Shown here piece after piece: positions 1-64,000 of a DNA stretch of 64,000 bases. The notes under the pieces are model-generated. The model had not been told where the DNA came from. It did no database searches and saw nothing but the letters and a program-made list of their open reading frames with translations. Position numbers and translations under genes: made by a program. The DNA lies in contig WNNJ02002125.1 of assembly GCA_012934845.2 (NCBI GenBank), positions 116,352 through 180,351 of the forward strand. The letters run 5' to 3'. Position 1 is the first letter of the stretch. Each line of letters starts with the position of its first letter. The DNA comes from Pomphorhynchus laevis (lineage: Eukaryota > Acanthocephala > Palaeacanthocephala > Echinorhynchida > Pomphorhynchidae).

Positions 1-408
1 ATAGCTGACTTGTTTTTAAGCTTTATAGAATATGAATTTGTTCATAACTGTGTAAAAACTAAATCTAAACAATATAAATATATGAAATATATGTTTCGAT
101 ACATTGATGATATATGTGTATTTAATTCTAATAATTTTTATTCAATTAGTGAGCACATTTATCCAGAAAGCCTTATTCTTAACAAAACCAATATTAATGA
201 TAAAGAAGGTGTATATCTAGATATGAACATTAAATTAACATTAACTAAAACTACTATTAATTTATATCGTAAAGATGACATATTTAAATTTACAAGAAAC
301 ATATTTTTGCATGAGCATTCATGCATACCATATAATATAAAATATAATACATTAAATAATGAAATTTTAAGAATTGCAACAATATGTAATGATATTGGTT
401 TTCTTTAA
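1..408 (+). pseudogene. Naiad-like PLE reverse transcriptase, C-terminal fragment (cut by window edge)
   Basis: The frame is open from base 1 and carries the C-terminal half of a Penelope-like RT. It shows the catalytic box MFRYIDDICVFN near residue 32 of the fragment, followed by the downstream YLDMNIKL motif. It is nearly identical to the RT segments at 14.4-14.8, 27.5-27.9 and 45.7-46.1 kb. Reading ends at TAA (406-408), where better copies have CAA (Q), so this is a nonsense change. The 40-residue C-terminal tail is truncated near 437. The 5' part lies outside the window. Confidence 0.85.
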
Positions 409-439
409 AATCATTTAAATAATTTAATAGATACATTTT

Positions 440-568
440 TTAATTATTAAATGTAATATATTAATATATTATTTAATTATTAAATTTTGATTTAGCATTA
501 TTATGTTTTGTTTATTTTATAATTATATTTAATACGTAGACTCAGTTCGCTGATTTGGTTTAATAAAC
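440..568 (+). repeat. Naiad-like 3' tail, partial copy
   Basis: AT-rich stretch ending in the family signature TACGTAGACTCAGTT followed by a CGCTGATTTGG variant. It directly follows the RT fragment and corresponds to the last third of the 3' UTR seen in full at 46.25-46.61 kb. The structured head is deleted here. Confidence 0.7.
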
Positions 569-904
569 TTCATTCCATTAAAACGAACAACTAATAAACG
601 CCTAAATTCTAAGACATCGAAGTAAATTTTCGGTTATGATTTTACTAGATAACACTTTCTTCAACTGGTTGTACATATCGATGTGTTATACGTGATAATT
701 AATTTGCTTTTTTATTGAGAAGGTAATTATATAAATTATCGTGTTAAGGTTCTTAAGTACAATTTATGAGTTTATCATAATAATTTCGTAGTGCTATCGT
801 AAGTTTAATGCCAGTCCTGTGTAATATATGGTTCCAAGTCTTTTTCAATCTTTGTAAATCATTTGCCTTAGATAAATATTAATCTAACGACGTCGGGATT
901 CCAT
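569..904. other. AT-rich spacer without recognised features
   Basis: No coding frame, repeat unit or RNA gene is supported. It lies between the PLE tail and the 3' end of the Jockey-like element. Confidence 0.5.
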
Positions 905-2909
905 TTTAAATAAATAAATAAAAAAGACTTTATTAAATACACCAAAATATAGCATGCAAGAATAAAAAAAGGTAGGTCATAACCAACTTAGATAAAAAAT
1001 GACAGAATTTTCCTTCGTTTTTTCATCTTCCCTTTCTCTTTCATGGACAGGTCCAGGGGGATCTGAGCCCCCCAACCGATCCAACACGCCGCCTTCCGAC
1101 TGAACTACCCGAAGTCTTTCACCCCCCGAAGAATTCAATCGGCGCGGGCTATGCTTGGTAATCGAGATACGAGGAGCTTAAGAATCTTTAGTCTTTGCTC
1201 TGGGTGACGTCCTCTTGAGGAGAATACTAATCCCGGAGATAATCCAAGTGCCCCAAAGGCGCACCTTGGCTTTCCCTTTCAATAACAGATGCTGATCCCG
1301 TTTCAGGGCCCACCTAGCTTTCTTCAGGATACGTTTGAGTCTATCCAGTCAGCTTTCGCCGACCAGTTCACCGTAACGGTGAACCCCAGGTATTTTACTC
1401 GACTTGTGAATGTGGGAAGTGGTTCAGAGGCAAATATGGAAGAGAGCGCAGAGAGTGCTAATTTCTTAAGTTTTTGCTTTGTAGCATGTGTGCCATGAAA
1501 GATGACCACCTGCGATTTAGCTGAGTTTAAAATAAGATTGGATATGGGTAACTGATCTTTTAATCTTAAAAAGAAACGGCTGATGTCAGAGACTACGTCT
1601 TTACACCTGTGTCCAGTGAACAGGGCTGTGGTGTCATAAGCGTACATCACAAGACGTTGTTCGCGTTTAAATATTTTGAATAGTTGAATAGAGGCAGCAA
1701 GATATAAGATAGGAGAAAGTCGGAATCCTTGAGATACACCCGAAATAGGGTAGAACTAACGCGCATCAGGGTCGTCATCATAATAAAATCGCTTGGTGTA
1801 CAGCAGAATCTCCAACCTGTTCACAATTCTCGCAGGCAACCCGAAAAGTCAAGGAAAACAGCTACAACTAGACGATGGCTATTATCCCGACAAATCTGCT
1901 CCACCTCACCAACTGCTGAATGGACCGAGCGACCTTTAAAACGAGCAATACTCGTTCTATCCCTACTCAGCTGGAACCTATATCTAGTGCTCCAGTATTA
2001 ATTTGAGAGAGCCTGTCTGGCGGAAACAGAGAGATTAGGGAGGTTAATCAATTTTGCTAGGACCTTGAGTTTCGTCTGAGTAGGATTGTATATACGACCT
2101 TTATAGGTAGTCGATAAAATCGCGGTAACTTGCGAAAAGAGGTAGGTATTAAATTCGGTCAAACTCTCATTTCCTATTCTGGCAAAGAGTTGGATAGCCG
2201 CTTGAAAGAGGGCCACTCTGGTCGGATCAGTGATACCTCCTTGGAAGCAACATATCTTCCTCAATCCTCCAACGAATTAGGTCATGAGAGGTGGACAATT
2301 GCTGGCGCGACTTATCCGTGTAGAAGGGTTTAACAACCACCTCGAGTGAAGCAGTAAAATGTCCAGGATGGAATTTGTTGATGTGCAATAAAAGGTAGGT
2401 GACGGGGGTTTGTGAATAAGATAACCGTTCCTAGCTCTGCGAAGTGCTGCATTACTCCAACGACCACTTCTGTCGTTGAAATCTCCAAGTATCATGTTAT
2501 AACCGCTGTCAATAATACTATCCAGTAGGTCACGGTTCTTGTGAATTTCCCCTGGACGGATGCAGACATTGGCTAGACTTATGCCTTTACCGTTCTTACT
2601 GAGTGAAACTACTAAACAAGAAAGGGCTGGACATGAGTAGTTTAATAGGAGGAAGGACCTTAAGGAGCACTTAACTAAGGTCAAGAGTCCTTGAGATGAA
2701 GAGGAATGAGGTAGGGTCATGTACTGAGTATTGTGGGAACATATATGTTTTGGGATAAATCGAGTAATGTCCTGGGGGAGCCGGATAGACCGGGTTTCCT
2801 GAAGGACTATAACATCTGCGTCTCTATCAGATAGAAGTCTAAGGGCGGAAGCACCTCCCGAGTTCCACTGAAGGATATTCAGTGAAAAAGGCTCACGAGT
2901 ACTCTGCAT
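905..2909 (-). pseudogene. Jockey-like LINE ORF2 relic: APE endonuclease plus partial RT
   Basis: Read 5' to 3' on the minus strand. An apurinic-type endonuclease occupies 2909-2277, with motifs ILQWNSGGA, VIVLQET, MILGDFNDRSGRW and NSILDILL. A linker (about 2264-1998) and RT pieces follow: HSAVGEVEQIC, VVAVFLDF, and the altered catalytic box MMYAYDTTALFTG near 1650, where YADD has become YAYD. Frameshifts and a deletion of the RT fingers break the gene. AATAAA close to 905-920 (minus sense) and an A/T-rich end mark the 3' terminus. A sister copy lies at 18.3-19.6 kb and a short one at 63.1 kb on the other strand. Such a protein would nick target DNA and prime reverse transcription in the nucleus; this copy is dead. 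Confidence 0.8.
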
Positions 2910-2959
2910 TGTGATGGATTAGTTGGATGGGGGATTGCCTACCTAGACAAAGCTAGGTG

Positions 2960-4156
2960 CAAGAAGGTTGCCATTCCCACCACTAGCCCCCTCCAAGGAA
3001 GGTACTTGCCCCTGGGCAGTATTTTCATTTCCCCTATTAGTCTTCTGTTGGATTAGCTTCTTTATCTTGAGCGGTGGACGGCATGGGCTGAAGCTCTTCT
3101 CTTTTCGACTCCGGAACCGAGGAAACAGGAAGCACAGGATTAGTCCCGATAACAGTTAGGATAGAGCGTACTAACTCCTCCATCTGCCGAAGAGCATTCG
3201 AAGTCTTTAAGTCGATAATCCGTAAAACGTCAGCGTCATCCATACGTGGAGCTGCAGCGACCGCGAAGGACTTGGCCGGATTGGGCGGTTTCAGCAAGAA
3301 TAATTGTCTATATTCTTTGAATAGAGAGCATTTCCTGCTCCAAGCAGGATGGCACCCCCCCGCAATTCGAGCAGGAAAGTGGGGCCTCGCATCGATCGGT
3401 AGTTGTAAGAGAAGGACAGCTGGTGGAGCTACAGACCCCACACGAAGGGGTCCGACTGCAGCTGGAGGCCCGGTGTTTTCATTTGTGACACCGGTTGCAG
3501 TGGGGATAGGTCAGATCATCCCTCACTGTGATCGTGAATTTAATATTGAAACCCATTAAGGGATTCGACGCAGAATTAGACAAGTTCTCAGCGATATTTA
3601 CGGGAGCATTGCAAAAGCCAACCGGGATAGGGTTCCCGTCTTTACCCCAGATTGACCTCAGATTGGTGACTTTGAATTTAGCCTTAAAAGAACGTATATC
3701 TTCTTCCATTGGAAGATTTGAAACTTTCAGTGAGGCCAGTATAAGCTTGGATGAGATTTCACCATATTCAGCTAAATTGGCGGAGAAGTACTCCATGTAG
3801 TTCGCGGCGAGGTCATTCGAGACAAAATAGATCTTCACCTCCGCAGGGTGTTACCTAACAAAGTTAAATAGGACACTGTTCTGAAACTGTTTGGTGAAGG
3901 ATCCCAAAAATTTGTTGTAGAGATCGTGTTTTTCAATCGGTTTCTTAACTTTAATTATCAGCAAATTCTTTAATTTAGGAATGGGGGGATGCACCTCCTC
4001 ATCATTTGAGAACATAGAAAAATTACTAACCTTGTTCCTTGAATCTGTAGATAGATTTACCTTTAATTTGTCTTTTTTTGTAGGATTATCGTTGATTTTT
4101 GAATGATTTTTGCTGCTATCGTTTGATAGCTCCAAAATTACTTGTACACTACACAT
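2960..4156 (-). pseudogene. Jockey-like LINE ORF1 (gag-like) relic
   Basis: Minus-strand frames at 4156-3851, 3838-3479 and 3441-3037 form one broken ORF1. The first part is charged and low-complexity. The second resembles the PRE_C2HC/RRM-like domain of Jockey gag (KFKVTNLRSIW, DGNPIPVGF) and runs into CNRCHK. The third continues a zinc-knuckle region (GGCHPAWSRKCSLFKEYR) and a helical tail. It lies just upstream of the endonuclease frame at 2909. ORF1 of this class binds RNA and chaperones the RNP. Three frames imply at least two frameshifts. Confidence 0.7.
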
Positions 4157-4159
4157 TTT

Positions 4160-5300
4160 TTATACCGATTCCATTTTGAATGCGTTCATGTATTAGGAAA
4201 CAGTGTACACGGACGGCCAGCATACTTAACGTATGCGTTCATACATTTTGAACAATTGTATACCAAAGCGTTTATGCATTAAAAAGTCAATAAATGTAGA
4301 TGAGTGTTTGTAATGTTACAGGAACTATTTCTCTAGGCACTAATTATCCACTTTTATTGATTTAATTGTCTGGGAAAATCGTCAGTGATCCGAAATTATG
4401 AGTTGATATGTTTTAACTACTTATGTTTTTAGAAAATACTCGTTAAATTTATTTACTGGTTTGCTCTTTTTTTAAGCTCCAACAATGTTCTTACCATATT
4501 TCTTTTTTACGAATTTCATTATTTTTGTTTAAATTTCAGGATTGTATTGTTATCGTTAAGATATTGTTCTTTACGTTTTTTATTAAATCGCAAGCTAAAT
4601 TTTATGTCCATTTCATTTGATTTAATTTTCTAGATTTTCAAATTTATACATCTATTTAGACTAAAATGAAATATAATGTTCACGCTTTTAACTTTTTCCG
4701 ATATGTTAGTAATTTGCTGACAAATTTTGGTTCCCTGTTGAATAAAACTTGTCAAAAAATCCTTATCGACTGTAGTCAAAAAATTCGGTATTGCACTATC
4801 ACAAATAGTATATTTGAATTTAATCTAAACTAGGCTGTACAATATTTCTACATTTGTTTCATTTTAGCCATTTTACATTTTCTACATTTTACATTTGTTT
4901 CATTTTAGGCCCCATACCACGGAGTATGGGGAATGTTTCTACTGTTTCTTATAGAAAAAATGAGTCACTCAAATTTTGTTTTATCTGTAACGTAATAAAA
5001 TCTTTAACAGTAGAATTTTTTATACAACTTATCATCTGTCAAAACGATAGTAATTTGTAAGTAACGTTTATTCTTCCTAGAAAAATACAACTGTTTTAGC
5101 CGTATTAGTAAGGTTCAATCATAATTTCATCGATACATTTCAATAATTGAGTAAGTGTCTTGCTTATGTTTTTTTGCTATGGCCTTCTTGTCAAATCTTA
5201 TTGACAAATCTATATTATAAGTTGAATACCTTCAAATCTATATCAGAAGGTATCTATTTCCAGACCGTTTATGTCTGACTTGACAAATAGTCTAGCCGAA
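4160..5300. other. AT-rich intergenic stretch
   Basis: No ORF with recognisable motifs is present. Locally repeated CATTTTA/TACATTT words occur near 4855-4910. Nothing else is supported. Confidence 0.5.
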
Positions 5301-5640
5301 TAAATCAGATCAGCTAACTAAGTTTAAGTATTCTATGCTATATATAAATTAAAAATAAAGTTAAATAATAATAAATAATAAATAATTATAGTATAATATT
5401 TTTATATAATTTATATAAAGTTAAAATTTAACATTGAAATTTAAAATAAAAGTCGATTTTTATGAATTGATTAATAAATAATATACGATATATTCGAATG
5501 AGGATTATCATTCGATATTATTATTAATATACGATATATTCAATATATTCAAATCAGAAAGACAGCTTTGTATTAAGTTTCGGCATTTATTCCTCGACCC
5601 AACATGACAGCGGGAAAAACATGCTAATGACGTATTTCAT
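5301..5640 (-). repeat. Naiad-like 3' UTR, degenerate inverted copy
   Basis: Begins with the reverse complement of the family end (ATCAGATCAGCTAACTAAG at about 5303) and runs to a degenerate structured head near 5560-5640. The pseudoknot loop word TTGGGTCGAGGAAT is retained in minus sense, but helix P1 is lost. Confidence 0.65.
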
Positions 5641-5898
5641 ATGATGAAATGTGATTATCTAATGTATTTTATGTATTAGATAGTATTCGAACACTAAATA
5701 TATAACACTAGATAGTATTCCTATCTTAAAAATAGGAATACTAAAATTTAAATACTTATTATGAACCCACAATTTTCGACTTTAACAAAATTGACTTATA
5801 GTCTTGTAAAATTCAGTAAATTATAAATAAAATCAAATTGGCTAACTTTTATCATGAAGGAGAGTGAGACCATTCCGCGTGAATTTCTTGTAAAACAT
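5628..5898. repeat. Dispersed repeat, copy 1 (partner at 52043-52315)
   Basis: About 270 bp almost identical to 52043-52315 in the same orientation. Both contain TATTCCTATCTTAAAAATAG and TTATCATGAAGGAGAGTGAG. Both copies adjoin an inverted Naiad-like 3' UTR on the left. They diverge abruptly after CTTGTAAA, exactly where the hammerhead-like foldback begins in this copy. Confidence 0.8.
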
Positions 5899-6036
5899 AT
5901 AAGCCAGACGCGAAAGAATGACGAATGCCGTTTCGTCATCACAATGACTCATCAGTGCCAGATCCCACCCACTAGTGGATTCAGAGGAGGAATCCTCCTC
6001 TGAATCCATTCTTTCGCGTCTGGCTTACATGTTTTA
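5891..6036 (-). ncRNA. Hammerhead-ribozyme-like foldback with interrupted stem I
   Basis: On the minus strand the core is complete. CTGATGA (5955-5949) is followed by stem II GTCAT/ATGAC with loop TGTG (5948-5935), then GAAAC (5934-5930), a 3-bp stem III ACG/CGT, and the cleavage triplet GTC ending at 5920. The 29 nt directly 3' of that site (5919-5891) pair with 6036-6008 across 29 bp, with a single wobble. This is where type I stem I should be. Unusually, 52 nt lie between the 5' strand of stem I and CTGATGA, including a 16-bp hairpin with a one-base centre (5976-6008). Cleavage activity is an inference. Confidence 0.6.
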
Positions 6037-6039
6037 CAA

Positions 6040-6655
6040 AATCAAATTTAAGATTAAGATAAAAGATGTATTTTTTATTTAAAGAAAATTTATAATTTAT
6101 TCATTGATATCTTCGTTATTGTTGATTTGACTTTAATCATTGTCATTGTTTAACGGCTAAAACGAAGGTCTAAGATTCAAGTTAAAACTTTAGTAGTTAG
6201 AATATCCACTTTTTTCAAAAGTAATTTTAAATATGTTGTGTATATATTTTATAATTAATATTAATATAGATGGTGGCATGAATATTGAAATTGGAGACTC
6301 GTAAAGAAATTAACAATTGTAAAAATTGATGCTAGTATTGAAAACTGGACATCACTGTAACGCAAAAACCATCTACTTTCGAAGGAACAGAAAAGTGAAC
6401 AATTGTAAATGTCAATATATATCCATATGTGCTCATATATTCCGTATCAATTAAAAATGACGAGGAAAACTACATTTTTATTTCTTAAAAAATTAAGAAA
6501 TAAATTGTCTCTGTCGGTGTCATCAAGTTAAGACATAACACACAATTCTGATAGCAAAAATAAGTGTTCAAAGGTCGTGAACCGATATGTAGTTGATAAA
6601 ACGCTCAGTTGTAATATTGTTTTTTAAAACATGTGCTTGGACAGTTAAATTAATT
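6040..6655. other. AT-rich spacer
   Basis: No supported gene or repeat; only short frames without motifs. Confidence 0.45.
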
Positions 6656-6659
6656 GTAG

Positions 6660-7435
6660 CTGTGCATATGTACGAAGCAGTTGCGACATCAAATGTCCAC
6701 CTCTCATGACTTGATTCTCTGTCGGATAGATGAGGATACGCTGCTTCGAAGGAGATTCCACTTTGACCCTATCAGAGTAGCTCTCGACCTGGTTATACAT
6801 CCAGACAAATGTGAGGTTATCATCAAAGATATATCGCTGTTCAAAGCGATCGAGTCTGTTATTCCTAGAGCAAGCAACATTACCGCTTAAAATGGGAGGA
6901 CTGGGAATCCCATCAATGCAAAATACCGCCAGGTCAGCCATTTTGCCATCGGTAAGCGGATCTCAGAATCTAACTGGTTCAATCCTACAAACTGTTCGGA
7001 TTGATTTTATAGCATATAACAACACGGCTTATGTACAGGGATAGCTAAAGTGACAAAGCATACGCGGGGCTGATATTCCACTGAAAACACACCTACAGAG
7101 ACAGTGGACAACAATTGCTAAATATACGTCGCGAAAGCCTAGTTTGGAGCGCAACGAATGATGTTAGCATAGCACAACTAAACGCAGTTTTGCCTTCATT
7201 TTCAGGAGCATTTCTGCAGGCAATACTGATAATCGCGTTTGAAACTCGACTGGACGACAATAGCATGACAATTGCTGTCGCTTTGCGTTTGGGCCTACCG
7301 ATCTGTACAACCCAGTATGCGGTTGTGGATCACGGATCGACTGTTTCGGAAGACATGGATTGGATTGCCATAGAACACGCAGTCGTTACACCCGCCATGC
7401 TGAAGTTAATAACCTAATCAAGATGGCACTTACAG
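6660..7435 (+). pseudogene. LINE reverse transcriptase C-terminal fragment
   Basis: Several plus-strand frames together match the C-terminal half of an RT. They give a DKCEVII thumb start (about 6810), LPLKMGGLGIPSMQNTA (about 6890), GAFLQAILI followed by VALRLGLPIC (about 7210-7310), and RYTRHAEVNNLIKMAL (about 7385-7430). These are landmarks of restriction-like-endonuclease LINEs related to the 1010-aa ORF at 32.6-35.6 kb. Frameshifts separate them, so the copy is defunct. Confidence 0.65.
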
Positions 7436-7442
7436 CCGCTGA

Positions 7443-7607
7443 GATAATGCGGATGTGGAAGCAGATGAAAAGGAGACAGCAAACGAAGGAGAATCCGATG
7501 ATGAAACTTCGGTAGAAGACGACGCGAGCAATGAGGATACAACAACTGATGATAGTGCAGAGGATGATAAAACCGAGACAGCCGACTTGATTGAAAAGGA
7601 CGATTAA
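7443..7607 (+). other. Acidic 54-codon open frame of unknown origin
   Basis: Directly after the RT relic, in another frame, 54 codons are rich in D/E/T/S (for example ESDDETSVEDDASNEDTTTD) and end LIEKDD-stop. There is no start codon, and a TGA lies immediately upstream. If real, it must be a 3' exon; it recalls acidic C-termini of chaperone-type proteins but has no retention signal. It could be chance composition. Confidence 0.25.
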
Positions 7608-7649
7608 TTTGAAAACATTGTGATTTTTTAAAATATTTTGTTTAATACT

Positions 7650-8600
7650 AAACATAATGTTGCAAAGCCATCAAACATACTTCCAAAAAAGTACTCATTT
7701 TCACCGAATAACTATACAATAAATAATACGAAAAAAATTAAAACGGCCACAATTCGACCTTTTTATATGCTATTATTTGGTATTAAAATGTTGTTCTTTC
7801 TAAAAATACTAGTTTGAAGAGTTACATTAATATTTAAGCGGTATTACATTATTAAAATAAGCTGTGTTTAAAGAACCATTTAAAACCAAATTTTTGTTCG
7901 AAACAGGTTCTTTCAGATATTAATATCCTGTGCATAGTTTTGTATTGTTTACGGGTTGCTAAAAATATAATATATTTTTATATTATCGCTAAATATTTGA
8001 AAGTACATTGTTTTAACGAAACAATCTTTTGATTAAATCTGACACGGAGTATTTAAATCAAGAGTGCTTAACAGAGGATGCGACACTACTTTTTAGGGAA
8101 TACGATACCCTGGATTTAGTAAGATATACCAAATCCAATTACTTTTTAGGAGGAACAATATTTGCTAAATATATATTTAAATATGCTTGTTACATGTAGG
8201 GGGTACGATATTATATTTTAAATTTTCTAGATGTGCGATATATAGAAACGTGTAAGAGCCCAAGCTTTAAATGAATCAATAAACTTTATCATTTTATTCT
8301 TTCGATACAAGCAAATTTGTCTCAACAAACATCTTTAGCAGACTGCCAAAATTTAAAATCATTTTTTATCTTGTAGAATCGATAAATCCACGATAAATCT
8401 ACCAATAAAGACATTTATTAATCGTCGTTTTTATCAGCGGTGAAGGTGTAAGGGTAAGGAGAAAGAATGTTAGAGGTAATAAGGTAAATCAGATGTTAAG
8501 AAGATATGACAAAATGTATGCAGAGTGAGGGAAAGGTAAGTAATGAACGACTATATATGACGAATATGCGTATAATAATTAATTTAACGTGGCAAATGCG
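7650..8600. other. AT-rich stretch without supported features
   Basis: Only short spurious frames and simple A/T runs are visible. Confidence 0.45.
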
Positions 8601-8624
8601 TGCCACGTTAAGGTAAATATAGAG

Positions 8625-8765
8625 AATAGCGGCTTGTCGATGAGCTCCGCTGCTATATTGAGGTGTTTGACAGGGACCGAAAACTGATTGCATAGCAGTT
8701 CCTTACGATGACCTCCGATCTTTATTCTAATAGATTGTAAATTATCTATTAATAGGTTCATAAAA
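8625..8765 (+). repeat. Naiad-like 3' UTR, degenerate copy
   Basis: Retains GCATAGCAGTTCC, GATGACCTCC and TTCATAAAAAT of the family, including the P2' strand of the pseudoknot and its partner CCGCTGCTAT. P1 and the tail end are lost. Confidence 0.55.
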
Positions 8766-8804
8766 ATTCTAAGTTATAAATATTCTTTTTACAACAACAA
8801 TTTC

Positions 8805-10370
8805 TTGACAAAATTTTTTTTTCATGTCAACCACTGGTCTGGGTGTCGGGCCGTAGAGGCAGTGCACGAACCGAACCACTCCAGACATCGCGATTCTGGG
8901 CGACATACCATAGTTCTTTTTTCGATACCCAAGGCAGTCTTCGGCCAGTTTCGAGATTTGATCTCTCCGCCGGTATCGAGGTCTACCTTGAGGTCTCTTT
9001 CCATAGAGTCCGGCCTGTTAAACCCTCCGAGAAATGCGATCCCTAGACATCCACAGGACGTTTCCGAGCCATCTCAGCTGACTTTCTTCGATGTGAAGAA
9101 GCACCAACTTTACTCCGAGTAATTAAGCAGCGACTTTATCCGGGACTTTATCTTTTTGATCATAACCAAAAGCTCATTACCATCGGTTAAGATAGGAACG
9201 ACGATTGCTTGGTAACCCAAAGCTTCGCCTGAAGACTCAACTCCCGCTTCACCACAACATACCTGTACAAAGAACGCATTGCTGCGTTAGCTGCACAAAT
9301 CCGCTTCTCAATTTCCTTGATGTTCATGTCATCTCTCGAGAACAATACCCACAAGATACTAGAAATCATCCACATCAGGAAGAACCTTTTCTCCAATTCA
9401 GATTGTCATTGGCATCTGAATTTGAGACAAACACACATAGATACTGTCTCGGAGGTACTAACCAGCATCCCTACCGCTTGGCATTTTTGCATGAATCGAT
9501 CTGGTAGGAATTGTAAATCTTTAAGACATAAAGCCAACAAAACAACGTCATCTGCAAAAAGTAGAGATGGAATCATGATGGAACTGAACTGTAGACCGAC
9601 ATCCGTCAGAGCAGCCCGTCTCGTAATTTTCACCATGTAAACAAGGAACAAAAGTGGAGACAAAGGACAACCCTTACGAAGCCAAACGCCTATTAGAAAT
9701 GATTCAGACTTCTTACCTAGGACACGAACACAACTAATACTTTGTACATACATATAAGACACAGCTACCGAAGATAGTATGGTATTCCATACTCCCTTAG
9801 TATCTCCCACAACCTCTCTCGCGAAACTCGGTCGAATGCCTTTTCCAAATTTACAAAACACATGTAGACCGGTTGAGCGAACTCCCAAGACTGTTCAAGG
9901 ATAGTTGAAAGAGTAACTAGCTGATCCGTAGTTTCACGACCTGGACGAAAGCCGCATTGTTCCTCTTGCAACTGTCCCTCAACTATAGGCCGTATCCTTT
10001 ACTCAAGAATCCTAGCAAATAGCTTGCCAGTTGGGCTAAGAAGAGTGATGACCCGATAATTAGAACACACTCTTCCGTCATTTTTCTTAAAGATCGGTAC
10101 CACTACTCCAGTTCGCCACTCACTAGGAACCTTGCCCGACTTCAATGCAACATTGAAGATCAGTGTTAGCCACTTCATACCAACAACGTCGAGGGACTTT
10201 AATGCTTCAGGTCTAATCTCATGCACTTCAGAAGACTTGTCATTACGAAATTTTTTTAACAACAGCAATGACCTTTTCCAAAGATATGAGCTCTTCCGTT
10301 GGTTCTAAAGGCTCCACGTCTACAATATAAGGCATATCGAACGGATTAAGGATACTCCTAAAATGCTCAA
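8805..10370 (-). pseudogene. LINE (RTE-like) reverse transcriptase relic
   Basis: Minus-strand frames read consecutively: an N-terminal RT segment (10370-9999) with GVVVPIFKKNDGRVCSNY; a middle segment (9971-9765) with EEQCGFRPGRETTDQL and VNLEKAFDRVSRERLW (motif A); motifs B and C (9888-9406) with LRKGCPLSPLLFLVYM and SLLFADDVVLLA; and a thumb region (9396-9187) with MRSLYRYVVVKRELS. The order matches the RTE-like LINE class widespread in animals. At least three frameshifts disable it. The 5' end is truncated near 10370. The frame at 9004-8822 may be a degraded C-terminus. Confidence 0.8.
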
Positions 10371-10379
10371 CAAAAAAAA

Positions 10380-10645
10380 TTTCTCAACACAACTTTAAAA
10401 TGTTGAACACAAAAATTGTTCAACAATTTAGAAATAATTTGATTTATTTGTATGTAGAGTAGTTCAAAAATTCAATAAATTATTAATGTATTATGATTTT
10501 CCAAACAAATAATTTAATCAGCAAACATTCGTTTTCGTCGAATTTATTGTTTAAACCTTTATCGTAAAATATAGTGTCACTTTGCGAATTAATTTACATT
10601 TGTCAGTATTTGTAGTCAAATACTATTGTTCTCGATATTTTATAT
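10380..10645. other. AT-rich spacer
   Basis: No supported feature; contains a short AACATTTTAAAGTT-type inverted word and A/T runs. Confidence 0.4.
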
Positions 10646-10807
10646 AGTAGAAAAATCAAGAAGAGTCAAATAATTTTTGTTTTTAAATTTTCAACCACTA
10701 CTGTGATCATCATCAGGAAAACGTCATTGCACACGTTACAACAACGATATATAGCGAAACCAAATCTGGAAAAAACATATCGGAAGTTAATCTGAAAAAA
10801 TAAATTT
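10646..10807 (-). repeat. Penelope terminal repeat (inverted copy) with hammerhead-like hairpin
   Basis: Reverse complement of 11707-11873, about 160 bp. In minus sense it holds CTGATGA (10716-10710), a hairpin GATCAC-AGTA-GTGGTT, then GAAAA (to 10688). This is the order of a hammerhead core with stem II. It immediately follows the nuclease stop codon at 10787, the position expected for a PLE terminal repeat. Confidence 0.6.
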
Positions 10808-11450
10808 GCCATTTGTAATCAAGTGGGTAGGTACATCCGGTTTAGTACCCTCGAAGTTGGTGTCGGGATCAAGGTAACGCAATATGATAGCCTCTTTTAT
10901 TTGCCTTGTAGACTTGTCAGTTTCGTGGGCTATAATTTCTGCACCGGCAAAATTTATGTCATGGCCGTTGGCGGCAAAGTGATTCCAAACTGCTGAGCTG
11001 ATATGTTCAAGACGTAGTGCCCGCTTGTGACCCAATAATCGAACAGCAATTTTTTTACCTTGTTTGTCCTACGTAATGAGCCGCGCAACCATTACACGGT
11101 ATACGGTATATCCCTCCAATCTTTTCATATTTTAGTTTAATTTTGAATAAACCAGAAATACCGGGCCCACGTTTACAAAATACGGAACTGTGAGAACCAG
11201 TGCTTATAAATGATAGTCTTAATGCGTGTTGGAGAAGATTAAATGAGTGATCGTTCCAAAACGGAAAATTTAAATATTTTGTTACAGGTTTTAAATAGTC
11301 GTTTCGTGCTTTATTATTATTTATTATTTCGTGCTTTATTTTTTGCTGCGTTATGCCTGCGCTTAATAGCCCATAAAGGATGTATCTGCCCCAATAGACT
11401 AATCCTTTTTCTATGAAAATATACATTTGCTTCTTTTTTTTCGCATAAAT
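10787..11450 (-). pseudogene. Canonical Penelope GIY-YIG endonuclease (C-terminal part)
   Basis: Minus-strand frames at 11426-11055 and 11035-10787 carry the end of the RT and a C-terminal GIY-YIG nuclease. GGIYRIPCNGCAAHYVGQTR gives the GIY and YVG motifs with the two cysteines typical of Penelope. The second half has SAVWNHFAANGHDINF and ends NGKFIFSD. A frameshift at about 11045 separates them. In intact elements the domain nicks target DNA. This differs from the Naiad-like copies, where the nuclease precedes the RT. Confidence 0.75.
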
Positions 11451-11560
11451 AAATCGGCTAGAATAGGACCTAACGGGGAGCCTATTGCAACTCCATCTAC
11501 TTGCACTTACAATTCATTGTTGAAAGAGAATACGGATTCAGTTGTACATACGTGAAGTAA

Positions 11561-11720
11561 ATGTTGCATTCAACAATAAAAAATGGCCATGAGTTTCTGT
11601 TACATATGCGGGAAATGAACACACTAAAGATCAAGGTTTTTACCGCTGACGTTAGCGACCTCTTCACGAATGTTCCCGTTTATAAAACAATTGTCGACGC
11701 TGGTATAAATTTATTTTTCC
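11561..11720 (+). pseudogene. Canonical Penelope RT fragment
   Basis: The plus-strand frame contains KVFTADVSDLFTNVPVYKTI, the RT motif with DxxxLFTNVP typical of Penelope. After about 11715 it jumps directly into the terminal repeat, so the rest of RT and nuclease was deleted. It lies head-on to the minus-strand copy at 10787-11450, so two copies face each other. Confidence 0.65.
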
Positions 11721-11873
11721 AGATAACCTTCCGATATGCTTCTTCCAGATTTGGTTTTACTATATATAGTTGTTGTAACGTGTGCAATGACGTTTTCCTG
11801 ATGATGACCGCAGTAGCGGTTGAAAATTTGTAAACAAAAATTATTTGACTCTTCTTGATTTTTCCACTATTTT
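11707..11873 (+). repeat. Penelope terminal repeat with hammerhead-like hairpin
   Basis: Plus-sense partner of 10646-10807. CTGATGA at 11798-11804 is followed by stem GACCGC/GCGGTT with loop AGTA (11806-11821) and GAAA (11822-11825). Relative to the other copy, a G-C pair in this stem is replaced by A-T and a C-G by T-G, so pairing is kept despite sequence change. Stem III is poor (GAAAATTTGT), so activity is doubtful. Confidence 0.6.
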
Positions 11874-11899
11874 TAAATGGAGTCTGCTTACACAATGAT

Positions 11900-12286
11900 A
11901 TTTTAAATATTTAGCAGTTTTGTGGTTGACTGAAAATATTACTATTTTATATTTCCAACGTTTCTATGACTAGAAATAAATTAAACTTTAAATTAAAAGT
12001 AAAAGGCCATGTTACTTTTGATATCACTTTTGATATGATGTCTCAATATTTGCAAAAAAACTTCATATTTGCAACTCTATTCAACTTTTTAAAAAAGTTA
12101 TTTTTTTGGACAAGTTTTTCAAAGGTAATTTATTTCAAAATGATTAAGGTCATTTTGAAAATAAATTATCTTGTTTATTATAAATTGTAATGGCCCATAA
12201 TTGGATTGCCGTTGTAAGTTTAGTCGCAAATTTACAAAAAAAATACATTTTTTCGCAAATTTACACGCATACAATCAGATTAGAAA
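11900..12286. other. AT-rich spacer
   Basis: Short frames only. A 40-bp region near 12065-12160 is A/T palindromic. No gene supported. Confidence 0.4.
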
Positions 12287-12288
12287 CA

Positions 12289-13110
12289 TAAAAATTAGAT
12301 TTTAGTTTTAGGTCTTTTAAATGTAAAAGAAAAAATTGTATAGTTTGTGATGTTATAAATAATAATTGTATTGCAAGTAATACGACAAAAAAATATTTTT
12401 CATTAAATATTAATAATAATTGTAACTGCAATACTCTAATACAATGTACATGTGGATTGCAATATATAGGAAAAATATATCAAATGTTAAAAACTAGGTT
12501 TAGGCAACACATATATAATATACAGCATAATAGTCAAACTATATTTCATAAACATATGAGATTTATAGGACATGATATTAAAAACTGTAAATTATTTATT
12601 TTAGAACATATTATCGAAGAAAACATATCAATATTAAATCAAAAACTATTAGAAAAATTAGATTTTTGGATTAAAACGCTTAATTCAATGAACACATTAG
12701 GATTGAATGACGTGGTACAAGGAATTGGCAGAAGTAGTATAATACATAATAAACAACTATATTATAATAATCCGGTTAAACGCAAACCAAGAAGTCATGG
12801 TGATAAAAGTAATATAAAAAATAGAGTTAAAAATATTAAAAAAGATATGTATATAAATGAACAATTAGAAATATTAAAACAACGTTTAAGTTATAATAAG
12901 CTAAAAGATCTTTATGAAAATATAAGAAGTTTTTCTAAAGAAATGATATGTTCAATAAATCAAAAATTAATTAACGACTATGATAGGCTAAGTTGTATAA
13001 TAGACATTTATCGTAAAACAAAATACTATAATCGGACAATAAATGTTAATAATAACAATAGAAAATATACATTAATCATAAACTTCATTAAAAAAGGTAT
13101 AGATACATAA
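12289..13110 (+). pseudogene. Naiad-like N-terminal GIY-YIG endonuclease and linker
   Basis: The open frame has cysteines in the pattern KCKRKNCIVCDV, then LIQCTCGLQYIGKIYQ and LKTRFRQHIYN, the YIG half and catalytic Arg helix of the GIY-YIG fold. Compared with the copy at 17.5 kb, 15 nt are missing in frame (about 12436), removing AGVVY, that is, the GIY half of the motif. The linker continues with NSMNTLGLNDVVQG and RKPRSHGDK. It stops at TAA 13108 through a one-base change; homologous residues continue in another frame. Confidence 0.75.
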
Positions 13111-13811
13111 ATATGGCCGGACTTTTGAAAAATTCTAAAAGTAAAGAAATAATAGGGTCAGATTTAAGTAAATATATTCCTAAAATAAGGTATAAACTCC
13201 TACCACCATTAGGACGAAACATTTGTAATTATAATAAAGAATTAAAATTAATATGTAACGATAACATTAGAAACATAATAGAAACATAATGCAATTGTGA
13301 AAGTCTTAGTTTTGATAAAATAAATGAACATATATGTACCCATAATCTAGAATTAATTGAAAATTGTGAATTAAGAAAGCTGCTATCAAAAGGGTATAAA
13401 TATAGATTAAATAACAACAACGACAAAAATAAAATTTACAGTTCGTTATATAATAACTTAAATGATTACTTTAGTAAGCTGATTAATAGTGAAATCTCGA
13501 ATATATCTAAGATAAAAATTTGGAAATATTATATATTTGATAAAATTAAAAATAAAATGAAAATAACAAACAATTATAAAAGGAAAGATAAAATTAATAA
13601 AGATATGTATAAAGAACTTACTAAATTAAAGGATAACTATATAATAACAACTATTGTTAAAGCTAGTAATAACTTTGTCTTCATATGCAAAAATCTTTAT
13701 TATGATATACTAATGAAAGAGGTTAATTCTAATGATTTAAATGTAAATCCAACTTATGAACGTTGTGAGTTGAGTTTAGAAACAATTATTCAAGTCACTG
13801 TTCTATAATGG

Positions 13812-14794
13812 ATAAAAAGGGTATAAAGGTTGAATTAGGTAATAAAACTAAACCTATATTATATTGGAATCCAAAATTAAAAAAACCCAATAAAACCTAG
13901 GTTCATATGTAGTGCGTTTAAATGTACATTAAAACCACTTTCTGTCTATATGAATAAAATACTTAAAGTAATTAAAGCACATTTTAAAAAATATTGCAAG
14001 GTAATCGAAATTAATACTGCTAAAAACACTATTTCAGTATTAATTCTACAACAGAATTTTTAGAACAGACAAAAGGAATAAATTTTCAAAATATAAATAC
14101 ATACGATTTTAGTACGCTTTATACAAATCTAGATTTAGTAGATATTAAAGAAGCGTTAGTAAAATTAATTAATCTTATATTCGGAAAAAGATATACATAT
14201 ATATGTTATAATAATTATAACGCCTATCTAACAAAAATTAAACCATCAAGTAAATATAAATATATAGATAAAATTCAATTAATAGAATCCTTAAATATTT
14301 TGATAAATCAAAATTATTTAAAAGTAGGGACATCTATATTTAGACAAGTAAAATGTGTTCTAATGAGTGGTAATCGTAGCCCAGTTATAGCTGACTTGTA
14401 TGTAAGCTTTATAGAATATGAATTTGTTCATAACTGTGTAAAAACTAAATCTAAACAATATAAATATATGAAATATATGTTTCGATACATTGATGATATA
14501 TGTGTATTTAATTCTAATAATTTTTATTCAATTAGTGAGCACATTTATCCAGAAAGCCTTATTCTTAACAAAACCAATATTAATGATAAAGAAGGTGTAT
14601 ATCTAGATATGAACATTAAATTAACATTAACTAAAACTACTATTAATTTATATCGTAAAGATGACATATTTAAATTTACAAGAAACATATTTTTGCATAA
14701 GCATTCATGCATACCATATAATATAAAATATAATACATTAAATAATGAAATTTTAAGAATTGCAACAATATGTAATGATATTGACTTTCTTTAA
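13812..14794 (+). pseudogene. Naiad-like reverse transcriptase
   Basis: RT pieces in order: ILYWNPKL (13858), CSAFKCTLKPLS (13910), TYDFSTLYTNLDLVDI (motif A, about 14100), GTSIFRQVKC and SPVIADLYVSFIEYEF (motif B region, 14330-14420), MFRYIDDICVF (motif C, 14476), and YLDMNIKL (14600). Frameshifts occur near 13890 and 14030. The last 164 codons are open until a CAA-to-TAA change at 14792-14794. RT of PLEs copies element RNA, probably by target-primed synthesis. This copy cannot make a full protein. Confidence 0.85.
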
Positions 14795-14935
14795 AATCAT
14801 TTAAATAATTTAACATATTTTAATCTAGGTTACTATAAAAATAACATCAAGCATAAAATAGGAAAATATATAAATCAACACAATAATATATAGCATAAAT
14901 TTAAACTCTAAAGTGGCACATTTTTATGGATGGAT

Positions 14936-15030
14936 AATAAATAATATACTTTGTATTAGAATAAGATACTATATAATCAAATTTCATCAGAGGAAATACG
15001 TCCTTACACACGTATTTGAATTAAATACGT
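14936..15030 (+). repeat. Naiad-like 3' UTR head, truncated
   Basis: Follows the RT tail. Contains TTTCATCAGAGGAA (outer stem strand) and the hairpin AAATACGT/ACGTATTT with loop CCTTACAC, then breaks off at about 15025. The hairpin stem differs from other copies (AAATACAT/ATGTATTT) by a compensatory pair. Confidence 0.7.
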
Positions 15031-15032
15031 GA

Positions 15033-15252
15033 TTAAATTCATAATTGTTTTTAGATTTTCTATAATTTAAATCAAGTTAAAATAAAAAATTGAAATTTAA
15101 AATAAACTTCATTTTTATGAATTGACTAATAAATAACAGACGTTGTATCAGAATAAGAATTAGAGGTCATCAGGAGGAACTGCTATGCTATCATGCTTCG
15201 GCTCCTAATTCCTCGATCCAACATAGAAGTGGAGCCAAATACGTGCTAATGG
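15033..15252 (-). repeat. Inverted copy of the Naiad-like 3' UTR
   Basis: Minus-sense copy holding the structured head (15252-15155) with P1 GGCTCC/GGAGCC instead of GGCCCC/GGGGCC, then the AT-rich tail to about 15033. It is inserted back-to-back with the plus copy and separates two RT C-terminal segments. Confidence 0.75.
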
Positions 15253-15254
15253 CA

Positions 15255-15746
15255 TATTTTAAACTAGGTTTCTATAAAAATAACATCAAGCATAAAATAG
15301 TAAAATATATAAATCAACACAATAATATAAAGAATAAATTTAAACTCTTAAGTAGCAAATTTTTATGGATGGATAATAAATAATATATTTTGCATTAGAA
15401 TAAGATACTATATAGTTATTTCAGAGGAAATACATCATTAGCATGTATTTGGCCCCGCTGCTATGTTGGGTAGAAGAGTTAGTGGCCGAAACCTGATAGC
15501 ATATCAGTTCCTCCTGATGACCTCCAATTCTTATTCTGATACAAGGTATGTTATTTGTTAGTCAATTCATAAAAATGACGTTTATTTTAAATTTCAATTT
15601 TTTATTTTTACTTGATTTAAATTATAGAAAATCTAAAAACAATTATGAATTTAATTATTTAATTATAAAATTTTGATTTAGCATTATTATGTTTTGTTTA
15701 GTTTATAATTATATTAAATACGTAGACTCAGTTAGCTGATTTGATT
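15255..15746 (+). repeat. Naiad-like RT C-terminus plus complete 3' UTR
   Basis: 15255-15383 encodes KNNIKHKIVKYINQHNNI and ends FLWMDNK-stop, as in the copy ending 46254. The 3' UTR follows: P0 strand, hairpin AAATACAT/ATGTATTT, pseudoknot (about 15448-15515), then the AT-rich tail ending at the signature near 15721-15746. Confidence 0.8.
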
Positions 15747-15965
15747 TGTTAACTTGTACACAAAAGATGTGATAAATTGTACTACATCAGTATCACTACC
15801 AATGGGAGAACCATGCATTTCTAATCCATCTTCAACTATAGCAATATTAGTTTCACAAAATTCTGCTTGAGTTGACAAAGTATCAATTTCACTCGCGTAC
15901 AGGTTACATTTTGCGAGATTTATGTAAAAATCTTATTTCTGAATGTTGTAAATGCACATAGGCTG
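15745..15965 (-). pseudogene. LINE RT fragment in tandem unit 1
   Basis: Same sequence as 16395-16622 but with TAA in place of TAT after IQK. It encodes FYINLAKCNLYASEI and LEMHGSPIGSDTDVVQF, matching the YGFHLNEQKC...LGSAIGD thumb region of the 1010-aa LINE ORF. Confidence 0.55.
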
Positions 15966-16394
15966 TATTTTAAAAAATACAACTTTTTTAAATAAATAAA
16001 TTTAAAATAAATTATACAGCCTTTACATAGACGTTTTACTAGCAAAAATGTCATCCCGTTGCATTCGGGGCTCAGCAGGTCACCGCTCGTGTAAGGGTTA
16101 TATTATATATATAATTATATCATCGATCATTCATACCAAGATCACCAACTCCAATTAGAGGTCCTGATGACCTCTAATCCTTATTCTGATACAACGTCTG
16201 TTATTTATAAGTCAATTTATAAAAATGACGTTTATTTTAAATTCAATTTTTTATTTTTTATTTATTTTTTTAAGTTGATTTAAATTATAGAAAATCTAAA
16301 AACAATTATTAATTTTATTATTTAATTATTAAATTTTGGTTTAGCATTATTATGTTTTGTTTAGTTTATAATTATATTAAATACGTAGACTCAG

Positions 16395-16622
16395 TCAGCT
16401 GATTTGATTTGTTAACTTGTACACAAAAGATGTGATAAATTGTACTACATCAGTATCACTACCAATGGGAGAACCATGCATTTCTAATCCATCTTCAACT
16501 ATAGCAATATTAGTTTCACAAAATTCTGCTTGAGTTGACAAAGTATCAATTTCACTCGCGTACAGGTTACATTTTGCGAGATTTATGTAAAAATCATATT
16601 TCTGAATGTTGTAAATGCACAT
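16395..16622 (-). pseudogene. LINE RT fragment in tandem unit 2
   Basis: 75-codon open frame with LAKCNLYASEIDTLSTQ and MHGSPIGSDTDVVQFI, the thumb region of restriction-like-endonuclease LINEs. It starts at the junction with the Naiad-like 3' end in both units, so the hybrid was formed before duplication. Confidence 0.55.
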
Positions 16623-17075
16623 AGGCTGTATTTAAAAAAATACAACTTTTTTTAAATAAATAAATTTAAAATAAATTATACAGCCTTTACATAGACGTTT
16701 TACTAGCAAAAATGTCATCCCGTTGCATTCGGGGCTCAACAGGTCACCGCTCGTGTAAGGGTTATATTATATATATAATTATATCATTGATCATTCATAC
16801 CAAGATCAACAACTCCATTTAGAGGTCCTGATGACCTCTAATCCTTATTCTGATACAACGTCTGTTATTTATAAGTCAATTTATAAAAATGACATTTATT
16901 TTAAATTCAATTTTTTATTTTTTATTTATTTTTTTAAGTTGATTTAAATTATAGAAAATCTAAAAACAATTATTAATTTTATTATTTAATTATTAAATTT
17001 GTGATTTAGCATTATTATTATGTTTTGTTTATTTTATAATTATATTAAATACGGAGACTCAGTTAGCTGATTTGA

Positions 17076-17170
17076 TTTGTTCTACTGACATGTTATTATT
17101 GACCTGTGGCTTTTATTTTCCCGGTAATATGACCTCTGTCAGAAATACTGAAACTATGTATTATTGGTTA
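17076..17170 (+). repeat. Sequence shared downstream of 3' UTR ends
   Basis: After GATTTGATTTGTT the bases CTACTGACATGTTATTATTG and GTCAGAAATACTGAAACTAT recur at 57931-58025, and the first part recurs inverted at 59625-59650. This may be the start of another unit of the same repeat family or a preferred junction. Confidence 0.55.
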
Positions 17171-17511
17171 CGACTTTACTATTATTTTTTCTTATTTTCA
17201 AACAAGTTTGATGAATTATTAATTCTTAAAAAAGGGAGAAGTTTGCATCACAAGGTGTTGACACTTTAAAATGTAAACTGCTTTACGTGATCACGTTTAA
17301 GAGACCAGGTAATGGCCAATAGCTTGGTCGCGTAGCGCGTGGAGTGAAGGTGGTGGATCTTTATAGATCTTGTTCCAGCCTGCAACCGCCATAAGCAGGG
17401 CAGCCCTTTGTCAGATGCTGCTGGATGGCCCGTTGTAAGTTTAGTCTGAGTCAACTAAACTAGGTGGCGACACCGAAAAAGCAACGTTAAAAATTATGAC
17501 TTAAAAGTTAC

Positions 17512-18110
17512 ATGTACTCAACCATATTGGAAAAATACGTAAGTACTAATGATTTCAATTATAGATCTTTTAAATGTAATAGAAACAATTGTATAGTTTG
17601 TGATGTTATAAATAATAATTGTATCGTAAATAATACGACAAACAAATGTTTTTCATTAAATATTAATAATAATTGTAACTGCAATACCGCAGGTGTAGTG
17701 TATCTTATACAATGTACATGTGGATTGCAATATATAGGAAAAACATATCAAATGTTAAAAACTAGGTTTAGGCAACACATATATAATATACAGCATAATA
17801 GTCAAACTATATTTTATAAACATATGAGATTAATAGGACTAGATATAGGATATTGTAAATTATTATTTTAGAGCATATTATTATGAAAAATAAAGCAATA
17901 TTAAATCAAAAGCAATTAGAAAAAGAAGATTTTTGGATTAAAACGTTTAATTCAATGTCCCCATTAGGATTGATTGACGTGTTACAAGGAACTTGCAGAA
18001 GTAGTATAGTAAATAATAAACAACTATATTATAATAATCCGGTTTATCGCAAGCCAATAAGTAATGGCGATAAAAAGAATAAGAAACATATTATAGCATG
18101 GAATTAAGAA
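17512..18110 (+). pseudogene. Naiad-like GIY-YIG endonuclease, best-preserved nuclease domain
   Basis: Frame 17512-17871 has the cysteine cluster FKCNRNNCIVCDV, a second pair NNCNCNT, then AGVVYLIQCTCGLQYIGKTY and LKTRFRQHIYNIQHNS. It keeps both halves of the GIY-YIG signature and the catalytic Arg. A frameshift at about 17868 moves reading to 17883-18107 (LEKEDFWIKTFNS, VLQGTCRSSIV). The copy ends near 18085; no linker or RT follows. Confidence 0.75.
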
Positions 18111-18340
18111 AAACGACAATTTCTATTATTCGGGAAAAAGTTCCAGTTTAATATTTCAATAGCTGCTGTTATCATCAGGAACTACTGTTTCTCAAAACGC
18201 AAATGTTTAATGTATAAAAGTTAATCATACAACATAAAAAACTTAAGAGAAAAAATACTTGTACAAGAAACTTTCACATTAAATGAATGATATAAACATA
18301 ATAATAAGGATTTTATTAAAAAACACAACCGATAACTAAA
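18111..18340. other. AT-rich spacer
   Basis: No supported feature between the nuclease fragment and the 3' end of the next LINE. Confidence 0.4.
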
Positions 18341-19580
18341 TAATCATAAATAGAAAAAAGACAAGGAACAAAAACAGTTAATCTATGCCGAAACCATACT
18401 TTATCTTCAAGTATTCCGTCAAACTTCACGACCTTACGTCCAGTTGGATCTGACCCTCCAGCCAATTCAACACGCCACCTTCCGCCTAAACTACCCGGTG
18501 TCTTTTACCCCCCCCCCGAAGAGTCCTATCGAGGCGAACTATTCGTGGTAAACGAGAGACGAGGAGCTTGAGAAACATTAGCCTTTGCTCTGAAGGACGT
18601 TCTATAGAGAAGAAGACTAATCCCGAGAGAGTTCAAGTACACCAAAGGCGCACATGGGTTTTCCTATTCAATGACCGATGCTGGGGCCGTTTCAGGGCCA
18701 ACCTAGCTCTCTTCAGGATACTTTTAAGTCTATCCTGGTCAGATTTCATCGGCCAGTTCACCGTAACGGTGAACCACAGGTATTTTACTCGTTTCGTGAA
18801 GACAAGGAGGGGTTGATTAGTCAAAATGAAGGAGAGTGCAGAGAGTACTAATCTCTTAAGTTTTTGCTTTGTTGCAGGGCGTTATTGAAGACAACCACCT
18901 GCGATTTGGCAGAGTTTAAAAAAAGATTAAACCGGGTTAACTGGTGTTTTAAACTTAAAAAGAATCGGCTGAAGTCCGAGACTACGTCTTTGCATATGCG
19001 TCCAGATAGCAGAGATGTGGTATCATCAGCGTATACCACTAGACATTGTTCGCGTTTAAATATTTTCAAGAGTTCAACGGAGGCAGCAAGAAACAAGATA
19101 GGAGAAATAGGGGATCATTGTGGCACACATGTAATAGGGTAGAAATGACGCGCAACAGGGTCGTCTTCAAAATAGAATCGATTGGTGTACAACAGTATGT
19201 CCACCCTGTTAACAATTCTCGCAGGCAACCCAAGGGACTTGAGATAAGAGATAACAAAGTGAATGGAGATGCAGTCAAATGGAGCAGAAAAGTCAAGAAA
19301 AAAAGCCACAGCAAGTTGATGACTATTCTCCTGACAGAACTGATGCACTTCACCTACAGCTGAATGGACCGAGCGACCTTTGCCGAACGCATGTAAATCT
19401 GGTGGGATTAAATTTCGCCTACTCTAATGACCGCAAATTTTACGTGATTGCATTCTCGTAAATTGACACGAGGAAATTTTACATTGAAATGAGCCGCAGA
19501 TATTTAGGACAAGAGACCGGATTTTTCTTAGGGATAAAAACTCTTCTACTAATGTTGATGTCGGCGACATCGGATGGGGC
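18341..19580 (-). pseudogene. Jockey-like LINE RT relic, second copy
   Basis: Homologous to 1020-1960. Minus-sense pieces: VFIPKKNPVSCPKYLRLISM (about 19560-19500), DFSAPFDCISIHFVISYL (motif A, about 19290), SPILFLAASVELL followed by LVVYADDTTSLLSG (motif C intact, about 19050), LNSAKSQVVVF (18920), and VKYLWFTVTVNW (18790). At least four frameshifts. The endonuclease and ORF1 are absent, a typical 5' truncation. Confidence 0.75.
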
Positions 19581-19610
19581 CTCTAGAAGCATTGTGACAG
19601 TCACTTCTCT

Positions 19611-19638
19611 ATTGGGAACGGTAAAACCCGTTCCCAAT
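19611..19638. other. Perfect 11-bp hairpin
   Basis: ATTGGGAACGG and CCGTTCCCAAT separated by TAAAAC. It sits just before a 136-bp tandem repeat. Function unknown. Confidence 0.5.
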
Positions 19639-19640
19639 AT

Positions 19641-19876
19641 CCTTTGATGATCCAACATCGCTACTGTAAAGAAACAGGTATCAGTTACTCTCTTCCTCGT
19701 ATTCGTTCATTGTTTAATATGCCGTTAAAGCCATCGGAGTAATTTTGTTTGCTTGGCTATCAAACGGTTTAGATAACCTTTGATGATCCACCATAGCTAT
19801 GGTTAGGAAACAGGCCTATGTGACTCTTTTTCGTCTTTTCGTTCATTGTGCGATCCGTCGTTAGAGTCATTGGAGG
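19641..19876 (+). repeat. 136-bp imperfect tandem repeat, about 1.7 copies
   Basis: CCTTTGATGATCCA starts at 19641 and 19777. Both copies continue through GAAACAGG and TTCGTTCATTGT to a C/TCATYGGAG word. Divergence is about 25-30%. Confidence 0.6.
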
Positions 19877-20036
19877 AATCTGAGATAGTTTATGAAAGAA
19901 ATATCCCCACAGCTGATGCATTTTGGCAAATTATTATGCCATTGATCGGATAATGTCGAACATACGTTGCCTGGGCGGCTCCAGGAAGATGCTAATTGGC
20001 AATAGGTGACAGTTTAATACTTAATCGACTACTATT

Positions 20037-20399
20037 AATAAATACTACTACTAAAACTACTATTAATTTATATCGTAAAGATGATATATTTAAATTAACA
20101 AGAAACATATTTTTGCATGAACATTCATGCATACCATATAATATAAAATATAATACATTAAATAATGAAATTTTAAGAATTGCAACAATATGTAATGATA
20201 TTGGCTTTCTTCAAAATCATTTAAATAATTTAATAGATACATATTTTAAACTAGGTTACTATAAAAATAACATCAAGCAGAAAATAGTAAAATATATAAA
20301 TCAACACAATAATATAAAGAATAAATTTAAACTCTTAAGTGGCAAATTTTAATAGATGGATAATAAATAATATACTTTGTATTAGAATAAGATACTGGA
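20037..20399 (+). pseudogene. Naiad-like RT C-terminal fragment
   Basis: Starts abruptly within TKTTINLYRKDDIF and runs to KFKLLSGKF-stop (20352). The 3' flank beyond 20395 (ATTACGAAATTAGCATAGCA) is not the usual 3' UTR and matches the inverted copy at 27230-27300. Confidence 0.75.
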
Positions 20400-20870
20400 T
20401 AATTACGAAATTAGCATAGCAATTTTAAGAAATAATGATATCCCATTACGCAATTTGATTCTTATTTATCAGTATATATTTATACAACAAACATTTTTGT
20501 TTTTATCCAAACAAACATATGACTTTTTTTAAATTTCCATTTTTTATTTTAACTTGATTTAAATTATTAAATTATTATTAATTTATACAATGAATATAGA
20601 TTGAAAAATATGTTTATTATAGTAAAAGATTTTCCAATCTGTGTTTGAACATTAGTAACCATTGTAATTTAGGATATAATAACGATTACATCTTTAATGA
20701 TTTTTCAATAATAATCACTTGTATATATCTGATTATTTATTAAAGAATCAGATAATAATATCTATCTGATTATTTATTAATCCTATTTTGTTTAAAATTT
20801 GTTTTGTAGTTGTAAAATTACGATTATGTTTGGTTTCTTTCAGATACTGGCATTAAAATGAATCCTATAC
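20400..20870. repeat. Upstream arm of an inverted duplication (partner 26935-27290)
   Basis: About 450 bp, including the sequence just upstream of the lectin start codon, recur in reverse orientation inside lectin intron 5. Shared words include ATCAGATAATAATATCTATC and the acceptor-like TTTCTTTCAGATAC followed by AAAATGAATCC. A shorter third relative is at 26285-26420 (minus sense). Confidence 0.75.
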
Positions 20871-23800
20871 AGTGCAGTTTCATTTTATTTGCGCATATTT
20901 TCATACTTTCTTATTGCCAATATAGAATTAGTGAGGCGCACACCTTTAACAAGACATATGGTATGGTATGATTAACATTGACTGTGATTTGTCATTAATT
21001 TAGTTCAGCCGAAAAGGCTATTGCAAATGGATTTTGGAAGTTACTTGGGAATGCTAGCATTACAAATGGAGATGTTGTACTGACTGAAGATATGAAAAGT
21101 CAGTCAGGGGGAATTTGGTCGTTGAAGGTTAATCTATATATTTTATTATTGAAAATAATTCGAAATGTATTTTAACTATATTTTAAAAATTAATAATTTA
21201 TATTTTTACAGAAGCAACGGAGCATATATTCATAACACTGGCATCAATAATAAAAAATAAACAAAAACAAAAATTAGTCGTAAGAAAAACGAAGATTGTT
21301 CAATTTCTTACTGATTTTGGCTTTTAATTGCTGCAGATCTCGAATATAGCTATTGAACAGATGTAGCCCATTCCAATTATTTTCTGTTCTAGTTGCAAAT
21401 CGGCGATGCATCATAATTATACCAATTCTCGGTTTGATTAACCTTAAAGAGTATACCCTAGTGCAATGATTGCATGAAAAAGTAAACAGTTTCTTAAGTC
21501 CATCTGCTCCAAAGTCATTCACCACTATCGTATACACCATTGTAAGATCTATAATTGTTCTATGATATCTTAATGACGTCAAATTCAAATATTTTATTTT
21601 ATCTCCATACGGTAAAGACGAGAACCGTACTATTTTGTGTGATTCCGCTCCAAAACTCTTCATTTTGCGAAATTTTTTTAATGTATGTGGAAAGCTAACA
21701 AGAAGGACTTATTCAATGTTGGGCAAAATAAAACAAATATTTTCCTAAATGAATCGGGACTAAATGACTGGAATGATCTTCTAAACAACATCAGTAATAC
21801 AAATGCTCGATGACACACTATTCTAGAATTTGTCGCAGACCTCAAATTCGACGAAACTACCACTCCAAGATATCTGTACTTAGATACCTTTGGTATGTTT
21901 ACCAAGTCTATATCATATGAAGATGAAACATATGGTTCAATTGTGTGATGTGCACGCTTCGCTTGATAAATATAGAGAAAATTTGTCTTGGACCATAAGG
22001 TGTTTATATCAGACTGCAAAACATTTACATAATTCGTACATTTATGACGGCGTGATCCCGGTGATCGTCAGCCGATACAGCCTCGAAGTTGTAATCCGTG
22101 TACATCTGTTTCAACGTTTCAAGGAACTGGCAGGTGTCTTCTCAGTCTAGCGGCGTACGTGTGTTCAAAAGATATCTAGCGTAAACAACGTTGGGTGGTT
22201 GATCATACACGTCACGTATGACAGTTATAGCTTGGCCGCAAGTCTCTGATGAATGGATAGGCTTGAACAGCGTAAGAGATACCAGCGTCAATATGAGAGC
22301 CAATTTGCCATTTTCCGTTGGGTGAATGTACTGGCTAAATTTCTCGAAAGTATGATACCGCTGTCTCCAAGCATCAACGGACTTAGATGTGACTGATAGA
22401 ATGTCAAGCTTTCTCGGTTGCAGAAACTTCGCGATTGCATTTGTAGAGGTCGACAAACTTGGACTTGACGGGTTTGACGTCTCCATCAGTTTACAATAGT
22501 CAAATAAATTGATATGAGAAATATTACAGAAGCTTTATTTGATTATCTGAAAATTACATAATTGAATTAGTTATGAAATATTATGACACGTACTAACAAT
22601 ATCACCCAAATCTTTACATAATACGCAAACATAACAATGCTAGATTAAATAGCTTCAGCAAGATCATTGATTAAGAGCATAAATAGAAACGCTTAGATTA
22701 CTGCACCCTCGAGAACACCGGCTAATATGTTGTGAGGTTTAGAAATATTCGACCCTACCCGTACTCTAAACGACATATCCGATAAATAATCGGTAATCCA
22801 AGATATAAATATTTCATCTATAGAAAGGCTTCTGAGTGTTTGTATGAGAATATGATGCGGTATTGCATTAAATGCACCAGGAAGTCAACAAATATAGCGT
22901 ATGTTCGAATCTTTCTATCAAATGCAGATTGCCATGTATCCATGGATACCAGGAAATTACTAATAGTTGACAACTTAGGACGGAAACCATGTTGGCTATC
23001 CACTATTATATTCTGGGATTTCAGTTCTTTAGAAATTTTACTAAGTATTAAGCGTTCCATGGATTTACAAGCGATACAAGTTTATGCTACTGGTATGTAA
23101 TTGGTGCAAATATGTAGTTCACTTTTCTTGGATATTTGAATAACTACAGACAGTCTCCATCGCGAAGGAATGCAAAATGATCATTGATAGGTATTTTATA
23201 GTGGTTAAGCAATAAGATGTACAAACATCTTCAAGGCTATGACCGGGATTCGATCTGGACAAATTGTAATGGATGATTTAAAACGCTTAAGTGAATTATG
23301 TACATCATTGATTATAAAAGCAGGAAGAGCTTCGTTTGTCAAAGCATCGTACACATTTGAATTACAATTACTATATTCAATATAAGTTTCAGGATACTAA
23401 CAAACGAAACTTGAAAACTCATCAGCTTGCAATTATGCCTTAGATAAATCACCAGAGACTGCATTATGCGAATTATCCATCATAAATGATTTTATTTACA
23501 ATATTACATTTTCATATCGTTGAGAATTGCTTTAGGGTCAAAAGTAACTTTTTTTATTGCGAACCATCTCCAAGAATACAAAAAGAACTTTATTTATTTG
23601 ATATTTCGACTGTACTTAGCAGTCCTTTTCAATCTAAAAATAGAAGAAAAATATTACACAAAAGAAAAGACAATTTAAAATAATGTAACTAAGTTATAGC
23701 CCTATCGGCAATAGCTAATTTCATTTTGACAACCTTATCAAAATGTTTAACAAGTTTACAGTTTACATCTTTTTGAACGTCTTGTGGAGGGAATTTTAAG

Positions 23801-26800
23801 GACCAATTAGATTTATCCCCTTCCATTGTAGGAAAGATGGAAATGTACAATGATTCCAAAACGAGCCTACGTTCAATCTGTTTTTCTATATGTAGAATAT
23901 CTGTGCTTTCGAAATCAATGTTATGACCGGTCTCAATAACATGATTGAATATTGCTGAAGATGTATCACTTTTCTTCAGGTTGTACTTATGTTGGTACTT
24001 CTCTTTTTTAAACCTTGTTTAGTTTGTCTAACATAGGTCTTCTCACAATCTGAACACGGAATAGTATATATTACACATTGTGATGCTGCAACTGGTTTCC
24101 TTTTGAAAATGCCACTAAGTCTTGTACTAGTTTTGTTGTACACTTTTATACTGTTATTAAACTTTAAAGTTAACTTCGACAACCGTATCTTTAAAGTATT
24201 ATTGATGAACGTTGATTTAACGTGTTTCATATTTAGCTTAAAAAATATTATATTTAATGACATTGTCAATGATATGTTTTATGAACGGAGAATTCTAAAT
24301 TATTCGATTATTATTCCGAACGGAAAATTTCTTTAAACACAAATATGCCTGCCATTACATTATTTTTCTTAATAGCCTGTGGACTTTCCTGAGTGGGTAG
24401 TTGAAATTGAATTCCAAGTATATTCAGATCCACAAAAAAAAAGTGATAATTTTGCTGACGGCCTTGTTCTTTGGTATGCTGATTCACCTGTTACTCTTGG
24501 AAAGGGTAAATTTTGGTTTAACGTTTTTCAACTGTTCGTATTCTTTGTCTAGGTGATGTGTACGGTTACAAGAATACTTTTAAAGGATTTGGTATCTTTC
24601 TCGATACGTTCAACAATGACCATGAAACACAACAGGTTATCGTATTTCTAATTTGGCAATAAAATTAACAATTTTGACTTTTGTTATTTTAAAGTCACGA
24701 GTAATTTTTTTATTATTTAGTAATTATTTAAACAAATAATTCTTTAATAAAAAATGACGACATTTTTTATCCAAAGTTTATTTATTGCTTGTATTTTGCG
24801 TTGAATATACTTTGATAGAACTACTGTAAAGTTTTCAAATAAAGTTAATAAGAGAATGTTTTTATTCACTGTAGATTTTTACTAATAGGAAATAAGTAAT
24901 CGTTAAATTATTAAAACAAATAATATAATTATTTTAAATAAATTTAAAAATAGTTAAAATTAAAATGATTATTCTAGAATAAAATATGAATTATCAGATA
25001 CCTAAATTTAACGTATTTACGAATATATTAATATTAAACTTTAATATAATATTTGACTTTGTATTTTCTTGAAACTCGAAAATTCGTAACATAGTTATTG
25101 TATTTGTATTATTATAATATCCTCATTGTTTTTATTATTTCATTATGACAGATTTCTTACAATCTGTCATAATTTATTTAATTTTATGAAAAAACGTGAA
25201 AAATTATTTTATTTTTATTTCACTGTTTTAATTACAAATGTTTGATGTTCTTAACAATTTAATGACATATTTAATTTAAAACATTCAAATTATACTATTT
25301 TGTTAAAAAATATTAATTAATATAAATGTTGCTAAATGTAAAAACTTTTTTGAATTTTTTAATATTTATTAGTGAATGTTTTTTATAAAAAATCATATGC
25401 TATGTATTATATTACTTTTTTCTAAACATTTTTGTTAATTTCCATCTCAAACGAGACAGTTTTATATGAAAAATTATATTTTAATATCTTCTTTTTCTTT
25501 TTCTTTAGCGTTTGTTCCACTTCGTTACGGAGTCCGCCTTTTTAACCAAATGCTTCAACTTTTCTCTGTCTTTCGCGCATTCTTCTATTACCCCAGCTAC
25601 AATCATATTCCTTATTGTGTCCATCCATCTCTACTTAGGACGCCCAAGGGGTAGTATTCCTGATACATCCACGTCCATCCCCACTCTTTATGACGATGGT
25701 TGTGTTTGCGCGGATTACATGACCAAACCATTGTAATCGGGTTTCCCGTAATTTTTCCTCAATCTGCTGAATTCCAAACCTTTTTCGGATAATTTCGTTT
25801 ATTACATGATCGAGCAGTGTGATGCCTCCCATCCAACTCAGCATTCGCATTTCCATCACTCTTAATTTGTGTGCGGTTTCGTTTGTAGCAGGTCAGCACT
25901 CTGCTCCATTCAGTGTAACTGGGCGAATGACGGTGTGGTATATATTTGGTTCAAGATTATCTGGCATTTTCTTATCGCATATTACGCCAGTCATCGCACG
26001 CCATTTTGCCAACGCACAGTTGATCCTCCTAATGATCTCAACTGCAATCGGCCCGTTTGATGCTACGGTGCTGCCGAGATATGGAAAGTCCTATTTCGTT
26101 TTAATGCTAATGCAATCTATCTGGAAGTTATCATTTTATATTTTTATATAAAATGTAATAATAATTTGTATAATCATATAATATTAAAATATAATATTTT
26201 GATTGTATAATATTTTTACCTGTGATTTTACAATATATCACGACTCGTTTAAATGATATCAAATAAAATAAAAACTAAAAATAAAAGATAAACAACCTTC
26301 ATTTTATTGCCAGTATCTGCAAAATGAAAAAAAAATATCTACAAATTGTAAATCGAACAAGATTTTTAAATAATATTACTTAGGTAATACAAGTGATTAT
26401 TAAATATAAATGTGGTCATTATATATTTATATATAAACACATCGGTTAGTAGATCTGTGCTATATAATGCCACTGGATAATATAATGTCATTAAATAATG
26501 ACTATAACTTTGACAACGTCATTATATTTCGATCCTTTCTTTTGTCCTTTTAATTTGATTATCTTGTTTGATTGACAGCACAAGTATCCTTATGTATATC
26601 TTATTGCTCACTATGGAAGTGTTTATTTCGATAACGATCATGCAGGTGCAAACACTCAAGAAATCAGTTGTGTATTCGAATTTAGATCATCAAAGCTTAC
26701 GGCATTTATTAAGTTACAACACAAGAATGATACTTTGACGGTAATTTTAATTTTTCTGTTTCAATATTCACACGATTTATCAATAAAACAAATTATATAA

Positions 26801-29800
26801 TAATTAAACACAACAAGTTGATTACTTAAATAATAAGTAAAGAGTAAATTCTAAGTGACGTAGCATTGCTCAAGTCAAATGCCATTCTGGCAAAATGATT
26901 CACATTGTGGTATACATCAAGTTAGGAATAAACGGATTCATTTTATTGCCGGTATCTGAAAGAAAACAAACATAATCGTAATTTTACAACTAAAAACAAA
27001 TTTTAAACAAAATAGGAATAATAAATAATCAGATAGATATTATTATCTGATTCTTTAATAAATAATCAGATATATACAAGTGATTATTATTGAAAAATTA
27101 TTAAAGATGTAATCGTTATTGTATCCTAAATTACAATGGTTACTAATGTTCAAACACAGATTGGAAAATCTTTTACTATAATAAATATATTTATCAATCT
27201 ATGTTTGTTGTATAAATATATACTGATAAATAAGAATCAAATTGCGTAATGGGATATCAATATTTCTTAAAATTGCTATGCTAATTTCGTAATTAACCAA
27301 TATCTTATTCTAATGTAAAGTATATTATTTATTATCCATCCATAAAAATTTGCACTTAAGAGTTTAAATTTATTCATTATATTATTGTGTTGATTTATAT
27401 ATTTTACTATTTTCTGCTTGATGTTATTTTTATAGTAACCTAGTTTAAAATATGTATCTATTAAATTATTTAAATGATTTTGAAGAAAGCCAATATCATT
27501 AACATATCGTTGCAATTCTTAAAATTTCATTATTTAATGTATTATATTTTATATTATATGGTATGCATGAATGCTCATGCAAAAATATGTTTCTTGTAAA
27601 TTTAAATATGTCATCTTTACGATATAAATTAATAGTAGTTTTAGTTAATGTTAATTTAATGTTCATATCTAGATATACACCTTCTTTATCATTAATATTG
27701 GTTTTGTTAAGAATAAGGCTTTCTGGATAAATTTTTCCACTAATTGAATAACAATTATTAGAATTAAATACACATATATCATCAATGTATCGAAACATAT
27801 ATTTCCATATATTTATATTGTTTAGATTTAGTTTTTACACAGTTATGAACAAATTCATATTCTATAAAGCTTAAATACAAGTCAGCTATAACTGGGCTAC
27901 GATTACCACCCATTAGAACACATTTTACTTGTCTAAATATAGATGTCCCTACTTTTAAATAATTTTGATTTATCAAAATATTTAAGGATTCTATTAATTT
28001 CAATTTTATCCATATATTTATATTTACTTGATGGTTTAATTTTTGTTAGATAGGCGTTATAATTATTATAACATATATATGTATATCTTTTTCCGAATAT
28101 AAGATTAATTAATTTTACTAACGCTTCTTTAATATCTACTAAATCTAGATTTGTATATAGCGTACTAAAATCGTATGTATTTATATTTTGAAAATTTATT
28201 CCTTTTGTCTGTTCTAAAAATTCTTTTGTAGAATTAATACTGAAATAGTGTTTTATACCAGTATTAATTTCGATTACCTTGCAATATTTTTTAAAATGTG
28301 CTTTAATTACTTTAAGTATTTTATTCATATAGAGAGAAAGTGGTTTTAATGTACATTTAAACGCACTACATATGAACCTAGGTTTTATTGGATTTTTATG
28401 TAATTTTGGATTCCAATATAATATAGGTATAGTTTTATTATCTAATTCAACCTTTATACCCTTTTTATCCATTATAGAACAGTGACTTGTAATAATTGTT
28501 TCTAAACTCAACTCACTACGTTCATGTGTTGGATTTACATTTAAATCAATCTATATTTATACCCTTTTGATATCTGCTTTCTTAATTCACAATTTTCAAT
28601 TAATTCTAGATTATGGGTACATATATGTTCATTTATTTTATCAAAACTAAGACTTTTACAATTGCATTCTGTTTCCATTATGTTTCTAATATTATCGTTA
28701 CATATTGATTTTAATTCTTTATTATAATTACAAATGTTTCGTCTTAATGGTGGTCCTAATTTGCATTTGATGATAATTGTAAATCCTATAATTCTGGTTG
28801 TCGCATGACATTATCCTCACAGGTATTGTTCCTATTTTTAATACAGCAGGACGCTACTAATCAGTCTGGTTTATTCTCATCAGCTGCTGACCCAGACATA
28901 CATTTCACGTTTTGACCCTTATTATCTACTTTCTCCGTAGACTGATGCTGATCGGATTTGAACTCAGGACGTCTGTATCGCGATTCAACGCTACATCCAC
29001 TAGGCTACTGCTCCTGTGGTGTACGGAGTAAAGGAGGTTTCTAAAAATAGGTAGAATTCACACAAGGTAGGTTCTTAAGGTAGGTTTCACACACGTAAGG
29101 TAGGCTTCTAGTAGATTGTTAGAATATGATCCCCTACCAAAAGTAATATACATAAATGTATATCTACACTACTGGAGCAGCCAACCTAGTGGATGTAGCG
29201 TTAAATCACAATACAGACGTCCTGAGTTCGAATCTGATCAGCACCAGTGTACGGAGTAAGCAGTTAATATGGGTCGAAACGTATTTGTACCACAACTATA
29301 AAAATTTCAGCTCACAAATGTAATGAAATTATATTGTAATTTTTTTGTTTAGGCACATAATAAATTATCAACACGAGAAAGGTTGTTCTATCTTTATAGG
29401 TTGTAACATCTTTAAAAGTATCACTGTGTATAATGAAACATTGTAAAATTTATGAAAGAAGAACCTTTTTCGTGTGGATAATTTATTATGTGCCTAAGCA
29501 TAGAATGAGATGGCACACGAATGTGATTTTAACAGAATAATTGTAAATGCCATTTGATCAAAGAAGTAATTTATTACTAGAATCGGATGAAGTGCAAGCT
29601 ATTCTAAAACAATAAACTAAACTATGACACTATGTCGCTTAACTTTGATAGACAATCTTTACTAATTGCTTTTTTAATTGTTTTAATTTTGTATTACCTA
29701 TTGGTGTTAGCTACATTCCGCACCATTTTCTATTGATGCTTTATCTCTTCGTTTTGTTAATTTTCCCAATAAAGTTATGGAAACGAAGAAGCGACGAAAA

Positions 29801-30901
29801 TTATACAAAGTGTTTTTCAACCGTTATCAATAATTTACCGACAAATTGTTCCTTTGGAGTCACTGCATCTACTGGCTACTTTTCAGGTTTATATCATCAA
29901 ATAGAAAAGTTTCAATTTTTCAACTTATCCTTAGATCTACACAAATTGATTAGTTTTCATCTGATAGATTTGACCGAAGAAAAGGTAAATTCGCAAATTG
30001 CTTCAAATTTGTAGAACTTTTGTTTGTATATTTAAAAGCTTCTAAACTATAATAAAAGACATTATATTTACAAAAGTTCTTTAAAACTATTACATCTGCA
30101 TTGTTTACAAAGATATATTTTAAATCGACAAGCAAGGAATATTCCATTATTTGATAAATTTTTAAATGCAACTCTGATTTACAAAGTAAATAAAATCATA
30201 TGTAATAAATAAAATTCGCTTAAGTAATGCAAATAAAGATTAACTTAGTGTGGTTTATGATCTATTATATTTTGAATGTATAGGATAACAAAACTCAACG
30301 CATTAAATTTAAACATTCTAAATAAATGAACTCTTATTAACTTGCTATAATTTATTGTTTATAATTTAAACATTACTAAAATGCTTACCGATTGTGTTGA
30401 ATCTATTTTTGACTAAAAAATAGATTTTTCAAATCCCATTTATGATGATGACGATGCTGATTACGATAATAATGATGATAATATTGATGATAATGATGTC
30501 GCAACTCGTTATATTGCAGCATTATTATATATAACAGCAATATTTAATATATTATAATAATTAAATAATATAATATAATTATATTATATTATAATATTAT
30601 ATATAATATTATATATAATATAATTATATATTAAATAATATTCGATAATTCATGAATTGGTTGTATAAACATTGTTAAAATTAAAAACCATTCCTGCAAG
30701 CGAAATTTGAAAAATTTTCTATTAATATTTCGACACCAAGTTATTTCTTATTTGATAACATAATATTTTTTACAGTTCAAACAAAAATTATGTATGAGCG
30801 TGATCATCTTAGACATAGTAACAGTGATCTTGCTATTGCTAACGATATTTTTTTTCAATTTTTATGATAACACCTACATATTTAATCTTGCTTTTCATTG
30901 A
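20858..30901 (+). CDS. L-type lectin, ERGIC-53/VIP36-like (seven exons, 310 aa)
   Basis: Exons: 20858-20960, 21009-21127, 24376-24505, 24553-24635, 26579-26740, 29775-29984, 30776-30901; all introns GT-AG and phases agree. Residues 1-20 form a signal peptide (MNPIQCSFILFAHIFILSYC). The lectin domain shows FWKLLGNASITNG, MKSQSGGIWSL, FADGLVLWYAD, FKGFGIFLDTFNND and CSFGVTASTGYF. The disulphide cysteines (EISC, YTKCF) are kept. The last exon encodes a single membrane segment (MSVIILDIVTVILLLLTIFF) and a 14-residue tail. Family members carry glycoproteins between ER and Golgi. By hand alignment, the sugar/Ca2+-binding YDH...D loop reads YFDNDHAG and the late HD pair reads HQ, so binding may be lost. 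The tail lacks KKFF. No AATAAA is near; ATTAAA lies at 30910. Confidence 0.82.
21274..23310 (-). pseudogene. CR1-like LINE RT relic in lectin intron 2
   Basis: Minus-sense order: RWRLSVVIQISKKSE (about 23170), MERLILSKISKELK and SQHGFRPKLSTISNFLVS (23060-22900), NAIPHHILIQTLRSL and AGVLEGAVI (motif B, about 22860-22710), then after an insert LQSDINTLW and YRYLGVVVSSNL (22019-21850), and a C-terminal domain KYLNLTSLRYHRTIIDL ... NNWNGLHLFNSYI (21620-21340). Motif C is missing at the insert. Multiple frameshifts. Confidence 0.75.
22025..22486 (-). pseudogene. LTR-retrotransposon gag fragment nested in the CR1-like LINE
   Basis: A 114-codon frame starts METSNPSSPSLSTS and contains DAWRQRYHTFEKFSQYI, LTLFKPIHS and VVYARYLLNTRTPLD. 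After a frameshift it continues CQFLETLKQMYTDYNF. This matches the gag capsid-like region of gypsy-type elements. It interrupts the LINE between RT motif B and the thumb. Gag would form particle shells; only this piece remains. Confidence 0.6.
23697..24290 (-). pseudogene. Canonical Penelope endonuclease relic in lectin intron 2
   Basis: Minus-strand frame with IFKRKPVAASQCVIYTIPC and SDCEKTYVRQTKQGLKKR: GIY-YIG with paired cysteines, but YIG changed to YVR. The continuation in another frame has SDTSSAIFNHVIETGHNIDF, typical of Penelope C-termini, then IEKQIERRLVLESLY. It ends close to the exon 3 acceptor. Confidence 0.7.
24636..25490. other. AT-rich part of lectin intron 4
   Basis: About 80% A/T with no recognisable element. 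It holds a short palindrome, GACAGATTTCTTACAATCTG followed by TC (25147-25168). Confidence 0.5.
25500..26110 (-). pseudogene. RTE-like LINE C-terminal fragment in lectin intron 4
   Basis: Minus sense: YLGSTVASNGPIAVEIIRRI, CALAKWRAMTGV, YHTVIRPVTLNGAECWPATN, MRMLSWMGGITLLDHVINEI, LRETRLQWFGHVIRAN, ending VAGVIEECAKDREKLKHL. This is the standard RTE-type post-RT domain (AECW, RLRWFGHV). One or two frameshifts; the RT palm is absent. Confidence 0.75.
26285..26420 (-). pseudogene. Degenerate duplicate of the lectin 5' end
   Basis: In minus sense TTTTGCAG is followed by ATACTGGCAATAAAATGAAG, closely matching the bases just before the lectin start codon. The ATG opens a 17-codon hydrophobic frame (MKVVYLLFLVFILFDII). 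The upstream word AATACAAGTGATTATTA is shared with 27070. Confidence 0.45.
26935..27290 (-). repeat. Inverted copy of the lectin 5' flank and start region
   Basis: Minus sense reads into TTTCTTTCAGATACCGGCAA and AAAATGAATCCG, then a 13-codon frame (MNPFIPNLMYTTM). It is continuous with a minus-strand Naiad-like RT (27276-28511), just as 20400-20870 is continuous with a plus-strand RT piece. The whole block therefore seems duplicated in inverse orientation. Confidence 0.7.
27276..28750 (-). pseudogene. Naiad-like PLE, linker plus RT, in lectin intron 5
   Basis: The minus-strand RT runs 28511-27933, 28003-27782, 27798-27499 and 27515-27276 in alternating frames. Motifs: ILYWNPKLHKNPIKPRFIC, TYDFSTLYTNLDLVDI, GNRSPVIADLYLSFIEYEF, MFRYIDDICVF, YLDMNIKL. 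28750-28555 holds linker residues (NEHICTHNLELIENCE), joined to the RT by an internal deletion of about 0.3 kb. Three frameshifts. It is the most complete RT core in the window. Confidence 0.85.
28850..29020 (-). repeat. tRNA-derived SINE
   Basis: Minus sense has GGAGCAGTAGCCTAGTGGAT with a good box A (TAGCCTAGTGG, 29007-28997), then GAGTTCAAATCC as box B (28965-28954), about 42 bp apart as in tRNA genes. The body continues CAGTCTACGGAG, GGGTCAAAACGTGAAATG and CAGCTGATGAG. Box A and B would recruit RNA polymerase III. Confidence 0.65.
29172..29300 (+). repeat. tRNA-derived SINE, opposite orientation
   Basis: Plus sense GGAGCAGCCAACCTAGTGGA (weaker box A) and GAGTTCGAATCTG (box B, about 29224-29236), then GTGTACGGAGTAAG and GGGTCGAAACGTA. 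It forms an inverted pair with 28850-29020, so an intron transcript could fold back. Confidence 0.65.
29352..29494. mobile_element. TA-flanked MITE (mariner-like ends)
   Basis: 143 bp with terminal inverted repeats of about 38 bp: GGCACATAATAAATTATC at the left and GATAATTTATTATGTGCC at the right, continuing through ACACGA/TCGTGT and AAAGGTT/AACCTTT. TA directly flanks both ends, as expected of a Tc1/mariner target duplication. No transposase. It lies in lectin intron 5. Confidence 0.7.
29985..30775. other. Lectin intron 6, AT-rich with a GAT-rich microsatellite
   Basis: Contains a degenerate (GAT)n tract at 30440-30500 that reads as an aspartate-rich frame after a TAA, and an A/T palindromic block near 30540-30640. 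The 3' end is a good polypyrimidine acceptor (ATTTTTTACAG, 30765-30775). Confidence 0.5.
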
Positions 30902-30966
30902 TCTTACTTATTAAATTTGCGGAGCATTCACTAACGCTTCCCAAATTGGAAAAATTGCTGCATTTA

Positions 30967-31450
30967 TTAGTCAATTTATAAAATTTGACTTTTATCATGA
31001 AAACGGAAGGTGCTCGGGGTCAATGTGTAATGATCAAAATTGAAATGGCAAGACGCCCCGCATGAGTTAGAAAATTTATTGATTTTTCAATTCCAGTTTG
31101 TTATCATTATCAGAAATTGTAATATAACCAAGACAAATTTTAACCGTACCTAACGGATATAGATATCTGAATTCTCTGCTTTTTGAAATCTTAATTAAAA
31201 TTTGTCTTGGTTATATTCAGTTCTTACAATTTCTGATGATGATACGAAACTGGAATAGAAAATTCAATAAATTTTCTAACTCTTGCCATTTCAATTTTGA
31301 TAAATTGAATTTGATTTTAAATTTAAATTTTGAGTTTTAACTTGATATAAATATAAATTGTATAAAATCTTATATGATTTATTATTTATCTTTATTTATG
31401 GATGATTTTTTATGTCGTATAAAAAACGTAGAATCAGTTATCTGACCTGA
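30967..31450 (+). repeat. Naiad-like 3' tail split by a Penelope end-pair
   Basis: 30967-30998 (TTATTAGTCAATTTATAAAA) and 31316-31450 (ending AACGTAGAATCAGTTATCTG) are two parts of one tail. The inverted Penelope ends at 31030-31312 lie between them. Confidence 0.6.
31030..31312. repeat. Inverted pair of Penelope terminal repeats
   Basis: Arms of about 115 bp (31030-31148 and 31190-31312 inverted) share ATGGCAAGA/GAGTTAGAAAATTTATTGA and AACCAAGACAAATTTTA. The right arm has CTGATGA-TGATAC-GAAACTGG (31233-31253), a hammerhead core whose stem II has collapsed; the left arm has a mutated version. The 40-bp centre copies 31838-31890. Confidence 0.6.
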
Positions 31451-31708
31451 TTCATTATGCCTTCTTCACATATCTCTACACGTTTTAAGTATCGATAATT
31501 TTTGCGTTCTTCGTGATGCTGAAATAAACTGCGCGTATTATAATCGTTGTTATAATTGTATTATAGCAACGCTAACATCAATACATATATCTCAAATCGT
31601 TTTCCAAATAATCCCGCAAACATTATGCCAAGTTTGCAGCGTCTTATGCATACATTGTTGATTTATTGAACTGCATACATGTATCAGACCCACGCAAGCA
31701 CAATGTAA

Positions 31709-32460
31709 CTATTTTGCTATCACATCTCTGACGGCATGGTGCATGGCAATAACTATTCCGTCATGAGTGAGAGACATGCTGCATTCTAAATTATGTACTA
31801 CATTTACACTAATTCCTGACATCTTTAGGTGTCCATCCGTACCTAACGGATATAGATATCTGAATTCTCTGCTTCTTGAAATCTTAACTGAATTACAGTA
31901 TATTTCTGTCAAATATTCTCTAATAATTTGAGATGCCCATATTGATCATTCGTGCTGGTAATGAGAACATTTGTATATTATCTGTAGTTATCTCCTTACC
32001 AATTAAAACAATTTTTGGCAATCGCATCTTACTGTTTTGTAGACATTTCTTTAATGCAAATTGTGGTCCTCTGACAACACGTCCATTTACTTTGTACTGA
32101 ATTAACTAGCAAACCGTATAAAAGATGTGGATCTATAGAAGTAATTTATGCGAGTATGCATACAATTTCAGTCCATTTTGAAACCTTAATTTCAATTTCC
32201 ATATTCTTTAATTCAGATGACCCAAAAGCCGAACCTAATACTTACATACCATCAGTAACAATATTTATACCTTCTGATGCAAATAAGTTGAAAGCAAATT
32301 TTGTGTTCTCCGTATGGACTACAAAAATACATTTACCAATGTTTACTTTATAGCCGCCGTAAAAGGCTCCGACAGCACAAAGTAGCCTCCATACCTTCAA
32401 CAAATCCCACGTGGTTCGTATACACATAGTGTCGTCTGCATACCAAATATTCGTTATTTT
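31709..32460 (-). pseudogene. LINE RT relic with YADD box
   Basis: Minus sense: NIWYADDTMCIRTTWDLLKV (about 32450), YGGYKVNIGKCIFVVH, VLGSAFGSSELKNMEIEIKV (about 32230), and near 31750 THDGIVIAMHHAVRDVIAK, the HNVVRD(I/V)IAK block of the 1010-aa LINE. It is an older relative of the adjacent intact LINE, broken by stops. Confidence 0.65.
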
Positions 32461-32581
32461 TAGTATGATTGTTTCTATATACTATATTATTATTTTTTTA
32501 TTATAATTTTTTTTAAATACAAACATTTAAGAATACAGTCAAATAATAGTTATTAAGTCTTGTTCCATGCTGACTAACTGA

Positions 32582-35500
32582 CTAAATTTTCGACGTACGA
32601 GCAGCACGTATAGACATCGAAGACATTTTTGCTAAAGCAAAACCGACTCTACTCCTTATATTTCGGATACAGGCGCTGTAATTATCGCAAGTTCTATCTG
32701 CTCGTATCTTTGCTATTTTCTTTAAAATCATCTGTGCTGTACTGCCAAGGGCACCGTTGGAGGCAAGAACAATAGGATAAAATGACGATCGTTCAAACCG
32801 TGCTATTCTTTCACCATACTTCGAGTTTTTTCTAGCCTCGTGATAGTTAAAAGCATTGCTTGTCGTGCCAGATGAATAAGAAGGAGCAAGATGGCTGAAA
32901 ACACAAATGTCAAATAATGACCGCTCCGTCTTATCCCCAAACAGACCGTAACACGCAACATCAACTCTAGAATTACGATCAAGGGTCGTTGTGGAATTTT
33001 TGAAAACTATTCCTTCAGGCAAAGGTTGTAAAGGATGTTCAATTGATGTTGAACTGCATACATCGGATAGTTCTTTAGCAATAATATCACGAACCACGTT
33101 ATGTCTAATTGTTGGAATACCACCGGACTGACAAGCAACAGCATGACAAATATCAAAATTGTGTCCACACAAACATTTCATGGGTGAGTCCGGAGGTTTC
33201 CATCCATAGCGTGATGCCAGAGCATCTTGAAATTGCCTTTTGCTTAAGTGGTGATTAAGTACTAATGAAGGTTTTGCTGAAAGCCAATTAGATGCCCCTT
33301 TACAGGCTGCGAAATCGAGACAAGCGCTAATAGTCGCTGATTTTGATTTAACCCTCATCAATCGAGTTTTGATAGATTCTTGCTTATATATTCTTATTTC
33401 TCGCGCAATTTGGGCATATCTAATCTCTAAATCACTTCCTGATAATCCATCTAGTAGAGGTTGGCTCATGCGTAATGAACTATCATATTCCGAAAGAGGA
33501 TTACTATTCGGGTCTAGTATACCCAATCCACCGTAGCGTAATGGAATCATTATCGAATCAAGTTGTCCCGTATCTAAATCAACTCCTGTCAACTTCGGAA
33601 TGATCGTGTCGAATATATACGATGAAAGACGTTCGTAACATGTGCTACTAGCCATACAAGTTCGTTGAACATAATTCCACTTGAATTGGAGCGCCTGCGT
33701 CAAAGCTGCAAAAGCGACGTATGGATCTTCATTCGCTACTAAATTCAAATTTTTTAATGATTCAATCCAGTTTTCAATTTTGCCATGAACAAATTGGTCC
33801 ATATATGTTTGATCTCCAATGGCAGAACCAAGAATTTCTGTACCTTGGTATATAATCTTAAGCCCTGTACCACAGAAAGTCTTCTCTGCTAATTTTATTT
33901 GATCTTTATGTACTAGAACCTGGCATTTTTGTTCATTTAGATGAAATCCATATCTATGGCCGATTTCGCGGATACCATTCCAGACTCTCAATACATCAGA
34001 TCGACTACCCACACAATTCGCATCGTATGCAAACCAGCGATGAGTAACGTTTGGTGCTATAGCTCTCAGCTTCATTATTAGTGGAAGTGATGACGCAGCA
34101 AATGCTATCATTGCCAGAGGATCACCTTGCGTGAACCCCTCCTTGGAAAACATTAAATCCTTGTCGACTGAAAGAGTTGCTGGATTACCATACACATTAC
34201 GCAGCACTGTTGCTAGTGAAGGACAAACATACTCGATATTTGCTAGAGCCAATTTACGGTTCACACAGTTAAAGGCATTTCGAGCATCTAGCTGCAACAA
34301 GCACATGTCACTGTTTTCCATGTAAACCTGTCGAATGGAATGTATCGCAGCCTCGACCCCGCATCTTTGTCCAGCGCACAATTGTTCGCATTTCGACACG
34401 ATCTGTAAGTCTTTACTTATCAACTTTGCCAGAACTTTTCCAACTATTCTGCGTGATACCTCACCAATCCCTATCGGCCTGATGCAGGGGTCCTTGTTCA
34501 ATGGAATTAAACGGCTTGCTGTAAATGCTGTAAGAGAGTCTGGGTTGATATTAACGGATGCCACTAGATACGAAAAATCAGCGAGACTGGAAGCTAGTCG
34601 AGAAGATGATATTCCGAACGAACATAGCATTGTGCGCCATATTTGCGCATCCATTCCTGAAGGTCCTGCTGATCCTTGAGTGCGTCGAGCTGCCTCTATA
34701 ATGTCATCGCTTGATATGTATTCAAAACGTACTGGGTGGTGCTTAACCATGTTTGGTAAAGGACTATTTAAAGCTACGCCTTCACTTATGTCGGAAGCTT
34801 CAGGGTGAAGCTGTAATAGCTTATGCCGCACACTCTGTGATTCAAAAGTATCGTCCAGCTCCATTATACCCATTTGATTGTGAGGATTTTCAAGCAATTT
34901 TATCGCTGAGTTTGTCTTGTGATGTGTCATTAGCTGAATAAATTTCTGGACCCAACTTGATTTTCTAGATGTCCTTTGGCTTTGGCACTTTCTCTGACTT
35001 TGAAGGATTCTTGCTTCACATAAAAGCTCGAACAAGTTTTGTTCCTTCCATAATTTTAGTCTGCGTTCAATATTTTTGCGTCTTGTACTCACACGACGAG
35101 ATTCCGTTCTTTGCAAAATTAACTGACACATCACCGTAGATGATTTAAGACTTAATTCTATCTGTGTTTGATCATCGACGCATAAACGATAAAATGACGC
35201 TAAATTGTCGATGAACTCGAAGCTTGCATTACATTTTGGTAGCTCGAACAAATTCGGATCCCATAAAATGACTTCTTTGTAAACCGAGTCAATGTCAATC
35301 CCTGTGTTAGTTTGTTTATCTGTGCTACTATGTAAGAGCTCAGTGGATTTATTAGTAAATCCAATACTACACAAGTTCAATTCCAAGATTTGGTTAATAC
35401 AGCCATTCACTGAATGTGATACATTCGTTCGCTCTGTGGATGGAATGATGGAGTCCAATAATAGCGGCGTTTCTTTAATGCGATTTTTGCAACTGGTAGC

Positions 35501-35614
35501 TAGACAGTCAATACAAGATCTTCCGGATTTCTTACAAGGACAACGTATACATTTTGCAGCTGAACCATTACACGTACAACAGCGAGAAAAGGAAGACGGT
35601 TTACCTCGCGGCAT
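32582..35614 (-). CDS. LINE with restriction-like endonuclease: single 1010-aa RT-EN polyprotein
   Basis: One uninterrupted frame. Residues about 11-45: cysteine-rich module CCTCNGSAAKCIRCPCK plus CIDCLATSCKN. RT about 300-640: RPIGIGEVSRRIVGK, LLQLDARNAFNCVNR (motif A), KEGFTQGDPLAMIAFA (motif B), RWFAYDANCVGSR (motif C), GTEILGSAIGD. Then IMIPLRYGGLGILD, a Cys/His region CLCGHNFDICHAVACQSGG and HNVVRDIIAKEL. At the C-terminus RVDV...SLFDICVF...YGERIARFE fits a PD-(D/E)XK nuclease. The frame is intact, but motif C reads F-A-Y-D instead of (F/Y)-A-D-D, one GAT-to-TAT change that should abolish RT. The 5' UTR is about 120 bp; the 3' end is A/T-rich near 32490. Confidence 0.85.
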   Translation of the reverse strand: MPRGKPSSFSRCCTCNGSAAKCIRCPCKKSGRSCIDCLATSCKNRIKETPLLLDSIIPSTERTNVSHSVNGCINQILELNLCSIGFTNKSTELLHSSTDKQTNTGIDIDSVYKEVILWDPNLFELPKCNASFEFIDNLASFYRLCVDDQTQIELSLKSSTVMCQLILQRTESRRVSTRRKNIERRLKLWKEQNLFELLCEARILQSQRKCQSQRTSRKSSWVQKFIQLMTHHKTNSAIKLLENPHNQMGIMELDDTFESQSVRHKLLQLHPEASDISEGVALNSPLPNMVKHHPVRFEYISSDDIIEAARRTQGSAGPSGMDAQIWRTMLCSFGISSSRLASSLADFSYLVASVNINPDSLTAFTASRLIPLNKDPCIRPIGIGEVSRRIVGKVLAKLISKDLQIVSKCEQLCAGQRCGVEAAIHSIRQVYMENSDMCLLQLDARNAFNCVNRKLALANIEYVCPSLATVLRNVYGNPATLSVDKDLMFSKEGFTQGDPLAMIAFAASSLPLIMKLRAIAPNVTHRWFAYDANCVGSRSDVLRVWNGIREIGHRYGFHLNEQKCQVLVHKDQIKLAEKTFCGTGLKIIYQGTEILGSAIGDQTYMDQFVHGKIENWIESLKNLNLVANEDPYVAFAALTQALQFKWNYVQRTCMASSTCYERLSSYIFDTIIPKLTGVDLDTGQLDSIMIPLRYGGLGILDPNSNPLSEYDSSLRMSQPLLDGLSGSDLEIRYAQIAREIRIYKQESIKTRLMRVKSKSATISACLDFAACKGASNWLSAKPSLVLNHHLSKRQFQDALASRYGWKPPDSPMKCLCGHNFDICHAVACQSGGIPTIRHNVVRDIIAKELSDVCSSTSIEHPLQPLPEGIVFKNSTTTLDRNSRVDVACYGLFGDKTERSLFDICVFSHLAPSYSSGTTSNAFNYHEARKNSKYGERIARFERSSFYPIVLASNGALGSTAQMILKKIAKIRADRTCDNYSACIRNIRSRVGFALAKMSSMSIRAARTSKI

Positions 35615-35734
35615 TATGTTGTGTGTTGTTTCAATTGTGTATTCAATTGTGTTGTAAATAGTTATTTGTTAACAGCTTAGAATTTTAAACTCTTGTAAGT
35701 ATTTAACAATCAAGACAATTTTAGCTCAAATAAT

Positions 35735-35819
35735 AATGATTAATTAAAAATGTAATAATAATAATTAATTAGTAATAATAATTAATAGTAATAGTAATAT
35801 TAATATTAATAGTAATATT
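35735..35819. repeat. (TAATAGTAATAT)n microsatellite, LINE tail
   Basis: Degenerate TAATAG/TAATAT repeats at the 3' end of the truncated LINE copy. The same repeat separates the two copies (36274-36299) and flanks the 5' end of the full LINE (40937-41117). Confidence 0.75.
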
Positions 35820-36273
35820 CTGAGAAATTTTATTTTCCTCACTTCCGCTTGTAAGCGATGGAGGTAGAAAATACAGTCAATTTATATACAAAAATGTCAG
35901 CTTATTATTGTACTTATCGAGCTAGTCGTCATCCATCACGAGGACGAAAAGTGTGCAGAAGTTGTGGGAACGTTACGAAATGACGATATCGAATCTACTT
36001 TGCGCAAACTCCATGTAGAAAGAACTGAACATGAAAACAGATGGAGAAGGTCACAACATGAAAGTCCACAGAAACGACAGTAACAGTCAGAATTTCTTGA
36101 ATGACAAGGCAACCTGATCATACAAAATTTGTCATGGTAACCATGAGTAGATATTCTCCAAACAAGCGGTCGGTTTGCATTAAATGGCATTTTCCAATTA
36201 TTCTGAAGAAATACCGGAGTGCAATAAATAGCAGGATCAAGTTTTGCAACAGAAATCTGCGTATTGCTGAGAT
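35820..36273 (-). mobile_element. 5'-truncated LINE copy, 454 bp
   Basis: Identical by eye to 36300-36753, the 3' end of the neighbouring full-length LINE. It includes ORF2 C-terminus codons (HGYHDKFCMIRLPC, CRFCGLSCCDLLHLFSC) and 3' UTR. It joins the larger copy through 26 bp of TAATAG microsatellite. Lack of differences implies a very recent event. Confidence 0.85.
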
Positions 36274-36415
36274 TTAGTAATAGTAATATTAATAGTAATC
36301 TGAGAAATTTTATTTTCCTCACTTCCGCTTGTAAGCGATGGAGGTAGAAAATACAGTCAATTTATATACAAAAATGTCAGCTTATTATTGTACTTATCGA
36401 GCTAGTCGTCATCCA

Positions 36416-39310
36416 TCACGAGGACGAAAAGTGTGCAGAAGTTGTGGGAACGTTACGAAATGACGATATCGAATCTACTTTGCGCAAACTCCATGTAGAA
36501 AGAACTGAACATGAAAACAGATGGAGAAGGTCACAACATGAAAGTCCACAGAAACGACAGTAACAGTCAGAATTTCTTGAATGACAAGGCAACCTGATCA
36601 TACAAAATTTGTCATGGTAACCATGAGTAGATATTCTCCAAACAAGCGGTCGGTTTGCATTAAATGGCATTTTCCAATTATTCTGAAGAAATACCGGAGT
36701 GCAATAAATAGCAGGATCAAGTTTTGCAACAGAAATCTGCGTATTGCTGAGATGGATCGAGAGTGCCGGTGTTATAGGCAGATTAAACGAATTTGCAAAG
36801 GTATACGCACACGATGAGAGTTGAGATAACGCTGACACTAATGTCGAAGAGGTCATGGGTGAGAGCCCTGTGATACGTTTAATATACCTCCATTGAAGCG
36901 AATCAAATTTGCGGAAATTAGCAGTAGTAAGATCAAGCCAGATCGCCTGAATACCATATGTCAATATAGGAAGGATCATCACCTTAAAGAATTTTAGGGC
37001 ACCGTCGAAGGACAAATTACCTATGTTTCTGAAGGAATACATTCTTTCAGTTGCCTTGACACACTTGTTGGAAATATGTTTCGAGAATGTCCATTTCGAA
37101 TTTAAAACAATACCAAGGTAGGAATACTCACAACAAAATTCAAAATTGCTATTTCGATATTGCAATGAGTCATCACCGCGTAGACGGCCACCCTTCCTGA
37201 ATTTTATAGCTCGGGACTTATCTAGATTTACCACTATAAAATTTTGTGTGCAGTAGGTATCTAGACGATTCAATGACATTGTTGCTGAATCAATATCATG
37301 AGAAAGTATGACTAAATCATCTGCATACATTATGCAGCTGGATCTACCGCTTTGACAAACAAAGAAGGGAAGGTCACTAACGAATAGCGTGAAAAGCAGC
37401 GGGCTTAAAGGATCCCCTTGTAACACCCCTCGATTTTGGATCAAGTGTTGTGACAATTGCAGTCCATCCGAAATACGAATTTCATTAGGCGACAATATGG
37501 CTGCAAGTAGTTTTAACATTGGACCGCGTATGTGAAACTCGAAATGAAGCTTGCTTAGTAAGAGAGACCGATTCACAGAGTCAAACGCCTTTGTAAAATC
37601 AATAAATAACGCATACATGCATGAATTTGCTGCGAAACGCTGTTTTACCCTTTCTCTTAAAGTAGAAATCGCCCCAACTGTAGATCTACCTGGTCGAAAT
37701 CCATATTGTTCATTCGCTATACGTGAACCACATGATCGCATAATACGACGGTGAACTAGCGAAGTCAATAGTTTATAGGCATGATTTGTTAAGGCTATTC
37801 CTTGATAAGAGTTCGTAGATAAAGGATCTGTTTTGCCTTTATACATAACTTTTATGGTCGCTTCTTTCCAGGACTTAGGAATAGGACATCCAAACAGAAT
37901 AGAATTGTAAAGCCCCAACCAGAATGGCTCTAATATATGTAGAGACTGTTTGATATGCTCTATGCATAACCCATCAGGGCCAGCCGCCTTTCTTATCGAT
38001 ATAGAAAATATACAAGCTCTTAACTCCTGAAGAGTAAATGGAGAATTTAAGATCTGATCAATGTCATGATTTATTTCCGTAAAGGAGAATTGTGAAAGTA
38101 ATAAAGGATACGAAGAAGAAACATATTCATTCAAGGGATCGTACAAAACAGCCCTGAAATGATTTTCCCACTTATCAAGAGGAATCTTAGATGATAATGC
38201 AAGTTGTCTAACTTTCAACTTCCAAGGGTATATTTCAGCATCCTTTAAAATACGTTGTTCTTCGGTCTTAAAATGCTTGTCTTTCAAACAATTAATAGAA
38301 GATCGATAGATCAACTTTAAGTCCCTATATTCCTTACTTTCGCGTGCTCTGAATGTCGGAAGTTTATGCATAGCAATGAGTTTACTACGAAGTTGACGCA
38401 AATACAGAGGAATTTTGAATGGTGAGCACGTCGGTTTCTGAGTAGATGCAAAGCAACATTCTAAGAGTGTATCTCGAACTTCGAGGTACCTCGAACCATC
38501 AGTACCAAGCAAATTAGTTGTAAGCGATGATAATCTAGGGTTTCTTAGATCTAGTCTACGACTCCGCTGTGAGATCGACTGTACGAGTGATGACGTCATC
38601 ACATCATCAAGAATGAGCTTGAAAATGACTGGCTTATGTTTTCTGCGTAAAGACCATTTGCTTTCTAGGCATAGGCGAGCTGATGTTACTTTGCAGTTTG
38701 TAAACAAAATATCTATACAACTTCTTCCCCGATCACTTTCGTAGGACCAACCCTCACTAGGGTAGCTAAGCTGAATGCCGTACGGAGTTAACGAATTGAC
38801 AATGTGCTTTATTTTATCCGACAATGGACTACTTACATTGGCATTAAAGTCACCTGCTATAATTATAGGGTGATTTTCTGGTAGAAAGCCTATGATATCT
38901 ACTAAATCAATGTTAATGTCAGAAACATCAATAGTTGGATTGAAATAACAACCCACGATTGAAATATGTGGGGTATGAACGATAACGCTAAAATCACTGG
39001 AGCTTGCATTCCAGGTCGAAATGATTGGCTTAACACCCACTACGATGCCTCCTATGGGACGACCTCGAATAGGGGCTTTTGCTAATTTTTCAAATACGTA
39101 AAAACCTTTTATGGATATCGGGTTACAGCAAAATGTCTCTGTTAATACTATGATGTCATATCCTCTTAAAAAGGAGTCAAATCCTTCAGATAAAAGCCTA
39201 TCAAGACCTTCTGCATTAAAAACCAAAACCTTCACAATTGAGGCGGAATCAGAACTCTGGTTAAGAGCCCGTGAACTAGTCGGGTGTAGACCAACAATGT
39301 TGGTCTTCAC
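36416..39310 (-). CDS. LINE ORF2: APE endonuclease and reverse transcriptase, 964 aa
   Basis: Endonuclease residues about 25-235: VLVFNAEGL, YDIIVLTETF, IIIAGDFNANVSS, SCIDILFTN, HKPVIF. The usual Ser-Asp-His reads Arg-Lys-His, so the Asp beside the catalytic His is replaced. RT about 430-760: GIALTNHAYKLL, NEQYGFRPGRSTVGAI, ALFIDFTKAFDSVNR (A), NRGVLQGDPLSPLLF (B), CIMYADDLVILS (C), VVNLDKSRAIKF (D), YSYLGIVLNSKW (E). C-terminal knuckle CRFCGLSCCDLLHLFSC. The ATG is 19 nt past the ORF1 stop, so reinitiation is plausible. It would nick target DNA and prime cDNA synthesis. No frameshift; probably young. Confidence 0.88.
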   Translation of the reverse strand: MKTNIVGLHPTSSRALNQSSDSASIVKVLVFNAEGLDRLLSEGFDSFLRGYDIIVLTETFCCNPISIKGFYVFEKLAKAPIRGRPIGGIVVGVKPIISTWNASSSDFSVIVHTPHISIVGCYFNPTIDVSDINIDLVDIIGFLPENHPIIIAGDFNANVSSPLSDKIKHIVNSLTPYGIQLSYPSEGWSYESDRGRSCIDILFTNCKVTSARLCLESKWSLRRKHKPVIFKLILDDVMTSSLVQSISQRSRRLDLRNPRLSSLTTNLLGTDGSRYLEVRDTLLECCFASTQKPTCSPFKIPLYLRQLRSKLIAMHKLPTFRARESKEYRDLKLIYRSSINCLKDKHFKTEEQRILKDAEIYPWKLKVRQLALSSKIPLDKWENHFRAVLYDPLNEYVSSSYPLLLSQFSFTEINHDIDQILNSPFTLQELRACIFSISIRKAAGPDGLCIEHIKQSLHILEPFWLGLYNSILFGCPIPKSWKEATIKVMYKGKTDPLSTNSYQGIALTNHAYKLLTSLVHRRIMRSCGSRIANEQYGFRPGRSTVGAISTLRERVKQRFAANSCMYALFIDFTKAFDSVNRSLLLSKLHFEFHIRGPMLKLLAAILSPNEIRISDGLQLSQHLIQNRGVLQGDPLSPLLFTLFVSDLPFFVCQSGRSSCIMYADDLVILSHDIDSATMSLNRLDTYCTQNFIVVNLDKSRAIKFRKGGRLRGDDSLQYRNSNFEFCCEYSYLGIVLNSKWTFSKHISNKCVKATERMYSFRNIGNLSFDGALKFFKVMILPILTYGIQAIWLDLTTANFRKFDSLQWRYIKRITGLSPMTSSTLVSALSQLSSCAYTFANSFNLPITPALSIHLSNTQISVAKLDPAIYCTPVFLQNNWKMPFNANRPLVWRISTHGYHDKFCMIRLPCHSRNSDCYCRFCGLSCCDLLHLFSCSVLSTWSLRKVDSISSFRNVPTTSAHFSSS

Positions 39311-39328
39311 CGCGACACCATGTTCAAG

Positions 39329-40438
39329 TCATATAGGAGTAGATGGACAGAGAGGTGACGATTCCATGGTTGAAGAAGGGTCTTCACCTCGCAGCTCAAC
39401 GTGGGAGATTTCCGAACTAATCGGATTATGAGGAACAATATGAACTTGAACAATTCTGTTTTGTCGAATTCGAAACGATTTTTGTGGCTCATCGATCCTA
39501 CGCTTAATAAGCTCGGCGCGAAGAGATTTTTCCGCATCTCGTTCTGCTACGGATAGATCCGGCTTGATAAAAACTTTAGAATAATCATCATGGTGCCGAA
39601 GGGAAGGAGCTTTCGATAAAATAAGGTTTGTGAACGATGGGTTAGAGATTACCAACAGCCATGGAGGATATCTATCGTGATTGGCTGGTAAGCGAACGAG
39701 CTTAAGAGGTGTGTTGTTGTCCGTACAACCAATTATGGATATCATTTTCTTAACACATTTTCGGTCATCATCTGAAACGGGTAGATTTTTTATAACCACT
39801 GTCGAAGAACGTCTATTCTCCCGTTCAATCGTGCGTAATATCTCTACATTTGAAGCTCCTCTCTTGATTGCGGATGAACTTGCTAAAACTGCGCGAGTGA
39901 TTTCTGAACTAATATTCTTACTCGCTACTTTCGCCCAGGTGGGAGTGTGAGAATCTACATTATCATTGATCTTGTGTTTTTGAGAGACACTGCTAGATTG
40001 TGAACTAAACTGATGAATCTGAGACTTCAGCTCTAGTATCTCACTTCTTAAAGAATTAATCGCCATTTCGTGGGTTCTGAAACGTGCAGAGGTGCATGAT
40101 CCACAATAGAAGTCACGCATAAAGAAGTCACGAGTAAGACGAGAGGGAGTTTTTATTACTGTATAGATATCACAGTTTTCAGCCGTGCACTTTAATTCAA
40201 ATGATACGAACCTACTTGAATCTTCAGAATGTGTTGAGCTAGGCAATTTACTACTAATTGGTATCTGAGAGTGAGTGCTAGAGTTAGAATCGAATCCGTC
40301 CATGTTTGTTGTAACCGGGGCTCGATTTGTACATCTTTTGGCTGAACAATTAGTACAGAGCCTACCCGTCTTCGAGCAAACACAACTTCTGCACACTGCC
40401 GATCCTCCGTTGCAACTGCAACAACGTAGAGACATCAA
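39329..40438 (-). CDS. LINE ORF1, 369 aa, cysteine-rich RNA-binding protein
   Basis: Residues 5-38: RCCSCNGGSAVCRSCVCSK and LCTNCSAKRCTN, closely matching the N-terminus of the 1010-aa LINE protein. A second zinc-binding pattern follows at about 79-110 (CTAENC ... FYCGSC), then a helix likely to form a coiled coil (SLRSEILELKSQIHQFSSQ) and an RRM-like segment (STVVIKNLPVSDDDRK). ORF1 proteins coat LINE RNA. ORF2 starts 19 nt downstream. The ATG at 40438 is the first in frame. Confidence 0.82.
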   Translation of the reverse strand: MMSLRCCSCNGGSAVCRSCVCSKTGRLCTNCSAKRCTNRAPVTTNMDGFDSNSSTHSQIPISSKLPSSTHSEDSSRFVSFELKCTAENCDIYTVIKTPSRLTRDFFMRDFYCGSCTSARFRTHEMAINSLRSEILELKSQIHQFSSQSSSVSQKHKINDNVDSHTPTWAKVASKNISSEITRAVLASSSAIKRGASNVEILRTIERENRRSSTVVIKNLPVSDDDRKCVKKMISIIGCTDNNTPLKLVRLPANHDRYPPWLLVISNPSFTNLILSKAPSLRHHDDYSKVFIKPDLSVAERDAEKSLRAELIKRRIDEPQKSFRIRQNRIVQVHIVPHNPISSEISHVELRGEDPSSTMESSPLCPSTPI

Positions 40439-40449
40439 TTCAATGAAGT

Positions 40450-40620
40450 TTTATATAATCGAAATCTGCAGGTCCAAATTGAAGTCTGCACGTCCAAATC
40501 GAAATCTGCAAATCCAAATCGAAATTGATGTTCAATCGTTGATTGCGTTGTAAAACTTTTTGATAAAGTAAAAGTTGATGTTCGATCGTTAAAGTTGAAA
40601 TTCGATCGTTGATTTCAGTT
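40450..40620 (-). promoter_or_regulatory. Short tandem repeats in LINE 5' UTR
   Basis: Three to four imperfect copies of about 21 bp (TCGAAATCTGCA...TCCAAA) at 40455-40530, then repeats of TTCGATCGTT at 40580-40612. Internal promoters of LINEs lie in this position; regulatory function is inferred. Confidence 0.4.
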
Positions 40621-40936
40621 CCAGATTTCAGATGTCCACCAAGATTATTACTTTCAGTTGTCCACTTCGTACGACCAACTTGATTTGCAAAGTGGCAGTT
40701 AGTTTTCGATTGTTGTATCGATCACTTATGTAGAGTAAAGGAAATATTCGAATATTGTTCTTGGCGAATTTCGTAGTCAGTTAGGACAGCGCTGCTTTAA
40801 TTGTAAGTACTTTAATAATCCGGTCTTAGAATTCGGTTGTTTCGTCCGCTGCTCTATACGCTGTGAACTTTGGAAGATCTTCACTTATATTGTATGTTAT
40901 TTTATTGTGTATATTAATCTCTCAAACTCTTTTAGG

Positions 40937-41117
40937 TCTATTAATAGTAATATTAATAATATTACTATTACTATTAATAATAATTAATAGTAATAGTAAT
41001 ATTAATATTAATAGTAATATTAATAGTAATATTAATAGTAATATTAATAGTAATATTAATAGTAATAGTAATATTAAATTAATATTAATAGTAATAATAA
41101 TTAATTACTAAATTAAT
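40937..41117. repeat. TAATAG/TAATAT microsatellite
   Basis: Long stretch of TTAATAGTAATA units at the 5' side of the LINE. It matches the tail microsatellite on the other side. Confidence 0.8.
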
Positions 41118-41191
41118 AGTTTGATTTCGAAAATGGTATTTTTAAAAGGCTCAATCATCTTATGATTTTTCAAATGTTGTTTATATTATAG

Positions 41192-41623
41192 GATCGAATT
41201 ATTAAGAATTATCGAGCATCGATTAAAGTGATCGGACTTGTGGAATTTATACTGTTGATACTCGCTTTAATACATATTGATGTAATTTCAATGAAATGGG
41301 TGACTTTCGACGTTGATCAGTACAAGACATGGATTGCATACAACTACGTAGTGCCAATTTGTACAACATTAACGGCATTAGTAGTAACTGAACAGCTATT
41401 ATTTAAAGACATAACAGTACATCCGGATAACAAACTCCGTATGGGCTTTAAATTATCGGCAGCATTATCACTTCTTGCAATAGGCATTTTCGCTGTTGCA
41501 TCTTGTAGATACTCTAAGAAAACCAGGTTCAACTTCATAATAGAAGCAGTGATCTGCTTTTCCTTGTCAATATTTTACACAATTGAAACAGCTTTACAAA
41601 GCGGAATAAAAAGTCTTGCCTGA
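41192..41623 (+). CDS. Terminal exon of a four-transmembrane protein (partial)
   Basis: The acceptor TTTATATTATAG ends at 41191, and the in-frame TAG just before shows the frame must come from splicing (phase 0). 143 codons start DRIIKNYRASIKVIGLVEF. Four hydrophobic segments: LVEFILLILALIHIDVI, VVPICTTLTALVV, LSAALSLLAIGIFAVA, and FIIEAVICFSLSIFYTI. There is no ATG before the second segment, so upstream exon(s) are missing. AATAAA at 41654 and 41670. The topology recalls MARVEL/claudin-size membrane proteins, but no family is recognised. A good donor-like site (AATT|GTAAGTAC) lies at 40796, inside LINE 5' sequence. Confidence 0.6.
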   Translation, partial: DRIIKNYRASIKVIGLVEFILLILALIHIDVISMKWVTFDVDQYKTWIAYNYVVPICTTLTALVVTEQLLFKDITVHPDNKLRMGFKLSAALSLLAIGIFAVASCRYSKKTRFNFIIEAVICFSLSIFYTIETALQSGIKSLA

Positions 41624-41693
41624 CAATTATCGTTATAATTATCGTGTTGTAAGAATAAAGCTTACTAAGAATAAATCAGTAATTTACATTCTT

Positions 41694-41916
41694 AAATAAA
41701 ATACTTAAAGTAATTAAAGCACATTTTAAAAAATATTGCAAGGTAATCGAAATTAATGCTGGTATAAAACACTATTTCAGTGTTAATTCTACAAAAGAAT
41801 TTTTAGAACTGACAAACGGAATAAATTTTCAAAATATAAATACATACGATTGGAAAATATATACATTTGGAAATATATATGGAAAAATATATACATATAT
41901 ATGCTATAATAACTAT
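41694..41916 (+). pseudogene. Naiad-like RT, 5' part split by LINE insertion
   Basis: Encodes NKILKVIKAHFKKYCKVIEI and FSVNSTKEFLELTNGINF up to TYD, then a rearranged TATATA-rich stretch and YTYICYNNY. It stops at AATAACTAT (41908-41916), the left copy of a 9-bp duplication; the element resumes at 45508. Confidence 0.75.
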
Positions 41917-44900
41917 CTCGTGGCCTATCTGGGGCTACCAAGCGCGTTCCCGGGTTGCGGATAGGGGATAAGCCTTCAGATATGAAGGTTAGCTACGACA
42001 TAAGCAAACAACCATTTGACGAATAAGTAGCCGCGGAAAATCAGTGGATGAGCTATGACGGTGGTGAATTCGGAGTTGGCACTCTTGATTCCTAAAAAAT
42101 GCCATCAACCAAATATGGGCTAGCACATTAACATGGCGAGACGATCCCACCGTTAAATAAAGACTTGCCCTCTCGAGTGTGGCAAACTCTGGTGATATCC
42201 CAGCCTACAACAAACATCAATGAAAATGAACACAAAAAAACTACATATGCGAGATAAGCTAACAATTCTACATCAAACTCATTTGGTGAGTCCGACCAGA
42301 CAAGCGATTTATGAGTACCAACCGGGGAGGTCATACCATCTTCCGAAATCATTCTTTCGAAACTCGAAAAAGTTAAGGATTGCGACTATAAATGTGCAAA
42401 CACATTTGAACCCCGCTCAAACGATTTTATTGGCCAAAACTGTAGATATTCTCGACATCGACACATGTTGTGCAACTGAATGTCGGATTCCAAATGTTGG
42501 GTCGGTCAACGTTAGTGTCCCCGGCAGTACTCAATACTATACGATGCTATTCTATGGACCGACCAATGGTTCCGACCAACGAGGTGTAGTCATATTAATA
42601 CGGTCATCTATTATGCCCTACCTGATTGATTGGACTCCAATTAACGATAGAATGGCGTCTGTACGACTAAGAGGCAAAAACTCAAACTGAACTGTCATAT
42701 GTGCATATGGCCCAACAAATGCTAGAGCTCCTGCAAACATTGAAGAATTCTATCAAAACTTGGTGAGATTTTGCTAGCAATTCCCTCACGTGATTTTCTC
42801 GTGGTCGGCGGCGACTTTAATGCTCAACTTAAGTCTAGTGAATTGACTGCACCCTTCGTTGGGAGACACGGTATTGGCAAAATGTCTGTGAACGGTGACA
42901 AACTTATTAATTTGATGAACACGCAGCGTTTGATATCTATGAGTATTTGCTTTCAGCACCGGAAACGGCACATTGTAACGTGGACATATTCTAACGGCAG
43001 TGGTTGCAACCAAATCGACTATATTCTGGTTCTCATACGGTGTAGAAAAGCCATCACAAACTGCCGCTCGTATTGGGGAATTGATGTGGCGACCGACCAC
43101 TCACTGGTAATACTGCATATTGAAGCAAAATTCAAACCCAAGTCACCAAGGTCCAAGTTAATTTAACCGGATGTGCGACTGATACAAAACGATTGTATCC
43201 GTAGGAAATACATTGACAGTTAATTTTTAATTAAATTTCAAAATTTGAGTAAAATGTTTATAAAAAATTGTAATTTAAAATGGCAAGTGAGAAAGAATGC
43301 ATGATTAAGATCATGAATGCATGAAACTGATACATCGCATTTTGGTATGTATTTGGATAAGCCTTTTTGGTATGTATCGTCACCTGCCTATTTGCAATTG
43401 TATTAATTTACATCGCACAAGCTTAAATCTAAATTTATCCCACAATAAAGATATTCGTCTGATCGGTGAACGATGGTCAACACTCAAGAATGCGCTATAT
43501 TCTTCAGCTCACGATCTTCTTCCTTATCGCTAGGGGCCTAGAAACGATTGGATAAGTGAAGCGTCTATTATGATCTCCGAACAGAGAAAGTCAAGCATGG
43601 CTGCAGGAAATATCAAGAGACGAGGATTCTTATTTGCAAATTACGCACCAGTATCCGTCATGATAAAGAGATATATTGGCTAGAAATTGCAAAACAAGCC
43701 TAAAAGGCAGCTAATAATTGTAATGCACGTAAGTTTTACAGTCTCTATAGAAGATTCTACACACCTAGTCAGCATAGAGGAGTTACAGGCTTGTGGGTTA
43801 CCTATATGTGATGTAAAGTGTTCAGACAGACACGCGAACATACTAATAAAACAATGTTATATTTCAAGGACATCAAGTATGCACTGTGCACACATATGTA
43901 TTGGAAATCGACGATAATCCCCCAACAAGTAGTGAGATCAGCCAAGTAAATAGCACACTAAAATGCAGGAAATCTGCAGGACGTGATCAAATTTATCCTG
44001 AATTTATCAAGCATGGTGGTCCTGATGTTGTTGAATATCTGACGGATATGTTCCTATGCATATGGAATAACAATCGGGTTCCCTTGGATTGGCATACTTC
44101 GGTTATAATTCCCATACTAAAAAAGGGAGACGTTTCACTATGTTCGAATAACCGGCTTATATCACTCCTACCGGTTGTATATAAAATCATGGAAAGCATA
44201 ATTCTAAATAGAAACAGGCCGTTGCGGCCAATCCAAACAAGAACAAATCAAGGTGGATTTAGACCGAACCGAGGATGTTCGAAGGGTACAGTACCCTTCA
44301 CGTTCTGATGGATGTCCGTCAAGAGTATCATCAACCGTTGGTGTTACTATTCTTGAATTTCAAATCGGCATTTGACAAAGTTAATCTACTAGCCATCTGG
44401 AAACTCTTCCATACCTTAGGTATTCCTACACGCCTATGTGAACTTATCGGTGCAATGTATGAAAATACTATGTCTGTTGTGCGAGAAGGTAGCTGTATCG
44501 GAAGGTCATTTCCTGTCAGTTCAGGTATTCGACAGGGAGGTGTTTTGTCACCAAAACTATTCAACATTGTCATTGACCATCTCCTTTGGGAAACACTTGT
44601 CTAGCACAGTGAGGGTATACGCTTCCATCCGAACAATGTTTTGCTTTCTGATCTGATTTATGCGGATGATGTGGTCGTACTGACAGAATCATCTGATGAT
44701 GCGCGACGTACAGTAAACCGTATATACGAGCCAGCAAGAAAATACGGTTTGTACCTTAATATACCGAAATCTAAGCTACTCACCATAAACTCCTCACAAT
44801 GCTCAGTTATTATCGGTTGTATAACTATTGAACAGGTACAATCTTTTACTTATCTCGGTTTAATATTTTCCGATAACTGTCGATGTGATGGCGGCATTCG

Positions 44901-45507
44901 AAGCCGGATAATAAAAGCTGGTTCTGCCTTCTAACGTCTAAACTATCTATGGCGCGATACTAATGTATCAATTAAAATAAAGTTCCGAATGTATTCGTTT
45001 GTTGTCCGCCCACTTCTCTTGTATGGCTCTGAGTGCTGGCCTGTGAAACTTACCACAAGTAAGCAGCTTGATGTCTTTGAACGCCGCTGTTTACGCAGAA
45101 TTGCAAGAGTCAATCCGCTCGATCGCGTATCAAACGCATAAGTGTATTCACGATGTTCACTCGGCGTTACCGTGTCTGACCTGGTTCGAAAGAATAGACT
45201 GCGCTATCTTGGCCATGTACTGCGTATGGGAAGAGATAGACTACCTAAGTTAACGTTATACTTGGATCAGAAGGAATCTTTGCTGCGTACTATAGGCGGT
45301 GTTCGGAAGAATTTAAAGAGAACAATTGAATACGATGCCAAGAAAATTCTTTTCAAAATTTATTGAATATTTATTAATTTAAAAATTCTTTTCAAATTAG
45401 TTGGAGCAGATTAAAACGAAGATAAAGTTCGCTTTGATTTGACTTCTTTTTCTTGTTCTTCATGCTTTTTAACTCACGATCTTTATAGTCTAGTAATATC
45501 TAGTCTT
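41917..45507 (+). mobile_element. RTE-like LINE inserted in the Naiad-like element
   Basis: Flanked by the duplication AATAACTAT (41908-41916, 45508-45516). The endonuclease (42220-43166, one frameshift) shows RIATINVQT, FLVVGGDFNAQL, NQIDYIL and ATDHSLV. RT (43886-44934): SAGRDQIYPEFIK, NNRLISLLPVVYKIMESI, LFLNFKSAFDKVNLL (A), SGIRQGGVLSPKLFN (B), LIYADDVVVLT (C). C-terminal domain: RPLLLYGSECWPVKL and RLRYLGHVLRMGRDRLP, resembling RTE-like elements common in flatworms and other invertebrates. Several stops make it non-autonomous. The first 300 bp are a non-coding 5' region. Confidence 0.8.
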
Positions 45508-46254
45508 AATAACTATAACGCATATCTAAGAAAAATTAAACAATCAAGTAAATATAAATATAAATATATGGATAAAATTGAATTAATAGATTCCTTAAAT
45601 ATTTTGATAAATCAAAATTATTTAAAAGTAGGGACATCTATATTTAGACAAGTAAAATGTGTTCCAATGGATGGTAATAGTAGCCCAATTATAGCTGGCT
45701 TGTTTTTAAGCTCTTTAGAATATAAATTTGTTCATAACTGTGTAAAAACTAAATCTAAACAATATAAATATATGAAATATATGTTTCGATACATTGATGA
45801 TATATGTGTATTTAATTCTAATAATTTTTATTCAATTAGTGAGCACATTTATCCAGAAAGCCTTATTCTTAACAAAACCAATATTGATGATAAAGAAGGT
45901 GTATATCTAGATATGAACATTAAATTAACATTAACTAAAACTACTATTAATTTATATCGTAAAGATGACATATTTAAATTTACAAGAAACATATTTTTGC
46001 ATGAGCATTCATGCATACCATATAATATAAAATATAATACATTAAATAATGAAATTTTAAGAATTGCAACAATATGTAATGATATTAACTTTCTTCAAAA
46101 TCATTTAAATAATTTAATAGATACATATTTTAAACTAGGTTACTATAAAAATAACATCAAGCAGAAAATAGTAAAATATATAAATCAACACAATAATATA
46201 AAGAATAAATTTAAACTCTTAAGTGGGAAATTTTTATGGATGGATAATAAATAA
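45508..46254 (+). pseudogene. Naiad-like RT, 3' part, open frame
   Basis: From the right copy of AATAACTAT the frame is open to FLWMDNK-stop (46252-46254). Motifs: GTSIFRQVKCVPMDGN, SPIIAGLFLSSLEYKF (Asp of ADL changed to Gly), MFRYIDDICVF, YLDMNIKL, CIPYNIKYNTLNNEI, and a C-terminal tail INQHNNIKNKFKLLS. It is the best view of the RT C-terminus and defines the 3' UTR start. Confidence 0.8.
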
Positions 46255-46607
46255 TATACTTTGTATTAGAATAAGATACTAGATAGTTATTTAAGAGGAA
46301 ATACATCATTAGCATGTATTTGGCCCCGCTACTATGTTGGGTAGAGGAGTTAGGGGCCGAAATCTGATAGCATAGCAGTTCCTCCTGATGACCTCTAATT
46401 CTTATTCTGATACAACGTCTGTTATTTATTAGTCAATTCATAAAAATGACGTTTATTTTAAATTTCAATTTTTTTAACTTGATTTAAATTATAGAAAATC
46501 TAAAAACAATTATTAATTTTATTATTTAATTATTAAATTTTGATTTAGCATTATTATGTTTTGTTTAGTTTATAATTATATTACGCAGACTCAGTTAGCT
46601 GATTTGA
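46255..46607 (+). repeat. Reference Naiad-like 3' UTR
   Basis: Directly follows the RT stop. Order: AGATACTAG, hairpin AAATACAT/ATGTATTT, P1 GGCCCC/GGGGCC and P2 CTACTATG/CATAGCAG interleaved as a pseudoknot, TTCCTCCTGATGACC, TATTAGTCAATTCATAAAAA, AT-rich tail, and end GCAGACTCAGTTAGCTGATT. It proves the dispersed repeats belong to this PLE family. Confidence 0.85.
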
Positions 46608-46611
46608 TTCA

Positions 46612-46692
46612 ACATTATCAAAATCAATATTGTGTCCTGTACTTAAGGCATGCTGAGCCACAGCTGAGTGGGCAGTGATAACATTGCAGTTA
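46612..46692 (-). pseudogene. Penelope endonuclease fragment at a Naiad-like 3' end
   Basis: In minus sense it reads CNVITAHSAVAQHALSTGHN then IDFDNV, the SAVxxHxxxxGHxIDF block of canonical Penelope nucleases. It is wedged exactly between the end of one 3' UTR copy and the start of another. Confidence 0.55.
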
Positions 46693-46968
46693 TCGAAACC
46701 TGATAACATAGCAGTTTCTCCTGATGACCTCTAATCCTTATTCTGATACATAGTTTGTTATCTATTAGTCAATTCATAAAAATTGATTTTTATTTTTAAT
46801 TTCAGTTTATAATTCATCTTGATATAAATTATATAAAATCTTATAACAATTATTAATTATTAATTAATTTTTTATTATTTAAGTATTCAACTTTTATTTT
46901 GCATTATTTTAAATTTGCAATATAAAATACGTAGACTCACTTAGCTTATTTAATTCATTTTGCTCGAA
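46693..46968 (+). repeat. Naiad-like 3' UTR, subfamily ending in TTATTTAATT
   Basis: Starts within CGAAACCTGATAACATAGCA and ends ACGTAGACTCACTTAGCTTA. P1 and P2 left strands are missing. Confidence 0.7.
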
Positions 46969-46969
46969 T

Positions 46970-47324
46970 TAATATTTTATAAAATATAATATTAAAATAT
47001 TAAATTAAATAAAATAATATAATCTTATATAGAATAATATAATAATATACTCTAATATAATGTTATATTATATAAATATTATTAATAAAAATTTTCTTGA
47101 CGAGTCTGCAAATCAATCTTTAACTTATACGTAACATGAATAAGGATTTAGAAAATGATAAAATTCCTGGACATCCTCTTTGCCACAAAAAATATAATTT
47201 TATTTTAATTTGTAATTTTTAACAATCCACTGTTATTCATAATCAGATGACATTCATAATCAGAATGTCATCTACAATAACATTAAATCGTTAACAGCAA
47301 AATAACAAAATTAAAATGTTGAAT
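46970..47324. other. AT-rich stretch
   Basis: A/T simple sequence with one inverted word (AATCAGATGACATTC/GAATGTCATCT, 47240-47272). No gene. Confidence 0.4.
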
Positions 47325-47578
47325 TAAAATGACGTTTATTTTAAATTTCAATTTTTTATTTTAACTTGATTTAAATTATAGAAAATCTTATAACAATTAT
47401 TAAAAATTGATTTTTATTTTTAATTTCAGTTTATAATTCATCTTGATATAAAATATATAAAATCTTATAACAATTATTTATTAATTAATTTTTTATTATT
47501 TAGCAATTTAACTGTTATTTTGCGTTATTTTTAATTTGCAATATAAAATACGTAGACTCAGTTAGCTTATTTAATCCT
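47325..47578 (+). repeat. Two partial Naiad-like 3' tails in tandem
   Basis: TGACGTTTATTTTAAATTTC (47331) and a second start at 47405 (AATTGATTTTTATTTTTAAT), ending ACGTAGACTCAGTTAGCTTA (47549-47568). Confidence 0.65.
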
Positions 47579-47584
47579 TTTCAA

Positions 47585-47835
47585 TACAATGAGAATCACA
47601 AAAATGCGTAGTATTCAGAGCGTATTAAGAAAATTGACTAGGGATCGTTTCATCCGGTGATATTTTCAGTAGCTGGAGGTATTGGGAAGGAAGCGAATAC
47701 GATTTTTAAACAAATGGCTAAGAAAATGTCAGATAACTTGGTCGAGAAATATCACGGCATAATCAGAAAGCTGGGAGCAAATGTGTCCATTTGTATTGCT
47801 AAATCGGTGTCTTTGACGATGCGAAGAAGGCGAAT
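47585..47835 (+). pseudogene. LINE C-terminal nuclease/tail fragment
   Basis: Frame with YSERIKKID, GSFHPVIFSVAGGIGKEA and FKQMAKKMSDNL, matching the YGERIARFERSSFYPIVLAS and following region of the 1010-aa LINE. Two TAG codons interrupt it near 47600 and 47638. Confidence 0.65.
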
Positions 47836-48229
47836 TTCGAATTTCACGGAAAATATGAAAGGTGTAATTCGAATTTCACGAGAGGTCACCCAGTTAGACA
47901 TTGGAGTGCTTAAGAAGATTTTGAAGCATACGTTTTGTTTGGTTGACAAAAACAACTTATTTAATTTGTCTCCTCATTTCCTAAACAAACTTTTCATATC
48001 CTCGTAGAATTGTTTTCGTGCTCTATTATGACATCTAATATTAGTGTTGAGATTAGGTATGTTGTTTGACAATAGAATCATAAAAGATATTATGTTAATC
48101 ATTCAGGAATAAAGAGTGACATGACATGATGAGTATATGCAAATACTGGAGCAACAAGTGAGAATATGATTAGATTATCAGCAAATAATAAGCACGATTA
48201 CGTATTGGAATGTACTTGGTTTAAGAGCG

Positions 48230-49560
48230 ATATAAACAGTTAATTAAGACTTAAGTTGTTTAGATTTGGACAGGTGAATAAGTGAGATAGTGGGAAGCAA
48301 TGTTGAAAGCAGTAGTATATATATGCACAGTTGGAGAAACAGTTGTGGCATACGATGAGTATTTTACAATATTTATCATGATAACCATGCAACGAGGCTA
48401 TCCATTAAAGTAGTCGTTTTGTCAAAATAGGGTATTTCCCAACTAGATTGGGTGGATACCGAAGTAGAGTAAAAAATTAGAACAATATCTGCTTTTGTGG
48501 CTAAAAACATCAAGATTAGAACGAAAAGAAGTGATTGGTAAATGCAGTAGTTGACTCAAGTAAAGAGCACAAGGAGATCCGTTGGAAAAAGCGGCTACTA
48601 CTGTTGATGACTTTAAAGAAACACCAATAACTCATTTTATGAATCACCATTGACATTTGTCTATTAGAGCAAAATTACCGGCGGTGATATCCTACTAAAA
48701 TGCAGGTAGGCCATATAAAATGATTGGGAAAATAATCATTTAAAAATAACGAGATGATCCGTTGAAAGACAAAGATTCGATACTTTTGGCAAGATATAAA
48801 GCAATGACAATATTTGAACGTTTGAACTGTAGATGAAGTTAATTACATTTAGATGTAAGAAGGATACCGAGGTATGTATAATTGAGGCATCTTGTCAGAA
48901 CAGCGAAGATGATCTCTTTTGTGGAATTTGATAATTTTAGATTTTGAAATGTTGGCATGAATCTGGTTGCTATGATAATAATCAGATATAGATGTTAAAG
49001 CCTGTTAAAAGCTTGCATGTCGTTCGAAAGTATGACCAGATAATCTGCATGTAAGAGAGATGTAATTTTAAAGTCTGAATAAGTAGGTAAGAAAGTAAGT
49101 ATATGAGAAAAATAAAACGGTAACGGACAAAATGAATCTCCTTGTAGTACTACACGTTTAGCAAAAACAGCGTCAGAAAAATTTTGACGATACTAAATAC
49201 GACGAGAGTTGCGTTGCAGAATGGTTTGAATAAAGTGAAGAACAGGACCAGTGATTGTTCTGGAGGGAGAAGAAAATCTCGATTTAGGGATAGGCGGTTG
49301 ATCATGGTATGGATTAGAAATTTATAAGCATGATTTAAAAGTGCAATATTACTAGAAGAGTCAGTCGAGTTAAGATATCATTTGCCTTATACATGATTTT
49401 GACTATTATTTCTCTTCAGGGTAAAGGTAACAAATTTCCACCATGATTGAATTGAAGAAATAGGTTCAGTAGTTTGCAAGTGATGACATTGAAGCTTTAT
49501 ATGTTCTACACAAATAATATCCTGACAGACGAATTTGTTGTTTGCCGATCTATGAATAAC
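48230..49560 (-). pseudogene. Decayed relative of the 36.3-40.9 kb LINE
   Basis: Minus-sense pieces: SSNIALLNHAYKFLIHTMIN (about 49340), FCNATLVVF, CRLSGHTFERHAS, NQIHANISKSKIIKFHK, and near 48400 LHGYHDKYCKILIVCH. These line up in order with ORF2 of the intact element (IALTNHAYKLLTSLVHRR ... HGYHDKFCMIRLPCH). Many stops. Confidence 0.6.
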
Positions 49561-50220
49561 TCGATTTCATATGGTAAGAATGACGTGTTTAGAAAATCAA
49601 AGCAATCAATAAAACTTGACACATAATATAATTGAAATAAAATTCTTGTTTATGAGTTTTCATGGAGTATATAGTTGAAAAAGAAACACATACAGCTGAA
49701 ACCTCATCGAGATGACTCATACCACTAATGAGCGTAACTTGTCATCTCTGACGTGTAGTAGTGACTAACAGTATGCTGATCGTTGAGTGTAGTTAAATAC
49801 AAAGAGCAACTTTAAATATATTGCCTTATTCCAATGGAATCTTGGACCGTTGTTATCAAGCAGTGGCTTCGTAATCAACGTAATCAACTAGAAGGTCCAA
49901 ACACACAACAAGTCAGTAAAAACGCTTTATGCATCTGAGCTTCGTCTAGCATCGTGAAGAATTGCTGGTGTCTTTATAGTTATAACAAAAGCTGTCGAAA
50001 CGCACCCTAACCACTTCATCCGACTGACAATGACTGCTGTGTAGTCAGGAACGTCTCGGAGTGATACATTACAGTGTTGGAGTTGATAATCAAAGTCTAG
50101 TTGTTTGGCAGCAAATATGGATTAAAAATTAATCGTGGCCAGCTATGATTGGGGTTAATATGGAAAACACCAATCAATTTTAAAGCAATACGGCTGAATT
50201 AAAATATTCGATAAGATAAA
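49560..50220. other. Unassigned stretch, probably more degraded LINE
   Basis: Less A/T-rich than its surroundings, with no clear motifs in any frame. Confidence 0.35.
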
Positions 50221-50224
50221 GCAT

Positions 50225-50490
50225 AATTGCAAATCCAACCATGTCATATATCAAATTATGTGCAGTACATGCAGGGCATAATACGTGGGACAAGTAAACA
50301 CCAAATTAAGCATAAAGGCAAACAACCGGCGAAAAAATATTTAAAACAAAAGCGTTCCTACAATAATGGCCCTGTGGCGCATTTAATAGAAAATATAGAT
50401 CACATCATGCGAACTACCATAATTGAAAGTCCCTTGACGAATGACAAATTGCGTAAGCGTAAAGAAAAATACCGGATCACATAAATTATG
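50225..50490 (+). pseudogene. Canonical Penelope endonuclease fragment
   Basis: One frame has VIYQIMCSTCRA-stop-YVGQVNTKLSIK (GIY-YIG with paired Cys). The next has YLKQKRSYNNGPVAHLIENI followed by DHIMRTT and KLRKRKEKYRIT, the usual C-terminal block of Penelope nucleases. A frameshift and a stop separate the halves. Confidence 0.65.
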
Positions 50491-50559
50491 TCAGATGTAT
50501 CATTGAATACAGACGACCACCCGTTTAAACTGTTATAATTGGTAATAATAATTGCTTAG

Positions 50560-50945
50560 GATTCTTCCGGTAATGCTGCTAAGTGTGTGGATTATCAGGT
50601 TCGGTGTCCAAGTGAAAATTGTCATGTGTGTACAAGTGTTTCAGTTTCAGGGGAAAAGAAAACATCTTTGCCTAATGCATCTTTCTACTGCGGGTACTGC
50701 TGCGCATCTTTGATAAATGATTTGAAGACGGAATATACCCCATTGGTTGTCGGTCAGTCGAGTTGTAATTATCTTGGACCCATATCAGCTCCACCAATTC
50801 CAAAAAGTATAAGTCCCGTTCAAAGTAGGGAAATTCTTATTTCCAAATCTACAAAAAATGTTCAAAATTCCAGTCATAGTGATGGAAACTATTCTATCTC
50901 TATATATCCATTCAATGGGATAAACGAAATCGTGACAACACACTG
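50560..50945 (+). pseudogene. LINE ORF1 fragment (second zinc-binding module)
   Basis: VDYQVRCPSENCHVCTSVSV and NASFYCGYCCASLINDLK match ELKCTAENCDIYTVIKT and RDFYCGSCTSARF in the intact ORF1. The N-terminal cysteine module is absent. It runs into a LINE C-terminus at about 50930. Confidence 0.6.
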
Positions 50946-51190
50946 GATATTGTGAAGCAAAGAACATGCCGCCATCTCCTAAATTCATGCTATCGACGAG
51001 TGTAGTCAACCTCTGGAATGCTCTACCTACTGAAACCGTCAATGCAACGTCGAAGATGCAGTTCAAGTCAAAGCTGAACAAATGTTTGCCCGCCATGATG
51101 AAAAGTGATCTCTCTAATCGAAAGAAGAGACGATTGGGAAAGGTAGGGCCACGACTCAAATGCTTTTGGTCATCTGACGTTCGTTGCCAG
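50946..51190 (+). pseudogene. LINE RT C-terminal tail, copy 1
   Basis: STSVVNLWNALPTETVNATS followed by MQFKSKLNKCLPAMMKSDL: the VNxWNxLP...FKxxLD end typical of CR1/Jockey-type LINEs. Confidence 0.6.
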
Positions 51191-51715
51191 TGATCACTTT
51201 AGATATGTTCAGGATGCTTTATTCTGCGCAGCTGTCTCAATTGCTAAAGTATGGCTTACCGGTGCATTCCCTGTAATCAAAGAAGCCGCCATGCTTGAGC
51301 AAGTATTGTGGAGAGTCACGAAAATATTATTATTAATGTGGCACACACCCTATGCGATCGATTGAGCCAACTCAACATCTTTTCTTTGCAATATCGACGA
51401 AAACGGTTCGATTCGCTTTTCACTTGAAGAATTCTAATCCGACAATATGGCAAAGAGCTAAAGAGTGATTTATTATTTCAACAGATAAACCAACTCGTAG
51501 CCACACACTGGAAATTGTGAAGCAAAAAAACTTGCCGGCTTACTCCCAAATTTAGATCGACGAGGGTGGTCAACCTCTGGAAAGCTCTACCTGCCAAAGG
51601 AGTCGATGCAAAGTCGAAGATGCTGTTCAAAGCAATGATGGACAAATGTTTGCCTGTCATGATGAAAAGTGATCTAACGTCTACAATTGACAAATAGCAT
51701 ATAAAAAGACGCAAC
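51190..51715 (+). pseudogene. LINE RT thumb and C-terminal tail, copy 2
   Basis: 51375-51470 reads SQLNIFSLQYRRKRFDSLFT and PTIWQRAKE. 51475-51700 repeats the tail of copy 1 (RSTRVVNLWKALPAKGVDAK, MMDKCLPVMMKSDL) at about 85% identity. Confidence 0.6.
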
Positions 51716-51782
51716 TAATTAAAATTCTCGTTTAAACCTTGTCTTGTAAATATTAGTAATAATACTTAATAATAATTAGTAA

Positions 51783-52050
51783 TGTTAGTTCCTCCTGATG
51801 ACCGCTAATGCTTATTCTTATACATCGTCTCTTATTAAGTAATTCAATTAAAAATTGACCTTTATTTTAAATTTCATATAAAATACGTAGAGACATTTAT
51901 CTGATATGATTTATTTATTGTCTTACAAATAATAGATTATGTATCAGAATAAGGATTAGAGATAATCAGGAGGAACTACTATGTTGCCAGCTTTCAGCCG
52001 CAATTCCTTGACCCAACATAGTAGCAGTTACAAATACATACTAATGACGT
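51783..52050. repeat. Two Naiad-like 3' UTR pieces, head-on
   Basis: A plus-sense copy at 51783-51915 lacks its middle and ends ACGTAGAGACATTTATCTG. A minus-sense structured head occupies 52050-51925, where the P2 helix is extended to 11 bp (CTACTATGTTG/CAACATAGTAG) with changes on both strands relative to other copies. Confidence 0.7.
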
Positions 52051-52315
52051 ATTTCAACTGATGAAATGTGATTATCTAATGTATTTTATGTATTAGATGG
52101 TATTCGAACACTAAATATATAACTTTAGATAGTATTCCTATCTTAAAAATAGGAATACTAAAATTTAAATACTTATTATGAACCTACAATTTTCGACTTT
52201 AACAAAATTGACTTATAGTCTTGTAAAATTCAGTAAATTATAAATAAAATCAAATTGGCTAACTTTTATCATGAAGGAGAGTGAGACCATTCCGCGTAAA
52301 TTTCTTGTAAATACG
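52043..52315. repeat. Dispersed repeat, copy 2 (partner at 5628-5898)
   Basis: Near-identical to 5628-5898, also next to an inverted 3' UTR head. After CTTGTAAA it enters host sequence rather than the hammerhead-like foldback. Confidence 0.8.
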
Positions 52316-52378
52316 GTTTAAGAATTTAAATTCTAAAAATCAAATTTTCAAAAAAGATTACTAAAACGACAAGCCTAC

Positions 52379-52490
52379 TTATGAGCTTGTCATAATCAAT
52401 TCCCTGCTGTGAACTGGCACGTACAGACCAGGGTGTCACAATGTCTTGCTCTTCTACATTATCTGATTCGACATCACATTCTTTAATCAT
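52379..52490 (-). CDS. WARS1: Tryptophanyl-tRNA synthetase (cytosolic), first coding exon
   Basis: From ATG (52490-52488) the exon reads MIKECDVESDNVEEQ, then DIVTPWSVRASSQQGIDYDK and LI, ending in phase 1 at a GT donor (52378). The block (D/E)IVTPW...GIDYDKLI is the conserved start of the catalytic domain of eukaryotic cytosolic TrpRS (class Ic), which charges tRNA-Trp. An acceptor-like TTTTTCAATTTGCAAG ends 10 nt upstream of the ATG, so a 5' leader exon or trans-spliced leader is likely. Downstream exons (RFGSSKI..., KMSAS) were not found at lower coordinates; either the first intron is long or this is an isolated duplicate. Confidence 0.75.
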
Positions 52491-52519
52491 CTTAGTGTCG
52501 CTTGCAAATTGAAAAACGC

Positions 52520-52855
52520 ATAAATAACAGAATTGAAATAATAAATTTAACAGATAAGATTGATATGTGATATGTTATATATTGATTGATTCTTTATTAA
52601 ATAAAAGTGAACATGTTATAAAATACAAAGAAGCAACTATCTCTGCTTAATTTGTGTACAACTTCTTTAAATTTGATAAATAAAAAATAAAAAATAAAAA
52701 AATATATAATAATAAGAATCACTTGCAGCTGTGAAAAGGTAGGATAAACACTATTCAAGAAAAATTGTTTTACTAAGCGGTGGAGATTGTCAATTTACAA
52801 ACTTCTGGATTTTCGACTCTGCTCTTCTAATGATCTAACAGCTTTGAATAGGAAC
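52520..52855. other. AT-rich upstream region of the TrpRS exon
   Basis: No TATA-type element or other gene can be assigned with confidence. Confidence 0.35.
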
Positions 52856-52859
52856 GAAA

Positions 52860-53115
52860 ATGAAAACTTCTCGTTAAGTAGATATAAATTATTATTAATG
52901 ATTAAGTGATATTATAAATGATGTTTATAATATTTATAATATTTATATTTAATATTATATTAGATATTATATATAATACAAATATTTATTAATATTTATT
53001 AATATAATTATTAATTATTATAAAAAAAGTACAATATCTTATATAATTATTTATTATTAATCTTTATCTTTGATTTATATAGTGTAAAATACATAGACTC
53101 AGTTATCTCAATATC
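52860..53115 (+). repeat. Naiad-like 3' tail, degenerate
   Basis: AT-rich tail ending in ACATAGACTCAGTTATCTC (53090-53108). The structured head is missing. Confidence 0.5.
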
Positions 53116-53279
53116 AATATCAATTCATAAAAACTAAATTTTAAAAATTATTACCTTATAATAAAATAAAACTTTATTTTTTACTTATTTTATTTCTTTG
53201 TATTTATTTCCACTTAATCACTTATTTCCACAACATTACTTTTACTATACTCGTATAAAAAGACTTATTCCCATTTAAA

Positions 53280-55334
53280 CCTTGGCAAGGGCGTTCAGAC
53301 ATGTGAAGTCCCATAGCAGATTTCACGGCTTTCCGATGGCCGCAATGCAGCGCCGTCTAGTCGTTTTTCGTCATCTCGCAGAATGCCATAGGTTCTAACT
53401 TTGACAAAAATCTGGAAGCTTTAAGGGCTATTCTCAGGAGCTGATTAACTGCTAGGTGACGTGTGTGGCAATCCTTTGACCTGCAGCAGTCCATAGCATG
53501 CAAGCTGGTTTGCTCGCATACAGGGCGTCGTCAAAGCTTAATTCGGTTAGCCTTAAGCCCGCACGGCGGAGTTCGAACGTAGCTTCGTCCAGAGCTATGT
53601 CAATGTTTTTATCGCTGCCCAATAGTGCTCCAAAATAACTTGCTTTCGAAGGAGGGATAATTGTGAACCCTGGGATGTGAAGCGCAGTAGGCCAGGCTTA
53701 TGTGTCAGACTTTGTGATTATCCGCATTTTTGGGTTTAAAACAAGTACAATATCCGCACCCATGGATTTTATAATATGAATATCTCAGACAAGTGTGTCC
53801 GTTGCTCCGTCCAGTATACAGTTGTCGAGCTGTCAGATATTATGGTCAGCTTTTAGACATTTTGTCAGGTCGTCCATAGCAAGACCGAACAAGAGCGGTT
53901 CACCGGATCTCCCTATTAAACGCCTTCACATTATGCAATGATAAAATCTCCAACATTAAGATCAGTCCGACGATCAAAAAAAGGCTGACAAACGGGAAAA
54001 CGGCCGGTAAATCTCGTGCAATGCAATTAGAGACGCTGTCTCTGTTCACAGAGTTGAATTCGCTTTTCAAGTCAAGCTTGACCATACAAATATCAAAAGT
54101 CAGATCATCGCGTAAAAACGCACAGGAGCGTAGACGGCTGCTTTGATTCCTATTGGGACTCCCACCGTATCTTGATTGATAGGAACAGATCAGAAACAAG
54201 GTTAGTGGCGTACTAGTATGCGAGTTTCGCGGCTAATCGTCTGATTATAAATCCACCTGCTATTGGCCAGATGCCCCTGTCTTTCTTAAGAAAAGCGAGC
54301 AGCTTAGCCCCGCATACAACGCTCGCGACATTGACGGGAACTTCGTCATTCAGAAGAATCGACAGCAGGGTAGAAAGCCAATCCATTACCAAACTATTGC
54401 AGGCCCCGTTGAGAGTCCCATTATGTTGCGCGAATGAGTCGGGCTAAGACCATCCGAACCTCCTGATGAGGAGTGCGGGAAAGAGAGCAATGTATATCTA
54501 ATTGAATCCGCTATCTTGGTAGGACCGACTTGACTGGACCGTGTTATCAAGCATTCGCACTTGCCGTTGATACGCCGATCTTGGCGCTAGTGCTGTTGTG
54601 TAGTTAATTTGCTCTTATTGCGTGGCAGATGTCAAGCGTCACTGCAAAGTGTACGTAAAGCGCCTCGTTTTATCGCCGTCCTCAAATTTTTTTAACTTTA
54701 GGCGAAATTGGGTTCTTCTTAGGGCGGTTGAAGATAGAGCGGTGATTGAATATGCGGTTTCCTGAGCTTCGGCTGATAGCTGGTAGCTAGAACGTGCGTT
54801 AAGCAATGCTGCCGAAAGGACGGGTTATCGTGGCAAACACGAAGGGCTATCTTTGGGAAGCATAGTAGGCGCCACTAAGTTGATTCGTTAGTGGGAGACG
54901 GAAGCGACACTATTAATTAGTACAGAGAATTTCGCTGCTATGGCCAGTCTCGCCTTGCGAGGAATGCGGCGGCCTATACGACTGTTATCCACAAGAATCT
55001 TTAAACGTAGTGAGTGACCGCGCAAGAGGCTATGATCATCTTCGACAGACACGTGCGCGTTGGAGCTGGTGCCAGACATAAGCAATTCTAATCCCGGGTG
55101 GCCAGAACCCGGGAGGCCATGGTTCGGACCATGTTTGCGCACCATGCTATCCGCAGTTGCTACAAAATTTCGCCGGGAATCTGCGCATTGTGAACATTTC
55201 TGAAGATTGCACGTTATTGTGTTTTGATCGGTGTGCGCGGCAGTGTGACTTGTTGGAGTCGAAACATCAATCACAGTAATCTCTATACTTGTTTCACTTG
55301 AAGTTTGCTGGCAACGTCGGTGGACGCGTTGCAT
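53280..55334 (-). pseudogene. LINE with N-terminal C2H2 zinc finger, RT relic
   Basis: 55334-54888 encodes an N-terminus with CSQCADSRRNFVATADSMVR and KHGPNH, a CxxC...HxxxxH finger as in R2/NeSL-type elements. Downstream minus-sense RT: CMVKLDLKSEFNSVNRDSV (motif A, about 54080), GEPLLFGLAMDDLTKCL (motif B, about 53900), QLDNCILDGATDTLV (motif C; YLDD degraded to QLDN), and ASYFGALLGSDKNIDIALDE (about 53640). It has numerous stops. GC content is higher than the surroundings, consistent with a later arrival. Confidence 0.65.
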
Positions 55335-55339
55335 TGTAA

Positions 55340-57050
55340 TTAGTTGAAGGTTTAATTTTTTGCAGTGTATTTATATTGGAATTAGATGAACAATATATTT
55401 TTTTGCTTGGTGCAATAAACCGTTTTTAAAAATTTACGCTTTTAATAATACACTTTTAATCCTGAAATTTGTTGGGTTAAAGTACTAAAAAATTAATTGT
55501 AATTATTTATTAATAAAATTAAAAATTAAATAATTTCATTCATATAAGCAATTATTACTTGAAATTTTCAGGTTTAGACAAGATTATGACTAAAAATATA
55601 ATTTCAAAAAACCAAATTGTTCTGAGGAGTATAAACCGTTTTTTATTTGAATTCAAACATTTTGACAAAATAGTAATTTAATTTTAAATTTACAACAAAT
55701 TTTCAAATGTGCAAATTTTAACATTTTTGAATTTACATTGTGAAACGATTTTAATATTGCTATCTATCAAAACGAAAAGAATCTTCTCAAAGACTTTGAC
55801 CCATTCACCCATTAAAGATAAAATATTTAAACAATATCAATCCCCTTCGCCATATGCATTGTCTCCAAGAAATGCTATTGCTATACTTGGGAACTAACAA
55901 TCCCCATTCTCACGGAAATGTGGATTAATGGATATTTTAGTGGTGCAAAAATAAACCCTTAATCCCCCTTCCTATGGGAAGGAGGATTAAGCCTCCTTTC
56001 CCACTTAATGGAAGGGGGTGATCTTTTAAAAGATGATTGACGCTTTGATAATACTATCGAAGCGCAAGCTTACCTCAGAATGACGCTTAATTGCGTATGG
56101 TGTCGAGCATTTTCATAAGGACATTGCCTCCTTTCCCCTTAATATTGATAGATCGAGTTATCATTTTATTGATAACAAGTTTTTTAAAAGTGTGCGTAAT
56201 TTCTTCCAGATCAAGTTTCAATATTTTTAAATAATGTATCAATAAAATGTAAATATAATTTTATCTGCATATTGAATTTAAGTATAAATATATGTCTACG
56301 ATCGTTTCACAATGTACAATTCAAAAATGTAAAAATTTGTACATGTTATAATATGAAACTTTGCCGTAAATTTAAAATTAAATTTTATTCAAATAAAAAC
56401 AGTTTGATAAAATATTTGAATTAAAATAAAAAAAAACGTTTTTAAACGTTTTTTTTACTATTTTTCTAAATTATTTGAATCCAGAAAAAACCTTTATCCT
56501 TGATATAACAATTTGGTTTTCTAAAATTATATTCGTAATAATAATCCTGTCTAAGCTTGCTAATGTCAAATTATATTTGATAAGTGCAAAATTATTTAAT
56601 TTAATTTTTTTAATTCTTTTTTATCACTTTAACTGATTTCCCAAAAATATATTTCTAGATTAAAAATTTATTATCACATAGTATATTGTAAAATAGAAAA
56701 TTTCAAAACAGCTTCTTGCATCAAGCAAACAAGAACGTTTTTTAAATTATATTTTTAAGGAAATAAAAATATTATAAATGAATAAATGTTAATGAATATG
56801 GTTAATATTTTTTAAACATTTTGCTTAAATATATTTATCTTGTTTATGAACAATAATGATCCCAAGGTTTTTAAGGTTTTTTAAACAATTTGATTTTATT
56901 GATACATCCGTAATCTTACTAAATATGTATTTAAGTTTAAGTATATAAATATCAAATGTGTTCTAAGTGTTCTTAAATGTGTTATTAGATGTTCTTTAAT
57001 GTGTTCTAAAACGATATTTAGAATAATATGCCATGTTAAAGGTTTACTAA
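55340..57050. other. AT-rich stretch with small hairpins
   Basis: No gene. Hairpins: TTAATCCCCCTTCC/GGAAGGAGGATTAA (55957-55990, one mismatch) and an A/T-flanked AAACGTTTTTAAACGTTT (56434-56452). Confidence 0.5.
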
Positions 57051-57054
57051 ATAA

Positions 57055-57385
57055 TCAAATTTCATCAGAGGAAATACATCGTTAGCGCGTATTTGGCCCT
57101 GCAACTAAGTTGGGTGAAGGAATATGGCCGAAACCTGATAGCATAGCAGTTCCTCCTGATGATTTCTAATCCTTATTATGATACATCGTCTGTAATTTAT
57201 TAGTCAATTTATAAAAATGACTTTTATTAAAAATTTTAATTTTAACTTGATATAAGTTATTTGAAATCTTATAATATAATTAAAATATTTATAAGAAAAT
57301 TAAATAACATCTTATATAATCATTTATTATTTATCTTTATTAAAATATCGTATAAAATACGTAGACTCAGTTATATGATCTGATT
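57055..57385 (+). repeat. Naiad-like 3' UTR, subfamily ending in TCTGATTCAT
   Basis: Outer stem TCATCAGAGGAA/TTCCTC-C-TGATGA is 12 bp with one bulged C. P1 GGCCCT/ATGGCC keeps its outer pair by a T-A change. The tail ends ACGTAGACTCAGTTATATG. Confidence 0.75.
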
Positions 57386-57604
57386 CATTAGAGGGATTAC
57401 ATTCATAGTTGGTCTTTACACTCGCTCCCATGTTGAGTTGATCAACATGGGATCAACATTTTAAAGATCTTTAAAATTCCTCCGATTAGTGGAAGAAACA
57501 ACACGTGTTGTACCAATACATGTTGGTGAAGGAAATAATTGAGAGCATTGCGGATGTATGTCAATTATTTATCACGCCATTCTCCTCAATAAACGAAACT
57601 CATC

Positions 57605-57690
57605 TTAAATATTAAACTCCATACATTCTGATCGTGAATCCATTTGTGGCGCGTGTTTCATTAAGTAGTCTTTCATTTCTGCTTCAGGTC
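57605..57690 (-). CDS. Possible terminal exon of an unidentified gene
   Basis: In minus sense a strong polypyrimidine acceptor (TTTCTCTTTTTCTTTCTTAA then TGCATCAG) precedes two bases and 27 codons, PEAEMKDYLMKHAPQMDSRS then ECMEFNI-stop. Codon use is balanced and amino-acid composition is protein-like. Earlier exons would lie at higher coordinates. No family is recognised. Confidence 0.35.
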
Positions 57691-57839
57691 CTGATGCATT
57701 AAGAAAGAAAAAGAGAAATTTATTTTCAGTGACAAATGCATGCCAAAGCACATGCCAAATTACATGCCCAATAAAATTGATATAAAATATAATTATATAA
57801 AATATAGAATTTATAAATAATTATAAAAAATATACAATT

Positions 57840-58025
57840 TTAATTCTATAAAATCTTATATAATTTGTTATTATTTATCTTTATTTAAATATCGTATAAA
57901 ATACGTAGACTCAGTTATCTGATCTGATTTGTTCAACTGACAAGTTATTATTGACCTGTTATCTTTTTATCCCGTTAATATAACCACTGTCAGAAATACT
58001 GAAACTATGTATTCTTGACACGAAT
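57840..58025 (+). repeat. Naiad-like 3' tail and shared downstream block
   Basis: Tail end ACGTAGACTCAGTTATCTG (57901-57919), then TTGTTCAACTGACAAGTTAT and GTCAGAAATACTGAAACTAT as at 17076-17170. Confidence 0.65.
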
Positions 58026-58111
58026 GTTTTTCTGCTAATTTTCAACCAAATGTTTAATAGACTTTCCTTTTCCTATAATTTTACAAATAAAAAAAATATC
58101 ATTAAAAATTT

Positions 58112-58495
58112 ATTTAAACTCTTAAGTGGCAAATTTTTATGGATGGATAATAAATAATATACTTTGTATTAGAATAAGATACTAGATAGTTTTATCAGAG
58201 GAAATACATCATTAGCATGTATTTGGCCCCGCTGCTATGTTGGGTAGAGGAGTTAGGGGCCGAAACCTGATAGCATAGCAGTTCCTCCTGATGACCTCTA
58301 ATTCTTATTCTGATACAACGTCTGTTATTTATTAGTCAATTCATAAAAATGACGTTTATTTTAAATTTCAATTTTTTATTTTAACTTGATTTAAATTATA
58401 GAAAATCTAAAAACAATTATTTATTTTATTATTTAATTATTAAATTTATATTTAGCATTACTAAATATGTAGACTCAGTTAGCTGATTTGATTTA
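58112..58495 (+). repeat. Naiad-like RT end and complete 3' UTR
   Basis: 58112-58160 is the RT C-terminus without frame (KFKLLSGKFLWMDNK equivalent). The best structural copy follows: outer stem ATCAGAGGAA (58194-58203) with TTCCTCCTGAT (58282-58292); hairpin 58202-58224; P1 GGCCCC (58225-58230) with GGGGCC (58256-58261); P2 CTGCTATG (58232-58239) with CATAGCAG (58274-58281). The tail ends TATGTAGACTCAGTTAGCTG. Confidence 0.85.
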
Positions 58496-58767
58496 TCTCA
58501 ACATTGATTTACCAGTGCTATAATTAATGAATTATAACTAAATAATAAATTATAACTAATTAATTAATTATTATATAATTAAAAAGTGAAATAATAATTA
58601 ATTATTAATTTTGAACAATAAATTCAACATTTTTGTGCAAATATTTTTCATTTAAACTGAAGATGAAGAGCAGGATATTGTAAATGTAATTACCAGTGCT
58701 GCTAGCTATCGCCACTTCAAAAAGCTGTGTTGAAATGGATTGTCAATTCCGGTTTGGATGCGTGGAT

Positions 58768-58930
58768 CTATTTTGATATTTTATATTTTGAAAACAAAAT
58801 TTGTGAACAGTTGAAACATCCATTTGCGGCTAGTAACTTGTAACCTATAATAATGCAAGGTCGACCACTATTCCTATAACCACTTCCTAAATGTAAAAGC
58901 TTTTTCACTTTGAGAGTTGCAGCTTCACTC
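58768..58930 (-). CDS. Possible exon of an unidentified gene
   Basis: The acceptor-like TTATCTATAATATTCGTTAG precedes SEAATLKVKKLLHLGSGYRN, SGRPCIIIGYKLLAANGCFN and CSQILFSKYKISK-stop in minus sense. It looks more protein-like than surrounding A/T sequence but matches nothing I recognise. It could be chance. Confidence 0.25.
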
Positions 58931-59282
58931 CTAACGAATATTATAGATAATAAGATAAGATACCTTTTTGATAGCAGAAGCAAGCGAAATATAAAAATAT
59001 TTCTTATTTCGACGTTCTTTTTGTCCAAAAAATTCTTCGTTATAGCTATTTATAATGCATATTTTTTATTCAAAAAATATTAATATTCAAAAAATTTGTG
59101 GCCGCTAAATACACTTTAATAGGAAAAATTCTGCTAATATATTCTGATTAACATGACACAGAAAGAAATACTAAGAATAAGTCCTTGCCATTATACACAA
59201 CACTCCGAGTCTAATGTGACGCTGACAACTGTGGGGTCTTAAGAAGTCAATGGAAATGGCAAAATCTGTCTGTTCAGATTTT

Positions 59283-59550
59283 CTGATACAACGTCTGTTA
59301 TTTATTAGCTATTCATAAAATTTGACTTTTATTTTAAATTTCAATTTGGTTATTTTAACTTGATATTAGTCATATAAAACTTACATTTATAAAACTTATA
59401 TTTTATATAAAACTTATATAAAACTTAGTGATGGATAATAAATAATAAGCATGTGATAATAATAAGTATGTGATAATATATAATCAAATTTAATCAGAGG
59501 AAATACGTCCTTAAGAAGTATTTGGCCCTGCTGCTATGTTAGGTCTTGTA
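59283..59550 (+). repeat. Naiad-like 3' UTR pieces, rearranged
   Basis: Tail-start segment (TCTGATACAACGTCTGTTAT, 59280) precedes a head segment (TAATCAGAGGAAATACGTCC, 59490) that breaks after CTGCTATGTTAGG. The order is reversed relative to the intact unit. Confidence 0.6.
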
Positions 59551-59645
59551 TAATCAAATTTTTTCAGTGATATTTGATTAATTTCTTAATTCACTATTTT
59601 ATAAATTAGTTCTAAATTGTGGGTATAATAACATGTCAGTAGAAC

Positions 59646-60252
59646 AAATCAAATCAGCTAACTGAGTCTACGTATTTAATATAATTATAAAATAAACAAA
59701 ACATAATAATGCTAAATCAAAATTTAATAATTAAATAATAAAATTAATAATTGTTTTTAGATTTTTTATAATTTAAATCAAGTTAAAAAAATGAAATTTA
59801 AAACAAACTTCATTTTTATGAATTGACTAATAAATAACATACGTTGTATCAGAATAAGGATTAGAGATCATCAGGAGGAACTGCTATGCTCTCAGGTTTC
59901 AGCCCCTAACTCCTATACCCAACAGAGCGGCGGGGCCAAATACATGCTAATGATGTATTTCCTCTGATAAAACTATCTAGTATCTTATTCTAATGCAAAG
60001 TATATTATTTATTATTCCATCCATAAAAATTTGCCACTTAAGAGTTTAAATTTATTCTTTATATTATTGTGTTGATTAATATATTTTACTATTTTCTGCT
60101 CAGTGTTATTTTTATAGTAACCTAGTTTAAAATATGTATCTATTAAATTATTTAAATGATTTTGAAGAAAGCCAATATCATTACATATTGTTGCAATTCT
60201 TAAAATTGCATTATTTAATGTATTATATTTTATATTATATGGGATGCATGAA
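59646..60252 (-). pseudogene. Inverted Naiad-like 3' UTR with RT C-terminus
   Basis: The tail end is at 59646-59671 (minus sense GTAGACTCAGTTAGCTG), the structured head at about 59865-59965 with P1 GGCCCC/GGGGCT, and then RT tail codons to 60252, where it stops inside the CIPYNIKYNT region. Confidence 0.75.
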
Positions 60253-60264
60253 TAAAATAAGCAA

Positions 60265-61930
60265 TTAAGTCATTATATAACGAATTGTAAATTTTATTTA
60301 AAAAAATCTATATTTATACCCTGTTGATAGCAGCTTTCTTAATTCACTATTATAAATTATTTCTAGATTATGGGTACATATATGTTCATTTATTTTATCA
60401 AAATTAAGACTTTTACAATTGCATTCTGTTTCCGTTATGTTTCTAATATCATCGTGACATATTGATTTTAATTCTTTATTATAATTACAAATTTTTCGTC
60501 CTAATGACGGTAGCTAGTGTTGCATAAGCATGTAGTGCTTTTTCCAACATATCACCTTAATACACTGATGACAGCGGGAGTAAAAGCACACGTGCTGTCT
60601 TGAGAAGCCACTTTTCAATTTCCGAGTGTCATATGTAAAGCTATACAAACAGTGGAGGAGCATGCGCTTAGCGAATTTCATTCAGAAGTTCCATTTACTA
60701 ATGATCAAGAACCACCGAAGCTGTGTAGCTATATGGAGACACTGATGATACTACACTGTAGCGGTTAGTAGACTAAGGTTTGACCGCCCCATATGGTGCT
60801 AGACGTCTGTGGTAGGCGCATTCCGTGGAACGGTTTCTGACGAAAGTTGTATTTTTCTCGTATTTTAATATGTTCATTTATTTTATCAAAACTAAGACTT
60901 TTACAATTGCATTCTGTTTCCATTATGTTTCTAATATTATTGTTACATATTGATTTTAATTCTTTATTATAATTACAAATTTTTCGTCCTAATGGTGGTA
61001 GGAGTTTGTACCTTATTTTAGGAATATATTTACTTAAATCTGATCCTATTATTTCTTTACTTTTAGAGTTATTTAAAATTCTGGCTATAATCTTTCCAAA
61101 TGATTATCTTAGATATATTCGAGCATTCACTATTAATCAGCTTACTAAAGTAATCATTTAAGTTATTATATAACGAACTGTAAATTTTATTTTTTGTCGT
61201 TGTTGTTATTTAATCTATATTTATACCCTTTCGTTAGCAGCTTTCTTAATTCACAATTTTCAATTAATTCTAGATTATGGGTACATATATGTTCATTTAT
61301 TTTATCAAAACTAAGACTTTTACAATTGCATTCTGTTTCCATTATGTTTCTAATATTATCGTTACATATTGATTTTAATTCTTTATTATAGTTACAAATT
61401 TTTCGTTCGAATGGTGGTAGGAGTTTATACCTTATTTTAGGAATTTATTTACTTGGATCTGACCCTATTATTTCTTTACTTTTAGAATTATTTAAAAGTC
61501 CGGCTATATTTATGTTATCTATACATTTATTAATGAAGTTTATGGTTAATGTATATTTTCTATTGTTATTATTAACATTTATTGTACGATTATAGTATTT
61601 TGTATTACAATAACTGTCTATTATACAACTTAGCATATCATAGTCGTTAATTAATTTTTGATTTATTGAACATATGATATCTTTAGAAATACTTCTTATA
61701 TTTACATAAAGATCTTTTAGCTTATTATCACTAAAAAGTTGTTTTAATATTTCTAATTGTTCATTTATATACATATCTTTTTTAATATTTTTAACTCTAT
61801 TTTTCCTATTCCTTTTATCACCATGACTTCTTGGTTTGCGTTTAACCGGGATTATTATAATATAGTTGTTTATTATGTATTATACTACTTCCGCTAATTC
61901 ATTGTATCACGTCATTCAATCCTAAAATAG
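60265..61930 (-). pseudogene. Naiad-like linker region, three partial copies
   Basis: Minus-sense linker pieces at 60510-60265, 61085-60868 and 61930-61090. All encode NEHICTHNLE and CNYNKEL with the ETECNCKSL cysteine cluster. The longest (61774-61445 open) also has MYINEQLEILKQLF, NVNNNNRKYTLTINF and NNSKSKEIIGSDPSK, joining nuclease and linker. Repetition suggests serial insertion or recombination. Confidence 0.75.
60511..60865. other. 355-bp insert in Naiad-like linker
   Basis: Higher GC than its host. Contains ACACTGATGATACTACACTG, GTAGCGGTTAGTAG, GGTTTGACCGCC and CTGACGAAAG. The last words loosely resemble SINE box A/B and a hammerhead core, but spacing does not fit. Identity unknown. 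Confidence 0.4.
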
Positions 61931-61949
61931 AGTTCAGTTAATGTTCATT

Positions 61950-62265
61950 AAATGTTCGAATTTTCTTTAGCTTTTAATTTTTAAATCAGTAGCCGATGAG
62001 GTCAACCAATCCTGAAAACAGACGAATCTAGATATCGTCATCTAGAACTAAAAGGACCGACACGTGAAACGTTTCGGTCCTTCTATATTTTCTTCAATAA
62101 TATGTTCTAAAATAAATAATTTACAGTTTTTAATATCATGTCCTATTAATCTCATATGTTTATGAAATATAGTTTGACTATTATGCTGTATATTTAATTC
62201 AATAAATCATTGAAATTTTAATTTGAAAATCTGGTATATATAAACCTAGTTTTTAACATTTGATA
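61950..62265 (-). pseudogene. Naiad-like nuclease fragment interrupted by a structured module
   Basis: Nuclease codons in minus sense (62265-62085: YQMLKTRF region, SQTIFHKHMRLIGHDIKNCK, LFILEHIIEEN) are separated from GLNDVIQ (61930) by about 140 bp holding the module described at 61975-62085. The EN half keeps no open frame. Confidence 0.6.
61975..62085. repeat. Structured module, copy 1
   Basis: Plus sense ATCAGTAGCCGATGAGGTCA, GACGAATC, hairpin TCTAGAT/ATCTAGA, and terminal hairpin AAGGACCGA/TCGGTCCTT. Copy 2 is at 62735-62835 and a shorter relative at 63502-63545. In copy 2 a C-T mismatch in the terminal hairpin is a proper A-T pair. Confidence 0.6.
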
Positions 62266-62569
62266 TGCTTTATATTTAACATTTGATATGCTTTTATATT
62301 TATAAATTTTTAAAAATTTATTTTTATAATTTTTAAAATTTATAATTTTGACAAACTCTTGCCATCTGCATGTACAGTGGGGAGTACCAGCACTGATAAA
62401 CCAAAACAATGACGAACCTGTACTAGGTATCATTTTGTCTTTCTTTCGGGTCTGCCAAAATGATGATAAACAACTTTCCAAGGAATCATCTCTCAGCTTC
62501 TAAAAAAATTCGTAAAAGAGGTAGAGACGGCGCTGGTATTAGGTAGTGCTATTTGTTGATTATCCTTTT

Positions 62570-62705
62570 TGTTAAAGCATGTTAAGCCCATTAGGCTTGC
62601 AAGACTTAGGTTGCTAGACATTGTCTAGCTCCAAGTATGCTTTAAGATATTCGTGCTGTCGGCTGGTCCTATTCTGCATCCAGCAGAGTAAGACCGGCAC
62701 ACGAA
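62570..62705. other. Two adjacent strong RNA foldbacks
   Basis: Fold 1: outer stem TTAAAGCAT/ATGCTTTAA (about 62572-62645) enclosing hairpins AAGCC/GGCTT and GCTAGAC/GTCTAGC, a cloverleaf-like shape of about 76 nt. Fold 2: ATTCGTG/CACGAAT plus TGTCGG/CCGGCA (about 62649-62706) with an inner TCTGC/GCAGA possibility. No D or T loop, so not a tRNA. An unknown small RNA is possible. Confidence 0.4.
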
Positions 62706-62895
62706 TCGAATTTTCTTTAGCGTTTAATTTTTAAATCAGTAGCCGATGAGGTCAACCAATCCTGAAAGCAGACGAATCTATATATCGTCATCTAGAACTG
62801 AAAGGACCGAAACGTGAAATGTTTCGGTCCTTTTATATTTTCTTCAATAATATGTTCTAAAATAAATAATTTACAGTTTTTAATATCATGTTCTA
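62700..62895. repeat. Structured module, copy 2, with adjoining nuclease segment
   Basis: Repeats 61950-62145 at about 95%: CGAATTTTCTTTAGC, the CCGATGAGG module, GGACCGAAACGTGAAATG hairpin, then TTCTTCAATAATATGTTCTA (nuclease codons in minus sense). The duplication therefore postdates insertion of the module. Confidence 0.7.
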
Positions 62896-62897
62896 TT

Positions 62898-62995
62898 CAA
62901 TCAGACAACTAAGTCTATATATTTTATCCAAAAATACAAATCAAAAATAAAGATAAATAATAAATAATTATATAAGATTTTATAGAATTAATTTG
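62898..62995 (-). repeat. Naiad-like 3' tail, inverted partial
   Basis: ATTCAATCAGACAACTAAG (reverse complement of the family end) followed by the AT-rich tail, truncated near 62995. Confidence 0.55.
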
Positions 62996-63054
62996 TTAAT
63001 TTTGTTACTAAAATTAACATAAAACGGTGTATGCAATAAAGACATTAATACACA

Positions 63055-63215
63055 CGCCATGAGAGCTAGATGGGCCTTGAAACGGGCCCATCATGTCTTT
63101 AAGAGGAAGCACTCAGGTACGACTCTGGAGTACCTAGGCAATCCCGGGATCAGTCTTCTTTTATAGAGGACGTTCCCCTGAATAAAGATTAAGGTTTCTC
63201 AAGCACCTAAGCACA
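63055..63215 (+). pseudogene. Jockey-like LINE RT C-terminus, third copy
   Basis: Plus sense RWALKRAHHVFKRKHSGTTL then EYLGNPGISLLL, followed by the 3' region AGGACGTTCCCCTGAATAAA. Homologous to the minus-strand sequences 1150-1330 and 18560-18740. Confidence 0.6.
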
Positions 63216-63236
63216 AAATAACATTCGTAAATATTA

Positions 63237-63265
63237 CTTACGTACTGCTAAGTGCAGTACGTAAG
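63237..63265. other. Perfect 12-bp hairpin
   Basis: CTTACGTACTGC and GCAGTACGTAAG with loop TAAGT. Isolated in A/T-rich sequence; function unknown. Confidence 0.5.
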
Positions 63266-63269
63266 ATAT

Positions 63270-64000
63270 GAAATTTAAAGCCTCAAGTGATGGATAATTT
63301 TTGTCATGCAGCATTAATTCAAATCATTGTACATGTTTTCGTTGACCAACGAGCCGATTGAACCTTCTCCTACCAACGCTAATTTAAATTTGCAATAAGT
63401 AATAAGAAAATCTTTTATTCGATTAAATTGTCGATAAAGCGGACGAGTCGAGTGATATTCATCCAACAGAAGGACTAAAACTGAAAACGCAGGTATTGGA
63501 TCAGTAGCTGATGAGTTCGACCAATACTAAAATGTGACGTACTGATAATGTCTTATAAATGAAATTAAAGCATTGTGAAGAATTAAATCATTGCAATTTT
63601 AATTTGAAAATCTGGTATATATAAAGCCTCGACCATTTGGAGATTCGTTCAGCCATTTCTTAAAAGAACATACATTTCGAGGTGAACTGGCATAAAATAC
63701 ATTACAAGTAAATATAGCTTCAGTGAATTGGTAGAAGGTATTTACCATTAAAATCTTCGGTTATCCAACTTAGAGGTTGGGAAATTTCAAATTTTTCAAT
63801 TAAGAAAGTTTACATCGTCGATTATATCTGTTGTGGTTTAACAAAGAGTTAAAATAACAAGCAATAATTGTAAATCTTGAGTAGAAAATTGAATTTGATT
63901 TAATATCAACACTCCATCCAAATTTATCGATTTAATGGTGATTATACACTACAGCGGCGATTTAATTATTTAAATTATTATTTAAGTAATATAAATTATT
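63270..64000. other. Unassigned AT-rich end of window
   Basis: Holds a short relative of the structured module (GTATTGGATCAGTAGCTGAT, 63493-63512, closing with CCAATAC) and the words TTTGAAAATCTGGTATATAT shared with 62220. No gene. Confidence 0.4.

Follow-up and report, generated by a model that had tools for sequence, protein, structure and literature searches.

In A-clade R2 elements, target-primed reverse transcription (TPRT) starts once the element's protein has bound a pseudoknot in the 3′ UTR; structures show this, and compensatory mutants restore insertion (PMC12222951 and PMC12180492). Among the literature matches listed, none describes a pseudoknot in the 3′ UTR of permuted PLEs. Craig et al. 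are said to have reported in 2021 that permuted PLEs are without canonical hammerheads.

Canonical PLEs carry minimal type I hammerhead ribozymes (PMC7229834 and PMC11167929), and a PLE RT studied in vitro started internally at two adjacent sites and needed RNA in the first 172 nt of the ORF, next to a hammerhead (PMC11167929). PLE RTs cluster with TERT in a published tree (PMC12632851). In Tetrahymena telomerase RNA, stem I encloses the helix II hairpin, the template and the pseudoknot; a triple helix is described in the telomerase RNA pseudoknot, and the Tetrahymena pseudoknot may not form without TERT (PMC5855555).

Here we examine a 64,000-nt stretch of the Pomphorhynchus laevis genome (the window), in which a first-pass annotation, made from the letters of the DNA, had proposed a conserved pseudoknot with covariation in the 3′ UTR of a Naiad-like retroelement. 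The locus shares with A-clade R2 elements (zebra finch and turtle; pseudoknot-hinge-stem) a pseudoknot-capable 3′ UTR element upstream of a fixed RT start, which for this element is deduced from copy ends. The two differ in distance, the R2 pseudoknot being no more than ~70 nt from where the 3′ UTR ends and the present one at least 210 nt, and in context, R2 being a non-LTR element with site-specific insertion, whereas the present element adds a closing stem of 16+10 bp and an extra hairpin.

Results

The element is probably a permuted PLE, judging from a broken sister copy whose pieces we take to be GIY-YIG-like and RT-like and whose arrangement, GIY-YIG upstream of RT, is presumably the permuted order of Naiad/Chlamys PLEs:

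12292..15383, plus strand: broken sister copy, in which a GIY-YIG-like piece at 12292-13110 is followed by RT-like pieces (13290-15383; YIDD)

The earlier label "Naiad-like" goes back to these motifs and their order, and no library, homolog or fold search confirms it: for the element protein, Pfam, protein-database and PDB sequence searches and AlphaFold2 without an alignment gave nothing usable. In viral contigs, a protein search found no relative, and a loop pattern occurred in 10 of them, each of which scored weakly with the profile (best E 0.015). The window also holds three long minus-strand open frames at 32582-35614 (RVT_1), 36416-39310 (RVT_1 plus exonuclease/endonuclease/phosphatase) and 39329-40438 (Cys-rich, 369 aa), as well as a 480-bp tandem repeat at 35792-36753 (99% matches).

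The host retroelement is present in thousands of copies and carries the motif in its 3′ UTR. In the 249 Mb and 3,242 contigs searched, a 27-place motif pattern had 3,812 exact matches, a pattern for older subfamilies 700, and a conserved 31-mer from the 3′ side of the domain 9,831 with at most three mismatches. The copy that holds the domain is 5′-truncated, and the ORF of a sister copy (45439-46254) was used to assign its stop codon; the outer helix described below, P-1, starts six bases past that stop. Among the 116 distinct copies assembled for the larger covariation test (222 profile hits in 110 loci plus the window, of which 124 span the motif, 98 partial hits and 8 duplicates having been dropped), the stop anchor is found in 24, and in the 15 with both stop and P-1 anchors the spacing is identical.

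The 3′ terminus is precise, reading ...GTAGACTCAGTTAGCTGATTTRA (also cited as ...CTGATTTGA), and lies 210-270 nt downstream of the P2′ end in 17 copies. By eye, many copies pass into unrelated flank after ...CTGATTTRA, whereas others share a continuation (TTTGTTCTACTGAC), which we read as a putative tandem unit. Coverage of the element by the 110 loci climbs strongly toward the 3′ side, a gradient that shows truncation only loosely because the loci were chosen by 3′ patterns; a fixed 3′ end and coverage falling 5′-ward are as expected from TPRT.

Several junctions involve the terminus. At 57842-58080 a copy terminus is followed by a shared continuation (TTTGTTCAACTGACAAGTTATTATTGACC...) in a pseudo-LTR-like junction; Rfam, searched at E 10 with the interval 57780-58139, gave nothing. 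In one locus (L104), near position 698, the terminus abuts an inverted copy of itself (GTAGACTCAGTTAGCTGAGTCTACG). On contigs C191 (positions 3139, 9617 and 16099) and C545 (4795 and 11286), diverged motif copies recur every ~6.48 kb, perhaps as tandem units larger than one element, and in the copy-start analysis they look like a single truncated insertion that was duplicated.

Every strand named in the first-pass annotation was recovered where it had been placed, in the order P1-P2-P1′-P2′ within the core (58194-58292). A 16-bp outer helix, P-1, had been overlooked, and the structure is thus larger than reported. Its features, with the stop codon and the element terminus, are as follows:

58155..58157, plus strand: TAA stop of the RT-like frame, assigned from homologous sister copies ending ...KFLWMDNK
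58164..58179, plus strand: P-1, 5′ strand (TTGTATTAGAATAAGA), 16 bp including one G-U in the MFE fold
58194..58203, plus strand: outer stem P0, 5′ strand (ATCAGAGGAA), pairing with 58282-58292
58204..58222, plus strand: hairpin (ATACAT/ATGTAT, loop CATTAGC)
58225..58230, plus strand: P1, 5′ strand (GGCCCC)
58232..58239, plus strand: P2, 5′ strand (CTGCTATG)
58240..58255, plus strand: conserved loop L2 from P2 to P1′ (TTGGGTAGAGGAGTTA), mean identity 0.873
58256..58261, plus strand: P1, 3′ strand (GGGGCC), mean identity 0.771, the least conserved part among copies
58262..58273, plus strand: loop L3 (GAAACCTGATAG), identical in 58 of 163 copies and, with a final A, in 22 more
58274..58281, plus strand: P2, 3′ strand (CATAGCAG)
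58282..58292, plus strand: P0, 3′ strand (TTCCTCCTGAT)
58303..58318, plus strand: P-1, 3′ strand (TCTTATTCTGATACAA), partner of 58164-58179
58469..58491, plus strand: element 3′ terminus (GTAGACTCAGTTAGCTGATTTGA), with a possible 4-bp hairpin TCAG/CTGA; 33 occurrences of the end word

P0 comprises 10 bp and a single bulged C. The hairpin extends to as many as 8 bp (58202-58209/58217-58224) by taking AA/TT from its neighbours, its first two A being shared with P0, so that it has 6 bp if both form. P1 has 6 bp, or 9 bp with a UUU/GAA extension in a competing fold, and AA precedes P2′ in three of six group consensuses, making a 10-bp P2 without a wobble possible. The parts are closely packed: P1 directly abuts the hairpin, with zero nucleotides between 58224 and 58225, the P1-P2 linker is a single G (58231), and P2′ directly adjoins P0′. 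Two interleaved helices of at least 5 bp each are present in the family consensus, as complementarity and not as formation. An interleaved 6+8 bp pair arose in 148 of 20,000 dinucleotide shuffles in either order and in 67 in the native order, and none of the 20,000 combined the native order with a closing helix and a linker no longer than 2 nt; these counts are a guide and not a clean P value, the packing criteria having been chosen after inspection of the sequence. The GAGGA of the P0 5′ strand (58198-58203) recurs in L2 (58240-58255), where it is found in 93 of 152 complete loops. Both L2 and the P0 5′ strand are candidate partners of TCCTC (58283-58287), which might allow a switch.

The domain folds stably when its outer helix is included. 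The computed energy of 58160-58325 is -54.7 kcal/mol (z -4.6, 200 shuffles), the lowest among seven like-sized segments, the six other 167-nt segments having z of -0.4, -0.9, -3.2, 0.9, 1.4 and 0.9 (60 shuffles each). The core alone gives -31.0 kcal/mol (z -1.6 for the 99-nt core), and the 117 nt of 58184-58300, without the outer helix, fold unremarkably (z -1.2, with 23 of 200 shuffles equally good). Folds of 40 individual copies, cut at fixed offsets and in some cases misregistered, had a median z of -2.0, with 40% below -3. Across the 116 copies, 83% of cells at 12 P-1 pairs are paired, and double compensations in P-1 show no excess (10 against 9.2 expected).

The computed optimum (-54.7 kcal/mol) is a nested fold without P2, in which P1 gains UUU/GAA, the hairpin is lost and P2 is open. 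Forcing P1, the hairpin and P0 with P2 single-stranded gives -49.0, a cost of 5.7 kcal/mol; P2 as a duplex is worth -10.1 kcal/mol, and the P1-only (-50.8) and P2-only (-51.8) folds are near equal. A pseudoknot carries a penalty of several kcal/mol, and given that cost the nested and pseudoknotted states are predicted to be near equal in energy. Protein binding may decide between the folds, as suggested for the Tetrahymena pseudoknot.

The covariation announced for the motif was not confirmed, and we reject it as proof of the structure. In a tree-based test, the 116 copies yielded zero significant pairs. This test combined a G-test and APC with a home-made null re-dealing substitutions along the tree (60 simulations); its best pair (E 0.08) joins two loop columns, no helix pair is among the 70 listed, and the top-scoring pairs are subfamily-diagnostic columns. 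In nine copies from the window, 81.3% of cells are paired, a value that 41 of 500 shuffles reach (shuffle mean 79.9%), and the covariation score is matched by 78 of 500 shuffles; pairs changed on both sides number 6 against 2.9 (17 of 500). At the level of whole helices, in 250 distinct rows from 268 hits, some selected with patterns in which the P2 5′ strand is fixed, at a cost in power, double compensations amount to 21 against 14.1 expected in P1 and 10 against 4.5 in P2, small excesses reached by 1.7% and 0.4%, respectively, of 1,500 random pseudo-helices. No clear excess was seen there in the hairpin (2 against 1.5), P0 (6 against 4.4) or P-1 (5 against 3.3), nor in slid versions of P1 and P2. 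The sole variable hairpin pair has 18 double compensations against 11.3 in the 116 rows.

The variant copies that had been quoted as paired changes all exist: P1 reads GGCTCC/GGAGCC in a minus-strand copy at 15259-15162, P2 reads CTACTATG/CATAGTAG in a minus-strand copy at 52066-51958, and the hairpin variant lies at 14982-15018. The P1 and P2 exchanges, however, look like scattered, single decayed copies rather than families or a subfamily with exchanged helices, their numbers being close to what the decay of dead copies would yield. Genome-wide, the third pair of P2 is G-C in 4,566 of 4,701 copies, with 58 changes on the 5′ side only, 74 on the 3′ side only and 3 on both, and the fourth pair of P1 is unchanged in 2,791 of 2,886, with 51 and 41 single changes and 3 double. 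The expected doubles are 0.94 for the P2 pair and 0.75 for the P1 pair; P is 0.07 and 0.04, respectively, when the window copies count, one double exchange of each pair being the window copy itself. Pooled without these copies, which had suggested the test, 4 doubles stand against 1.7 expected (P 0.09). Single changes leaving a wobble number 125 against 99 that break the pair, which is not significant (P 0.09).

Grouping by diagnostic columns divides the 116 copies into six groups (38, 36, 13, 12, 11 and 6), three of which are leftovers, and the domain is present in all six. The six consensuses do not differ in P1 or in the 8-bp P2, an invariance that is neutral as evidence of pairing. At a 60% majority, the columns differing between groups are 3 of 88 paired, 7 of 65 unpaired within the domain and 3 of 106 flanking. 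Paired against unpaired columns within the domain give a Fisher P of 0.10; against all other columns (3/88 and 10/171, P 0.55) the paired ones are not more conserved, and without the group-defining columns the counts are 1 against 8 (P 0.28). All three changes in paired columns keep their pairs (hairpin AU to GU to GC; ninth pair of P2, UG to UA), and under a less strict rule the outermost P0 pair is included as well, which the young group has lost (UU in its consensus). The comparison leans, weakly, toward constraint. Copy identity is 0.77-0.93 across the parts of the domain and 0.877 in the spacer.

The strand order, with a short J1/2, is that of HDV-like ribozymes, and CNRA, the sequence at the HDV catalytic C (J4/2) and a short motif, occurs before P2′ in 132 of 163 copies. 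A P3 can form in only 2 of 152 complete loops, and Rfam gave no HDV match at E 10. HDV-like ribozymes have a P1 of ~7 bp against 6 bp here (9 extended), and a 3-bp P3 that closes L3 between P2 and P1′; those of R2 lie at 5′ ends, whereas this motif is in the 3′ UTR without P3/L3. L3/P3 is critical in R2 ribozymes and P4 may be absent (PMC3774820), so a missing P4 is not decisive here. A mobilisation ribozyme should leave copies starting at its cut site, and scattered starts therefore count against one: copy 5′ ends, at loci mostly chosen by patterns within or beside the motif, scatter with no pile-up at P1, the clusters near it being mostly one insertion in a repeated unit.

CTGATGA and GAAA, which a hammerhead would need together with an NUH site and stems I-III to join them, both occur, but no GAAA lies within 60 nt after CTGANGA in 57781-58520, and Rfam gave no hammerhead match even at E 10. 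Type II and S-G-C orders, the latter described in PMC10085705, were tried by hand and rejected: stem II puts C opposite C beside the core, and the sole GAAA-then-CTGATGA pair has no fitting stem III partner or NUH site. The likeness to canonical PLE hammerheads is that of structured RNA near a pseudo-LTR, and the difference is that no hammerhead core order fits here. A SECIS element was also considered and had no Rfam match at E 10.

Discussion

We put at about an even chance that the domain is a cis-acting RT-recognition site, like the A-clade R2 3′ UTR pseudoknot. The 3′ UTR would fold as one compact domain (58164-58318), with a long two-part stem, P-1/P0, whose head holds the hairpin and an almost linker-free H-type pseudoknot (P1/P2). 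The element's own RT would bind this domain on its transcript and, once bound, would be placed to start TPRT at the fixed 3′ terminus ~0.2 kb downstream. RT recognition had been offered in the first-pass annotation as an alternative to catalysis, and we judge it the better of the two. The description of a conserved, probably pseudoknotted 3′ UTR domain likewise keeps its footing in complementarity, in packing and, once the outer helix is counted, in the energy of the fold, though not in covariation.

It is possible, though unlikely, that a stable stem-loop serves the transcript itself, through 3′ UTR protection, translation control or nuclear export, the pseudoknot being incidental and P1 and P2 perhaps alternating. 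A large share of the energy comes from the long outer helix (58160-58325 at -54.7, the core at -31.0), the folds with P1 alone and P2 alone are near equal and the domain begins six bases after the stop codon, all in keeping with such a role; it leaves unexplained, however, both the linker-free interleaving (0 of 20,000 shuffles) and the unchanged P1 and P2 in six groups. That the domain has no function, and is a chance fold of a single master that has spread into thousands of copies, we consider improbable: packing and energy exceed shuffles and the helices are retained across groups, even if copy identity is alike inside and outside the domain and the quoted variants resemble post-insertion decay.

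A feature acting at the DNA level, either an inverted repeat and loop read by the element's endonuclease or a palindrome-prone insertion, with the RNA fold as by-product, is decidedly improbable. Its precedent is the D. virilis Penelope endonuclease, which cut plasmids carrying a fragment of the element (older results quoted in PMC11167929), and the inverted join at the terminus in L104 points the same way, but interleaved helices differ from a DNA palindrome and the copies show no preferential break at the motif.

We give little credence to the idea that the domain is a telomerase-RNA-like core within a retroelement message, bound by a TERT-related RT and with the template 3′ of the domain. 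The ciliate core presents the same order of closing stem, hairpin (~8 bp there, 6-8 here) and pseudoknot, and has the template between hairpin and pseudoknot, whereas here neither template nor linker intervenes (58224/58225). The telomerase RNA pseudoknot has a U-rich loop 1; here, as judged from sequence only, there is none for major-groove triples, the P1-P2 linker being one G. With the template gap and the U-rich loop missing, the domain falls outside the definition of a telomerase RNA core. Were the idea true, the telomerase RNA pseudoknot core and the RT-binding site of permuted PLEs could share an origin or at least a binding mode.

A self-cleaving ribozyme, HDV-like in strand order or an unusual hammerhead, cutting near the P1 5′ end, is the least probable reading and very unlikely, the near absence of P3, the lack of any preference for starts at P1 and the Rfam searches speaking against what strand order, CNRA and hammerhead words suggest.

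How a PLE RT chooses its own RNA is barely known, and a candidate RT-recognition domain of 155 nt makes the question testable. The proximity of PLE RTs to TERT means that an answer would also bear on the origin of the telomerase RNA pseudoknot.
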